In this document: positions 1 to 64,000 of the stretch, in pieces
How the letters are laid out: each line of letters starts with the position of its first letter
Position numbering within the stretch: the first letter of the stretch is position 1
Source: Allomyces arbusculus
Lineage: Eukaryota > Blastocladiomycota > Blastocladiomycetes > Blastocladiales > Blastocladiaceae
Assembly: GCA_027604705.1 (NCBI GenBank)
Contig: JADHYV010000037.1
Span: 124,001 to 188,000 of the forward strand
Length of the DNA: 64,000 nucleotides
Direction of reading: 5' to 3'
The notes under the pieces: model-generated
Database searches by the model: none
Told to the model about the DNA's origin: nothing
The model's input: the letters and a program-made list of their open reading frames with translations, nothing else
Made by a program: the position numbers and the translations under genes

Positions 1-575
1 GTTGGCTTCACTGTTCCAATGAGGCCAGCAGAACGAGGGCGGGCGCGCGCATTCGTATATCGCGCGCCAGTTCGCCACCTGTGATCGAGGCATACACTAT
101 CTCACGTTGACTTGTGATGAGCAGGTAGTTAGGGCAGCTGCGATCTGCCGAAGGTTGGGCGTGGAAACACTTCCATCACGCGGCCAGGGCACGCCAGGGG
201 AATGGCTCGTTCCGCTGACGCCCCTCAGCCGTCGAGCGCATCTCGCACTGGCCGAGGGATATCCACGTGCGGCACGCACGCCGACACGACCCAGAGCACC
301 GTCCGTTCGTTACGCTCGGTGTGCCGCTGACGCGCGTGAAAGCGGCGGACGGGTAGAGGTGAGCGGATGCGGGCCGGCTGGAGATGGATGTGATTGAGAA
401 TGCATCGGCTCGGTTTTGCTGTCTCTGGCCAGAGATTGCACATCAACCATACGAAATCGCAACACATGCAGCACGAGATGTATTGCCCGCAGGGCGCACA
501 CGGCGGGCGGGGAAGAATGACACAATCCATCCCACCCGATCCGCGAACCCAACCGCACCACACTCTCGCGCCGCG
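1..575. other. Intergenic / window edge, nothing assigned
   Basis: Only short overlapping open frames without family resemblance occur here. The stretch probably holds the 3' flank of the TAF8 gene, whose stop codon lies at 576-578 on the minus strand, and the edge of an unseen neighbour. Confidence 0.4.
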
Positions 576-2512
576 CTAATGGTACGCCGACGACGGCGCG
601 TGCCCGTTCAACGGCGGCGGGGTTGGCTGCGGCGGTGGGGACGTGGCCGCGCGTAGGCCGCCGAGGTTCAGTTTGAGCCGCAGCGGTGGACCCGGTGCAG
701 AGGCAGGTGGTCCCGCCGGTGCTGTTGGTCCTGGTGGTGGAACGGCGGCGGCAGCGGCAGCGACCATTGGGTGGACCAGACCCGAGGACATATTCGTGGC
801 GGATCCCGGCGCGCGCAGTGCTGGTGTGGGCGGGAGAGGCGGCGGAGCGGCGGTGTCAGCAAGGAGAGACGCGCGTCGCACGCCGGATGGTCGTGGCGGG
901 AGGGAGGTGGTGGTGTTGGACGGTGCGCCGGCAGCGGTCGTAGTGGGGTCGACGCGCGGTTCGGAGAGGGTGACGTGCAGCCGGCGTTTGAGTGCTGGAG
1001 CGGCGGGCTCGGTAGACGAGGGTGTCGGCGAAGGCGCAGCGGCCGACGTGGCCGGCCCGTTCGCGGTTGGTCCTGTTACCGCTGCCGGTGCAGGAGTCGA
1101 TCCCCCCGCGCCCGACCCCGAAGCAGCGGCAGCGGCAGCGGCGGACCGGTCCGTAATCACGAGTCTCGGCATGGGTGGTGGTGGCGGCGGCGCGGGCGCC
1201 GAAAACACGTCAGGTAATGGCGGTTCCTCGAGCTCGTCCCCATCGACGACCGTCGGTGTGCGTGTCCACCACTTGTCCGAGTCAAGAATGTGCGGAAGCA
1301 AGTGTCTCCGCGATTGCGGGAACAGTGCCGGGTGGTGCGCCATGAGCCGGCGCAATGCCGCGTCGACGTGGTCGCGCTGTTCAGCCAGGAGCGAGGCGCG
1401 GTGCATGTTCGACGCGTGCAGTTCCATGACCTAGATGCCAAATGCGAGAGTGAGCTTTCGGGAAATGTAGGGTCGACGGTGGGCAGTGCCGCACGCATGC
1501 GCACCGTACCATGGTGCGCTTGTACGTGTGGCTCGGCGGGAACGGCGGACACGACGGCGGCACGCTTGCTGGTCGCCTCACGCCGCCATCAGAGTCTGAC
1601 GGCGCGAGGATCGGGATCACTTGGCCCGGGTCGCGCACGATTCGGACCTCGCCATGCCCGTCGGCTGATGGGACCACGGCCGCATCGCGTGCAGCCGCTG
1701 CGTCGCTGTTACCAGTCAGGAGGGCGAGGAACGCGTGCTCGTTTCCAGCACGCGTGCGCGGACCAAACAGCGTGCGCGTAGCAGGGTCGAGCCGTGCACC
1801 AAACACGTCGGAGACGGGAATAACGAGGTCGGTCGGTGCCGGGATGGGCGCGGCGAGGGACGGGGATGCGGTGTAGGCCGCGTGCAGGTGGTCGACGACC
1901 GCGGGTGACCTGGGTGGGTCGATGGCGAGGACGGATGGTGGGATCGAGAGTGGTAAAGGAGGCGGCAGCGACGGTGGAGCGAGCGTAGTTGGGGGGTCGA
2001 GCGATATCGGCGGCGCGAGTGCCGTTGGTGCGGCACGCGCAGTTGTCAGCGGGACGAGTGACGAAGGTGCGATGGCGTGGTGACCCAACACGCGCGCGAG
2101 GTCCGGGAAATTGACGGCCGCACGACCGGCCGATTCGGCATGCAGGACAGCGTCCTGAGCGAGCTCGGCGAGGTCTGTCAGTCGCAACAGCGTCGATATC
2201 GGCGGGAACACGGATCAAAGGCCAGACACAGCGACAAACACGTCAGCAAAGGGGTCGATTGAGCGGTCTCGCCACGGCCGCAATGGCATCACGGAAAGCG
2301 CACGCACAATTGGCAAACAGGTGCGCGAGCGTGTCGACAACTGCTTGCGACGCGCCAATCTCAATGTCTGGCTCGGTGCTGCCAACGAGGTCGCGCAGCA
2401 GCGTGACGATGGCGCGGCACAGCCACTGGTGGCCGACAGCGTGCGGCGCCTCGCGAACGCCGGGACGTGGTGGCGGTCGTCGTGGTCCCGGCAGAGGTTG
2501 CGGCGACGTCAT
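576..2512 (-). CDS. TAF8: TFIID subunit TAF8 (histone fold plus TAF8 C-terminal domain)
   Basis: Subunit of the general transcription factor TFIID that pairs with TAF10 through a histone fold. Proposed exons on the minus strand are 2512-2308, 2174-1510 and 1430-576, with introns of 133 and 79 bp. Splicing the first intron (donor GTGCGT at 2307, acceptor at 2175) rebuilds the fold, running from WLCRAIVTLLRDLV through DTLAHLFANYLAELAQDAV to SAGRAAVNFPDLARVL. The second splice joins PFPPSHTYKRTM, the hallmark of the TAF8 C-terminal domain, to a helix containing ASLLAEQRDHVDAALRRLM. The product is about 574 aa, longer than human TAF8 (310 aa), because of Pro/Ala-rich linkers. The frame stays open upstream to an ATG at 2908, which would add 132 residues; I prefer 2512 because the histone fold then lies near the N terminus as is usual. 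Divergent from NAMPT. Confidence 0.8.
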
Positions 2513-3326
2513 GGTAGCGGGCGGCGGCGGGTCGCGCAGGCTGGTTGGGAGCGGCGTGGCGAAGGCGCTGGAGAGGCCCGCGGCGCGCGGCGAGGCGGCC
2601 GCGGTAGATCCGAGCGCGGCAAAGGAATGCCGCAAGTTGGAGGGGCGCGCACGGCCGATCAGGGGCGGAAATTGCTCGGGCGTTGGTGGTGGTGCTCGTA
2701 ACGGTGCAACGGCGCCTGGAGCGAAGTCGGCCAGCCAGCCCTCGGTCGGTGCGGCCGGGGTCGTTGTGCTTGACGGTCTTTCGCACGGTGCTAAGTAGCT
2801 GCAAAGGAGAGCATGGGCGGGCTCGCGGAGGCCGCACTCGTCGTCATTGGCCGTCGTCAGCACCGTCGTCGTGGTCGCGGCAGTGGTCGCGCGGGCGTCG
2901 GCCAGCATCGGTCAGCGACGACGACGGCGGGCTGGCGCGGCGGCCCTTGGTGCAGGTGGATCCACGTGCCAAGCCGCCACGCGCCTGCCGTCACCTGCAA
3001 CCCTCGCGATCCAGAAGCGTCGCATGCCAAGGCAGCCCGCAGGCCAGTGCGTGCTGTTCCGGGACTGCGCCCACGTCGCGCCGCGGCATTGCACCGCAAC
3101 CGCAGTCGACCTGTCGCCATCCGCCACCGAACGACGTACCCTGCTCGACATTGTCGTCGACGTCGTCAAAGTCTCCGCTCGGGCGCACAACACTCCCCCA
3201 AGCTTGCTGCATTTGCTCTGCTGCTGCCTCCTCGAGCCTGTCCACCCTGCCTGGAACGCTCTGCTCGACGCACCCGCCAGCCAGTTTTCCAACTCCATCC
3301 ATTTTCCAAGGCAGACTACAACGAAG
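2513..3326. promoter_or_regulatory. Divergent TAF8/NAMPT intergenic region
   Basis: About 800 bp between the chosen TAF8 start and the NAMPT ATG. It should hold both promoters and 5' UTRs, unless TAF8 begins at 2908. I see no clear TATA box. Confidence 0.4.
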
Positions 3327-4953
3327 ATGAGCGCGTCGCCGCACCTGGCACTGCCGCCCTTTGTCCTGACCGACTCCTACAAGCTCTCGCACTATGCGCT
3401 CTACCCGGACGCACAAGAAATGGTCGCCTACGCCGAATTCCGTGCGCCCTTCAACAAGGACCACCACGACCACCGTATCGTCTGGTACGGCATGCGGTAC
3501 CTCGTCGAGCAGTACCTCGCCAAGCAGTGGACCGCCGCCGACCTGGCGCTCGCCGACCAGTTCTTCAGCACACACAATGTCGGCTACACGCCCTTCCCGT
3601 TCCCGCGCGACCTGTTCCGCAAATTCATTACCGAAAATGACGGCTACTTCCCCGTCAAAGTCGAGTCGTTGCCCGAGGGCACAGTCGTCTACCCGCACGT
3701 GCCCGTCTTCCAAATCACGGCCAAAGGCGAGTACGCGCGGCTCGTCACCTACCTCGAGACGCTCCTCACCATGGCCTGGTACCCGGCGACCGTGGCCACG
3801 CTCTCGCGCCGCGCCAAGCACGCGATCCGTGCCGCGTTTGATAAGACGGCGGACACCTCGGCACTGCCGCTCGTCGACTCGCGGCTGCACGATTTCGGGT
3901 TCCGCGGGTGCACGTCCGTCGAGCAGTCGGTCATTGGTGGCGCCGCACACTTGCTCAACTTCACGGGGTCCGATACCTTGTCGGCGTGCTACTATGCGCA
4001 GTTCCACTGCAATGCCGGCGTGCCGATCGCGTCGTCGATCCCGGCGACCGAACACTCGGTCATGATTTCGTGGCCGTCAGAGCGCGCGGCCATGGCCAAT
4101 CTGCTCGACAAGTTTGGCAAGGGAGTGGTTGCGTGCGTCATGGATTCGTATGGTACGTTTGCTTTCCTTCGAACCGGCGGTTTTTATATCCATCGTTCGA
4201 AAGTCTGACCTGCATGCACGATCCAATTTAGACTACGTCCGCGCCCTCGAAAAAGTCCTCCCGGCCATCAAGTCGGTCAAGCTGCAAAAAGGCGGCTTTC
4301 TCGTGCTTCGCCCGGACTCGGGCGACCCCGTCGAGACTGTCCTGCAAGCCCTCCACGCGGCCGAGTCAACCTTTGGCGCGACCATCAACACCAAAGGCTT
4401 CAAGGTGCCCAACGGCGTCGGCGTGATCCAAGGCGACGGGATCAATGACGTGACCCTGAACTCGATCCTTGCTGCCGTCGAACACGCCGGGTTCTCGGCC
4501 GAATGCGTGGCCTTTGGCATGGGCGGCGGCCTTTTGCAAAAGGTGCACCGCGACACCATGTCATTTGCGACCAAGTTGTCGTACGTGAAGCTCGCCGACG
4601 GGACCGACCGCGACGTGATGAAAGTGCCCAAGACGGACTCGGCGAAAACGTCGTTGCCCGGCCGACTTGCGGTCGTTCCCGCGCACAACGGGTTGCCCGT
4701 CGTGGTCCCGCACGACCACCCGGATGTCGACGTGCGCGGCAATTTGATGCAGGTCGTGTTTGACGGCACGGATCCGGCGAGGCGGCACGTGGCCTGGGAT
4801 TCGTTCTCGGACGTGCGCAAGCGCGTCGAGGAGCAGTGGGCGCGCGCGCCGCCAATTTGGGACCCGGTCTCGGTCGCGCTCGCGACCAAGGCGCACGATT
4901 TGGTGGAGCGGTTGCGCGCGGCGGATATGCAAGTTGGGGACAGGGACCAGTGA
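3327..4953 (+). CDS. NAMPT: Nicotinamide phosphoribosyltransferase (NAMPT)
   Basis: Converts nicotinamide and PRPP to nicotinamide mononucleotide, the first step of the two-step NAD salvage route. Exons 3327-4152 and 4232-4953 flank a 79-bp intron (GTACGT...TTTAG). Splicing gives MDSYDYVRALEKVL, continuous with the family. The 515-aa product is close to human NAMPT (491 aa). Visible signatures are the N-terminal LTDSYKLSHYALYP, the substrate-loop segment DFGFRGCTSVEQS, EHSV with the catalytic histidine near residue 243, RPDSGDP, and GGGLLQK. There is no targeting peptide, so it is probably cytosolic or nuclear. Most well-studied fungi lack NAMPT and use nicotinamidase instead, so its presence here is notable. 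Fungal NAMPT distribution is from memory and was not checked. Confidence 0.96.
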
Positions 4954-5189
4954 GGTGCGACGCTTGGATTGGGGAAGAGTGAAAGAGTAGTCTGTGGCCA
5001 GTCAAGAAAGACATCACGAATTTTTGTTTGTTTGTTCGATCGGCACTGGTTTTCCAATTCGCGGCGTGATGGTCGGGTCGGCTGATGGCGTCCTCTCGCA
5101 TGCCATGAGTTCCTTTTGCTTTTGGCTCATCACATTCGAATTTACACCATGGGGTTAAGTGAAATCGGTGCGCACCTTCAGCACGAATC

Positions 5190-5660
5190 CACACTCCATC
5201 GTCTTGGCCACTGTCACATCAACAAGCGCGCGCTACAAGGTACGACAGTGCAAAAAGGAAAGTGGAGAGTAACGCAATCGTTCAAAAAACAAGCAAACAT
5301 GACAACATGGCAAAGGGAAAGCATGCACAGCTGCTTTCAATTTAATCACAACTGACGATCCAACCAACAACGAGTGAGGCAAACAATTCGTCTCCATCAA
5401 CCCGCGCGCGGGCTGGCTGAATCACATCTCCCCCTTCTCGACTGGCTTCGTGACAGCGTCTGGTAGATAGAGCCAGTCAATCATGCCAGGAAGAAAGATG
5501 GGCGGCTCACCCCCGCCATCGGGCGGGTCGTGCCGCTGGGCCAAGGTATCACCAGGCAAATAGAGTCGATTGACAGTCAGCGACCGCCGTCACCTTCTGG
5601 TCGGAGTCATCGTCGATCAGAGCTGAAATTAACACGGCATCAAGACCGGCCTTGACTATC
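5190..5660. repeat. Tandem duplicate, proximal copy (kelch-gene 3' end and flank)
   Basis: This segment aligns by eye with 5725-6220. Shared landmarks in order are a motif around CACTCCATCGTC / CACTCAATCGTC, GTTCAAAAAACAAGCAAA / GTTCAACAACAAGCAAA, TTCGTCTCCATCAACCC / TTCGTTTCCATCAACCC, then coding sequence for a kelch-protein tail. Identity is moderate, so the duplication is not recent. Confidence 0.7.
5422..5660 (-). pseudogene. Duplicated cytoplasmic-tail fragment of the kelch/TM gene
   Basis: The minus strand encodes LTVNRLYLPGDTLAQ, then IFLPGMIDWLYLPDAV, ending VEKGEM and a TGA at 5422-5424. This mirrors the tail of the intact gene at 5935-7709 (LTVNRLYLPGDVW, IFLPGSVDRLYLPGAIS, VEKEEEV). 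The upstream part resembles the parental tail in another frame, so a frameshift separates them. No propeller or membrane segment remains. It could be an extra 3' exon only if spliced from afar, for which I see no support. Confidence 0.65.
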
Positions 5661-5724
5661 ATAGTCCATGCTGCAGGCCTAGCGAAGCCATCGGGAGCAA
5701 GAGCTAGGAAGATACATGTTTTGA

Positions 5725-6220
5725 TCCAATCTACACTCAATCGTCCTGATCACTGCACGTCAACAGCATTATCGAACAGGAATGCAGGAACGAGTGGAGG
5801 AGATTGAGATTGTTCAACAACAAGCAAATATCACGATACGACAAAGAGAGGACTTGCACTGCTCGGAGAATTGATCAGAAATCAAATTGGTGTGGTCAAC
5901 TATACGAGACAGAAACGACAACACTTCGTTTCCATCAACCCGTGCGTGGGCTGGCTGCAACTTCCTCTTCCTTCTCGACCAGCGCCGAGATAGCGCCTGG
6001 AAGGTAGAGCCTGTCAACCGAGCCTGGAAGAAATATGGATGGTTCAAAGGGATCAGTGGCATCAACGTCAGTGGCGGCTGCGCTGCTGGGCCAGACGTCT
6101 CCAGGCAAATACAGCCGATTGACCGTCAGATCAACATTTGCTGCTTGGTGAGCGGGACCATTGTCGTGCAGAGAAATCAGTGCTGCATTGGCCGAATTTG
6201 TCGCAGATGGCGAACCGACT
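5725..6220. repeat. Tandem duplicate, distal copy (parent of 5190-5660)
   Basis: Includes the 3' end of the intact kelch/TM gene and its downstream flank, and is the counterpart of 5190-5660. The pair suggests a local direct duplication of roughly 470-500 bp. Confidence 0.65.
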
Positions 6221-7709
6221 GGATCCTTGGTCAAACGCTCCATGCCAACAAGAGGTGCGTGTTCCGAGTTCATGGCACTAACAACTCCAGCTCCCGCTTG
6301 TGGAAGGCCGGTGTCCTTCTGTGAGCGGCGGCGCCAGCGTCCAACAAAAAACGCAAGTGCGGCAACAACCAGGGCTGCGGCTAAGGCAATTCCCGCAATT
6401 GCACCAACCCCAAGACTTCGCGACGCAGGCTCAATCTCCACTGTCGTCTCTGGGGTGACGGTGGACGGCGTGCCCGTGACCCACTTGAACTGCAGCGTGC
6501 CGTCGTTCTGCGGCTGCACCTTCAGCAGGTTCATGAACGGTGCGATCGTGCCAATGGCAGTTTGAGAGCCGCCAAGGTACACAATCACATCGCCCACAAG
6601 GTGGATGCACCCAGACGACAGCCAGGATGGTCCATGCAATGAGTTGACAATGGTTCCAGCTTGAGCACGGTTTGTGACCACGTCCGTGTACTCGACAAGG
6701 GCGTACGGAGTGTCATCTGAGCCCCCGCCGACATGAATCAGGTACCGGTTCTTGTAGACGACCGTGCGGAGCTGGTACCGTCGGCGTACCATGGCCACTG
6801 GCAATTTCGTCCATGCCAGCGAGCTTTCTTTGAGAAGCCACTGGTCCCCAAATTGATCCGAATCACGGTAACCGCCGGCCAACACTTGGTGCGTCGAGTT
6901 GAACCGGCCCATGGCTGCAAGGTCCCGGGGCGCTGGTCCATCAGATGTCGTCAGATTTGAGCGAACAACAACGCCATCAGTGCCACGAATGACCGTGAGT
7001 CCGTTCATCCCTTGACCTACGTCCAGAGTCTGGTTTGTTGAGTCAATGATGCCTCCAAAGATGTACACGAAATCCGATCCGTCCGAGACAGCAGCCGACG
7101 CCTGCAAGGATTGCTGGAACACGCTGGTATTGGCGGGGAGCTGACCGTCTGGTGATGCAGTCTCGGTTGACGGATCGTAAATATACGTCGTGGGGTTGGA
7201 CCACGCCTGATCATGCCAATGCTGACGGACTGAATTATTGTACCGCCCTCCCACAAGAAAAATGCGTCCAGTGGGCTGTACAAGCGCAACTTGGCAAGTT
7301 GTCCAATACTGCGCATCAAGGTAGCCGTGAGATTGCAGATCGGTCACGATTCCTGTTGCGACAGTGCGATTCACGTCGATCGAGTAAATGCCGCTGGTTG
7401 TGATGCCTGTCGTCATGCCAGACACTGTGCGGGTAATTGAACAAAGCGTTGTGAGACAATGAGCCACACCACAACTTGGCTGTCTGGAAATCCCACAGTG
7501 AAAGTGGACCACGAACCTCCACCCCATCCGCCAAACGCATACAAACGTGACCCAACAACAGCGCACGCGCTGCACGAAGTGGCTTGAGACGCGCTCATGG
7601 AAAACTGAGCGACAGCCAGGGCAGCCGGCTGCACCAGCAGATTCACGACAAGGAGCACAACGAGGGCGCGCAGCCAGCCAAAAAGTAGACGAGGTACTTG
7701 AGCAGCCAT
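5935..7709 (-). CDS. Kelch beta-propeller single-pass membrane protein (paralog 1)
   Basis: Receptor-like protein of unknown function. Exons 7709-7517 and 7424-5935 flank a 92-bp intron (donor GTTCGT, acceptor CACAG), giving about 560 aa. It starts with a hydrophobic signal peptide (residues about 8-34). About six kelch-type strands follow, seen as GSRLYAFGG, GRIFLVGG, FVYIFGG, HQVLAGGYRDS, RYLIHVGGG and VIVYLGG. A transmembrane helix lies near residues 404-428 (GVGAIAGIALAAALVVAALA) and is followed by basic RWRRRSQK, so the propeller should face the lumen or outside. The roughly 130-residue tail holds two RLYLPG motifs (about 501-506 and 536-541) with an IFLPG between them. Paralogs lie at 8812-10540, 17062-18654 and 40370-40984. 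Confidence 0.85.
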
Positions 7710-8811
7710 AATTGCTTGATGGTCAAATTTGGGCGCGAAACAATTGGTGAAACAGCATTGATCGGGTCAAGAGCGATATAGGAATCCTAGACAAGAACGG
7801 AAATCTGAGCGCAGCTGAAGAAGAGAGTGAAAGAGAAGAATGGACTGACAGGTGAGGTGAGAGGGTGGTGGTGGTCCAAACCGTTAGCTGCTTGGGCTGG
7901 CTTTTGAAGGGCTGATGTGACGTGGGAGGGAAAGGGGTGATCTATTCCACGTCACTGTAGTCTGGTCGGACACCGACGGCCCAGCAAAGCGCTTGTGAAA
8001 GTCAATTTGCTACAATGAAGTTGCCGAGACTAGATGCAAAGAGAAACTGGGCGACAATGTGGAGTTCCATGGCTTCTGGGAGAACCAGGCGAAGACCAGT
8101 TGGGGTAAGGCAACGATTCTCAGTCCTGGTCAGCATCAAAACTTCGTGACAAGATGTTGAACTGGTTAGAGCCGCACACCTTCAAACGCAATATTTACAC
8201 GACCCCAACAACAACTCATTACGGGTTGACCGAAAACGTCGCATTTGGCATTGGTGACGGAATCCTCTAATAGGTTTCAGAACAAGAAAAGTTTGAGAGC
8301 ACTGCACTGTCTGCTGGCGTGAATACGAGATTTTGGCCACAAACGATGGGGAGAGAGAAGAGATCTGCAAGAAATATGGAATAAAAATGCCAATTATTGA
8401 AAACGCCATTTTACGCTCATGCGCATTATTTCTCACTAAAAGCAGTCGCTGCCTCAAATGCGCAGGACGTGCAGGGGACCAGGAAAGTACAGGCTGTTGA
8501 GCCTGGTCACTTCAATGGAAGCACCCACTTGGTTGTTTCAATGCTCGCTGCATCGGCGTGAGTCGTATCAATCGGAATGGTAGCGTGCGGCCTCGTGTAG
8601 CCGAATACAACGTTGCCAGGCAAGTGGAGCTGGATAACAAACAACTCGATATGTCATGCCACAAAGAAATAATTGGGTGGAGAGCATGGCACTGATATCC
8701 AGGCGCACAAACAAACTATGGTCGAAAACACAGGCGGAAAACGAGAGGATTGCGAGAAAGCATGTCATAGCATCCACAAAGCTAGCTTTTTCGCGCGTGA
8801 GTCGCGTAGAG
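7710..8811. other. Intergenic, 5' flank of kelch paralog 1
   Basis: No gene recognised. It should include the promoter and 5' UTR of the kelch gene on the minus strand and the 3' flank of the decayed paralog. Composition is less GC-rich than the coding parts. A GGTGGTGGTGG run sits near 7863-7875. Confidence 0.4.
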
Positions 8812-10540
8812 CTACACTTCTTCACCACCAGTCAGTGCAGCCGACTGCGCCAATGCTGGCAGCACCTGCACCGGACCGGGAAGGTAGAGTCTGTCGATGG
8901 TAGACTCAATCGCAAGCACAGCGCGGGTTGAATCGAAACTGGCTGCATCGATGGCGGGCGCCTCTTCACTCGAGACTGCTTCATGCAGCCCGACGTTGTC
9001 CGAAGCGGCGGGCCCGGGCAGGAGCTGACTGAACGTAGTACGCACGATTTCCGCTTGTGGTCCTGGGCCGGCGTCAACGGCACAGATCGAGGTCGCGTCG
9101 CCAGATAGCTCATCGCGCACCAAATTGAGCGGGTCGAGTAACCGCTCAGCAGCGACAAATTGGGCGCGTTCCGAGTCGGCACTGACGCTGCCGGCGTGCG
9201 TCCGCAACTCTCCAGCCCGTCCCTGCGGGCGGTTGCGGTAGTGGCGGCGCACAGCAAAGTATTTGATGGCGGTGATTACGAGAGGTGCACTGGCAACAAG
9301 ACCTGCGATGACGCCCGCAGCGAGTCCGCTCGACGCAGACTCGGAAATCAAAGGCGAGGCCTCCGAGTCTGGCGTGAAGGACTTGAACTGCATCGTGCCG
9401 TCTGGCTGAGGCAAGATACATGATCACGTCACCCACGACGTGCATGCACCCTGTTGTCAGCGACGGCGGCCCCATCAACGGGTTGATAATCTTCCCATTC
9501 TGCCCACGACTCGTGGACAGGTCTGCGTCCTCGGCGAGCGCGCATGGCATGTCCTCTGAGTAACCGCCAACATGAAATCAGGTACCGGTTCTTGAAGATG
9601 AAGGTGCGATGCTGGCTGGTATCGGGCGTGCACCATGGCGACAGGCAATTGCCTCCACACAAGCGACTGTTCCTCGAGCAGCCATTGATCTTTCCAAAGC
9701 GAATCTGTCCACCCACCGCCCGTGAGCAGCAATGCGTCGCATTGAATCGACCCATGGACGCGATTTTCCGTAACATAGGTCCCGATGCTGTCAAGTTCGA
9801 GCGAACAACCGCGCCACCAGCACCGCGAAAAATAGTGAGCCCAGTGTCAGGGGCACCATTCCACAGGCTGCTGCCTGAGATACACAACATTCGACCCGTC
9901 ATTGCTCGTTGCCAGCACCGGCACCGAATGCTTGATCGAGACATTGGCTGCGAGCTGATGGGATGACACTGCACCCTTGGATGGATCAAACAGGAACATG
10001 GCGCGGGACGGGACCTCGTCCTTGGCATCGTTGATCAAGCCGCCAGAAAGTAAGACTTGGTCATTGGGCCGCACAAAGGCGACTTGGTACGCGGTCCAGG
10101 ACAGTGCGTCGAGAGAACCTTGTGTTTGCAGGTCAGCCGCCCCCCCCCCCCCCCCATCGTCGCAATCGTGCGGTCAATCTCAATCGAGTAGATGCCGCTT
10201 GACGGGATGTCATATTCTGGATTCTGGATTTGTGCCCGACTCTGTCAACAAAGAGTTCTCAAATGTGAGCGCGGATGGACCAATACAGAGCGCTCAAATA
10301 GCGCAACATGGACGGGTGCTCTGAGGACATGGAAACAAACCTGGCGAGTCGCCGCCGAAAACGTAGAGCCTCGATCCCACGACAGCACACGCGCTCATGA
10401 TCGTGGCCCGCGCCGCGGTCATGGTAAACACGGCATCGACCAGGCCAGCTGGTTGAGCCGACACAATTACAAGAATGAGCGTGCCGATCGCAGCGAGCAC
10501 AACCAGCTGCTTCTGCTGGTGCACAATGTCGGCCACAATG
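8812..10540 (-). pseudogene. Decayed kelch/TM paralog 2
   Basis: The same architecture as the intact paralogs can be followed but not in one frame. A hydrophobic N terminus and SACAVVGSRLYVFGGDSP lie near 10340-10540, a GTTTG donor follows, then propeller pieces (QVLLSGG, DGSNVVYL, TGGGWTDSLWKDQWLLEEQ, VPDFMLAV), a TM helix (GLAAGVIAGLVASAPLVIT) and a tail with DRLYLPG ending at 8812. I count at least three frame changes, one in-frame stop shortly after the first intron, and no ATG at the expected start. One frame change falls at a 16-C run (10140-10155) where a sequencing error is possible, but the others are elsewhere. The C-terminal 200 codons remain open. A working gene would need most breaks to be assembly errors. 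Confidence 0.7.
10140..10155. repeat. 16-base poly-C tract
   Basis: Homopolymer of C inside the decayed kelch paralog; on the coding strand it is a poly-G run. Length is likely unstable and prone to sequencing error. Confidence 0.9.
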
Positions 10541-11393
10541 ACAATTTATCTTGCCAGAGCACGCAGGATGGTGTCGAGATCGTGATAAGCTGAGGTTAAG
10601 GCAACGCATTGCAGCAGATTGGTGCGCGGAAGGAAATGCAACAATTAATGGGTTGGTTGGCAGTTGTCGGTCGCGTTAAGCCGCTTTGCATGTTTGAATC
10701 AGACAGAAGACAGATCAGATTCATTTCAAACCAAAACGGGATATCTATGCCAGAGGCGGCAGCCGGCGATGATGCGCAAACGCGCCTTCATGTCTCCTTT
10801 TGGTATCGTCACCGACGATCGCTGCCCAAATGAAACAATTCAAGCTTTTCCGCCTGCATCAGTAGCAGCGGCGCCGCTCTCGAGCGCACCGCCTCCCTTG
10901 CCTTTTACATCCAGGTGTGCGACATGCTGTTCACGAGCGCTCACCTTCGCGACGAGTGCCGCCACATCGGCCGCCGAAATGACCACCAGAGGAGACGCGG
11001 CATGGGAGCAGCGCTCTATAAACTATCGGTCGCGACGACGATGGAGAGAGACATTTCTGATGCAATGCCGTTATATGTCGCCTGCGGCCCAAGAAATGCG
11101 AGGGCGAGAATCAGGAGCGTAATGAACGCCAACTCGGGGTCGTTGGTTGAGACTCTGACCTTTTCCCGCGTTCGTTTCCACTCTTGGCATAAAGTGTCTG
11201 CAGTTGCTTCAACAACAGCAACCTTCACCGCCCGCTTGTCGATGCGCGGTGGTCCTGGTCGCAGTGGTTCCTGACCGAGACTTTAGGCCATGGCTGACGG
11301 GTAACTGGCGCGTGTGCGGGTCAGGGCAACAGCGGAATAGCGAGAGAAGGACAAGAATAAAACCATAAATGTACGAAAAACGCGCTACCAATT
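10541..11393. other. Intergenic, nothing assigned
   Basis: Lies between the decayed kelch copy and the 3' end of PCCA. Short open frames show no family resemblance, and I see no RNA gene. Confidence 0.4.
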
Positions 11394-13716
11394 TTACTTC
11401 TTCGGGGCCTCGGCCTCGGCCGCCGCCGGCTCAAACTCAATGATCACCTCATCGGCAGCGACCGACTGACCCGGCGTGACGAGCACCTTCTTGACCGTGG
11501 CCACACGCGCGGCACGGAGCACGTTCTGCATCTTCATCGCCTCAACAACCACAAGCGCGGCACCCTCCGCGACGACATCGCCCGCCTTGACAGCGACCGA
11601 GACGACCGACCCCGGCATTGGCGCGAGCAACTGCGTCGACGCGTCCGGCTCAGGCTTGGCGAGCATGTACTTCTGCGCCTCGTGCTGCGCGGGCGTGCGT
11701 GCCTCGACCTTGAACACGGTCCCACGGTGCTGCAGGCGGAACCCGAGCGGCTGCGGGTCGACGTACTGCGTGACAAACGACGTCGGGTCGTTGTTGAGCG
11801 CCGTCTTGATCACGGGCGTTTCCGGAGTCCAGTGCATCGCCACCGGCACGTAGGTCTCCGGGTGCGCCTCAGCATCGAGCGCCACCTCGTACTGGTCGGC
11901 CGCGTTGCGGCGCACCTTGACGGTGCGTGTGACTTCGCCCGTCGACACCTCGCCCGCACGCTTCTTGCGCGCCGGCGCGACCGTCAGGACGTACGTCTGT
12001 TCTTCTGCCGCGGGGGTCGCGGCCGAGTAGTTGGTGAATTCGGCGGCGCGCGCGGCGCGGACGGCCTGGACGACGGCCGCGACTGCGAGCAGCTGGTCGC
12101 GCGACGCCGCGTCCTTGGTCACATCGTGGCCAAGGAACCCGTTCGGGTACTCTTCGGGCAGGAACTTGGTCGAGATATCGCCCTTGACGAACCGCGGGTG
12201 CGTCATGACTTCGCGCAACAGCGGCACGTTGTGCGTGACCCCCTTGATCACGTACGCGTCGAGCGCACGCTCCATGGTCGCAATCGACCCCTGGCGCGTC
12301 GGCGCCCACGTCGACAGCTTGCAGATCATCGGGTCGTAGTAGATGGAAATCTCCGAACCCTCCTCGATACCGGAATCGCAGCGGACAAGACCGCCAGCGG
12401 TCGGCGCATCGGCGCGCGTCGAGACGACCCCCTGCGTGGTCGGCTCAATGTACCGGGCCAGCGTGCCAATCGACGGCAGGTACTTTTCCGGGTCCTCGGC
12501 GTAGACGCGCGACTCGATAGCGTGGCCGTGGATCTTGACGTCCTTTTGCGAGAACGACAGCGGCAGACCCGCAGCGACGCGAATCATTTGCTCGACGAGA
12601 TCGTAGCCTGTAATCAATTCCGTGATCGGGTGCTCAACCTGCAGACGCGTGTTCATTTCCAGGAAGAAGAAGTTGCGGCGCGGATCGACAAGGAACTCGA
12701 CGGTACCGGCCGAGTAGTATCCGACGCGCTTGGCGAGCGCCACGGCCTGCTCGCCCATGGCGCGGCGCGTGGCCTCGTCCAAGTGCACCGACGGCGCCTC
12801 CTCAATCACTTTTTGATTACGACGCTGGATCGAGCACTCACGTTCGGGAAGGTAGACGAGGTTGCCGAGCTTGTCGCCGACAATCTGAATCTCAATGTGC
12901 CGCGGGTTATCGACAAACCGCTCAATCAGCAGGCGGTCGTCGCCAAAAGACGCCTTGGCCTCGGACTTGATCAGGTCAAAGTTCTCGCGCACTTCCTTTT
13001 CGTTCCAGGCGACGCGCATGCCTTTACCACCGCCACCGGCCGAGGCCTTGATCATGATCGGGTACTCAATCTGCTTGGCAATCTCGAGCGCGTGGTCGAC
13101 GTCGCGCACCTCGCCCGAGTAGCCCGGGATCGTGTTGACCTTGGCCTCGTTGGCAATCACCTTGGACTGGATCTTGTCGCCCATCATCGCCATCGACTGG
13201 CTAGCGGGACCAATAAAGGCGACATTGGCCTTGTCGAGCGCCTCGACAAAGTGCGCATTCTCCGACAGGAACCCGTACCCCGGGTGCACGGCCTGCGCGC
13301 CCGTCTTCTTGATGGCGTCGAGAATGTTGGGGATCGACAGGTAGGACTGTGCGGTCGGCGGCGGGCCCACGAGCACTGCCTCGTCGGCCATTTGCACGTG
13401 CACGGCATTCGCGTCGGCGGTCGAGTAGACGGCGACCGTCTTGATGCCCATCTTCTTGGCCGTGCGGATGACGCGGCACGCGATCTGTGGCGAAAAAGGG
13501 GCGAGGTCAGAATTCACGGGTTCGGGCTCTGGCCACGGATCCCTGCCTGCAAACAAATCGCCGACGTACCTCACCACGGTTGGCAATCAGGATCTTGTCG
13601 AACGTCTTGGGGTACTCGGCCGTGCTCGAGAAGCGCACCGACATGCGCGAGAGCGGCGACGTGCGCGCCGCGGCCGCGGCCGCAGCCACGCGGCCCGAGC
13701 GGAAGATCGCGTACAT
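11394..13716 (-). CDS. PCCA: Propionyl-CoA carboxylase alpha subunit, mitochondrial
   Basis: Biotin carboxylase plus biotin-carrier subunit; with PCCB it carboxylates propionyl-CoA to methylmalonyl-CoA in the mitochondrial matrix. Exons 13716-13570 and 13484-11394 flank an 85-bp intron (GTACGT...CACAG), giving 745 aa (human 728). The N terminus MYAIFRSGRVAAAAAAARTS is rich in Arg/Ala/Ser, as expected for a mitochondrial presequence. It is followed by FDKILIANRGEIACRVIRTA, the ATP-grasp loop SAGGGGKGMRV, and EMNTRLQVEHPITE. The C-terminal biotin site is EAMKMQN with the biotinylated Lys near residue 700. EAMKMQN and full length favour PCCA over methylcrotonyl-CoA carboxylase. An in-frame ATG at 13758 is an alternative start. 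Divergent from PCCB. Confidence 0.95.
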
Positions 13717-14999
13717 GGCGACAGTTGACGAGGAGAACGGGAAGATGCGCGTGCCCAAGGCTACGGGCAGCGACTAGAGTAGAGAAGGGACCGGAAGATC
13801 ATGGTGGTCAGCCGGCAGCCCTTGAACGACATTCGTGGCCAAGCACCAGCGCGAGCTCGGATTGAGCCAGCACGCGCGTGCCGTCTGGACCAGCCGTCCT
13901 CAAACTTGTTGCAGGTGCACGCGCGCGAGTTGGGCAATCCGGGCGTGCTGCGGGCAAACGGATCGCACTGACCTTGGCAAGGTGGTGCCGTTCGACTTGT
14001 CGGCAGCGAGATCAGCGCAGAACCAGCCAAACAACGGGCTGGGAGTGGTTGGTACGTCGGTCCAAGAGCGGTGCCGTTGCGCGCGAGAGAGCGTTGTTGG
14101 TCAGGTCGCTGGTGGTCGCGGTGCTGGCTTGCTCAAGGGCGGCAGGGGTGGAAATGGTTGGGACTGGTCTGCGCGCGTCTTGGTTGCCGGCGCGGTGGGT
14201 TGCGTGCGCTCAACCGTGTTTGAGCGTGTCCCGCGTTCTTTTCGGGTTTTGCCTGACTTTCCCTGGGTTTGTGGAGAGGTTCCGGGCGCAGCCGCAAGCC
14301 AAGGCGGCCTTGATTCACGTGTTCTTGCCTCGTGTCTGCACGGCCAGGAGGCTCCTCGGGATTTGTTGGGGCCGAGCCGGGATTTCCCGCTCAGCCATGG
14401 TTGGCAAATGGTGGGGCAGGTCACGTTCCGGAGCGGTTTTGACCACACGTGGACAGCCCCCGGGCGAGGTGCTCCGCCACAACCCCACGATTTGGCCTGC
14501 GATGCTTGTGTTTCGCGGTGTGTTGCGTGCGGACTGTGCCGTTCCGGCGCCTCGGGCATGGCCTGCTTCGCGTCGTGTCGACCAGCTTCCAACCTTGCAC
14601 TTGACCACCGCGACCACCTCGCTAGCGACCTGCTCCGCTCTGGTCTGCTTTCGCCAAGGCTGCCCAGCACGCTCCCTGCTCTGCACCTGCTCGGCCGTCT
14701 TGCTGCTGTCGCTGCACGCCCTTGGATCAAGCCCGTCGCGGTCGATCAGCCTGTCAACAACAAGGTCGCTTCCTCCAGCGACATCAAGGCGGTCTCCACG
14801 CTCCAGATTCGCTCCCCCTCGCGCCAACCTGTTCCTGGATCCCGCCGAGGGTATGCGCACCTGCAACTACCAGCATTCGCCGTGGCCTGGCCCGCTGGTG
14901 AGTATGAACGGCCTATCAACGCGCAAGTGTACTGACCAGACGACGTGCTCGCGTGCTCGCCGCGTACAGATCCCTTCCTAGGTTGATCTGACCATAATT
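13717..14999. promoter_or_regulatory. Divergent PCCA/PCCB spacer (candidate bidirectional promoter)
   Basis: A 1,283-bp region separates the start codons of the two subunits of one enzyme, so shared control is plausible. It stays open for about 360 codons in two plus-strand frames (13835-14935 and 13878-14981) and shorter stretches on the minus strand. The translations are low-complexity and match nothing I know, so I treat them as chance in GC-rich DNA. Long 5' UTRs may occupy part of it. Confidence 0.5.
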
Positions 15000-16751
15000 A
15001 TGATGCTTCGCTCGTCGGCGAACCTGGCCGCGCGCGCGCTGCGCCCGGCCGTCGCCTCGCCCGCGCTCCTGCGTGCGCGTCTCGCCAACGCCGTGCCCGC
15101 GGCCGTCGTCGCGGCCAAGCGCACGCTGGCCACGTCGGTTGAACAGGTACCTACACGTTGTTCTTATCCTGATCGCGCTTGCCGCGTCCCTTGTTCTTGT
15201 TCTGACGAGAATTTTTTTCCCCTCAACCAGTCGCTCGTGGAGCGCATCGAGGCCAAGCGCGCCGAGTCGCGTCTCGGCGGTGGCGAGAAGCGCATTGCCG
15301 CGCAGCACGCCAAGGGCCGTCTCACGGCGCGCGAGCGCATCGACCTGCTTCTCGACGAAGGCTCGTTCCGCGAATACGATGCGTTTGTCGAGCACACGTG
15401 CGCCGATTTCGGCATGGAGAACAACAAGATCACGGGCGACGGTGTCGTCACGGGCCACGGCACGATCAACGGCCGCCGCGTGTTTGTCTTCTCGCAGGAC
15501 TTTACGGCGTTTGGCGGGTCGCTCTCCAAGGCGCACGCGCAAAAAATTTGCAAGATCATGGACAAGGCCATGCTCGTGGGCGCACCCGTGATTGGGCTCA
15601 ACGACTCGGGCGGTGCCCGTATCCAGGAAGGTGTTGAGTCGCTCGCCGGTTACGCCGATATTTTCCAGAAGAACGTCATGGCGTCGGGCGTGATCCCACA
15701 GCTGTCGCTGATCATGGGCCCGTGTGCGGGCGGCGCCGTCTACTCGCCGGCGCTGACCGACTTCACGTTCATGGTCAAGGACTCGTCGCATCTGTTCGTC
15801 ACGGGCCCGGACGTGGTCAAGGCCGTGACCAACGAGGAAGTCACGTTCGAGGAACTCGGTGGCGCCAAGGTGCACACTTCCAAGTCGGGTGTTGCGCACG
15901 CCGCGTTCAACAACGACGTCGAGGCGCTTGCGCGCCTGCGCGCGTTTGTCGACTACCTGCCGCTGTCGAACCGGCACCCGGTGCCGGAAAAGCCCGTCGT
16001 CGACCCGCCGACCCGCGCCGATGCCGCACTGAACACGCTGATCCCGGCCGATTCGACCAAGGCCTACGACATGCACCATGTCGTGACGCGCGTGCTTGAC
16101 GACGGCGACTTTTTCGAGATCATGCCCGACTACGCCAAGAACATTGTTGTTGGCATGGGCCGACTGAACGGCCGGTCGGTGGGCATTGTCGCCAACCAGC
16201 CGATGGTCTCGTCGGGCGTGCTCGACATCAACGCCTCAGTCAAGGCGGCCCGGTGGGTGCGGTTCTGCGACGCCTTCAACATCCCGATCGTCACGTTTGT
16301 CGACGTGCCCGGTTTCTTGCCGGGCACCGCGCAGGAACACAACGGCATCATCCGTCACGGCGCCAAGCTCCTCTACGCCTACGCCGAGGCGACGGTCCCG
16401 AAAATCACCATCATCACGCGCAAGGCCTATGGCGGTGCCTACGATGTCATGGCGTCGAAGCACCTGCGCGGCGATATTAACCTGGCGTGGCCCACGGCCG
16501 AGATTGCCGTGATGGGCGCCAAGGGTGCCGTTGAGATTATTTTCCGCGGCAAGGACGCAGCAGCCCGTGCCGAGGCCGAGGCCGAGTACATTGACAAGTT
16601 TGCCAACCCGCTGCCGGCCGCGCAGAAGGGGTTCCTCGACGACATTATTTTGCCGTCGGCGACGCGCGCGCGTATCATTGAGGAGCTCGAGGTGCTCAAG
16701 GACAAAGACCTCGAGAACCCGTTCAAGAAGCACGGCAACATCCCGCTGTAG
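15000..16751 (+). CDS. PCCB: Propionyl-CoA carboxylase beta subunit, mitochondrial
   Basis: Carboxyltransferase subunit of propionyl-CoA carboxylase. Exons 15000-15146 and 15231-16751 flank an 84-bp intron (GTACCT...CAACCAG). Because the intron is a multiple of three without stops, the unspliced frame is also open, but the inserted residues do not fit the family. The 555-aa product (human 539) has an Arg/Ala-rich presequence ending about ...[10 protein letters not shown], then [70 protein letters not shown] and [19 protein letters not shown], all typical of the acyl-CoA binding and oxyanion-hole regions. ATGs at 15000 and 15003 are adjacent; either could start. Tail-to-tail with kelch paralog 3. 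Confidence 0.96.
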
Positions 16752-17061
16752 AGAGCTGGCGGGTCGATGCGGGGGGGTTTTGGTATAGGTTCTCGTTGAA
16801 CAAGTTGGTTTCGTATTTGCAGCGTGTTGCGGCTTTACGTTGTCAGAAACTAGGCGAATACATCCGGGGAACGTGCAAATCATTTCACGGTCCGCTCTCG
16901 GCCGCGCTGCGACCGCTGATGATTGAACATGTATTTTCCCAAGCGCGCATGGGTATGCACCGTCATCCCAGAAACTTAACAAATGCAACCTTGGTCAGGT
17001 GGAGAAGAACAAAAATGGATCGACCATAACCGACGAGCTGCTCCGCAACAGAATCTCGAAG
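16752..17061. other. Convergent 3' spacer
   Basis: About 310 bp between the PCCB stop and the stop of kelch paralog 3. It is expected to hold the two 3' UTRs; no other element is seen. Confidence 0.5.
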
Positions 17062-18654
17062 TCAAGCAAGATACAATGGCGCATGATCTTCTTCACCAAC
17101 TGGGCGCGCTGCTGCTGGTCGCGATGGTGGGAGATAGAGAGGGTCTGGACGAGATTCGGCGGAGACTAGCGGATCGCCTTGGGGTAATAGCGGCGGCTTC
17201 TGGTTGGATTCGTCAACAAAAAGCGGAGGCACATCTGAATGACCCTTTTGCAATCGGCGCTTGCGCGCAAAGTAAAGCACTGCAGCTCCAGCGGCAACTG
17301 CCACAGCACCGACCACAATTCCTGCGATTGCACCAGCACCAAGACCACCCGACCCCGACTCAGATCCAGCCCTCGACAGCGTTGTCGACGGCCGATCCGT
17401 TGAGCGTGTCGACGTGCCATTCGACGCGGGCACACCCGTGACCCACTTGAACTGCAGCGTACCGTCCGTTTGCGGCAAAATCTGTAGGAGGTTCAAGAAC
17501 GACTCCAGCGCCCCCGTCGACGCCTTTTGCAAACCGCTCTCGAACACCCAGCCACCAACGTAAACTATCACATCGTCCTCAAGGTGGGCGCATCCATACG
17601 CGAGCGACGTTGGTCCATTCGACGGGTTCACAAGCTTGCCGATTCGCGCGCTGCCGGCCGTCTTCATATCCGTGTACTCGACGAGTTCATACGACCGCGG
17701 CGTTGACGCTCCACCCACGTGGATCAGGTACCGGCTTCGATAAACGACGGTGCGGTGGTGGACCCGCCCGCGCGCCATGGCCGCCGGCAGGCGCGTCCAC
17801 GCAAGCGACTTGAGCTCGAGCAACCACTGGTCGTTGATGCCCACGCCGCCCGTCATGAGGTTGTGTGTGCGGTTGAATCGGCCGAGCGTCGCGAGCTCCC
17901 GCGGATCCGGACCCGCGGTCACGTTTGAGTTGCCGGTGGTTCCATCGGACCGGACCACAGCGAGCCAGTTGAGCGGGGTGGAGGCGGCCGCATCCTTGAC
18001 GCCGCCGAAAAAGTACAGGTCCGACATGCCCTCGCTGATCGCGGCCGCCGCTGGCACGCTCGCGTTGAGCGCGACCTGGATTTTGGCCGCCTGTACGCTT
18101 GTGGTTCCTTTGGCCACGTCGTACAGGTACATGGTGTCGAGCGGCGCGTTCAATGCGTCGGGGCGGCGGCCACTGCCGCCAGCAAGGAGAACGCGAGGGC
18201 CGGATTGCACGAGCGCTGCCTGATTAAGCGTTCCGGCCAGCGATGCATCGAGCACGCCGTGCGATTGCAAGTCGGAGGGGTTACCCGTCGCGAGCGTGCG
18301 GTCCAGGTCAATCGAGTAGACGCCGTTGGAGGGCTTGGTCGAGCTTGTGCCCGAATCTGATGAGCGTCATCAAACTGGTCAGCCAGCGCTGTCAATTTTC
18401 AGCTCTGCGTGTCGGGACATGCCTCCAATATTGCCTCCAAAGACGAACAGTCGCGACCGGACAACGGCACATGCACTCATGATGGTGGACTGCGCTGTTG
18501 TCATGGTGAACGGCGAGCTGGCAGCGATGACGGCCGGGATCGGCACGGCTATCCCAACCGCCAGAGCGAGGACAGCGAGGGCGATGAGCTCAAGTCTCGA
18601 GCCGAGCGTGCTGCTGGGTGCCACGCTCGTCGTTCTCCACCGTGTCAACATCAT
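17062..18654 (-). CDS. Kelch beta-propeller single-pass membrane protein (paralog 3)
   Basis: Same architecture as the gene at 5935-7709: signal anchor (ELIALAVLALAVGIAVPIP), kelch strands (SRLFVFGG, RVLLAGG, DLYFFGG, HNLMTGG, RYLIHVGG, VIVYVGG), TM helix (GAGAIAGIVVGAVAVAAGAAV) followed by FARKRRLQK, and a shorter tail with PDPLYLPPS and a final PLYLA. Exons 18654-18423 and 18356-17062 give 508 aa. The intron (66 bp) sits at the same position and phase as in paralog 1 but has GC instead of GT at its donor (GCATGT at 18422). With that splice the product is uninterrupted. The tail motif has lost its Gly, so it has diverged from the RLYLPG form. Function unknown. Confidence 0.82.
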
Positions 18655-19115
18655 GTCGCGACTCGTGTGGGCTCTGTTTATGGAGCGTCGAGGTTGGCGT
18701 AGGTGCTGCTGGCTGAAGGAGTGGCACAGCCCGCGAGGGCTGAAGCTGGACGCTGGTTGGAGTCTCCCAAGCTGCGCCTGCATCGTGGCCTGGTGAAGGG
18801 AAAGGCGTCATCGAAGTCTGGCCGGGTTCTCGAACGTGAAGGCTTGGGGTTCGAAAGCTCAAACGCACAGAGCACTTGGATCTGCCAGAAACCGCCGGAT
18901 TGTCGGAGGTTTGCGGATCCGCTCAACTCAGGTTTTGGTCAGATTGGGAACCCTGACCAAACCTGCCACATCTGTCGCACAAACAGTCAACCTCGCTCTG
19001 ATCAACCATTGACAGCGACTCGCAAGAGAAACGGCCGACGGCTCGGCGTTCAACCCACTCCCCCACGAATTTCGGTCGGCAACTGACCGCATCCAGCTGC
19101 AATTGAATCAGCACC
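18655..19115. other. Divergent intergenic region, kelch paralog 3 / uL15m
   Basis: About 460 bp between the two start codons, presumably both promoters. An ATG at 18783 would extend the kelch protein by 43 residues, but the signal anchor then would not be N-terminal. No motif recognised. Confidence 0.4.
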
Positions 19116-20266
19116 ATGTTCGCCGCCGCTGCCCGCTCCCTTGCGCGGGCCCTGCCGCGCCTTGCGCCTGCAGCCAACCTGCGACCCGTGTCGGCCGCGG
19201 CCACGACCACGGCCCTGCGCACCTTGGCCACGTTTGCGCCCGTGACGCTCTCGACGATTTCCGATAACCCGGGCGCCGTCAAGACGGTCAGTGCAATTTC
19301 GCGATGGCGACGAAAACGACGACGCCGCTCCCACCACTGTGATCGCTGATCCTTCGAACCGTTGTGGCCCCGACGTTCTAGAAGCGCCGCATTGGCCGCG
19401 GTGACGGTTCCGGCCGTGGTGGGACCAGTGGCCGTGGTCACAAGGGTCAGAAGGCGCGTGCTGGCCGTGGCCGCCCGCGTGTCGGGTTCGAGGGTGGCCA
19501 GACGCCCCTCCACAAGCGCATTCCGAAGCGTGGGTTCAAGAACATGTGCGGCGCCGCCTTGCTCTCGTGCGGTAGAGGTCGCGGATCCTGACGCGACTCC
19601 AAATTGCATTGTAGCCACGGCAAGGACCTGGTCACGGTCAACGTCGACAAGCTGCAGCGGTGGATTGACGTCGGGCGGCTCGACCCGAGCAAGCCGATCA
19701 CGATGAAGGAGCTCTACGACTCGCGGTTGATCCACAGCGTCAAGGATGGCGTCAAGCTCCTCGGCGACGTACGGTTATTTGATATGCCGCGACGATTGCC
19801 GGTTTGCTAGTCACGCTGACCCAATTTTCTCGCCACAAATTAGGGCGCGGCCTACTTGAAGACCCCCGTGCAGATCGAGGTCACACAGGCGTCGCAGTCA
19901 GCCATCGAGGCCGTGGAAAAGGTGGGCGGCAAGGTGATCTCCGTCTACTACAACACGCTGGGCCTGCGCGCGCTCGTCAAGCCGCACAAATTCCGCATTC
20001 TCCCGCGCCGTGCTGAACCCACGTCGACGCGCGAGCTCGACTATTACGCAGACCCGGCCAACCGCGGGTACATTGCGCTTGGCGTGAAGCCCACGTACCC
20101 GGCCCCGACCGCCACCTTCTACGGCGGCAAGGCCCAGCCCGTGCAGTATGCGCTGCCGCCCATGGCGCCGCTGAAGCCGACGGTCAAGGTGCTCGCGGCG
20201 CACAAGGCCCTTGCAATCAAGGCCCAGGCCGAGGCGGCAGCTGCCAAGGCGCAGGCCAAGGCGTAA
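19116..20266 (+). CDS. Mitochondrial large-subunit ribosomal protein uL15m
   Basis: Component of the mitochondrial 54S/39S ribosomal subunit (human MRPL15, yeast MRPL10). Four exons: 19116-19286, 19382-19545, 19615-19768 and 19844-20266, with introns of 95, 69 and 75 bp, giving 303 aa. The N terminus [19 protein letters not shown] is a typical mitochondrial presequence. The L15 signature follows in exon 2: [20 protein letters not shown], then KGQKARAG and [18 protein letters not shown]. Exons 3-4 carry [20 protein letters not shown] and [20 protein letters not shown]. The Ala/Lys-rich C-terminal tail is a lineage extension. The Gly/Arg-rich block identifies the family clearly. Confidence 0.92.
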
Positions 20267-22169
20267 GGTTCTGGAAATTAGCGAGTTTTATTGTGTAGAT
20301 TTTCTATATTTTGATGATTCATTCGTGGATCCGCATTGAGTGGAGAACAACATGACAACGAACTTGCAAAGGACTTGCTGATTGCTGACCAGTTCAAAGA
20401 AGGCAGCAATCATCGGTTGGAAAAGACACCCCAAGTCCGGTTTCCTCGTTTCAACATAGCATGGGGCCACTGCAACAAGTAGAGTGCATGTGGAACTCTT
20501 TGTGTGTTGCAATGTCTCCCATTAGTTGGATTCATCCAGCTGATACAATACATCCTCATTGTCAAGCTGCATGCCTCATCTGCTATGTTGTGGATCACAT
20601 CGCCCTACCCCTCACGATTTGCATGCAACGCATCTCCCATCAAGTGAAGCTCCCCCTGATGACACCCTTCATAGATCCGCTGTTGGCTCGATGATTGCCA
20701 ATTTGTGAACACACTGCATCGCCACCCTGCAGAAGCTATGGCTGTCACCCATTCATTTCATTTGCTGTCAGCTGCAGCACTGCTGCTGAAGCGGCAGCAG
20801 TGGCACACTAAAAGCATAACATCATGTGTAAACAATGCATGCAATTTCTTCAATGCAAGTTTTAATCAACAAAGCACTGTATGCACAAGAGAAATGAGGA
20901 CACAGTAAGTTGGCTATGAGAACAAAGGGCAGCATGCCACAGCAATTCCTGGAAAATCTGAAGGAGTGCTGCTTGGCGTTGCCTGTTGGAGAGTCGAGTC
21001 ACTAGGCTGACTGAACAGGTTAGAATCAGCTCTGGTCGGAAAAGTGTGAAAATGTCAATTCCCATACTCCAACCCACTCCACTCGCCCCCCTGAAATGAA
21101 GAGTCACTGACCTAAACCATCACCGGATGCGTTTAAATGATGCCAGAAAGACCAAAATCAAGTTTAAGTACCAAAAACGAGCAAGACAAGAGCTGGAACA
21201 AAGAGTTGGATAGCAAAAAGGGGACAGGGGTTTGAAGACGCCCCCCACCCCCCAATCCGACCAGATGGGAGTGAAGTGAGAAGGTGAAGGGAGGTTGTTG
21301 AGTTGTAGATATGTTCGGATTATAGTGGTTGCCAAAGGGGAACATGTGCTGTTACATGTGCTCATTGATTTTTTGCAGTAGTTAATGCAGGAGGATGCAA
21401 AAAAAAAAAAACATGGCAATGGAATTCAACAATCAAGTGTAAGCACGCGTCATTGCTCCCCATGCTCACTTATTTTCACGCTTCACGTTTGCAGTGTTCA
21501 ACAGTATTGCTGTCATGGTTGTTCGCACTAGCATCCCCATGCTATGAGAGTCGTGCAATGAACTGAATGTAACAGGTTGACACTCAAATTGGTGTCTTTG
21601 TGTTTGAGCTTGTCAAAAGCATATTCTCAGCAACAAAACATTTGTTTGGAGAGCTATGGCTCAAACACAATCTGTTTTGCCTTGAAATGAGCATTGTTGG
21701 CATCAAACGCAAGCTCTGTTGGGCCATGGGCGCAGGAGTAAAGAGACCAAATGCTTGGGCATGCGCCAGCATGGCAATGAACATGACGTCAAGCACCATT
21801 CACACGTCTTGGCGACAGTTCTCTTGGCCGTGTGCCTTGTTGTGTTCCTCATCCAGCTCGTCCATGGCGCTGGGTGCGAGAAATTTAACAGAATCAGACG
21901 GCAAATTGTCCACTCTAAGGTCAGGTGCTGACATGTCCAAAAATCCGGATTCCCTGGGAAGTAATCCTTAAGGAGCGCTTCCATGAAAAGCTTTGTAAAA
22001 GGTCCTGACATCAAAGCTGGTAGTGCCATAAGTTGCCAACAGTGTATTTTTGATGTCTTGGGCTTGCATCGTGGTATTGTGGTTTCCGTTCAAATTGTCC
22101 CTCGGACGGACATCACCCCACGATATCCGTCCGAGGGTGGACTTTTTTGCTGGCTCGGATTCTTGATCT
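20267..22169. other. AT-richer intergenic block with repeats
   Basis: Composition drops well below that of the flanking genes and no intact gene is visible. Short open frames on both strands (for example minus 21600-22345) look like decayed coding sequence but cannot be assigned. A repeat copy lies at 21110-21420. The block may be built from old mobile elements. Confidence 0.45.
21110..21420 (+). repeat. Dispersed repeat, copy 1
   Basis: The core, TTTGAAGACGCCCCCCACCC followed by CCAATCCGACCAG and GGGAGT, matches 54190-54240 (plus) and 54700-54745 (minus) by eye. The preceding stretch with GAGCAAGACAAG resembles AAGAACCAAGCCAG upstream of the 54-kb copies. Diverged; no coding capacity seen. 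Family unknown. Confidence 0.5.
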
Positions 22170-22600
22170 CGGAAGATATGGCAGCGTGCACGTGCCATTG
22201 ACTCAGTGATCCGGCACGAACGCACCGCCGCAAGTGCACCTTCACGGCCAATATTCATCACTCGACTCGACGAAAATCTCGTTCTCGACCTGACCAACGT
22301 CGTGAAAACCAAGCACGCGAGTCTGGACACCAAGTTCCGCGCCATCTACAATTTGATTGTCAAGGAGTACAGGTTGCTTGGTATTTTCACGTTTCGACGC
22401 GTACGCTGCAACGCTGGCGCACGTTGTACGTGACGCACGGCTACGTGACCAAGCGGGCCTCGCTCGAGACGTACCGCAAGTTTAGCCTAGCAATGTGCTC
22501 CTGGGTCGACCAGTAATGTCGCAAGCATCCGGCCAGCTACCTTGACAAGGCGCAGACGCAGTTTTTGCGCCAAGTGGAATGTGAACATTTCCATCACGTC
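22170..22600 (+). pseudogene. Decayed coding fragment with a helix-turn-helix-like segment
   Basis: One frame reads RPIFITRLDENLVLDL, then ASLDTKFRAIYNLIVKEYR. A shifted frame then gives TRTLQRWRTLYVTHGYVTKR and ETYRKFSLAMCSWVDQ, then a stop, with open sequence beyond (RKHPASYLDKAQTQFLRQVE). The composition is protein-like and TLQRW...HGYV...R resembles homeodomain-like helix-turn-helix segments found in transposases and resolvases. There is a frame change near 22375-22400 (possibly an intron) and an in-frame stop. I cannot name the family. Confidence 0.3.
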
Positions 22601-23560
22601 CATGTTCCGTCTGTCGTTTCTGAGCTCGGGCTCAGGCGAAAAGTACTCTTCTTGCCGTCCTCCCCCTGTTGCTGTCGCGTGTTGAGTGTGCCCCCGACGC
22701 TCTGGCCTGCACGCACTGATAGAAGTTGGAGCGCAGGGCGATCGAGCTCAAATATGACGAGTTTGAGCGGTTCATGGTTGATGGTGGTGGAGGAGGTGAC
22801 GAGTACAGCTCCGAGTAAGGAGGACGAGGAGCGCTGGGTAAGAGCGCCGCATGGATGTGTTGATGTGGTGCGAGCGCGGGAGCAGGAGCAAACGACGGCG
22901 GGTTCGGCAAAACGGCAGAGTCGAATCCGCGCGTGGGTGCCGGTACGCGCGGCGGCGGCACGCACATGGCTGGACAGCGTGCAGCAGTGGCGGGACAGCG
23001 GGCAGGACGCGGGGAGCGAGGAACGCGGCCGGGGGGATTTGGTCGCTTGCCATGATATGCGAAACCTGGAAGCCGATGCGGGCGTCGTGGGCGTGTTGGT
23101 CGCGGCCGGCAGCACAGCTGGAGGCACGGCCTTCGGCCCTGCACCACCGGCGTGGTGAGCGGACGGAGGGTGGCTCATTGCCGAATGTCGGCGTGGATAT
23201 TGGTGATTGCAGCTGCAGCGGAAGGCAACGGCCCGGCACCGGTGTCGACGTCGTCGACAACGATGTGCGGGCTGTGCGAGCATGCGAGGCCGATCAGATG
23301 CGACGCGTGCCGGCCCGCAACTCGGTTGTCGATCGGACCTGGCGCCGCAGAATTCATTTGGCAGCCGTGTTCTTGGCCGAGAGAAGGCATCAAATAGTTC
23401 ATCCACTGTCCGGTTTAGCTGACAGAGGCGGCGGTAGTGAGCATACAAGAAATGTATTGGCGCTCAACCATGGGAATCAAAGCATTATTCACATCACTCC
23501 ACGGCCAGACTCTCGACATCAATCACGGCGTATCGGTGCACAGCGGCCCCTCCCTCTTCC
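22601..23560. other. Intergenic, no supported gene
   Basis: Several long overlapping open frames on both strands (for example minus 22594-23448) translate to Arg/Ser/Ala-rich low-complexity sequence without motifs. I read these as chance frames in GC-rich DNA downstream of the P450 gene. Confidence 0.35.
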
Positions 23561-25557
23561 TCACGCGGCGTGCCTGCGGTGCAGCTGCACCTCGATGCCC
23601 TTGCTGTGCAGCGTCACGTCGCTCGGAATCATATCAGGCACGCCCTTGAGCGCGCTCGCGTTTCCGACCACGTCCCACTCGTACCGCAGCAGCATCATGG
23701 CCAGCACAACGCGCTGCTCGACGAGCGAAAACTGCATCCCGAGACAGATACGCTGGCCGCCGCCAAACGGCGCCCCTAATGATCGGCACGCACCATGTCA
23801 AATGGGATCTTGGCGACAAGCAACGTCCGCGATACGGGAAACGTACAAGTGTAATTATGAGCCGGCGGGTGCATCGCGACGGTGCCGTCCTTGCCCACCG
23901 TCGACGCCCATCGGTCGGGCTTGAATTCATCGGCGTCGGGCCCGTACATGGCCTTGTCGTGCTGCATCGCGTACGTGTCGACGGTAATTTTTGTCCCGAC
24001 TGGCAGCTTGGTCCCATCCGTGAGCGTCACGGGTGCCGTCGTGATGCGGCGTGGGAGTTTGGCAACGCTAAGAAAATGAGCGAAAGTGTATGAAAGTGGA
24101 TGTGATCAGTGGGCTGACGAAAATGACGGCTCTGCCAATTTCCCATGCGTGGCCGTACCTCGGGTAGAGCCGCATCGTCTCCTTGATGACAAAGTTGAGG
24201 TAAGTCATGGCGCGTTCCTGCTCGCTCGTCGGGTAGTCCATGTCGGCCGCGTCGCATGTCACCGCGTGTCGCGCTGCGTCCTCGCCAATGATCCGAATCA
24301 CCTCGGCGCGCGCCTTGGCCTGAACGTCCTTGTGCAGGCCCATGAGATAGATGGCAAAGCACAGCTCGTTGGCCGTCGTGTCATCTAGCCAGGGAAAGGC
24401 TTCTGGCGTCAGACTGTCGTCGAAAAGCAAGATGGTGAAGGACAACCAGCGTACGGCCGGCGAGGAAGAAAATGATTGTGTTGGCACGCAAGTCCTCGCG
24501 CGTAAAGTCGGACCCCTCGGCGGCCTCGATCATCATTTCGAGCAAGTCGCGGCGGTCGTTGCCCTCCCCGTCCGTGCCATCGCGCCCGAGTTTCCCTTGC
24601 GCCTTGAGGTGCGCCGTCTTGGTGTCGATCAGATCAAACACAAATTCGTTAAACCGCTCGATCATGCGCTTTATCTGCTGGCCCTTGGCCGACCGCTTGT
24701 ACCACGGGTTGAGGAGGTCGCGCAAGTTGACGACGTCCTTCATGATCGCATTGTAGAGAGCGACCATGTCGCCTTTCGGGTGCCGGATCGAGTCGAGGTT
24801 GGTTCCAAAGGCGGCGAGCGACAGCGCGTCGAGCGTCATGCGCTGCATCCAATCGGCCGGATCAATCGTCTCGCCCGCCGCGGTCATGGCGTCGAGCTCG
24901 GCAATCAGGTGCCGCGCAGGCTCGCCGAAAAACGACGTGGCCCAGCCGCGGCGGAACGCTGGGTTGACGACTTTGCGGTGGTGCTTCCACTCGGGCGTCT
25001 GGTCGAGATGGAGCGCGAACGGAGAGTGGATCAGATCAAGCCCACGCGCGACGAATCAAACCGAGACAACATGAACCGTGTACCGGCACGGAAAACACGT
25101 TGCGCCCGAGAAAAAGCGGCATAAACCCGAGCCCGTCGCTGACCACGTCCTTTTCAAACACCTCGGGCTGCGTGTAGAGCATCTTGATATCCTCGGGCCG
25201 CACCAGGTGCACGAGCCACCGCCCGAGCAGCCACGAGAGAAACACCTTCGGCGTGTCCTCCATCGACTTAATCGCGCCCTTGCGCAGCGCGTCCTTGCGC
25301 GTCAGATCGAGGAGTGCCGGCTTCCATTTCAGGAACCCGTCGCCGCTCACGAATGAGCGCAGGTAGGCGGTCATGGGCGCATGCGGCAGATGGCGTAGCG
25401 CGCGCGGCGGCACAACGAGATGGTAGGCGCGGCGTGCGGCCCAGATGGCCACGACGGCCGCAACGGCAGCGACAAGAAACTTGGGCTCCCGCGAGCGCGC
25501 CACGATGAGCTGAGCGAGCCAGGTCGCGCGACCTGCGAGGGTGGAGAGGATCGGCAT
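23561..25557 (-). CDS. Cytochrome P450 monooxygenase
   Basis: Membrane-anchored haem monooxygenase of unknown substrate. Five exons: 25557-25084, 24998-24455, 24384-24159, 24067-23847 and 23775-23561, with introns of 85, 70, 91 and 71 bp, giving 559 aa. An N-terminal anchor (FLVAAVAAVVAIWAARRAYH) precedes NVFSVP-TPEWKHHRKVVNPAF. Splicing rebuilds the I-helix FFLAGHDTTANEL, the K-helix ETMRLYP (ExxR), the region DADEFKPDRW, and the haem loop PFGGGQRICLG with the Cys ligand. All splice phases close without gaps, and every diagnostic P450 motif is intact. The layout is closest to the CYP4/CYP5xx style with a long N-terminal half; I cannot give a subfamily. Confidence 0.92.
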
Positions 25558-26276
25558 GGTGGTTGACGGCGTGGATCAGTTGCTGATGCGAGGCATGGGG
25601 AGGGGGTGGAGAAGAGGCAGCCACGTCCAATTTATGTCGACGGCGCAGTGATTGCGAAGGCGACGCGGTGGGCACCGCGTCTGACAGCAGAGCCGACGAT
25701 CCCGGTGACATCGGCGCGTCGTTCGTTGTGTCGTTGTGGTTCGCGCCGTGGTTCGCCATGGGTCCCTTGTGTCTCTTTGCGAGGCGGCGCGTGGACCGCC
25801 GGGACCGACGCTGCCGATCAGTGCTGCGCAGCCGGAAGCACACCGCCGGCTTTTCCGACACACTACACGTCGACCGACGGAGCAAGCCTGCCTCGGGCCA
25901 CAAATCGCGGTCACGTTCACCCTGCCGCATCACCCAGCCCACATAGGCTCGTCAGGCCGCTGATGCACCATGCCTTCCATTCGCGCCTGGCCTACGGGAT
26001 GGAAATCGGCCCACGGGATGGAAATCGGCCCACGTGGACGTTTCATGCCATCAACGCTCCGCCCTCAGCGACGGAGTCGCTCAATCCGTTCTCAAAGGCG
26101 TTTGCGCTGTGGGTCAGTACTGAGGTTCTCAAGCGCGGGAGCGAGATTAATTGGGCCGGTCGACCGATTCCAGCCCGCGTTTCAACTGACAGTCGAGTCT
26201 TCGCCAAATATATGATATGAAATGCGGACCAACAGATCCTGTTCCTTGCAACCAGATACACAGCACACACGCATCT
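25558..26276. other. Intergenic, P450 / VPS25
   Basis: Upstream region of the P450 gene and 3' flank of VPS25. No gene seen. It contains a perfect 19-bp tandem duplication at 25994-26031. Confidence 0.45.
25994..26031. repeat. Perfect 2 x 19-bp tandem repeat
   Basis: ACGGGATGGAAATCGGCCC occurs twice in direct succession. Exact identity suggests a recent slippage duplication. Confidence 0.9.
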
Positions 26277-27074
26277 CTACCCAATAATCTTGAACCCGAG
26301 CTCGTCCACATTCGACGACGGGTTGACCATGACGATCCGCCGCTGGTGGTCCAAGTGCGCGACCACCTTGGCAAACACGGCCTCATCCATGGCGTAAAAC
26401 TCTACGCGGGCATCGTCAGGACACACTCCACCCGAATTCCTCGATATATGGTCGCAATCACGTACCCTGGTCCGTGACATAGTCGCCAAGCCGCACCTCG
26501 TATCCCGTCACGACCGTGTTCGCAAACCCATTGTCCTTGGCCCACGCGACAAGCACGTCGCTCCATTCGCTGAGCGACTTCCAGTAGACGAACACGTGCG
26601 TCTTGCCCTTGGTCGTCCACTCGGCGAGGTCGGCCTTGACGAGCGCTGTCAGGAGTGTGTGCAGCATGTCGCGCGACACGCTTCCTATCCGACGCGACAG
26701 CGTGGTCAGACCGGTGCTGCTCGCTCATAAACATAACGAGCCTAGAGATCGTACGGTTTAAGGCGGCATTGCGAAACAGCGGCAGTTCCAAGGTTGGTGC
26801 GTCGACGCCGAGCCGATACAAACGATGGTACGCGCAGTAGGCGCGAATCAGGTCGACCCAGGCCGCGACCTGCTTGTCGCGCGACGGCGCGTGCGGTTGG
26901 AGGCTGTACTGGTAGAATTTCGCGAGCAGAATGGAAGTCGTTCAGGTCAATCGCTGCGTTCTGGTCCGTTTATGGCTTGGCCGTGCAAGGGTCGCGCACG
27001 GACGTGAAGAAGGGCGGGAACGAGTAGATGGGCGGGAACTCGAACGGCACGGGCGGCGCGTAGTTATTCGACAT
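26277..27074 (-). CDS. VPS25: ESCRT-II subunit VPS25
   Basis: Winged-helix subunit of ESCRT-II, which sorts ubiquitinated cargo into multivesicular bodies on endosomes and recruits ESCRT-III. Four exons: 27074-27000, 26908-26755, 26684-26466 and 26401-26277, with introns of 91, 70 and 64 bp, giving 190 aa (human 176). The N terminus FEFPPIYSFPPFFTS matches the family's PWQYRFPPFFT motif that binds VPS36/VPS22. It continues with SLQPHAPSRDKQVAAWVDLI, LPLFRNAALNRSVSRDMLHT, ADLAEWTTKGKTHVFVYWKS, and EFYAMDEAVFAKVVAHL. Every junction gives family-like sequence. Divergent from LIPT2 with 374 bp between starts. Confidence 0.93.
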
Positions 27075-27448
27075 GATGCTGGTGGTTGCGTGTGCTTGGA
27101 TAAATTTTGCTAGCCTTGCTCTAGCCTCGCATTTGAAGCAGCGACGCGTTGATGCACGTTGGAAGTTTGACGGCCAGCAGCAGCGATGGTCCGACCATCC
27201 AATCGTCTCTCCCAACCACCCCAACGCTCACGATGACGAATAGCCCCCTGCAAGGCCATGACCGCGTCCACGGCGAGCGACCACGATGATTGGCCAGCAC
27301 GCGATGGGTGCCGACGGTCGCGCCCGTCAAGAGTCGAGGCCCCAGCAAGAAACGCCATCACCGCACCATTTACAACAACAACCAGTTCGCTCCAGTGGAT
27401 CGGGCTTTCTTCCTGCACGACCGCCGCAACGACTTGACCAATACCACC
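27075..27448. promoter_or_regulatory. Divergent VPS25/LIPT2 spacer
   Basis: 374 bp between the two start codons; probably a shared promoter region. The LIPT2 frame is open back to 27290, but from 27290 to 27449 it lacks family resemblance. Confidence 0.4.
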
Positions 27449-28496
27449 ATGATGCGACCGCTCGCTGCATCCGTTCCGGGCATTGCCCGCGCTCATTTCG
27501 GGCGCGCCGTGCACTCGGAAGCGCCCCGCTCCACCTGCCGCCGCTCGCTCAGTTCGAGCAGCACCGCGCCGTCGTCGTCGTCAAGTACTTCCAGCTGCTC
27601 CGGCACCGCACCACGCCAATTTCTCTCCGGCCACACTCTCGCGTACAAGCGTCTCCCCGGGCACGTCCCGTACCAAGTGGGTCTGGCGCTGCAGCACGCG
27701 ACCGTCGATGCTAAACTGCGCGGCGAGGCGCCCAACGTCGTCTACCTGCTCGAGCACGCACCCGTCTATACGGCGGGCCGCCGAATCAAGGGCACCGATG
27801 CGACCGAGGGCGCACGTCTGCGCCGCGAGACGGGCGCCGAGTACTACGAGATTCAGCGTGGCGGGCAGACGACGTATCATGGACCCGGGCAGCTGGTGGG
27901 GTACCCCATTTTAGCGTTGAAGGAGCTGCAGGTGTGCTGAGCTATTTTCCCGATGAGCTCTACTGGACAACTATTACTGATGCAAAGCTGTTGCGCTTTG
28001 ACCAGCTCGGCGTCCGGTGCTACGTCAACTCGCTCGAGAACGCGCTCATCCACCTGTGCCGCACGCAGTACAGCCTCGCGGCTGGCACCAACGAGCACAC
28101 GGGCGTGTGGGTCGGCACCAACAAGGTGGCCGCGCTCGGTACGTTCATCCATCCCCGCTTGCTCCCCCACGCTATTCTCGCGACACTCGCGCTGACCGAC
28201 GGTCCGTTCCGCCAGGCGTCCACGTCTCGCGTTCCGTCACGCAGCACGGATTCGCCCTCAACGTCGACCCGGACTTGCGGTACTATGACCACATTGTGCC
28301 ATGCGGGATCACCGATATGGGCGTTACGTCGCTCGCCAAGGAGACGAGTAAACCTATCACGGTGGACGAGGCAGTCCCGAACCTGCTCAACAGTTTCGCA
28401 TCGGTCTGGGGCAACCAGTGGGTGCGGCTCGAGGAGATGAACCCCGAGTGGAACGCGCGGGTGGAGGAGATGTTGGCCGTCAAGGATAGTGCGTGA
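27449..28496 (+). CDS. LIPT2: Lipoyl(octanoyl) transferase, mitochondrial
   Basis: Transfers octanoate from acyl-carrier protein to lipoyl domains (first GcvH) in mitochondria, the first committed step of lipoate synthesis (bacterial LipB). Three exons: 27449-27931, 28006-28138 and 28216-28496, with introns of 74 and 77 bp, giving 298 aa. A Ser/Arg-rich presequence precedes the core. LipB signatures are [19 protein letters not shown], the NKVAALG loop carrying the catalytic Lys, [21 protein letters not shown] with the catalytic Cys, and ITDMGVTSL. Adjacent ATGs at 27449 and 27452 follow an ACCACC context. Its stop is only 35 bp from that of TMEM19 on the other strand, so the two 3' UTRs must overlap. 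Confidence 0.95.
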
Positions 28497-28531
28497 GGTT
28501 CGATCAAATATATATTCCATCATTGCCTGAT

Positions 28532-29777
28532 TTACCACGCCCACCGCGTCCCGACCCACGCGGCGATCCCGGCCGTTCCCAAACTCGCGACAAAGTTGAC
28601 CGCGTCGTTGTTAAGCACAGCCCATCGGCCTGCGGGCCCCGCGACTCGGACCGCGCCGTTGCCTGCGCGCTTGCGGATCTGCTTGGTGTCTGGGTCGCAC
28701 CAGGTGGCCTGCAGCGTCGCCCCAAGGATCGAGTCCACCTACACCACGACAAAATCAGCGAACCGCCAAACCGGATCAAAATTAGAAAGGGAGGCGTACC
28801 ATCGACCCGAGCAATCCAAACGCGCCGCCCATGGCCACGAGCTGCCACGCGGGGACCGCATGCACCCACATCGTCCCCGGTGCGAACCACGCGACGATCG
28901 CGGCGGTCGCGCCGACGACGGCGCCGCCCAGGAATGAAGCCGCAGTACCAGCGGGCGTGATCCCGCCGTTCGTTCCGGGAGGGACCTGCACAGACACAGC
29001 AGGTCAGAACAGGAAATAGCATCGCGTATTGTGGAAAGCGAAACGTACTCGCCGCCACGTCGTGATGAGCACGGGCGCGCGCGACCACCCAGCAAGCGCT
29101 GTGCCCAGCTCGCTCGCAAAGGTGTCGCCAGCACAGCACGCGTAGTGGCTAAATACCAGGTGGGAAAGCGTTAGACTGGATGCGGCAACAATTCGGTGCA
29201 GTATCCGTACCCGAGGATGGCGAGCGTGAGTGCGCGATCAAACAGGGCCGCATGGGCGCCGGAAACGCGTCCATCAGCCGCGGCAACGAGCACGAAATGG
29301 TGCAGCGACGTTGCCAGCGTGCCCGTGAGCCCGTTGCACAGCACCTGCACGGCGTTACGGTTCCCGGCTAAAGGAGCGTGTAGGTAAGCGACGAAATAGG
29401 TCGGCCAAGGTCCAAATATGCGACCAAGAGCATACCTTCGTGGTACTCTTCCTCAATCTGCGCCTTGCGCCGCTTGCCGACCTGCAGAGGCACGAGCCGA
29501 CGTGCCCATGGACCAGCACATGTCAGGAACCACGAATCGCAGCGTGCTGAACCATCGTGCGTATCAAACGCATCTATTTTCATGAACCGACCTTGGTGAC
29601 GCGACTGCCGGCCAAATAAAACGCGATCAAGACGGCCGGGAACACGGGGTCTGGGTGCACCATGGTCGCGAACCCGACTGTCGCCGCGGCGACGGCGCCG
29701 GACCCGCTCAAGGATTTCTTGTGCCAACCATGCGTGGCAAGAATGAGCGCGGAAAGGGTTGCTGGGACTGGGTGCAT
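28532..29777 (-). CDS. TMEM19: TMEM19 / DUF92 family integral membrane protein
   Basis: Polytopic membrane protein of the DUF92 family; plant relatives (VTE6) act as phytyl-phosphate kinases, but the fungal role is unknown. Six exons: 29777-29592, 29481-29436, 29367-29211, 29148-29049, 28985-28800 and 28738-28532, with introns of 61-110 bp, giving 293 aa (human 336). Motifs in order are GWHKKSLSGSGAVAA, RKAQIEEEYHEAGNRNAVQV, LCNG, ACCAGDTFASELG, LITTWRRVPPGTNGGITPAG, FGLLGSMVDSILGATLQ, and LNNDAVNFVASLG. Each splice falls inside a conserved block, and the phases close. The start at 29777 is the first ATG in frame; a further upstream exon cannot be excluded. Convergent with LIPT2. Confidence 0.9.
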
Positions 29778-29855
29778 GTGCGGAGCGAAAATATGGAACA
29801 AAACGAATGGATCCAGAACGGAAATCGAACACCAAAGGGAGCTGGGTGACTTTGA

Positions 29856-29927
29856 TAGCGTCTGTAGGTTTCGATCCTACGACCTCAGGGTTATGAGCCC
29901 TGCGCGCTTCCTCTGCGCCAAGACGCT
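29856..29927 (-). tRNA. tRNA-Met (CAT), elongator type
   Basis: Cloverleaf on the minus strand. The acceptor AGCGTCT pairs with AGACGCT, the D arm is GCGC/GCGC, the anticodon stem CAGGG/CCCTG encloses CTCATAA, and the T arm is GTAGG/CCTAC with loop ATCGAAA. Discriminator A. No intron. The anticodon is CAT, and the acceptor stem begins A-T, unlike most fungal initiator tRNAs only in detail, so the elongator call is likely rather than certain. Confidence 0.93.
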
Positions 29928-30409
29928 GACGTAATCGTGCATATCATTGTAATTGGCGCAAAGCGTCATTGTCACGTGAATTAACGTGAAACTCACGCCT
30001 TGTGCAAGTCTTTTTGACCAGCTGTCTAGCTTTGTTCACCAGTGTCACCACCAAAACGAATGCACACGCACCCGGCTGGCACTACACCAATCTGTCTGTC
30101 GACCTGACGCAAGCACAACTGAGAAGCGACAACGATAATCCACACGCAATGACATTTGAATTTCCCGTTTTGGTTATCCCCCGCCGAACGCACCGAAGGC
30201 GCGCCAGCGAAAGCCCAAAACCAAAGCTCCTCAATGCCATCCGTCAACAAACCAATGAAGCACAAGACGACGACGACGATGACGACAAACGAAACTGCGA
30301 CCGACCGGCCGACCCACCACCGTGCAAGCGATGACGAGCACAATCGCATCGACCGAGCCTCACGGACGAGCGACACGAACGCGATAAGGCGCAAACCATG
30401 ACGAGCACC
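29928..30409. other. Intergenic, tRNA-Met / alpha-tubulin 3' flank
   Basis: No gene seen. GAC-rich run near 30263-30290. Confidence 0.45.
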
Positions 30410-32481
<2,072 letters not shown>

Positions 32482-35425
32482 TCACTTGCGTCCCTTGCGG
32501 CCCCCGCGCCCGGCCCCCTTGCGCGGCCCGCCCATGTACTGCCCGTGCTGCGGCATCCCCGTGGGCACCGGCACCGGCCCAGTCGGCACGCCGGAAAGCG
32601 GCATCGCGCCGGGCACCGCATTCGGGATCGGCGCGGGCACACCCACCGGCGCGGCCGCGGGGATCGGCGCCGGAACTGTGACGGCCTTGGGAGCCGCCGC
32701 CGCGGCAGGCACGGGCACTGGCGCAAGCTCGCTCGCTGGCGGCGCAACACTCGCCGGCTCGGTCGCGACCAGCACCGCACGCTCGGTGACACTCGCTGTC
32801 ACACCATTTCCCACGGCCACCGGCGCGGCTCCACGCCACACGGGCGCGACCCACGCGGCCGCCGCCTCAAACTGGTGTGCGATCGGGTCCGGCAGCAACC
32901 CCGCGCGCTGCAGGTGCTTGACCAAGCTCACGACCGAGTCCAAGAACGCGCGGAACCGGTCCAGTTCATGCGCAACGTCGGCGACCGACGCGCACTTGTG
33001 CCCCGCGAGCGTCTGCGCGCGTGCCGGTTCGGTCCCCTGCGCAACGGTCACTAAAAACTCGCGCACGAGCACGCCCATCGCCGCCGACTTGGCGCCCGCG
33101 CCGCCCTTGATGCACGCGAACGGCAGCCCGAGCGAGAGGGACGCCAGGTCGCCCGACGCCGTGTGGAGGGCCAGGGATTCGGCGAGCGTGCGCAATGTGC
33201 GCGTCGTGAGTTTCATAAATGACGCACACACGAGCAGGTCTCGGTTCAGCGCGCCCTGCCACGGCTGCGGCTTGCACGCCGGTTCCAGGCAGCACGCGAC
33301 ACGGCAGAGCAGCAGAACGTGCGCGCGCACTTGCGCGTCGGTGATCGGATCGGCGTGGTAGGCCTTGGAGTAGGGCTGGTCGTGGAAGACGCCGAGACGC
33401 AGCATCTCGGCCGCGACAAACAAGTCGTCGTGGAAGGTTGTCCCGGCACCGCGCACGTCGTGCGGGCGTGTCGCGCTCACCAGGTAGGCGCGGCCCGAGG
33501 CCGTCGGGCGGTGGCTCGCGTCGAGGTACCTGTGATGAGAGTTGGAGGTCAGAGGAGATTTGCGACTTGGCGGGTGGGGACGAATGCAAAGTGGAATTGT
33601 ACCCGCAGAGCTCCAAGATTCGGCAGTGCACGTCAGCTAGTACATGCGTGGGCGTCATGTTCTGGTCGGTCGAAAACGGGAAACGTCAGCGACAAGTTCC
33701 AGGCATTCAAAGCAAAACTGACCGTACCGTGGGAGTCGCCCCAACCGTCGCCGCGACCTGCTCGGGCGTCGCCTGCGCGACCGCGCGCAAGCACGCGACA
33801 AAATCAATCTTGGACCCCGGCTCGAGCCCCGGCAACTTCTCCACACACCAGCGCAAACTCGACGCCGTCGCGTCCGGGACAATCGGGTGCTCGACGTTTG
33901 GCTGGTTCCAATACACCGCCGCCATGCGCCGTCCTCGGAGCGCCGGCGGCAACTCCTTGTTGACCACATCGGCCGTCCACGCGCGTACGCGCAACAGCGA
34001 CGCGAGCATGTTCTGGTACTCGATCGTCTCGCCGTTGCACATGGGCGAGAATTCCGGCACGGTGCCCGTGAGCACTGGCTGCAAGAGTGGCGGCGAGACA
34101 AGGCATTGCGTGAGCGCCCAGTAGACGCGGTCGGGCAAGCGGGGGCCAAACACGTCGTGTAAGTCGCTCGGTGCCTGCGGCTTGTTGAGCGGCTCGACGG
34201 TGCCGTTGGTCGTGAGGATCAAGTGGTGCTTGATTGCGCACCGCACGCGGCTGTACTGCTCGAGGTAGCTTGGCTTGTCCTAAAGTGGAGACGCCGTGGT
34301 CAGAGACATTGGAAAACACCGCCATCCCTTGCCAAATACACGCACGCGCTGGTCGCCAATGTTGTGGATCAAGTTCACGCCCGTGTGCACGTGCCGGAAC
34401 AGCTCCGTCAGCATCACCCAGTTGAACGGCACCGACGGGTCGTTGGTCAGCGGCTTGTACGTGTTGATCCAGTCAAACCCGGCCAAGATGCAGCAGTCGA
34501 GAAACTGGTCCTTGGAGAGACCAATCTTGGCCGCAACCTGATTCTTGTCGACCCACGTAAACGAGTTCCTCTACACGAATCAACAAACCCGCCGTCAGGA
34601 ACCGTCCTCAACCACATCCTCACCCCAAACGACATCGAAAAACGTACGTCTTGGTCGATCCCCGTAATCACGCGGTCCACATCAAACATGAGTAAGTCCG
34701 ACCCAGCGTAGACGGCATGCACGAGCTGCATCGGGTGGTTGACCATGTACGTCAACTGACCCCACGACGAGTACGGCGCGCGCAAGTACTCGACGCCCTG
34801 CTCATGCAGTTTCTGCATCAGGTACGGGAACACGTCGCTGAGCGGCGGCGCCGCCGTGGCCCACATGCCGAGCGCCGAATTCGTTTGCCCGAGCGCATAC
34901 TTCTCCCACGCGGCCTGCCGCTTGCCGATGCGCGTTTCTTCGCCCGTGAAGGGACGGTCGCGGCGCAGGTTGAGCCCGGGGAACACGAACACGGGCTGGA
35001 TGCGATGTGTGCTACTCGGGAAGAGGAGGTGAGCGCTTGAAGAGAAGTAGAGCAGGAGGACCGTCGAGCGGACGTACCGGAACCACTGCAGCTCCGTGTC
35101 GATCATAGGCCCGAGATGGAACGGGATCGTCGCGCCAAGCCCCGTGAGGGCATTGTCGCGCAGCGTCTGGATCAGCTTGCGCAGCCAAGTATTCGCATCG
35201 ATCCCGAGCCGAGTACCGGCGAGCGAGGACGCCGACTCGGTCTGGATCAGACTGCGCTCGTTCAAGAGGTCTAACGTCGCGACGCGCGGACCGGTACCAG
35301 TCAATCAACTGTTCGTTCTTGGGTCCCACACGGTCGGTGGTCAAGACACGACACGGCAAGTTCACCGGCGGGTGGCCGTGCATCGACCGCACGAGCAACA
35401 TACGGTCCAGGAGGCGAACAGGCAT
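32482..35425 (-). CDS. MKT1: MKT1-like XPG-fold post-transcriptional regulator
   Basis: Homolog of yeast Mkt1, which works with Pbp1 on polysomes to control translation and stability of some mRNAs, including those for mitochondrial proteins. Seven exons: 35425-35404, 35270-35078, 35011-34648, 34570-34346, 34279-33728, 33661-33603 and 33529-32482, giving 820 aa (yeast 830). The first exon is only 22 nt (MPVRLLD plus one base) before a GTATGT donor. XPG-N is seen as LGIDANTWLRKL and PVFVFPGLNL. XPG-I holds APYSSWGQLTYMVNHPMQLV and GSDLLMFDVDRVITGIDQD. The Mkt1-specific region has LHDVFGPRLPDRVYWAL and VPEFSPMCNGETIEYQNMLA. The end is Pro/Ala-rich and finishes with an RGG-like GPRKGAGRGGRKGRK, a possible RNA-binding tail. 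Acidic nuclease residues are not clearly retained, as in Mkt1. Confidence 0.9.
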
Positions 35426-35784
35426 GGTGGTTGTGGTTGATAATATCTGATGCTGGACCGTGGCGACGCGGGCGAATTCGTCGTCGAGTGCGCTCGGGAC
35501 CGCAGTGTCGTTCAGCAGGTTGGACAGTTGGTCGCGGGTGGGCGGGTGATCGTGCTCGCCAGATCGTCAGCACGAGCGCGCGGTTCTTGGGCAGTTGTCT
35601 TGGTCGCAGGGGGCGAAGGGACGACGAGATGGTTGCTCGCGAGCAGAACGAGAGAGACGGATGGGAGTGGTTGCAGACAGTCACAAAAATACTTGATCGA
35701 CGGCCAAACCGACAAAAGCGATCGCCACAATCCAAGACGAATCCGGTCTTACGAACATGTTCTGTTTTATGGCGTTAAAGATAC

Positions 35785-35857
35785 GTTCTCTTAGTCTAGT
35801 GGTTACGACGTCTCGCTTACACCGAGAAGGTCGCCAGTTCGAACCTGGCAGGGAACA
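35785..35857 (+). tRNA. tRNA-Val (TAC)
   Basis: Acceptor GTTCTCT pairs with AGGGAAC (one G-U). D-loop with TAGTCTAGTGGTTA, anticodon stem TCTCG/CGAGA enclosing CTTACAC, T arm GCCAG-TTCGAAC-CTGGC, discriminator A. B-box GGTTCGAA-like element is intact. No intron. Confidence 0.95.
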
Positions 35858-35998
35858 TTCAACCATTGAACGGTCTCTAAAATGGAAGCGATGGGGCTAT
35901 GTGTCTGAGGATCTCTGCGGTTTTTTAGCAGTCCATTTGGTCTGAAAATAGGCCTTGCTTGAGACTCTCAAGACTCTCGAGACTCCGTCCTAATAAAT

Positions 35999-36734
35999 TT
36001 ATTTGCGATGCACACTCTTATCCAAACGATCCTGCTCCACACCAAACTTACCGCCATAGCCACGACTGAAGTTAGACGTTTGGCGGTACTGCTCCATGCG
36101 CTCCACCTTGTCCTTTTCTTCAACCTTTTGGCGGATCGCTACACGCGGTGTGTGGAGGGCAAGAAGCATCAATACCAAGAAAACGTTAGGAACAGGTCGA
36201 TCAAGGCCACGACTCCAGTTATAGAACTACAGACCAGCGAGGTTCATGTCCTCGTCGTCATGGACTGCGCCCTTGGCACCCATGGTTTCCGGCACCGACT
36301 TGGAGCCCCACCTATCCCCCGCATTACGCTTATAGTGAGCGGCTCAGCGCTGCGATGACGAGATGATGGGGACGCGTGGGCGCGTACCGCGATTCCTTTT
36401 CGCTCACGTCGTTGATAAAGTCGGCGCCCGTGTCCCAGTCGTCGTCATCGTCGACTTGGCTGTAAACATAGATCGAATCAAGTCCACGACGTCAGCGTCA
36501 GTGCACACCATGCACTTGAGCCGTCGCCGCCGCGTCGAGCTCCGACGTCGAGGCTGCGGTCCGTCGCTCCGCATCGCAGCAGAGTACGAGATTCACATCG
36601 CAGCGGACGGGATCATGCCGGCTGCGGTGTTGGCAACGAGGTGGTACTGACGTCGTGGTCTTTGGAGCAGGCGCGGTCGCGGGCACTTTCGCGACTGACG
36701 CTTTCCATGCGTTGTTGGCGGGTTTGTCGGCCAT
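35999..36734 (-). CDS. Minimal cortactin/HS1-like protein, 123 aa, one repeat, no SH3
   Basis: Resembles the N terminus and first repeat of animal cortactin/HS1, which activate Arp2/3 through an acidic DDW segment and bind F-actin through repeats. Proposed exons: 36734-36652, 36459-36388, 36311-36235 and 36138-35999 (introns 192, 76 and 96 bp). The spliced product has NNAWKASVAK (cortactin begins MWKASAG), then DDDDDWDTGADFINDVSEKE and SRWGSKSVPETMG (cortactin [20 protein letters not shown]). It continues NLAAIRQKVEEKD and FSRGYGGKFGVEQDRLDKSV, nearly identical to repeat 1. It then stops after HRK, so the remaining repeats, proline-rich region and SH3 are absent. Phases close at all junctions. 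The 192-bp first intron (donor GTCAGT) is the weakest join. Divergent from Tectonic. Confidence 0.8.
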
Positions 36735-37093
36735 AGTTGCACCAAGTACGAGCTTGATTCCGGCTGGTGGAGTTGGTGGCGAGTCCTGGTGTTGTATCGA
36801 GCGATTGTTGCCCGCCACTGCATTTTTAGTTGGATGCCGCGACAGCTTTGACGGCAAGGGCGACGCGGTCACGAGTATCCTCCACCGCAGATCCGCCACC
36901 GCATCCAAAGTTCGTCGCCGACTTCGACTTGTCCCAAATCGTGTACATGTCAACCGCTTGTAAAACGACGCTGCAATTCATCACGTCCCGCTCGGAAATC
37001 AACGCATCGACCGCTGCAGCAGCAGCCCAAAATCGCAGCCGGCACGGCTCTCATTTCACTGCAGGCTGCAACGGGATTTGCCTGCTATCGACG
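36735..37093. promoter_or_regulatory. Divergent cortactin-like/Tectonic spacer
   Basis: 359 bp between start codons, likely carrying both promoters. No recognised motif; an X-box for ciliary genes was looked for by eye and not found. Confidence 0.4.
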
Positions 37094-39435
37094 ATGCGAA
37101 CCAGTCAACATCCGGCATGGCAATTGAGGGCACGTTCAAGAACAGGACGCGCTGCACTCGTCGCTCTCTTTGCAATAGCCGCTGTGATTTGCCGAGTCGC
37201 CCTCTTGGCGAACGCAAGCACCGACTTGTCCTTGATCTCGTCGCCAGGTTCGCAACGTCTTTTCGGGAAATGATTATCGATTGCGCCGCTGAGCCAACCG
37301 TACGACTATGCCCTAGCATTCCAGGCGTGCCCGTGTGATCTCAACTCGCTCTGCGACCCGACTTGCTGCTGCGACCCCGATTGCCCGGCATCTGCACGAA
37401 CATTACCCTCCTGCATGGCCGGAAGCGTCGATGCGTACGTGGCCGCGGGCGCATCGGCCGTGACACTCGAATCGGCATGCGTCCAAGGGCTCGTTGCCGT
37501 GCACGGAACTGGTGCTGCGACTCAACTCGGCGGGAACCCTGTGTGCGTGCTGTACAACAACAGTGCGAATTACCCCCTCTCTCGCTGTTCTCGCTCCGAT
37601 GCGAGGACCAAATGCTTACTGTGCGTCTCGTCCAACAGACCCGTCCCTCGGCTCGTTTTACGTCTCGTCGTCCACTTCGTTGACGAGCGTCGCCGACCTC
37701 AACTTTGCGCTTGGCTCGGTCTCGCCGCAACTATCCACCGAGGCCGCAGCCGAGTACGCGGTGCAAACTGCGTCAGCCTACACGGTATGCAAATCGTCGC
37801 GACAACCCACGGTCGCATGTCGTCCGACTGATTTCCTTCGGGACAATTGCTTTGCCCACGGGAAAGGATAGCCAGGGATGGCCATTCAGACCCTGATCAA
37901 GCCGGACGGTTCGCGGCAAGGCCAGTTTTACGTGCCGCGCGCACGAGGACAGCCATCGAGCTCTTCTGCGTGCTTTGACTCAGTTCATCTTGGTGCGTTT
38001 TGAGCAAATTCCTTGATCGATTGTAAATGACTTCTGACGGCGCGAACATCTTGATAGCCTTTTTGAACGCATCGGCGTCCACCTGCACGCGCGACCTCTC
38101 GTCCCCCAACTCGCCCTGCGCGGCCAACTCGACGCTCGACATGAACATTTACGCTGGCCCCGTCGATGTGACGGCTGACCCGTCGATCCCGAGCAGCTCG
38201 GCACCCGTCGTCTTGCGCCAGCCGTGGTCATGCCCAACGCGCTTCCAGGTCAATGGTGCGTGCTGTATCGGCAGGTGCACGACCACTGTCGACAAGTCGG
38301 CGATTCCCGCGCCGAGTTTGGTCGGGTCCACATGCCGGACTGTCGCCACGGATGTGCACTACCGGATCGAGTACGTGCCCGCCGTGAGCTCCTCGTCGCG
38401 GTTCCGGATCCGGCAGGTCATTGTTGACTGGGCGGTCACGGACGTGGCGGCTGCGACGACCGTTGGGAACGGCGTCGTGGAGCAGACGTTTGCCACCACG
38501 TTTGTGAACGTGAACGGGACAACAAGCTCGATGGTGCGCCTGATTTTTCTTTCCTCTTTCGCACATCGTGTAACTGATGAGCTGGTCTTTATTCACAGCC
38601 GACCTCGGATGGGCTGGCAGACGTCCAAGTCCGATCAGGGAGCCCTGGGTTCCACTTTGGCTCGCCGATTCTCGCTTGGGACTCGGCTTGGCCCAACTCG
38701 TCGACTCTTGCGCCGTCCGAATGGTACTGGTCCCTGCCCACGACCGACCCGGCCACGGGCCAGTGCAGCTCGACGTCATCCTCCTCTCCGCACTTCCCAT
38801 CCGATGTGGCCGCTCTCCATCCGCCCGACTCGCTCCTCGACGCCTCGTCCCCACGCTTCCCGCGCCCGCTCATCCGATTCGCAGCCGACACCGAATCCTC
38901 ATGTGCGCTGACCTGGACCCCTGGATCCACCACGACCTGCGCAACAATCCGCGCGTACCTTGGCTCAGTCCTCTCGCGCGCGACCGCGGTCGCGCGATTC
39001 GGCAACATCACAACCAGCCCAACCGCCGCTCCAAGCGACTGGCTCCACGTGGCGATTGCCGCCGCCCCGCCCGTCTCCGCCGCGCCCGACACACCGACGA
39101 CGTGTCCACTTGTCGCAACGCAGCTCGATCTCGACTTTACCTGGGCCGATGCGGGCAATGCGGCCAAGCCGGAACCAATGATCGTCGGCGTACGCGCCGC
39201 ATACGGCCGCGTGCGGTCGTTTGGGGAGCCGGTGTCGTGTACGACGCCCGCGACGTGTGCGCAACTGGCGGCGGATTTGGCCGCGGGAAATACGGGGGTC
39301 GCAGCGGTCACGGTGCCGATGACGGTACGGGTGCAATGGACGCGGATCACGCCGGATCGGGTGGCTGCGTGGGTGCCGCCGCCGCCGGCATTGTTCCCGC
39401 CGTTGCCGAGCGACTGGTTTTATCCGTTTGCGTAA
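37094..39435 (+). CDS. TCTN: Tectonic (ciliary transition-zone protein)
   Basis: Tectonics belong to the MKS/B9 module that gates the ciliary transition zone; a fungal copy points to a flagellated zoospore. Six exons: 37094-37247, 37317-37562, 37639-37784, 37872-37992, 38058-38533 and 38599-39435, with introns of 69, 76, 87, 65 and 65 bp, giving 659 aa. A hydrophobic N-terminal segment (ALVALFAIAAVICRVALLANA) is a signal peptide. The diagnostic Cys-rich block is ACPCDLNSLCDPTCCCDPDC. It is followed by VCVLYNNNPSLGSFYVSS, GMAIQTLIKPDGSRQGQFYV, CFDSVHLAFLNASASTC, VATDVHYRIEYVP and VRSGSPGFHFGSPILAW, the family's RSGNPGY-type motif. The C terminus ends PPLPSDWFYPFA without a clear TM helix, as in secreted or peripheral tectonics. 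All phases close. Confidence 0.9.
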
Positions 39436-40369
39436 TGGGGAGGAGAGGAAGGGACTTGTGCAACTGTATCGTGGCAGTAATTTGAATGATGCCAATTCGG
39501 AACGATTTGAGATTGAAGCGCTGTCGATCATGGCCCATATTATATTGCAACGCACTGTCGTGGCAATTGCAGTTTTAGCCCGTCAGAACTCTTCCATTTC
39601 GCCCTCCTTATAACTCGTATTTGACAACAATGGGCTTGCTGATCAAGGTGCTCCTTGCAGCAGCGCATCTACCGTAAGCCGCTGTTTGGGCGGTCCTCGC
39701 TGTGATCCTATTCATGTATGTGCAATTTCAATGCGCCTGGTCACAACTGCTCTCTCAAATTCGCCCTCATGCGACAGAGTCGTGAATTTGAAATAGGAAG
39801 TGGCCCCAAGAGCTTGAGGCCGATTTGAAGGTGCCAGCGCATGTAGGCAGCGACCAAAAAGATGCCGCAATCAAAATGCCCACGTTCATGACAGTTGCTT
39901 GCTGGTCATTCGCGTTGGACCGGGGTTGGAGAGAATTGTTGGTGGACGTGGAAGCAAACCAACGCCTTCTACTTTCCCCTCAAAAGACCGTGTCATAAAA
40001 CTACGACCTTCCAATACTATTTCATGCCCACGTACAATTTCGCGCTGGATCAACCACAGCGCAGCGTCTGTCCTTCAACGTTCCATACAAGATAGGTGGG
40101 GCAAGAACAGTATGGGAACATGTCAACTCAATGAGGACGGTGGAAGGAGTCATGACGAAGGCCCAAAATGAACGAAAGGCTGGTAAACTGATGACAAAGA
40201 GAGCCGGAAAGCAAAACGAAAAATGCAAAATCTTGTCGCCGCACCATCTGGGCGAAAAGATGCGAACTTGAACAGCAGGAAGCATGAACCAAAAAACTTC
40301 ATCGCTTGCAGCACAAATCTGGAGCCGAGAGGTAAGCGATGCATGCCAAGGTGCATAGCCCTGAGGTTG
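39436..40369. other. AT-richer intergenic block
   Basis: No gene seen. Composition shifts abruptly from the GC-rich Tectonic gene; probably repeat-derived, like 20.3-22.1 kb. Confidence 0.4.
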
Positions 40370-40984
40370 CTACTTGCGATATTCCGTCATCGATCCAGGG
40401 GAGACAGGCGTCACCAAGACCGACACGGAATCGGATATGCTTCGCTCGAGAGTCGCGTCATTAAGCAGCTTATCGAGCGAGTTCTCCCGGCCCTCAGCAA
40501 GCTCTCTGGTGGGAAACAGGCGAATGACGTTGGGACTGATCACATTGCGCTCGACCGTTTCGCAGGGTAAATGCAGCGTCGGAACAGCGGCTTTGTCGAC
40601 TGGCAACGGTTCATCATTCACGTACATGATGGGCCCTTCCACATGCGCCGGGTTGGAATCAACTGCGCCAGGCAAATACAACTGGTCGTTGATCAATTCT
40701 CGAAGCCAGTCACTGAGCGGGACAACATTGAATTGAGTGTCAAATGCGATTGCGCTCAGAGATATATGAAACTAATCAAGAAAATGGACGAACCGCCAAG
40801 ATTCCCCCCAAAAACCATAAACCGGGGCCCAATAATAGCACACGCGCTTGTTGTGGTCGCCTGCGACGCGGTCATTTCAAATGCAGCGGCGACGAGCGCA
40901 TTGGGCTGAAGTGGCAGAAGCGCAGCATATGACGACGACGGGGATAACGCTCAGAATCAGCCGCAAATCGGCCAGTGCAACCAT
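40370..40984 (-). pseudogene. Kelch/TM relic lacking the propeller
   Basis: The 5' part (40984 to about 40760) encodes a kelch-family N terminus: MVALADLRLILSVIPVVVIC, then in a shifted frame FEMTASQATTTSACAIIGPR and FMVFGG, matching the first exon of the other paralogs. The 3' part (about 40700-40370) encodes a tail starting INDQLYLPGAVDSN, matching their cytoplasmic motif. The roughly 1 kb that should encode the propeller and TM helix is missing, so this is an internal deletion plus at least one frameshift. Confidence 0.65.
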
Positions 40985-41000
40985 GGTTGACATCCGCTCC

Positions 41001-41453
41001 ACTGTCGTTGGCATGCACTGCTTGGTGGATCCAAGGTACACGAGTCAGCTTGCTTGTTGCTCCACTTTGACTTGATATCTTCTACAAGTTGGAGCCGGAG
41101 AAGGGAGAATTTTTTGTCACCCCCCCCCCCCCCCCCCAGTCGTTGGTATTTGTATTGCGCAGCGCTGCCAGGGCGGATAGGCTCTCTCGCTGTTGCTTTC
41201 CATGTCACTTTCCGAGTATCAAAGGGAAGCCAGTTGATATGGTTCAAGGGAGAGGTTGATTGCATCCCTTTCCACGTTATTAGGCAAGGGGCACATTGTT
41301 AGAGGCTGCATCCGTTTCCATGTCACTAGGCTGTGTTATTGCGGCTCGCAGCTTCTACTTTGCAATCTTTAGTGTCATTTTCTTCCGCCAGACAAAGTGC
41401 AAATTACTGGGCGCAGTGTGGATGTCGCCGTGCCTCCACAAAATGGTATGGGC
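41001..41453. other. Intergenic, poly-C tract bearing
   Basis: Holds an 18-C run at 41120-41137. Two imperfect short repeats around CTTTCCATGTCACT / CGTTTCCATGTCACTAGG occur at 41197-41212 and 41308-41331. No gene. Confidence 0.4.
41120..41137. repeat. 18-base poly-C tract
   Basis: Uninterrupted run of C about 135 bp upstream (5') of the kelch relic's start on the minus strand. Confidence 0.9.
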
Positions 41454-41466
41454 TATAAATATAAAG
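41454..41466 (+). promoter_or_regulatory. TATA box upstream of Gln-rich gene
   Basis: TATAAATATAAAG lies about 100 bp before the ATG at 41565, a good distance for a core promoter. It supports the weak gene call that follows. Confidence 0.5.
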
Positions 41467-41564
41467 AGTCCCCCCCAAGTTCCACACTCAGCGGCCAGCT
41501 CCACGTACCGAATTGCATCGCTTCCTTTGCCCGTTCGATCAAGTTCCAACATCACGCCAGTACC

Positions 41565-42183
41565 ATGTCGTCTGCCAACCAAGCCCGTTCAGACCAGATT
41601 GGCCATGAAGGCCACAACGCAAATGACGAATGGAATGAGGTTCTTGGGACTGAGAGCAGTGGGACCACCTGGGGGATTAGCCATAACGCTAATGGGCCTG
41701 GCGATGACGGTCGATGGGCAGTGCAAGCAATTAGTCAAGAATCATCGCCTGCGCAGACCGCTGGCCAGAATCACACGGGTGACACGGGCGCAGATGTCTC
41801 GGCTGAGCCGGACGGCTGGCAGTGTGGCCAGCAGGGTGGGCACCACTCGGTTGATCAGTTCCATGCGCAGGTACGGGCTGATGATCTTGTTCTTCTCCGC
41901 GCTGAGGAATTACCTGAACCCTCTCTTGCCACGATAGGGCCAATGACAGTGGGAGTGCGACCCGTCCTATATGCAGTGGCAGTGAGATCACCAAGGTGGC
42001 GGCGATGTTTTCCAGTTGCAAGCGCAGTTTCAGTCGCAGTGGGGCCAAGTCAACAATGGCGACGTCTTTCAGGCTCAAGCGCAATTGCAGTCGCAGTGGA
42101 ACACTGATGGCTATGGCGGGCACCAGGTGCAGCATCAAGACCAGTCGCAGTTCTTTGACGGTCATGGTAGCTGCTTCTTCTAA
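41565..42183 (+). CDS. Hypothetical Gln/His/Trp-rich protein, possibly broken
   Basis: Not recognised. Exon 1 (41565-41870) reads MSSANQARSDQIGHEGHN and ends HHSVDQFHAQ at a GTACGG donor; an acceptor GATAG sits at 41937 (67-bp intron). The spliced frame then meets a TGA after two codons and another about 15 codons later, yet between and after them it stays compositionally matched: QWECDPSYMQWQ, DHQGGGDVFQLQAQFQSQW, GQVNNGDVFQAQAQLQSQWN, ending SQFFDGHGSCFF and TAA at 42181. The GDVFQ-QAQ-QSQW unit occurs twice as an imperfect tandem repeat. Either the gene ends at the first TGA (104 aa), or a later acceptor is used, or both TGAs are decay of TGG codons. Confidence 0.4.
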
Positions 42184-43173
42184 GAAGTCACCATGAACTG
42201 CAGCTGCTTGCGCAAGTACAGCAATATCCAAGCGGATGCGACCAACGTTGTCATGTGCGGTGTTGGAAAATGGCGAGAAATGTCTCTTTTGTTTTGGTGA
42301 GCTGTTTTGATATTCAATCGAGCTCTTCGATCGAAGATGATTCAAAGCTGCATGTTGTAAAATCGATCGTCCCGAATCGTGTCTGCATTAGACCACTAGC
42401 CCTCAGACGTGATGCCAACAAACGTGGACACACGACGACCTAAGTGCGCGAGTCGACTATTCTAGTACCAAATCTGGTTTTAAATGACCGTCACCATCGT
42501 TCATTACCATACTTAGTGCGGGCCATCATTCCAGATCCGACGGCTATTGCTGCTTCGAGTCTAACCCCTCTTGTCCGATTTTATGGTCGAAAGCGGCCTG
42601 TTAGGGTAAGAATGACACAAATGATACGTAGTGGGAACGAGTATGATAGTGCTTTTTGAAGGGAATTGAATGAGACCATGAGCTTGAACGCTTCTGATCT
42701 ACATCAACGGTCCTGTCATGATTGGCTGGCATGTTTCCAAGACCGAAACTGGCTATTTTACTCGCGTCCATGATGTTGTTTACACATGCTCGAGCCTGTC
42801 ATTTCCGGAAAATATAATGAATTAACGATCCAGGTCGCTCCACCTGTCCGTCTGCGCTTTGACTGGAGACTACATTGATTCGGATGACGACAATCATTTT
42901 CTGACTGACAATATGGTCGTAGCTGTCACAAGCACCCATCGATGCAAATTTTTCCATTGCCCATGGGTCCGTTCACAATCCAGCGCCAGCTGGTCAAGAG
43001 GGTCGTGCCATATCACGCTCACGGCATCGACCCTGGGACCGAGGCTGAAAACAGCAAATGTATGTACGAGGAATACAGTTCCAGTGCCATCTCAGCCATC
43101 CCACCCAGCCCGTCTGCAAGCACCCACCTTCCCCTCGCCCGCCCGCGCGCCGGGCGCCGCATCAATCCATCAT
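42184..43173. other. AT-richer intergenic block
   Basis: 3' flank of the potassium transporter gene. No gene or RNA recognised. Confidence 0.4.
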
Positions 43174-46100
43174 CTACAGTTCCAGCACGTTCGACACCTC
43201 GAGCACGTCCTGCACGGGCAACCCGAGCACGTGCACCTGGTTATTCGTATTCCTCGAAATCACCTCGTAGAGGTAATGCTTCCAGCGCCGGTACCACGCT
43301 CGATCGGGTAACGCCAATACCGAATGTCGTGCCACAAAGAACGTGACGAGCGCCCCCTGCTGCCCGTCCTGCGGCGTCTTAATTTTCAAGCCGCGCCGTT
43401 TCTTGGCAAATTGCAGCGCCTCTTGCACGTTCATTGGCCTCTCGGCGAACCCATGAGAGATGAGCAGACGGTAGACGCCGTGGGCGGGATCGACGGCGCG
43501 GCAGATGACGCGGTCGTCCTCGGCGACGAACGGGAGGGCCTTGACGCAGTTGGTCGTGAGCAGGATGATTTCTTCGGGGAGAGCAGGCAGGCGCGCGGCG
43601 AGGAGCGAGAGGACGTGCGGGACCTCTAGAGACAGGAGCAGAGAGCATGGGGGTGAGTCGAGAGTGTTGGATGTGTGGAAGCGGTCCATGCGGATGGCGC
43701 GGAACGGACCTTCGTCGGCGTACGCGACAAAAACGCCCATGCCCTTGACACGGCCGTGGATGCGAATATGTTGTCGGACGTTGGTCATGGTCCAGAATTT
43801 CGCGTCCATGGCCTGATTTGTGGGGAAACGGTTGCGGTCAGTGGCCAATCAGGTGCGCCGCATCGAGCGCCTCGGCGTCGCCGCGCGTCGCACCGATCTG
43901 GAGCCACGTACGTGGAAGATGTCTGTCCAAGTCGACGTCATGATGAACCTGGGAACCGGCACGCAGCGTCAGCCCCCACCCCACAACGCTCACTCGGCAA
44001 CCGCCAAACGCACATGATCCCAAAGAACGTAGCCGAGAATAGGAACGTGATCCACGCGTTTTTGCCGAGCTTGATGAGCGACGCAATGAACAGCATCGCA
44101 TCAAGCACGAGAATCACGATCCCGTACAGCGCGACGCGCCACCACGGCAACGACCATTTCGCGACCATGACAATGATCATTAGAATCGACGTGATGAGCA
44201 TTGCGCCGGCCACGCACAGACCAAACATGTCCGAGAGTACGTCCGAGTCCTGGTAGGCGCCGGCAAGCGCAAGGGACCCGACGAGCAAGATGCCGTTAAA
44301 AAAGGGCACGTAGTAAGAGCCGTGCCCATCGGCGCCCATGAGGTGCACGGATTCAAACGACGGAAAGACGCGGAGGGTAATGGCTTGGTCTAGATGCCGC
44401 CAAGCCACGCGCGTCAGAAATCCCCACGCGAGCCTATTGGATCCAGAACGACGTACCAATCATCGCAAAGCACCCGCAAATCACCGCCTGCGACCCGACC
44501 GCCGAGACGAGCGTGCCGAGCAAGACGAGCGGCCACAGCGACCACGTCGGCACCATTTCGAAAAACAAGTTGTGAATCATTTTGTGGACCGCGTTCTCTG
44601 TCGCCGGGTCGGTACTTGACAGCGTGTCGACACCGAGACTCAGCAATTTCGCCCCCTGGCCAAGGTACGCGATCAGCGTGCACGGCACGACCACGGCCGA
44701 AAACGACAGCGTGATCGGTCGGCGCTTGAACGTGCCCAAGTCGGCGTAGAGGAATTCGAGGCCAGCGACGACGAGCAGGACCGTCGAGAGCATTGAGAGC
44801 GTGCCGTCCCATCCGCGCAGGACCATGACGTGCACCATGCACAGCGGATTGAAGGCAAGAAGGATGCCCGGCATTTGGATCACGTTCCAAATGCCGATGA
44901 CGGCGAGCGCCGAGAACCAAATGACCATGACGACCGGGAAGATGGCGGTGATGCGGCCGAGACCAAAGCGCTGCACGTAGAAGAGCATGAGGAGCAGGAC
45001 GCATGTAACGGGCACGCGCCATGAGTCGACGGGGATCGCGTGGAAGAGGTCGGGGTACTTGTCCTCGATGACGTGGAACCCTTCAACAGCGGCGAGAATG
45101 GAGATGGCGGGCGTGATTAGCTGTAGGGGCAGTTGAGGGTGGAGAGTGAGGTCAAGACGAGAGAATGCAGCGCGGTGCGAAAAATGATGGCATACCCCAT
45201 CGCCAAGCAAGAATGCGCACCCGCACAGCGCCAGCAAGAAAATCTTGCGATAGTGCCGCACGAGAAATGGCGGCGTCGAGTCGTCCTCGGCCGTCGGTAC
45301 CAGCGACAAGAGCGCCAGAATCCCGCCTTCGCCATTGTTTTCGGCCTTTAACACGACAAGACAGTACTTGACAATGCCGAGAATGATAGAGATCCAAACC
45401 ATGAGCGACAGGCAGCCGAGAATGTCGGTGACCGGGTCCGTCTGGTTCACGCCATCCTTGAAGACCGACTTCATGACGAACATGGGCGCCCTGTTGGTTG
45501 ACAGCGTCAGACGAACGTATGGAGCGTGAGAGATGGGGGAAGGAAGGCACGTACGCCGCGACGTCGCCGTAGAGAATGCCGAGCGCCTTGAACGTGACGG
45601 CAAGCAACGTCTTGACGTCCATCCTACGACCAAAACGGTAAGCAGTCTCATCCCAAACACGCAGGTAAAAAACCGAACACCACACACTTATCCTGCACAC
45701 GCGGCGCCGGCGGCATCATCAACGCCGCCCCCAACGACATCCGTCGCGCCGGTCGTCCCATGGGCGGCGGCGCCGTCACTCCGGGCTTTCCATCCGCACC
45801 CGGTCGTCTGAGACTCGACAGGTACGAGCTACTGCTGGCATTCGTCGTGGTCCTCGACATGCCCTCCTCCCCCATCCCCGACGGCGACGGTTTCATAAAC
45901 CCAGACTTGCGCATCATGTTCCCAAGCAAGTGCGATGTGACCGAGGTCATGGCCGCAGTCCGGGGCCGAAGCCCGCCCGTATCCTCCATGTTGAGCGCTG
46001 CGTGCGCGCTGATCGTCGAGGACGGTGCCGTGCTGGAGCCCGATCCGGTCGTACCCAAGGTGCGTCGCGGCTCGCGGTCCGACGACGAGCGTGGCGGTAG

Positions 46101-47408
46101 TGCAGGTGCGGGGGCCATGGGGACCCAGGTCGGTTCGTGCACTTGAGGCGCCGGCGGGGTTGCCGTCGCGACGGCGAGGTCCGACGTGGCGCCCTGGACT
46201 GCAATGGACGGGAGTACGGGCGCGCTCTCCATTCTGATCGCGTCGGCGCCATTGACCATAGTCGGTCCGCTGTTCGTGGACACACCGACGGCCAGGTTCT
46301 GCGGCGACCCTACGAGCGGGGACGCCGCGTCGTTGCCAGCGCGTACGGTGCCCGGGTTCGGGTCCGGTGGCCGCGGTGGCGGGTTCCAGCTCGTGTCAGG
46401 TCCGTTGTTGGGCGGGTCCGTGATGCTATTTCCGCGAGACGATGACGACGCGACCGACGGGACGGTCGGCAACCGATCCCTGGACTTGGCGAGTCCGGCC
46501 GCGGCCGTCCTCCACGCCTCGTCCGCGCTCCCTTCTTCGACAGGACTTTGCATCACCGACCCGCGGCGCGAGGCCGGTCTCGAAGCACTCGCGTCTCCGG
46601 GACTGGACAGCGCCGACCCGCGGCGGGACCCGGGAGTCGACATACTCGTGTCCGTTGCCGCCGACCCCCTGCGCGACGCTGGTGTCGACGACGACACGCT
46701 CGGACTGAGCCATAACGGTCCTGGCACCGTCGGCGACGCGGGACTGACCGGTAATGACCCCGGTAGCGGTATGTGTGCGAGCGACGCATTCGAGCCGGAA
46801 TGCGCGAGCTCGCTGCGACTCGCGTGCGCGATAATCGTGATGGATTTCTTGCGCGTGAGAATGGCACCGCCCGCGAGCTGGATGTTCGTGGCGGACCCAA
46901 GCGGGAGAGGGAGCGGCGGTTCTTGTGCGAGCAGCATTGATGCAGCGCGGACCGAGCTGGCGTGCGGGTCTGGACCGGTGTCCTGCAGCGTGCCGAGCAA
47001 TGGGGGCGGCGGAGACGTCGAGTCAACGGCACCGAATGATGGCGGGTCAGGCGACGGCGGCCGTGGGGCCGCTTGCAGGGCGGTCATGGACGTGGCTGCG
47101 AGTTTCCCGCGTAATCCAGGGCCGGCGTTCATGCCCGTCTCGAGCGATCCGGCGCGCGCGCGCCCGACTGGCGGTCCTGCTACAGCAGCGTCGTCGGTGA
47201 TGACTTGAAATGATGGCGTAACTCGTGCATGCAAGGCGTCGGCCCTCAACTGTGCAGCGCGGTGAAGCGCATTTTGCGGTGCTGGTGGCGGTATGGGTGG
47301 ATTGGTATTGCCGAGCGCGCGCGAGCTGGAGCCGGTGGAGAGGTGCAGGGCTGGTATACTGGTGCTGGTCGCGACCGACTCGCCCGACGCGCGCTTCGAC
47401 GACGCCAT
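43174..47408 (-). CDS. HAK1: HAK/KUP potassium transporter with long Ser/Pro-rich N-terminal extension
   Basis: High-affinity K+ uptake transporter of the plasma membrane. Eight exons: 47408-45688, 45623-45555, 45490-45196, 45120-44457, 44389-44014, 43948-43912, 43812-43710 and 43625-43174, giving 1,238 aa. The transporter begins near residue 575: VKTLLAVTFKALGILYGDVA, NGEGGILALLSLV, FLLGDGLITPAISILAAVEG, YADLGTFKRRPITLSF, SYYVPFFNGILL. Its cytoplasmic end includes HVLSLLAARLPALPEEI and ALPFVAEDDRVI. The first exon is a 573-codon disordered extension that joins through a 64-bp intron with matching phase (QDK|MDVKTLL). It carries four RRxS sites (SRRGSAATD, SRRGSALSS, SRRGSVMQS, RRMSLGA), typical PKA targets. 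The alternative is two genes, with the transporter starting at the ATG at 45622 (664 aa) and a separate 586-aa protein stopping at 45648. A 26-bp gap between them makes the single-gene model likelier. Confidence 0.85.
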
Positions 47409-47720
47409 GATGATTGCAGCAAGTGGGCGTGTTTTTGGCGGTGGTGGGCAGCATACATCGCGCCCGTGGGAGGCCGCCTTTGATGGACGACACTTAGCTG
47501 CTGGTGATCACCGAAAGCAGTGTGCGCAGATCACAGCAAAAGCAAAGCAAGCGGCCGACGCGGTCACGCAGATTCCAACGCCTGTCAAAATCGCGAAGCA
47601 GTCACATCGAGGGTCGGGGAGACACGCCGGAAAAAAGTTGCTGGAAAAAAGTTGCTGGAAAAAAAACTGCCATTACGAAGAAATATAATACTCTTTTCTC
47701 TCAACCCTCTCCACCCACCA
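47409..47720. other. Short intergenic region with a 15-bp tandem repeat
   Basis: 5' flank of the HAK gene and 3' flank of the asparaginyl-tRNA synthetase gene. Three copies of a GGAAAAAAGTTGCT-like unit lie at 47629-47667. No gene. Confidence 0.5.
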
Positions 47721-49509
47721 TCAATACCGGCACTCGCGGTAGTACCGCGGCACCGGCACCACGTCGCGCACGCTCTCGAGCCCCGTGACGTGCTTGACCA
47801 ACCGATCAAACCCGAGCCCAAACCCACCATGCGGCGCCCCACCGTACCGCCGCAGGTCGAGGTACCACTGGTATGCCGTGACATTCAACCCACTGCACCG
47901 CATCGCCGCCTCGAGCGCATCAGCATCGTGCTCGCGCAACGACCCACCCAGCAACTCGCCGAGATCCGGGACCAACAGGTCGTAATTGGCCACCGTTGTG
48001 AAATCCCCCTTCAATTCCGGGTCCACGGGGACGCCAGCGGGCACCGTCGCGGGCACGCGGTCGACGAGCATGTAGAACGGTTTCAAGCCGCGCGGGTAGT
48101 GCGTGACATACACGGGCCGGCCGACCTGGTGCGCGAGGAACTTCTCGTGCTCGGCCTGTAAGTCGGCACCCCACCGGACGGGGTACTGCCACTTGGGCGC
48201 GCGCGGATGGGTCGCCAAGTACCGCACGGCCTCCGTGTACGTCATGACCGCATACTCGCCCGCGAGTTGCTCCACGCGGTGCATGGCCGCACGCACGTGT
48301 TCGGCGCTCATGGCCGCGTCCAATTTACGTGTGGGCGAGCCCGATGAGACCAGCTGCGGTGCGAGTTGCGCGAGCAGTTCCAAGTCGGCCGGGTTGACCT
48401 TGGTCACGGTGTCGCGCACTATGGCCGTCGTCACGTCGAGTAACGTGTCGAGGTTGTCGATGAACGTCATTTCCGCCTCGAGCATCGCGAATTCGGCGAG
48501 ATGCCGCGTGCTCAGCGTCTTTTCGGCGCGAAACGACGGCGAGAAGGTATATACGCGCGGGTGCGCGTGTGCAAACATTTCCAGGTGCAGTTGACCCGAG
48601 ACGGTCAGGTTCACACGCGGGGTGCCAAAATAGTCGGAGCAGGGGCCCTCGCGCGGCGTTGCCGAGTCGGCGGTGTCAGTCGGTGCCAGAATCTCAAACG
48701 TTTCGCCGGCACCCTCGCAGTCGGACGCGGTCAGGATCGGCGTGTGGATATGCAGGAACCCGTGGTGCGCAAAGTAGTTGTGCAGGCCGAAAAACAGGTC
48801 GTTGCGCACGCGTGCAGCCGCGGCAAACATGTTGGTCCGTGGGCGCAGGTGCGTGATTTCGCGCAGGAAATCGACACCGTGCCGCTTCTTTTGGAGCGGG
48901 TACGACTGGAAGACCGAAGTGGAGCGAGGTCAGCTAGGGGCAAGCGGATCGTAATAGCAGAGAAATCAAAAATGGATACCGACCGCATCGCACGCGCCCA
49001 CGACGCGAACCTGCTCGGGCTTGGCGTGCAGCTCCACCGACTGCTTGAGCCCCGGCGGGCTCGGCTGCAGCGTGCCCGTGATGGTCAAGGCCGCACCCGT
49101 CTGCAATCTGGCACGATATCGTTGTGAGTTCACTTCAATCGCTTTTGATAAAATTTGGACAGCCTTCGCACCCCTTGACGGGCCCATCAACGACAATCTG
49201 CAGGTTCTGTGCGGTCGTGCCGTCGGACACTTGCACAAACGTGTGCTCCTTTTGCGCGCGCAACGTCTTGATCCAGCCGTGCACGACCACCTCGCTTTGC
49301 AATGGCTGATCCAAGACTTGCGAAATGGTGGAGGGCAATTGCAGCGAGCCCGCCGACGCGGCAAACGGGGCGTGGTTGCGAATGGTCGCTGCTGCCGTGC
49401 TTTGGGATCGAGTACAGGTCTGTGATCTTGTCGTGCGCGAAGTTGGCGCCAAACCAAGGCCGCGCCGCGAAACTCGGCCCGCGAGCTGAAGGCTTGTCCT
49501 TATCATCAT
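47721..49509 (-). CDS. NARS2: Asparaginyl-tRNA synthetase, probably mitochondrial
   Basis: Class II synthetase charging tRNA-Asn. Exons 49509-49172, 49107-48984 and 48905-47721, with introns of 64 and 78 bp, giving 548 aa. An Arg/Ser/Thr-rich N terminus (MMIRTSLQLAGRVSRRGLGL) suggests mitochondrial import. The OB-fold anticodon domain reads VVVHGWIKTLRAQKEHTFVQ and VDGPVKGLQTGAALTITGTL. The catalytic domain begins SYPLQKKRHGVDFLREI. Motif 2 is FSPSFRAEKTLSTRHLAEF-ML, and motif 3 is GGFGLGFDRLVKHVTG near the C terminus. The retained STRHLAEF and PRGLKPFYM segments are typical of AsnRS rather than AspRS. Divergent from the RTC5-like gene. Confidence 0.93.
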
Positions 49510-49943
49510 CTTGAGACAAGTTGCCGGATTGTTGCAGAGAAAGGAGCGGGTCGTTGGACGGTTGCTGCTGGCGAATGGAGATGATGTTGAATGTCGTGAG
49601 TGTTGTTGAAAGAAGAATGAGCGAGGATAGCAGGAAATAGCGTGTCAAATGGCCTCATCGACGCGGCATATACCGCCGGGACTGACGCCTCGAGGAGTGA
49701 CCGCGTTCGACTCGTACGCCGTCGTGGAGCCCATCCCAACGGCGCTACCACGGCCCGCCCGGCCTCGCGTGACTGGCCGCATTGCGCGCGCGCTGCCGGA
49801 TCTAACGCACGACGCTCGCCCAACCTCGCGGCAAGGCCAGACGCCGGCGCACTGCACGGTTCAGAACCAACTGCACCTCACAGGAAGCCTATTCAACAAA
49901 CGCCCGCTCCAATTCGACGTTAACTCGATCCATTTACAACACC
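49510..49943. promoter_or_regulatory. Divergent NARS2/RTC5-like spacer
   Basis: 434 bp between start codons; presumed promoters of both genes. No motif recognised. Confidence 0.4.
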
Positions 49944-52764
49944 ATGGGCAACCGCGCGTCGCTCGCGCTGGCCATGGGCGCCAACGCCAGCGCCTGGGCC
50001 TTCTCGTCGTCGTCGTCATCCTCGGCGTCAGGCCAGTACGCGCGCCTAATTCGATCGCTCGAGGCCGAATGGGCGCCGCAGGACCTTGACCAGCTGCGCA
50101 AGCACTTTCTCCACCTCGTCATTGGCGGCTCCACCACGGCAATAACGCCGCCGCTCGAGGGCGACCTCGTATACGGCCGCCGCGGCAGTATCCTCAACCA
50201 CGCAACCGTTTCGAGGCAAGCGTTCCTCGTACGTTTTCTTCTCCACACGAACAAACGAGCGGCACCGTGCTTTTCCTGGCTGACCTTACTCGCAAGACTC
50301 ATTGACGCTTGCTTTTTCTTCCCTTTCGCGGTCGGCCTCTTGAACCCGCACCGGTCCCCGTTTCTAAATTCCTGGAATGCACGTTGCATTGGCCGTCATG
50401 TGGCGCCGCACGTAGAGATTTCTCGCCGACGTGCCGGAAGATCTCACGCTGTTCCTCTTCGCCAGCATCTCGTCGATTTTCCCGACCAGCAGCTCGTCGG
50501 GTCCACCCGAGCGCCGTGCATCGTCAGCGTCCCCGTCCGGGAGCGAACACGGCTCCAGCAGCGCCAACGGTCGCGCCGGGGCCGGCTCGCCGACCAAAAC
50601 CATCTCGCTCCGCCCGACACGCGCGCGTCCAACACTCGAACCTGTCTACCGCGCCGCACGCCGATCTGCCGGGGCCTCTTCGTCCTCGTCGTCGTCGCGG
50701 TCACGCAACCGCGCCACGTCGTTGCCGACGTCCGACACGCCCGCAGGCCCGCCCGTCATCACCTACCCGGCGTTTCTCGCGTTCCTGACCCAGTTCCTGC
50801 ACCGCGTGAGCTTAACCGACTGGGGCGCGCCGCGGCTCGCACCTCCAACGCTGTTTGTCAAGACGACACGCTTGTTTTTCGCACAGCAGGGGCTCGGTGC
50901 CGTGGCCGTGACCGCGAATGACGCAACCGCCTTCTTTTTACCGGATCGGCGGCGGTCGACGGGGTCTGCCGCGGCGGGGGCAACTGAAGTCACGGCGACG
51001 GGCGGGTCGAATCTGGTCTCGACCGAGGAAGTGTTCAATATCCTGCTCGGCACGCTGTGGATGTGGGCCGCGGTCACGACTCCGGCAGCATCACCGCACG
51101 CATCGGCGCCCACACCGCCACCCGTCCCACCAAACGTGCCGTCGACGTTACGTTCGCCGCTCCCCGGTGGCCCTGCCCCGCTCGCGAATAGCACCCGCAC
51201 GACCAGTATCGTTGCCGGCAGCTCCGTCCGCGCCGCGTCGATTCTATCTGACGGGTTCGGCGGCGGCGGTGGGTACGCGTCGGCCTCGGATATGGCCGCG
51301 TGGCGAAGTTCCACGCTCGCGTCGCACGAAATCGAGACGCGCACGATGCGCGCGCCTTACGATCGGGACCGGTCGTCGTTACGCCCACTACGGTCAATTT
51401 CATTTGACGGTGGGTCGTCGAACGTGATTCTCGACGAGTCCGTATCGTGGGTTGATAGCGACCAGGCGGCGACCGCCACAGTGGGCGGGCCGAGCGTGCT
51501 CACGGAGGAGATCGAGGAGAGTAGTGTCTCGGACCAAATGACGACTGCGTCGACGGCATTGCCGGTCTCGCCGACGACGGGCGGTGGGACTGGTGGGGGC
51601 GGCGGCGGTGGGGCGACCCAGTCGGTCGCCGAGTCGTCGGACGCGCATTCGCGACGGAGTTTGCGCGCCGCGAGTTTGACGAGTACGACAGCGGTTTACC
51701 ATATGCGGATTGACCCCGAGGACGCCGTGTCGCATTTCTCGGCCCGCCCGCAGCCGAACGCGACCGATCGATGGTCCGTGCGCACATCGCTGACGGCACC
51801 AACCGCACCGCGCGCGACGTTGCCGCCGCCCGTGGTCATGGCGGGGAGCATGGTCACTGCGGCAGCGACGGGCGGGGCAAACGCACCGACGAATATTCCC
51901 ATGTTCCGGCTCGTCGAGCCGCACGCAATCCGCGACTTGGCCAACCGGATTCTGCACCTCGCAGGGAAACCTGCATCTGACCCGACGATGACGACGACGA
52001 CGACGACGACGAGCGACACGGGATTGAGATCCTCATCCCCACCCTCCCCATCGCGGCCGCACGCGACCATGAGCACCGTGACCGCGATTCTCGCGCGGTC
52101 CCTGCCGTACCTCTACACGTGCTCGTTCTACCCGTTCCTGCGCGCGAGGTTCGTGGCGGCCGCCACCGGTACCAATGCCCCGCCATCGCCCACCACCACC
52201 ACATCCCCGTCTCCATCCCCGCTCCTGCAATCGCGGCCGGACGTGCACTTTCTCCTGCACGCGGCCTTCCCCTCCTGGCCCACCGCATTCCTCGCCTTCC
52301 GCGCCGCCGTGCACGGCTTCTCCGTATCTAAACTCACGGCCGCGACGCGCGGTGCTGTCGCGACCATTGTCCTACTCACCGTCGCCATGCCCGTCCCGGG
52401 AGTCACCGACCCGGACACTCTCGTTGTCGCCATCCATTCCGCGGCCAATGGCGCACGAACGGCCATGATCGCTGCGCCGCCGGGGTACTTCCAGGTACAC
52501 CATGTCCCGGCCAATACGGAGGATTCGTTGTTGAGTGTGGCCGGGTGGGTCCACGCGCATTTGTCGTTGCAGCAGGTTGCGCTGACATTGCCGCAGGCCG
52601 GGAGTGGGGTTGCGGGGTGGGATTTGCCATTTGACGCGGCGAGGACGGGGGCTGCGGTCACGTTGCCGGTGCTGGATGTGGAGGTGTTGGTCGTGGAAGG
52701 AGGCGAGGTGCCGCTAGGGGCGGTGCGGTTGCAGGCGACGATTGTGGCGGGCGGACCGGGGTGA
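49944..52764 (+). CDS. RTC5: RTC5/MEAK7-like TLDc-domain protein
   Basis: Probable relative of yeast Rtc5 and animal MEAK7, TLDc proteins linked to the V-ATPase and lysosome/vacuole. Exons 49944-50228 and 50416-52764 flank a 187-bp intron (GTACGT...CGTAG), giving 877 aa. The start MGNRAS fits an N-myristoylation signal, as in Rtc5 and MEAK7. An EF-hand-like N region follows (ARLIRSLEAEWAPQDLDQLR, RQAFLRFLADVPEDLTLFLF). After long Ser/Thr/Gly-rich linkers the TLDc-like end contains LLHAAFPSWPTAFLAFRAAV, HGFSVSKLTAATRG and the closing LPVLDVEVLVVEGGEV, comparable to Rtc5 FLIQDVEVWGCGG. Similarity is distant; the family call rests on order of blocks and the N terminus. About 300 residues of linker are longer than in yeast. 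Confidence 0.6.
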
Positions 52765-53660
52765 TGTGATGAGGGGGTAAGGAGGGGTGGAATGATTGAT
52801 TGAAAAGCCGTCATTTTTGCGTGGATGTTTTTGGGTTGGTTTGGTTGCGCGTGGTCACACTCTGGCAATGGATCATGATGCTGTCTCGGGAGGCAGGTAT
52901 GCTATTGATGTCGGCCGTACGAGTTGGGCACGACATGAAAAACAGGCTCAGCATGAATCAATCCCAGCGTTCATCATCGGCGACCGAGCAACGACAGTGA
53001 AGCGCCCAGTTGTGCCCAGTTGTGCGTGCACGGTCGTCCAGGCCTCGTGTTTGCTAAATATACGGGCCGCAACGGAGCGGCTTGCGGGGGAGCCGACCGC
53101 CGCCTACAGAAGGCTGGCCGCCCCTGCAAGTTGGGTCGGGAAATCTTCTCCAAACCTCCCTTTCAACACTCCCTCCGTCCTGTCCTTGTTGGCCACTGCA
53201 ACGTCGCGGTCCAGAGCGCGCCCTTGACTCGCGAGGCCATGGCAGACCCTGGCTAAACCACAGGTGGGGTTTTTGAGAAGACGTTTACAGCGCCAGCAAG
53301 GACGGGACATATGACAGCGATCAGGGCAAACAGCGAAGAGACGAGTCACACGTAGCAGGAAAATGATGTCCACGATCCACTAACAGCCGCGAGCTGCAAT
53401 GGCCTAGCACCTCTTGCAGATGTCGCGCCGCCATGATAAAATTGCACTGCTTGATCCCGCGCATTACCAAGGTGGTCACCGCCATCATGGTCGCTTTGAC
53501 GCCACCGCGAGTATCCGACACAAGGGCTAAAATTGCAGCAGTGCTCCTGACCCTTTTCGTCTCCGGTTTCTTGGCCACCTCAGGCGCCTGGCGCACAAGG
53601 TCGTGTCGCGCGAGATACGACGTGAGCGGCGGCCACAAACACGCCTGGTGAGATGAAAAT
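52765..53660. other. Intergenic, nothing assigned
   Basis: 3' flank of the RTC5-like gene grading into the AT-richer repeat block. A perfect GCCCAGTTGT tandem doublet lies at 53006-53025. No gene. Confidence 0.4.
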
Positions 53661-53679
53661 GGGGTCCAGCCACACAGGC

Positions 53680-55290
53680 ACAATAGCTGTTAGACAATGG
53701 CGCTTAGGCACAAATCGCCAATCAGAACGAGCATGTGGACGCTGAATCAAACGAAATCTATGTACTCTGTTGAGCACCACAAATCCGTGCAATTTTGTTT
53801 TTTGATGCGCATGACCTGTGCACTCCAATTGCCCTGGGCGAAAGTAAGAAAATGAAACGACCATAATGCCGTTCAGGCTTTCGGCGTGATGGGCTACTGG
53901 CCCAATGGTGGGTGAGACAACTATGCTCCCCAAAGCCGAACATGTCCCATTTTGATTAAGACTGTCACGAAGGTGATAAAGAATGGCGTGGACTTGTCAT
54001 ACAATTGTGCGAAGCTGTGCAGCCTCAATTGGCACGAAATGGGCCTTGAACGCCTCACACGTCTCCCACAACTGATCCATCGCCTCATCATCTCCAGCTG
54101 CGCTTTTCAAAATGAGCACCAATAGACGAAGCGCTAAGAAGCGGACAACACAAGAACCAAGCCAGAGGGTCTGATGGCAGCGTGGGGAGGGAGTTTGAAC
54201 AATCCTTCGCACCCCCAGTCCGACCAGTAGGGAGTCATGGCATGAGATGGTGGCAGAGTTTTTGGGGTTGTCCTGACATGGGAACACGCGCTGTCGCCCC
54301 CTGAGCTCATTACTTTCTTCTCATGCTGGACCATGGATGATGTTTGTCCTGCCTGCACAATGGTCATCCGACCAGTATTCTTACCAGCATCACCTTCCTC
54401 GCCTCCAAATCAAAAGGCTCAATTTGTCAGGTCTGTCACTAGTTGCTTGCCCTTTTCTCCAAACCGAACGCACAAGTGTGCAAGAAACATTTTCCGGATT
54501 TCTCTTTAGTCACGTTTATTGGATCAATAAATTTGCCGTGAATTTGTTTGGTGAACAGCAGCATGGTCATGAGGAATGGACAATGTATGAGAAACAACAT
54601 AAAGAGCCTGGGAGGCGTGGGCGCGTTTACCCCTGCAGCATCTGTTAAATTTATCATCATATTTACAAACCTCACCCTCCCAGTACTCTCTTTCCACTTC
54701 CTGCTGGTCGGATTAGGGGGTGAAGGATGTGGAATTACCCCCCCCCCCCCCTCTCACTCTGCCATCCGACACTTTGTCACTTGCTTGGTTCTGGAATTGT
54801 GAGGGCCTTGGTGCTTGGGGTCAATCGTGCTTTACCTGGCCTGGTCTTGCTTATTGCGGAAAGTCGAACTGGGGATGATAAGTAAATGACCCAGCTGTGG
54901 GAGACATGTGTTCCCCAGAGCCAAAACTGGAGTCACATTCAGGCTGTCGGGGTGGTGGGTTCAAAATGGCATGGAATCGGCTCACAATAAATAATCGTGG
55001 AAAGATGAGCAGCCTCCATTGGTGGCACTCCCTTGTCTCCCACTGCTGAACCATAGCCTTGTCATTTCCAGCTGCGCTCTTCACAATGAGCACCAACATC
55101 AAGGCCAAGTATCAAAGCGAAGCGCGGCATAGTTATAGCAGATGGCACGGGGGAATACGCGGCGTTGCCTTATATTGTTGTACTGGTGTATGGTCCTCAA
55201 CAGAAATAATGCATTTTCGTTTAATGTCTTGGCGATTTGTGCGAAACGGCATTTGCCCGGTCGCTATTGTGCCAGTTTAACAGGGCATTT
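53680..55290. repeat. Nested block of diverged repeats with inverted ends
   Basis: The ends resemble each other in inverse orientation: GGCACAATAGCTGTTAGACA with GCACAAATCGCCAA at 53681-53750, against the complement of 55195-55283 (GGCACAATAGCGACCGGGCA with GCACAAATCGCCAA). Inside, 53860-54125 resembles 54850-55110 in direct orientation (shared CCAGCTGCGCT and ATGAGCACCAA, and CTCCCCAAAGCC / TTCCCCAGAGCC). Meanwhile 54125-54330 resembles the complement of about 54560-54840. The minus strand of both direct copies can be read as VLI-KSAAG-D-AM-Q-WET, so an ancient coding origin is possible. Family unknown. A 14-C run lies at 54738-54751. Confidence 0.5.
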
Positions 55291-55480
55291 CTAGAGACAT
55301 CCCAGCAATTTCGATCAACAATTCACTCCCACTCCCTCTTCCGCACTTCTGATTGTAGAAATGGGGCACTGGGTATTCGTGAGCTTCAATGCCAAAAAAG
55401 AGGTCAAAACTCTCTGTTGACATGATCTACACATCGAGCAAGGGAAAAAGGGAGCCTATACTCCACCGTAACTGGCGTCT

Positions 55481-58400
55481 TCACACCGTCTCCGGTGGTG
55501 GATCTCCGACAGCAGCGCGCTCTCGCCGAGCCTTGAGGAACCGGCGCCGCTCCGCGGCCATGTAAAACAAGCCCGTAAACCGCACGCGTGCCACGTGCAT
55601 GGTTGCGCGATCGAGGTCCTCGACCCACGTCTTGAACTCGGCATAGGTGAGGTACTCGTCGGTCGGAATGATGTGCAAGCACGCGGTCCGCAGCGCGTCG
55701 TGGAACCGTAAGACGCCGCGATCGCACTTGTATGTCATGTCCTGGAGGGCGGAAACGGAAAGTCAGTCAATCGGCCGAGCGATGGGCACTGGCAACTCAA
55801 ATTGCTAACGTACCGCAAAAATCAGGTTGTACCTCCGTTTCCTCGCGCGCACCTCGTCCACGTCCATGCGCGCTAGCGCCGCGGCCAGTCTTGGCGGGGG
55901 AGTCGCCTGGGAGTCGCGCCACGGCGCCGTCAGCCGCCGCACCGAGTGGCAGTCGTCATAGATGCGGTAGTCGAACGGCGCCGGCAAGGCGCGCAAGAGC
56001 GCCGGAATCTGGCTCTGCGGAATGACGCCCGTGCCGTTTGGGTCGAGCCGCGCCCATACGACGCGAAACCGGTTCAAGTCGGCCTCACAAATCAGCTGGT
56101 GGTACTGCGTCGAGAAGACGTAGTCGAAGTTGGCAATGATGATCGAAATGACGAGGTTGAGCAGGATCCACGCCGACGTCAGGTACCACAGGACGATCAG
56201 GACAATGCTGGTCGAACACAAAGGCATGGCATGAGTCGGATTTGCGACTGGGTCAAGGCTGAAAAAAGGAATTTTGATACGCACGCAACGACTTCGTTTC
56301 CGCAGTCCGTATCCAGGACGGATGAGCCCATGGTCACGCACTCGGGTCGCAGAATGACCAGGTCGTCGAGGATGTTGTTCCAGTTGTCGGATGTGATCAA
56401 GCGGAAGAGGAGCAGCATCGACCTTAGGGCCGTGCGGAACGTGCCCTCTCCGGCATAGTTTGAGCCAAACCGCGTCAGGCCAAACAGTTCCGACAAGACG
56501 AGCGCAAACGACGTCAAGACGACAGCGAGCAGCGTGTAGACGCGAAAGATGTCACGGAGCGACTCGCTACGGATCGAAGGGGCCAGTATTAGCGACCTAC
56601 TTGAGAAAACCAACGGCGAGCAAAACTATAACAAACCCAATCGTGCTGAAAAGCGTGTGCAGCCCGTGCACGCGGCGCGCAAGCCGAAGCGTGAACCCAA
56701 TTAAAAACAGTTTGCGAAATCTCGCCAACTGCACTTCTTCGACGACCAAGTCGGCCGCCGAAAACACAATCGCGCTCACGGTCAAAACCGCGTCGTAGAC
56801 GTTCCAGTGACTTTGCCGGACAAACGGCAGCCATCCCGAGGCGCCAATGCGCAGCACGAGTTCCAGCGCGTACACGACGAGTACGGCGCGAAAAGCATGC
56901 TCTTGCACGGCATCGAGCCACGCGGGTTGACCATAGTGGTCGGTCGTCAGCAGCAACACGTGCAGAATCAGGATCAGCGTAATCGTGCGTGACAAGGCGC
57001 GGCCCCACTGCGCCTGGATCCGGCAGCACCACCCGGAAAACAACATCACAATCCCGTCCTCGGCAGCGGCGTTGGCTGGGACCGAGATCCGTGGCCGCAG
57101 CGACGCGATGCGCTTGGTGATATTGTTCCAGGCCTTTTGCGGCGACGTGAGTAGCGCCTGGCCTGACCGTATTTCAAATGACCGCGTCAGCACGCCCACA
57201 AACAAATCGGCCGTGAACAGGTAGACAATCGAGATGAACGTGACGAAGAAAATCCACGTCCACCACGACTCGACGGGCGCGTCGGCCATCGACTCGGCCG
57301 GCTGCAACCCGGGACCACGCACGGCGCCCGCGCGCTGCATCATCGTCGCCCATCCTTCGCCTGATATCATGACGAGTTGAGTAACCATGGCGTTGCGGAA
57401 CGAGTCCCAGTGGAAGAGCCGGTACTGGTTCGCCCAGACGCGCGGCTGCAGGATCGTGACGAGGTCACCGGCGATCGATGCGTGGAACACGCCCGTGCAC
57501 TCGGCGCGCGTCGCCACCGACGTGTCATTGCACAGATACAGACTTCCCGAGAACATGTGCCCACCCCACAGGCCAAACGGGATGAGGACAAGGCCAAGAA
57601 ACAGCATCGCCGACCCGATTTGCGAGACGGCGGCGAGGAGCGTGACGCAAATGGACTGAATGTCCGAAAAGAACGTGATAACGCGGAGCGGGCGAAGTGC
57701 TTGGAGCAGGTGTGGGACATGCGCGTGCGGGTTCTGCACAGCGAGGCCGGCAATCATGCAAACGAGCACAGCAACGTCGATCAGGCTCGACCGTGACAAT
57801 CCGAACGTACGTGGCGCTGCGGACATGTTGACGATGAGCTCGATACCAAAAATAATCGCCAAGACGACATCAGTCGTGTAAATCGGGTCGCCAAACGTGC
57901 TCACCGGCAGTCCGCGCTGGAGTCGCTGCAGCCGGTAGAGCGGCGTGCTCCACATGCCCGTGACAATCGACACGAGAATGGCGAGAAAGATCACCAACTG
58001 CCATGCACGAGACCGCGCAATCGCGCGCGCCACGTCCTGCACGGCACGGCCCGTGGCTGAATCATGGTTGTTCTTGATGCCCCTCGGCATGGTGGGAGCC
58101 AGCACGCTATCCGTGAACGTGGTCAGGTCAATGAGCGTGCGGCGCTGCAGGTACCGCTGCGTCGTAGGCAGCGGCTCGTTCGACCCGTGCGACTCAGTGG
58201 TTGTCGTTGGCAGAAGCGGGCGGTCCGTGTTCGAGTCGAGCGAGTGGATCGACGGTACGCCCGAGCGGCGCCAGCGGCGGCAGCGCCGCAGCCAATCGCG
58301 TGCAATTTGGGCCGCGGCCCAAGTGCCCGAGCCCACGTTGGCCATCCACGACGGTGCATCAGTCAACGACCGCGGCCGTTCGTGCAACTTCTCGTGCCGC

Positions 58401-61400
58401 TCGACTTGTCGGCGCCGTTTTTCCGCGTCTGGAATGTTGAACGCGTCGAGGATCACGACAATCGGCAGGTTCTCAATCACATACGCGAGCGCCGTGTAGA
58501 GCATGAGAAAAAACGCGGCCGACAAGACGGGACCCCAGAACTGGTCGCGGCGCACGTTCATGCTCGACCACAAGTTATCGGTCCAGTTGTCGTTGGTCAT
58601 GATCACAAACACGGTCAGGAACGCGGGCCCAAACGAGTCAAAGTGCAGCCACGGGTTCGACGCGCGGTAGACGCCGCCAAACAGCTGCATCGCCATGGTC
58701 GCGGCAATCGCAATCGAAACGGCCATGAAAAGTACGACCGACGTGATTCCGTAAAACGACTTGGTCATGGTCACGAGCCGTCGGACGGGGGCCACATACC
58801 CGACGAGCTTGTACGTGCGCGCGACTTGAAATCCCGCGGCAAAGTCGTTGGCGGGGACCACGAGCAGCGCGATGGTCACGACCGACAGGACAAGGTCGAC
58901 CGGGTGCGTGCGTAAAAACACGATTGTCGAGTCGGTCTCAACCCAAACGCGCAGCGTCTCGAGCGCAAACACGGCCGTGAACACAAACTCAATGGGCAGG
59001 ACCTTGTTGGGCACATCGACAATGTCGTGGTGGTGCTTCGTGTAGAGTGCGATGCCGACGCCGTAGAGCAGCAAGACACAGACAAAGCCGAGGTGCCACA
59101 GGATAGTCATTTTGGGCCGCGCGACTTGGCAACACTGGCGGAGACGGGTGATGGCGGGGCAGGGCTTGGCCAAAACGTCTCGCCAACTATCCATGCTCGT
59201 GGTAGACCGGGACACGGATTCGAGCCGAGTGACGAGGAGTGGCGCGACTAGCGACGAACGGTGGGTTGGGGTGACCTGGTCGTTGTTGATGGGCTTCTTG
59301 TCGCGATCAAGACTGCCGTCGCGACTTGCACGGCCGAAATCGTCGTCGTTGCGCTCGATTCGGGCTGCATCTTCGGCCTCCTGCTGCCGGCGGCGCCGTC
59401 GCTCGATTTTCTGCGCGCGTACCGATGCAAACGTTTCCTATTGTGGCACGAGAAATCAGTTCCAGAATGCAAACCCACGCCATCCAATCAAGCCGTACCT
59501 GAATCACCGCAATAAACAGCTGAATCAAGAGCGCGTGCAAGACCATGATCGTCACCACAAAGAACCAGCACGAGACCAGCGACTCGGACTGGATCGCCGC
59601 GTCCATGAGCTCGCCCCAATTTTCAATTGACGCAATCGTGAACACGACCAGGAGTGCACTCACAATTGAATCAAACGACGCAAACTCGAACGCAGGGTTG
59701 GGCTGCCCACGCACGCACTGCTGCGGGTACGCGCACAGATGACCCTTGACGGTCCCGCCGGTGCCTGGATCGCCGGCAACGTCCACTGGCGCGTGCGCGG
59801 TCCCGTTCGCGTCGATCCACCCGCCGCAGTAGGTCGTCGGCGTCAGTGGCACCCAGCCAAGATCGAGACCATTACCGCGCGCCTGGACCAGACATTGCCG
59901 AGAGAAGGAGCCCTTGAAAAAGAGCACACCCGAGATGCCGAGAATCAGGAAGAAAAAGAGAATAAAGACGATCACGTTCTTGAGCAGCGGGCGCGCGACC
60001 TTGAGCGAGTCGAGCGCCAACGACATGCCGGGCGTCAGGCTCAGGAACCGCAGCGTGCGCAGCGCCGTGAGGCCGCGCAAAACCCACAGGCCGTCCCAAC
60101 CGCGCACCGACGCCCCAATGATCACATACAGCCAGAAGCTGACGACAGCGATAAAATCGAGACGGTTGGCACTTTGCCGCAAGTACGGGTGTAGAACGAG
60201 AGCCGAAATAACACGGTCGCGTTCGTGTTCGGATCGGGCGACAGGCGGGTCGTGCTCGTCGTCGGAATCCACAACCGAGACGGCTGGCTGGCCCGTATCG
60301 GCAGGCACAGGCAATGACCCGCGAGTAGCTGTCGGCACTTCGAGAAACTGACCCGTCCTGCTCGGCGGCAAAGACGTGGGCGAAGATGTGCCATGCGACG
60401 GCATGCGGGGCGGGGCGAGCGACACCGGCGCAATACTTGGTTCCCAACTGTGGTCGAGGGTCGCATGGACTGAGACGGGCGAATGGACGAGGTGACCGTC
60501 GAGGAGCATGTTTGGGCTCTCGGCGTCGCCCGATGGCTTGTCGATAAAGATCTGCGGCACGCTTGGGGTCACGGATGGCGAGCGCGGCGGGTTGCGTTTC
60601 CCGGACACAAAGGACAGGTCTGACCCCTTGGACTCGAACCGTGGCGAGTGTGGCCCATGTTCGCGCGGCAGCGAGAGCGTTGCCGGCGTCAACGTCAGCA
60701 CAGGAAGATTGCCCGACGGCACAACCAGCGGCTCGGCACTCGCGTTTGGCGACGTTGGGCTGCGTGGGTCCGACGCATACGATTCCGCGTCATGCCCATG
60801 TAACGGCTGCTCGTCGAGCGCAAGGTTCGGCAGTGCCGGTTTGACAATTGCGCCAAACGCAATCATCTTGCACAGGATCTCGACCGTGTAGAAGGCAAAG
60901 ATGGGGAGCAGCGCGAGCTCGTAGGGCGACGAGAAGAGCGTGAACTGGTCCGACTCGCCCACTGCCCACACGCGCAGGACCATAGCAATCCACTGGGCCA
61001 TCATGAGCACGAGAATGATGGCCTTGAAAAACCTGTAAATTCGGGTGGGGGCTCATTCAGCATCAGAGTCTGACGAAAACAGTGGACATCGAAACTGATT
61101 CAATTCGTACCGATGGGTCACAATCCGCGCCGCCCACTGCCGAATGTGACTTGTTGGTGTAAAGAGAAACAACGACTTACCGACGAGCGCAACGTTATTG
61201 ACGACGACCACGTCGGGGTTGCTCTTGAGAAACGTCGAGGACCGTTTGGCCCAGGCCGGCGGGTCGAGAAGTAACGCCGGTGGTGGCGCACGATTTGGCG
61301 GTTGGCCAGCGACAAACGCCGAGAGCGCCGTGTGCGCGCCAATCGAGGTGTCTCGTCGATGCGAACCGGGTTCGTCGTCCGAAACCGGCGTCGCGATTGG

Positions 61401-62729
61401 CCTCAGCGACGGCGACGCGACCAGCGAGTCGCACGGCGATGGCGGGACAATCGTCGGCACTGGTACCGCCAGCGGTTCATAATGCGTGGACGAGGAGCCC
61501 GCCGAGCGGCCGCGTTCGGGTCCCATGGACCTGGCGTTGCTGTCGCTCCGTGTCGATCGCAGTAGGTCGGACCGCGACAAAATGGGCGAGTTCATCGACG
61601 CGGTCCCGTCCGATAATGGCGAGTCATCGGGCGTCCGACTCCAAGTCGATACTGACCGAACCGACGACGTGCGCGATCGCGCCGACGACGGTGATCGCGA
61701 CGTGTGCGTGCTGCGCGCACGCCAGGCCCTACCGCGAGTCATGGTCATGCTCGCAAGTACGTGGTCACGCTCGTCGCCCATGACGCGCGTTGCGAGCGCA
61801 GCCAGCCCGCGAGCAAATACGTTGGCATCGGCAGGTGTTGCCGCAACGGGTGGTAGTTGCGACGTGTCGACAACGGTGAGCAGGACCGGGACGGCCGCAG
61901 CGGCAGCAACGCTGTCGGCCTCGTCGAGCAGCGCATCGGACTCCTGCGCGTTCGAGTTGAGTGCCATCTCCGACGTGTCCATGGCAGTTGTTGGCAATGG
62001 GCTCGCTCGCCAACTTGTCTGCGTCGAAATTGGTGGGTTATCGAGGCCCAGGTCCACGTCCTCGTCGCGCGGCGACCGCGGCGACGGCGACCCGCGCTGT
62101 CGCGTGCGGCGAAGCGTGCGGCCGCGCGTCTCGAATCCACGGGCCGGGTGCACACTGCTGCTGCTGCCGCCGCCGATGAGTGCAGACGAGGCACCGATGC
62201 TGGTGCCGCCGTGAATGAAGCGCTCCGACACGGTCGAGGCATGTCGCGACGCTGTCTGGTATCGCCGTGCGGTCGGGAAGGATCGCGGGCCGTTGGTCGA
62301 GAAAGCGCCGGCGGGATGAATATCGTCGTTGAAGGTTGCCGTTGCGAATTGCGTTGGGCGCGGGAGAGTGGCGCGCCGGGTTCCCGCCCCAGTCGTCGAC
62401 GAAATGCGGATAGTGTCCGGGTATGGTGCGGCGGGCCTCGGAGCCCTCATCGTCGTCGAGCAGCTGGCCGTGGGGACTTCGCCATCGGCGGGGGTGGCAG
62501 AAGGACCAGCGGTCGCTTCCATGTGGTCGCTTGTCTGGTGCAGCACTACGTTCACGTGGGCCGCGCGCCCGTCGCATCCGCCGCCGTCGCATCCGCCGCT
62601 TTCGCCAAGAGTTCTGCAGTCGTCGTCCTCGCGCGCATCGTCGCTGTCGCCTGCGTTGCTGGTTGTCGTCGAGAGCGCATCATCGGCGCTGGGTCGAGGC
62701 TGCACGTCGGGGTCGGAAACCGAGACCAT
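55481..62729 (-). CDS. CCH1: CCH1-type voltage-gated calcium channel alpha subunit
   Basis: Four-domain, 24-TM plasma-membrane Ca2+ channel of the fungal Cch1 family, which works with Mid1 in stress Ca2+ entry. Six exons: 62729-61111, 61032-59499, 59437-56637, 56566-56285, 56207-55814 and 55741-55481, with introns of 61-78 bp, giving about 2,296 aa. A disordered N terminus of about 500 residues precedes SLFLFTPTSHIRQWA. S4-like segments include LRGLTALRTLRFLSL (I), VRRLVTMTKSF (II) and LLQALRPLRVITFF (III). Pore loops are ASIENWGELM (I), MTNDNWTDNL (II), MISGEGWATMM (III) and ITSDNWNNIL (IV), a ring of E-D-E-D. After IVS6 comes an EF-hand-like stretch (RLDPNGTGVIPQSQIPAL), then the Cch1-type end. 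The frame is open to an ATG at 63227; 62729 is preferred because the DNA upstream carries short tandem repeats. Confidence 0.93.
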
Positions 62730-64000
62730 GGCCGTTGACGAGGGGCCAAATCGCGAGCGTGAAGGGCAGGGCCCGGTGTAGGATCCGCGCGGCAGACTGG
62801 CAGTGGAGGACAAAAGATGTTCCCGGGCGGATTCAAGTGTCGGGCGAGCCCCGGCTTGTGTTGCTGGGCAGTTGCGAGATGAGACGTCGCTGTGCGGTCG
62901 GCCGTGGTCAGGGCCAAAGTCAAGGTCAATGGTCGTGATGGTGAGGAGGGAGAGCGCCGGTATGGCGTGAACAAGGTCTTGACATGGCGTGGGCCGACCA
63001 CAAGTCCCCGTGGGCTGGGCGGAGCCATGACGCCTGGCGGCCTCGGCCTTCGTTTGCTTTCGAAACGCTTTCGCAACGCTTTCGCAACGCTTTCGCCAAC
63101 GCATTGTCGCTGTGCGCGGAACGGTTCCAACTTCTGCAGCGAGGAGCGACCGCCAGCGGCCGAGACAGGACCGCGCGGCACCGTCTGCGACGACGTCGAC
63201 GATCAACTCGACGCAGGGCGGTATCATACCAAGTAGTCAGGAGCGACTGGAGCGACAACTTGTCGCATCTCACATCTCACGAGACGACACTCGGGGTCCA
63301 GGCCGAATCGCCGGCCTCTCATGCTTGACGAGGTCCACGACTGTCATCACCGATATCGACATGCCGACCAGTGTCCTTGCCGGGACCCGCCAACTGCTCG
63401 AGCGACTACGCATTAACCACGCCGCGGCCGCGGCGCGCTCTCCGCTGCTGGCATTGAACGGCCAAATACCTGCAAGTCGATCCGAGGGTCCAGTACCACT
63501 TGATTCATCAGCAACACCTGACCAGTCTGCATCGCCGAGCAAGCAGACGAATCGGCTCCACACGCCGACCGAACACCGATGCCACCGACCGGCAATTTCG
63601 AGGCCAGAACAAGCGCACGAGGCTTGCTCAACCGACGCTGCGACGACAATCGCACTACCTCGTCCAACTCCATATGGCCCAACACCCTCAAGCAAGGTCC
63701 CGGCCGAGCGAGGAACAGTAATCGCGGTGGAGAACGTGTCGGCCGACTCGTGGTCCCCGTCCGTGCAGGAAAATGTCGCTTCGAGTTCTGAGGGCCCATG
63801 GACAGAAAGCAGTGTGGACGTGCCGAACGTGGCAACAGCGTTTAGACCCGACTTGTGCGCGCTCTCTCCGGCTCGTAGTTCTACAAGGTTGCAATGAAAT
63901 TCATATGTCTCTACATGACGGCGTAGATCGCATCGCCTGCTGGCCGAAAATGCACGGCTCTGTGCTCTCCTGAATTTGTATCGCCTTGCACACGGACCGC
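62730..64000. other. CCH1 upstream region and window edge
   Basis: Contains about four copies of a 12-bp unit around GCTTTCGCAAC at 63057-63097. A plus-strand frame opens at 63361 (MPTSVLAGTRQLLERLRINH) and runs to 63897. It is Ser/Pro/Thr-rich after the first 25 residues and could be the first exon of a gene or chance; I cannot place it in a family. Confidence 0.35.

What the first reader, a model, noticed from the sequence alone, without database searches (positions are those of the whole stretch)
35999..36734. A 123-residue single-repeat cortactin/HS1 homolog in a fungus
Four short exons splice in phase into WKAS, an acidic DDDDDW segment, ADFINDVSEKESRWG, and one repeat GYGGKFGVEQDRLDKS, then stop. 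Cortactin is known mainly from animals and their relatives, with several repeats and an SH3 domain. A repeat-1-only form would keep the Arp2/3-activating part and one actin-binding unit and could be close to the ancestral form. Amoeboid crawling of zoospores would be a fitting context (inference).
Basis: partly seen in the sequence, partly recalled or inferred. Interest (0 to 1): 0.72.

Follow-up and report, generated by a model that had tools for sequence, protein, structure and literature searches.

The report
Half-repeat cortactin in a flagellated fungus
A flagellated fungus carries a very short version of cortactin, an animal protein that steadies branched actin filaments, keeping the part that grips the branch point and only half of one filament-binding repeat.

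Summary
Four minus-strand exons (36734-36652, 36459-36388, 36311-36235, 36138-35999) join through GT..AG introns into a 123-residue protein that matches mouse cortactin's N-terminal acidic (NtA) domain and the start of repeat 1, in order (i-E 1.3e-16; Pfam HS1_rep 31.5 bits, cut-off 27). One correction: it has half a repeat (profile positions 1-17 of 36), not one. A tRNA-Val gene lies 141 bases past the stop, and the genome search found no second HS1 place. Rhodopsin-guanylyl cyclase genes point to Blastocladiomycota. Arp2/3 subunits, a WASP-like gene, CYFIP and Abp1 are present. By the published cortactin-branch structure the retained parts should hold active Arp3 and touch only the first daughter actin: a branch-point clamp without the filament-binding array (inference). 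Two surveys place cortactin's origin in animals and their relatives, but a 2006 EST table lists a Blastocladiella contig as 'cortactin', so presence in the phylum is not wholly new. The half-repeat form, the full gene model and the partner list are what this adds. No transcript or biochemical evidence was available.

The parts
36652..36734 (-). Exon 1: start codon, N-terminal stretch with AWKAS
   Evidence: donor GTCAGT, also used by ArpC4 intron 1 of this genome. WKAS likeness to the cortactin N-terminus is recalled, not shown by a call (one search found nothing)
36388..36459 (-). Exon 2: acidic DDDDDW motif (Trp36 codon 36435-36437) and DTGADFINDVSEKES, counterpart of cortactin's Arp3-binding acidic segment
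   Evidence: exon alone beats 2000 of 2000 shuffles
36235..36311 (-). Exon 3: RWGSKSV to MNLA, middle of the NtA domain
   Evidence: in register with cortactin, weak alone (171 of 2000 shuffles reach it)
35999..36138 (-). Exon 4: NtA helix counterpart, HS1 half repeat, stop codon
   Evidence: exon alone beats 2000 of 2000 shuffles; helix modelled over residues 2-20 of the exon peptide, low confidence
36011..36061 (-). HS1/cortactin half repeat (Pfam HS1_rep positions 1-17 of 36)
36460..36651 (-). Intron 1, 192 nt, GTCAGT..ACAG
36312..36387 (-). Intron 2, 76 nt, GTACGC..ATAG
36139..36234 (-). Intron 3, 96 nt, GTCTGT..GTAG
35785..35857 (+). tRNA-Val(tac); 141 bases lie between it and the last exon; bounds the gene

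Best explanation
This is a real gene, found once in the assembly, for a minimal cortactin of a (probably blastocladiomycete) fungus: the NtA domain followed by the first half of repeat 1, with no repeat array and no SH3 domain. It most likely works as a class II nucleation-promoting factor that stays at the branch point. DDDDDW should sit in the basic pocket of Arp3, the following stretch should run over Arp3 and end in the helix that favours active Arp3, and GYGGKFGVEQDR should touch the first actin of the daughter filament. It should steady young branches and act together with WASP, but should not coat filament sides or recruit SH3 partners. Shown: gene model by homology, the missing parts, presence of Arp2/3 subunits, a WASP-like gene, CYFIP and Abp1. 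Inferred: expression, binding, branch protection, cell role.
For: Homology to cortactin in order over NtA and repeat 1 (chain 8p94_I, domain 1 64.3 bits, i-E 1.3e-16; NtA chain 8tah_H E 4.1e-9). The half repeat is closest to mouse repeat 1 (14 of 16 identical, against 9-11 of 16 for the other six), so NtA and repeat-1 start look like one inherited block. In the branch structure NtA residues 21-79 bind Arp3 and repeat 1 runs from the first to the third daughter actin (PMC11102864); NtA alone protects branches, less than full length. This fungus's Arp3 is basic at 9 of 10 pocket positions. WASP-like gene: WH1, CRIB-like motif, two WH2-like stretches and an acidic-Trp end read by eye. CYFIP; ArpC4. 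Its Abp1 has no acidic-Trp motif between ADF-H and SH3 in the stretch read; yeast Abp1 has two acidic motifs and vertebrate Abp1 none (PMC6057921).
Against: No RNA, protein or binding data. Donor GTCTGT has no counterpart seen. The Arp3 pocket is not diagnostic: fission-yeast Arp3 (3dwl; species recalled) is basic at 8 of 10, and acidic tails of WASP proteins use the same site. The helix gave no sign of amphipathy (moment 0.070, reached by 1852 of 2000 shuffles), though the mouse stretch fails the same test (0.169, 1115 of 2000). By eye, hydrophobic helix positions agree with mouse only in the first third. The exon 4 fold is low confidence (mean pLDDT 57.2). The Pfam scan of the WASP-like frame found WH1 but no CRIB/PBD family at E 0.01.
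Confidence: 0.72

Rival explanations
1. A longer, ordinary cortactin whose remaining exons were missed or lie elsewhere in the assembly.
For: Exon 4 holds a strong donor-like GTAAGT inside the repeat and GTGTGC just before the stop; a 197-contig assembly may be incomplete, and the genome search scores only its best candidates.
Against: PF02218 over 25.9 Mb gives one place even at E 10; the protein search gives its own four exons and a fifth hit at E 0.15; the three frames beyond the stop show no repeat-like text by eye; a tRNA gene follows on the other strand, then XPG_N and MKT1_N domains. Using GTAAGT would cut the conserved GGKFGVEQDR.
Confidence: 0.08
2. A decaying remnant of a once longer cortactin, no longer functional.
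For: It stops in mid-repeat; found once; no expression data.
Against: Open frame over four exons with GT..AG introns and near-identity to animal cortactin at the Arp3 motif and repeat start. Blastocladiella emersonii has an EST contig called cortactin at 97 bits; this protein scores about 81 bits against the mouse fragment by a formula, so a similar extent is possible but not shown.
Confidence: 0.08
3. A competitor rather than a clamp: it occupies the Arp3 acidic pocket and displaces WASP, damping branching.
For: Cortactin and WASP-family acidic segments share the Arp3 site (PMC10613254); without repeats it may be held less firmly at branches.
Against: Mouse Cort1-76 coactivates with GST-WWCA, and shorter pieces that only compete do not; NtA alone protects branches. 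The fungal protein has sequence on both sides of the acidic motif.
Confidence: 0.12
4. Horizontal gain of an animal cortactin fragment rather than descent from the common ancestor of animals and fungi.
For: Cortactin was reported from Holozoa on in one survey and from choanoflagellates plus animals in another; no other fungal sequence was compared here.
Against: Three introns, two of them with donors like those of ArpC4; the gene lies inside a 232.5 kb contig between MKT1-like and tectonic-like genes; a Blastocladiella EST contig.
Confidence: 0.1

Closest known systems
Cortactin (CTTN), chains 8p94_I and 8tah_H
   Same: NtA acidic-Trp motif, DF.NDVSEKE.RWG, helix region in register, start of repeat 1 (14 of 16 identical)
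   Different: Mouse has 6.5 repeats, helical and proline-rich regions and SH3 (PMC10613254); this protein stops after half a repeat and is seven residues longer in the middle of NtA
HS1, haematopoietic cortactin paralogue with 3.5 repeats (PMC11102864, passage)
   Same: Fewer repeats, lower F-actin affinity expected
   Different: 0.5 repeat here; no SH3 here
Abp1 (class II factor of yeasts; PMC6057921, passages)
   Same: Yeast Abp1 has acidic motifs used on Arp2/3
   Different: Abp1 binds actin by an ADF-H domain and has SH3; this genome has a separate Abp1
BeAS153, Blastocladiella emersonii EST contig called cortactin (PMC1550239, Table 1)
   Same: Probably same phylum; hits found only in animals; 97 bits
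   Different: Only a table row; sequence and architecture not seen here

Membership tests
Cortactin/HS1 family | Acidic NtA domain with DDW motif | tested here: met
   Sequence match; binding itself not testable
Cortactin/HS1 family | HS1/cortactin repeat over the Pfam cut-off | tested here: met
   31.5 bits against 27, but positions 1-17 of 36 only
Cortactin/HS1 family | Array of several 37-residue repeats | tested here: not met
   One half repeat; one place in the genome
Cortactin/HS1 family | C-terminal SH3 domain | tested here: not met
   No SH3 in the Pfam scan at E up to 1; stop, then tRNA. Hence a homologue and variant, not a full cortactin
Cortactin/HS1 family | Amphipathic helix after the acidic part | tested here: inconclusive
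   Helix modelled at low confidence; moment low, mouse control also not above shuffles
Cortactin/HS1 family | Branch stabilisation and synergy with WASP | not testable with these tools
   Needs biochemistry
WASP-family (class I) factor | WH2 plus C-terminal central-acidic segment | tested here: not met
   No WH2 in the Pfam scan; the acidic motif is N-terminal
Abp1 family | ADF-H domain | tested here: not met
   the genome's Abp1 is elsewhere

The most novel reading that the evidence does not exclude
The half-repeat protein preserves the original opisthokont cortactin: a pure clamp between Arp3 and the first daughter actin, to which Holozoa later added the repeat array (0.5 here, 3.5 in HS1, 6.5 in cortactin, each ending in a half) and SH3. 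Division of class II duties between cortactin and an Abp1 without acidic motifs would then be ancestral, and yeast's acidic Abp1 a later substitute for a lost cortactin.
Probability: 0.3. Interest if true: 0.72.

Novelty: new variant of a known kind. Interest (0 to 1): 0.52.

Why it matters
It would move cortactin's origin from Holozoa back to the ancestor of animals and fungi, and it separates two functions that animal cortactin carries together: holding active Arp3 and binding along filaments. A natural protein with only the first would be a direct test of the branch-clamp model drawn from cryo-EM. It also bears on why yeast Abp1 has acidic motifs that vertebrate Abp1 lacks.

Tried and rejected
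Prokaryote genome collection scan with the protein: 89 stretches matched a pattern, none confirmed. PDB search with the exon 1 peptide alone: no hit up to E 10, so the WKAS likeness stays recalled; the published extinction coefficient of mouse Cort1-33 (11,000, which I read as two Trp) fits a second Trp beside Trp22. Helix amphipathy test: no power, on 24-residue stretches that I chose. Structure: only the exon 4 peptide was folded, alone, at low confidence. Arp3 pocket: kept, but fission-yeast Arp3 keeps most of it too. Frameshift as cause of the early stop: none of the three frames beyond the stop shows repeat-like text by eye. Pfam on neighbours was run on 8 of the 137 open frames listed; 4 of the 8 had a match. 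L050, fetched to read the rest of Abp1, was not examined. The metagenome collection was not used (its cap is 0), so no fungal relatives could be fetched. Prostak et al. 2021 (PMC8812817), the paper most likely to treat chytrid actin regulators, is not held, so I cannot say whether it mentions cortactin.

Full report
What is there. The minus strand from 36734 to 35999 holds four exons that join in frame to 372 nt, 123 codons plus TAA. Introns are 192, 76 and 96 nt, all GT..AG. The ArpC4 gene of the same genome, whose reading is clear from its protein, uses GTCAGT and GTACGA as donors, like introns 1 and 2 here; GTCTGT of intron 3 has no counterpart among the few introns I looked at.

Homology. 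A PDB sequence search up to E 1 returns four sequences: cortactin first (chain 8p94_I, overall E 3.3e-37; the NtA plus repeat 1 stretch alone 64.3 bits, i-Evalue 1.3e-16), then the cortactin NtA chain 8tah_H at E 4.1e-9, then two lectins at E about 0.07. Pfam up to E 1 finds one family, HS1_rep, 31.5 bits against a cut-off of 27, over profile positions 1-17 of 36. Against mouse residues 12-99 the Smith-Waterman score is 198 (2000 shuffles: mean 29, maximum 92). Exons 2 and 4 alone beat 2000 of 2000 shuffles; exon 3 alone is reached by 171 and exon 1 by 1584 of 2000. The 16 residues of the half repeat are 14 of 16 identical to mouse repeat 1 and 9 to 11 of 16 to the other six, so the protein looks specifically like NtA plus the start of repeat 1. 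That the chains are the mouse protein follows from the methods of the two structure papers; the tie of entry codes to papers is recalled.

Half a repeat, not one. In mouse cortactin repeat 1 is residues 80-116 (PMC11102864: outline, passages and sections 7 and 9 read). The fungal protein ends soon after the counterpart of residue 98, with VHRK and stop. The three frames beyond the stop show no repeat-like text by eye; a tRNA-Val gene lies at 35785-35857 on the other strand, 141 bases away; the next domains found on the minus strand are XPG_N and MKT1_N. PF02218 finds one place in 25.9 Mb, also at E 10, with the tool's caveat that only best candidates are scored. The protein itself finds its own four exons and one further place at E 0.15.

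The organism. The genome has two microbial-rhodopsin genes. One continues into a guanylyl cyclase whose best PDB matches are nucleotide cyclase chains, among them 'bacterio-rhodopsin/guanylyl cyclase 1 fusion protein'. Such fusions are recalled as a mark of Blastocladiomycota, so I take the organism as one; the species is unknown, and no marker-gene tree was made. A tectonic-like gene (DUF1619_N over its cut-off, TCTN_DUF1619 just under) lies head to head with this gene, fitting a flagellated organism.

Partners. ArpC4, Arp3 and, by eye, Arp2 are present. A WASP-like gene has WH1, a CRIB-like ISTPFDFRH motif, two WH2-like stretches and an acidic end in DDDDW and stop (by eye); the Pfam scan of its frame gave WH1 but no CRIB family at E 0.01. 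CYFIP points to a WAVE complex; SCAR itself was not searched. Fritz-Laylin et al. link WASP plus SCAR to actin-filled pseudopods (PMC5461030, passages read), and a review by that group notes that deeply branching fungi keep actin regulators missing from yeast (PMC12050087, passages read). Abp1 has ADF-H and SH3 matches and, in the 604 residues read, no acidic-Trp motif between them.

How it most likely works. In the branch structure NtA residues 21-79 bind Arp3, D21-W22-E23 enter a basic pocket, residues 55-76 form a helix that favours active Arp3, and repeat 1 runs from the first to the third daughter actin; NtA alone protects branches, though less than the whole protein. The fungal protein keeps the acidic-Trp motif, a stretch in register with the helix region, and the repeat start that lies on the first daughter actin, including, by my count, the Lys that corresponds to mouse K87. 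I infer a branch-point clamp that acts with WASP and does not bind along filaments. Fungal Arp3 is basic at 9 of 10 pocket positions named in PMC10613254 (passages read); fission-yeast Arp3 at 8 of 10, so this is permissive, not diagnostic. Results against: helix amphipathy not seen (nor in the mouse stretch by the same test), fold confidence low, no functional data.

What is known. One survey of 151 proteomes places cortactin from Holozoa on (PMC4824007, passages); another places it in an ancestor of choanoflagellates and animals, with five fungi in its search set (PMC2824662, passages); [quoted passage not shown] Against these, Ribichich et al. 2006 list B. emersonii contig BeAS153 as 'cortactin', 97 bits, among hits found only in animals (PMC1550239; abstract, passages and part 1 of 3 of the tables read). 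It is one row of Table 1; the word occurs once in the main text. Searches for cortactin with chytrid (6 papers), Capsaspora (6), early-diverging fungi (0), zoospore (3), HS1 repeat plus fungal (0) and opisthokont (15, 14 listed), and a two-of-five-terms search with Allomyces, Blastocladi, Rozella and Spizellomyces (15 of 272 listed, none of the 15 with the word cortactin) showed no other description of a fungal cortactin, judged from titles and abstract starts and from the passages of those I opened. Also opened, nothing used: PMC6450878, PMC7755917, PMC3663805. Prostak et al. 2021 is not held, and the library lacks most subscription papers, so absence from print is not shown.

Verdict. A real, probably functional, minimal cortactin homologue: a new variant of a known kind. 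Presence in the phylum was hinted at in 2006; the half-repeat architecture and its partner set are the addition. Ancestral simplicity and secondary loss cannot be told apart here.

Noticed in passing
window 37274-38911, + strand: Tectonic-like gene (DUF1619 domains) head to head with the cortactin gene; a ciliary transition-zone gene possibly sharing the promoter region.
   Followed up: partly
window 35301-33707, - strand: XPG_N and MKT1_N domains: an MKT1-like gene downstream of the cortactin gene.
   Followed up: no
L002 and L003: Two rhodopsin genes; L002 continues into a guanylyl cyclase through intron-like breaks; L003's cyclase part was not examined.
   Followed up: partly
L042, - strand: Abp1 with ADF-H and SH3 matches lacks, in the stretch read, the acidic-Trp motifs reported for yeast Abp1; an animal-like state in a fungus.
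   Followed up: partly
L013, - strand: WH1 domain followed by long proline-rich runs, perhaps Ena/VASP-like.
   Followed up: no
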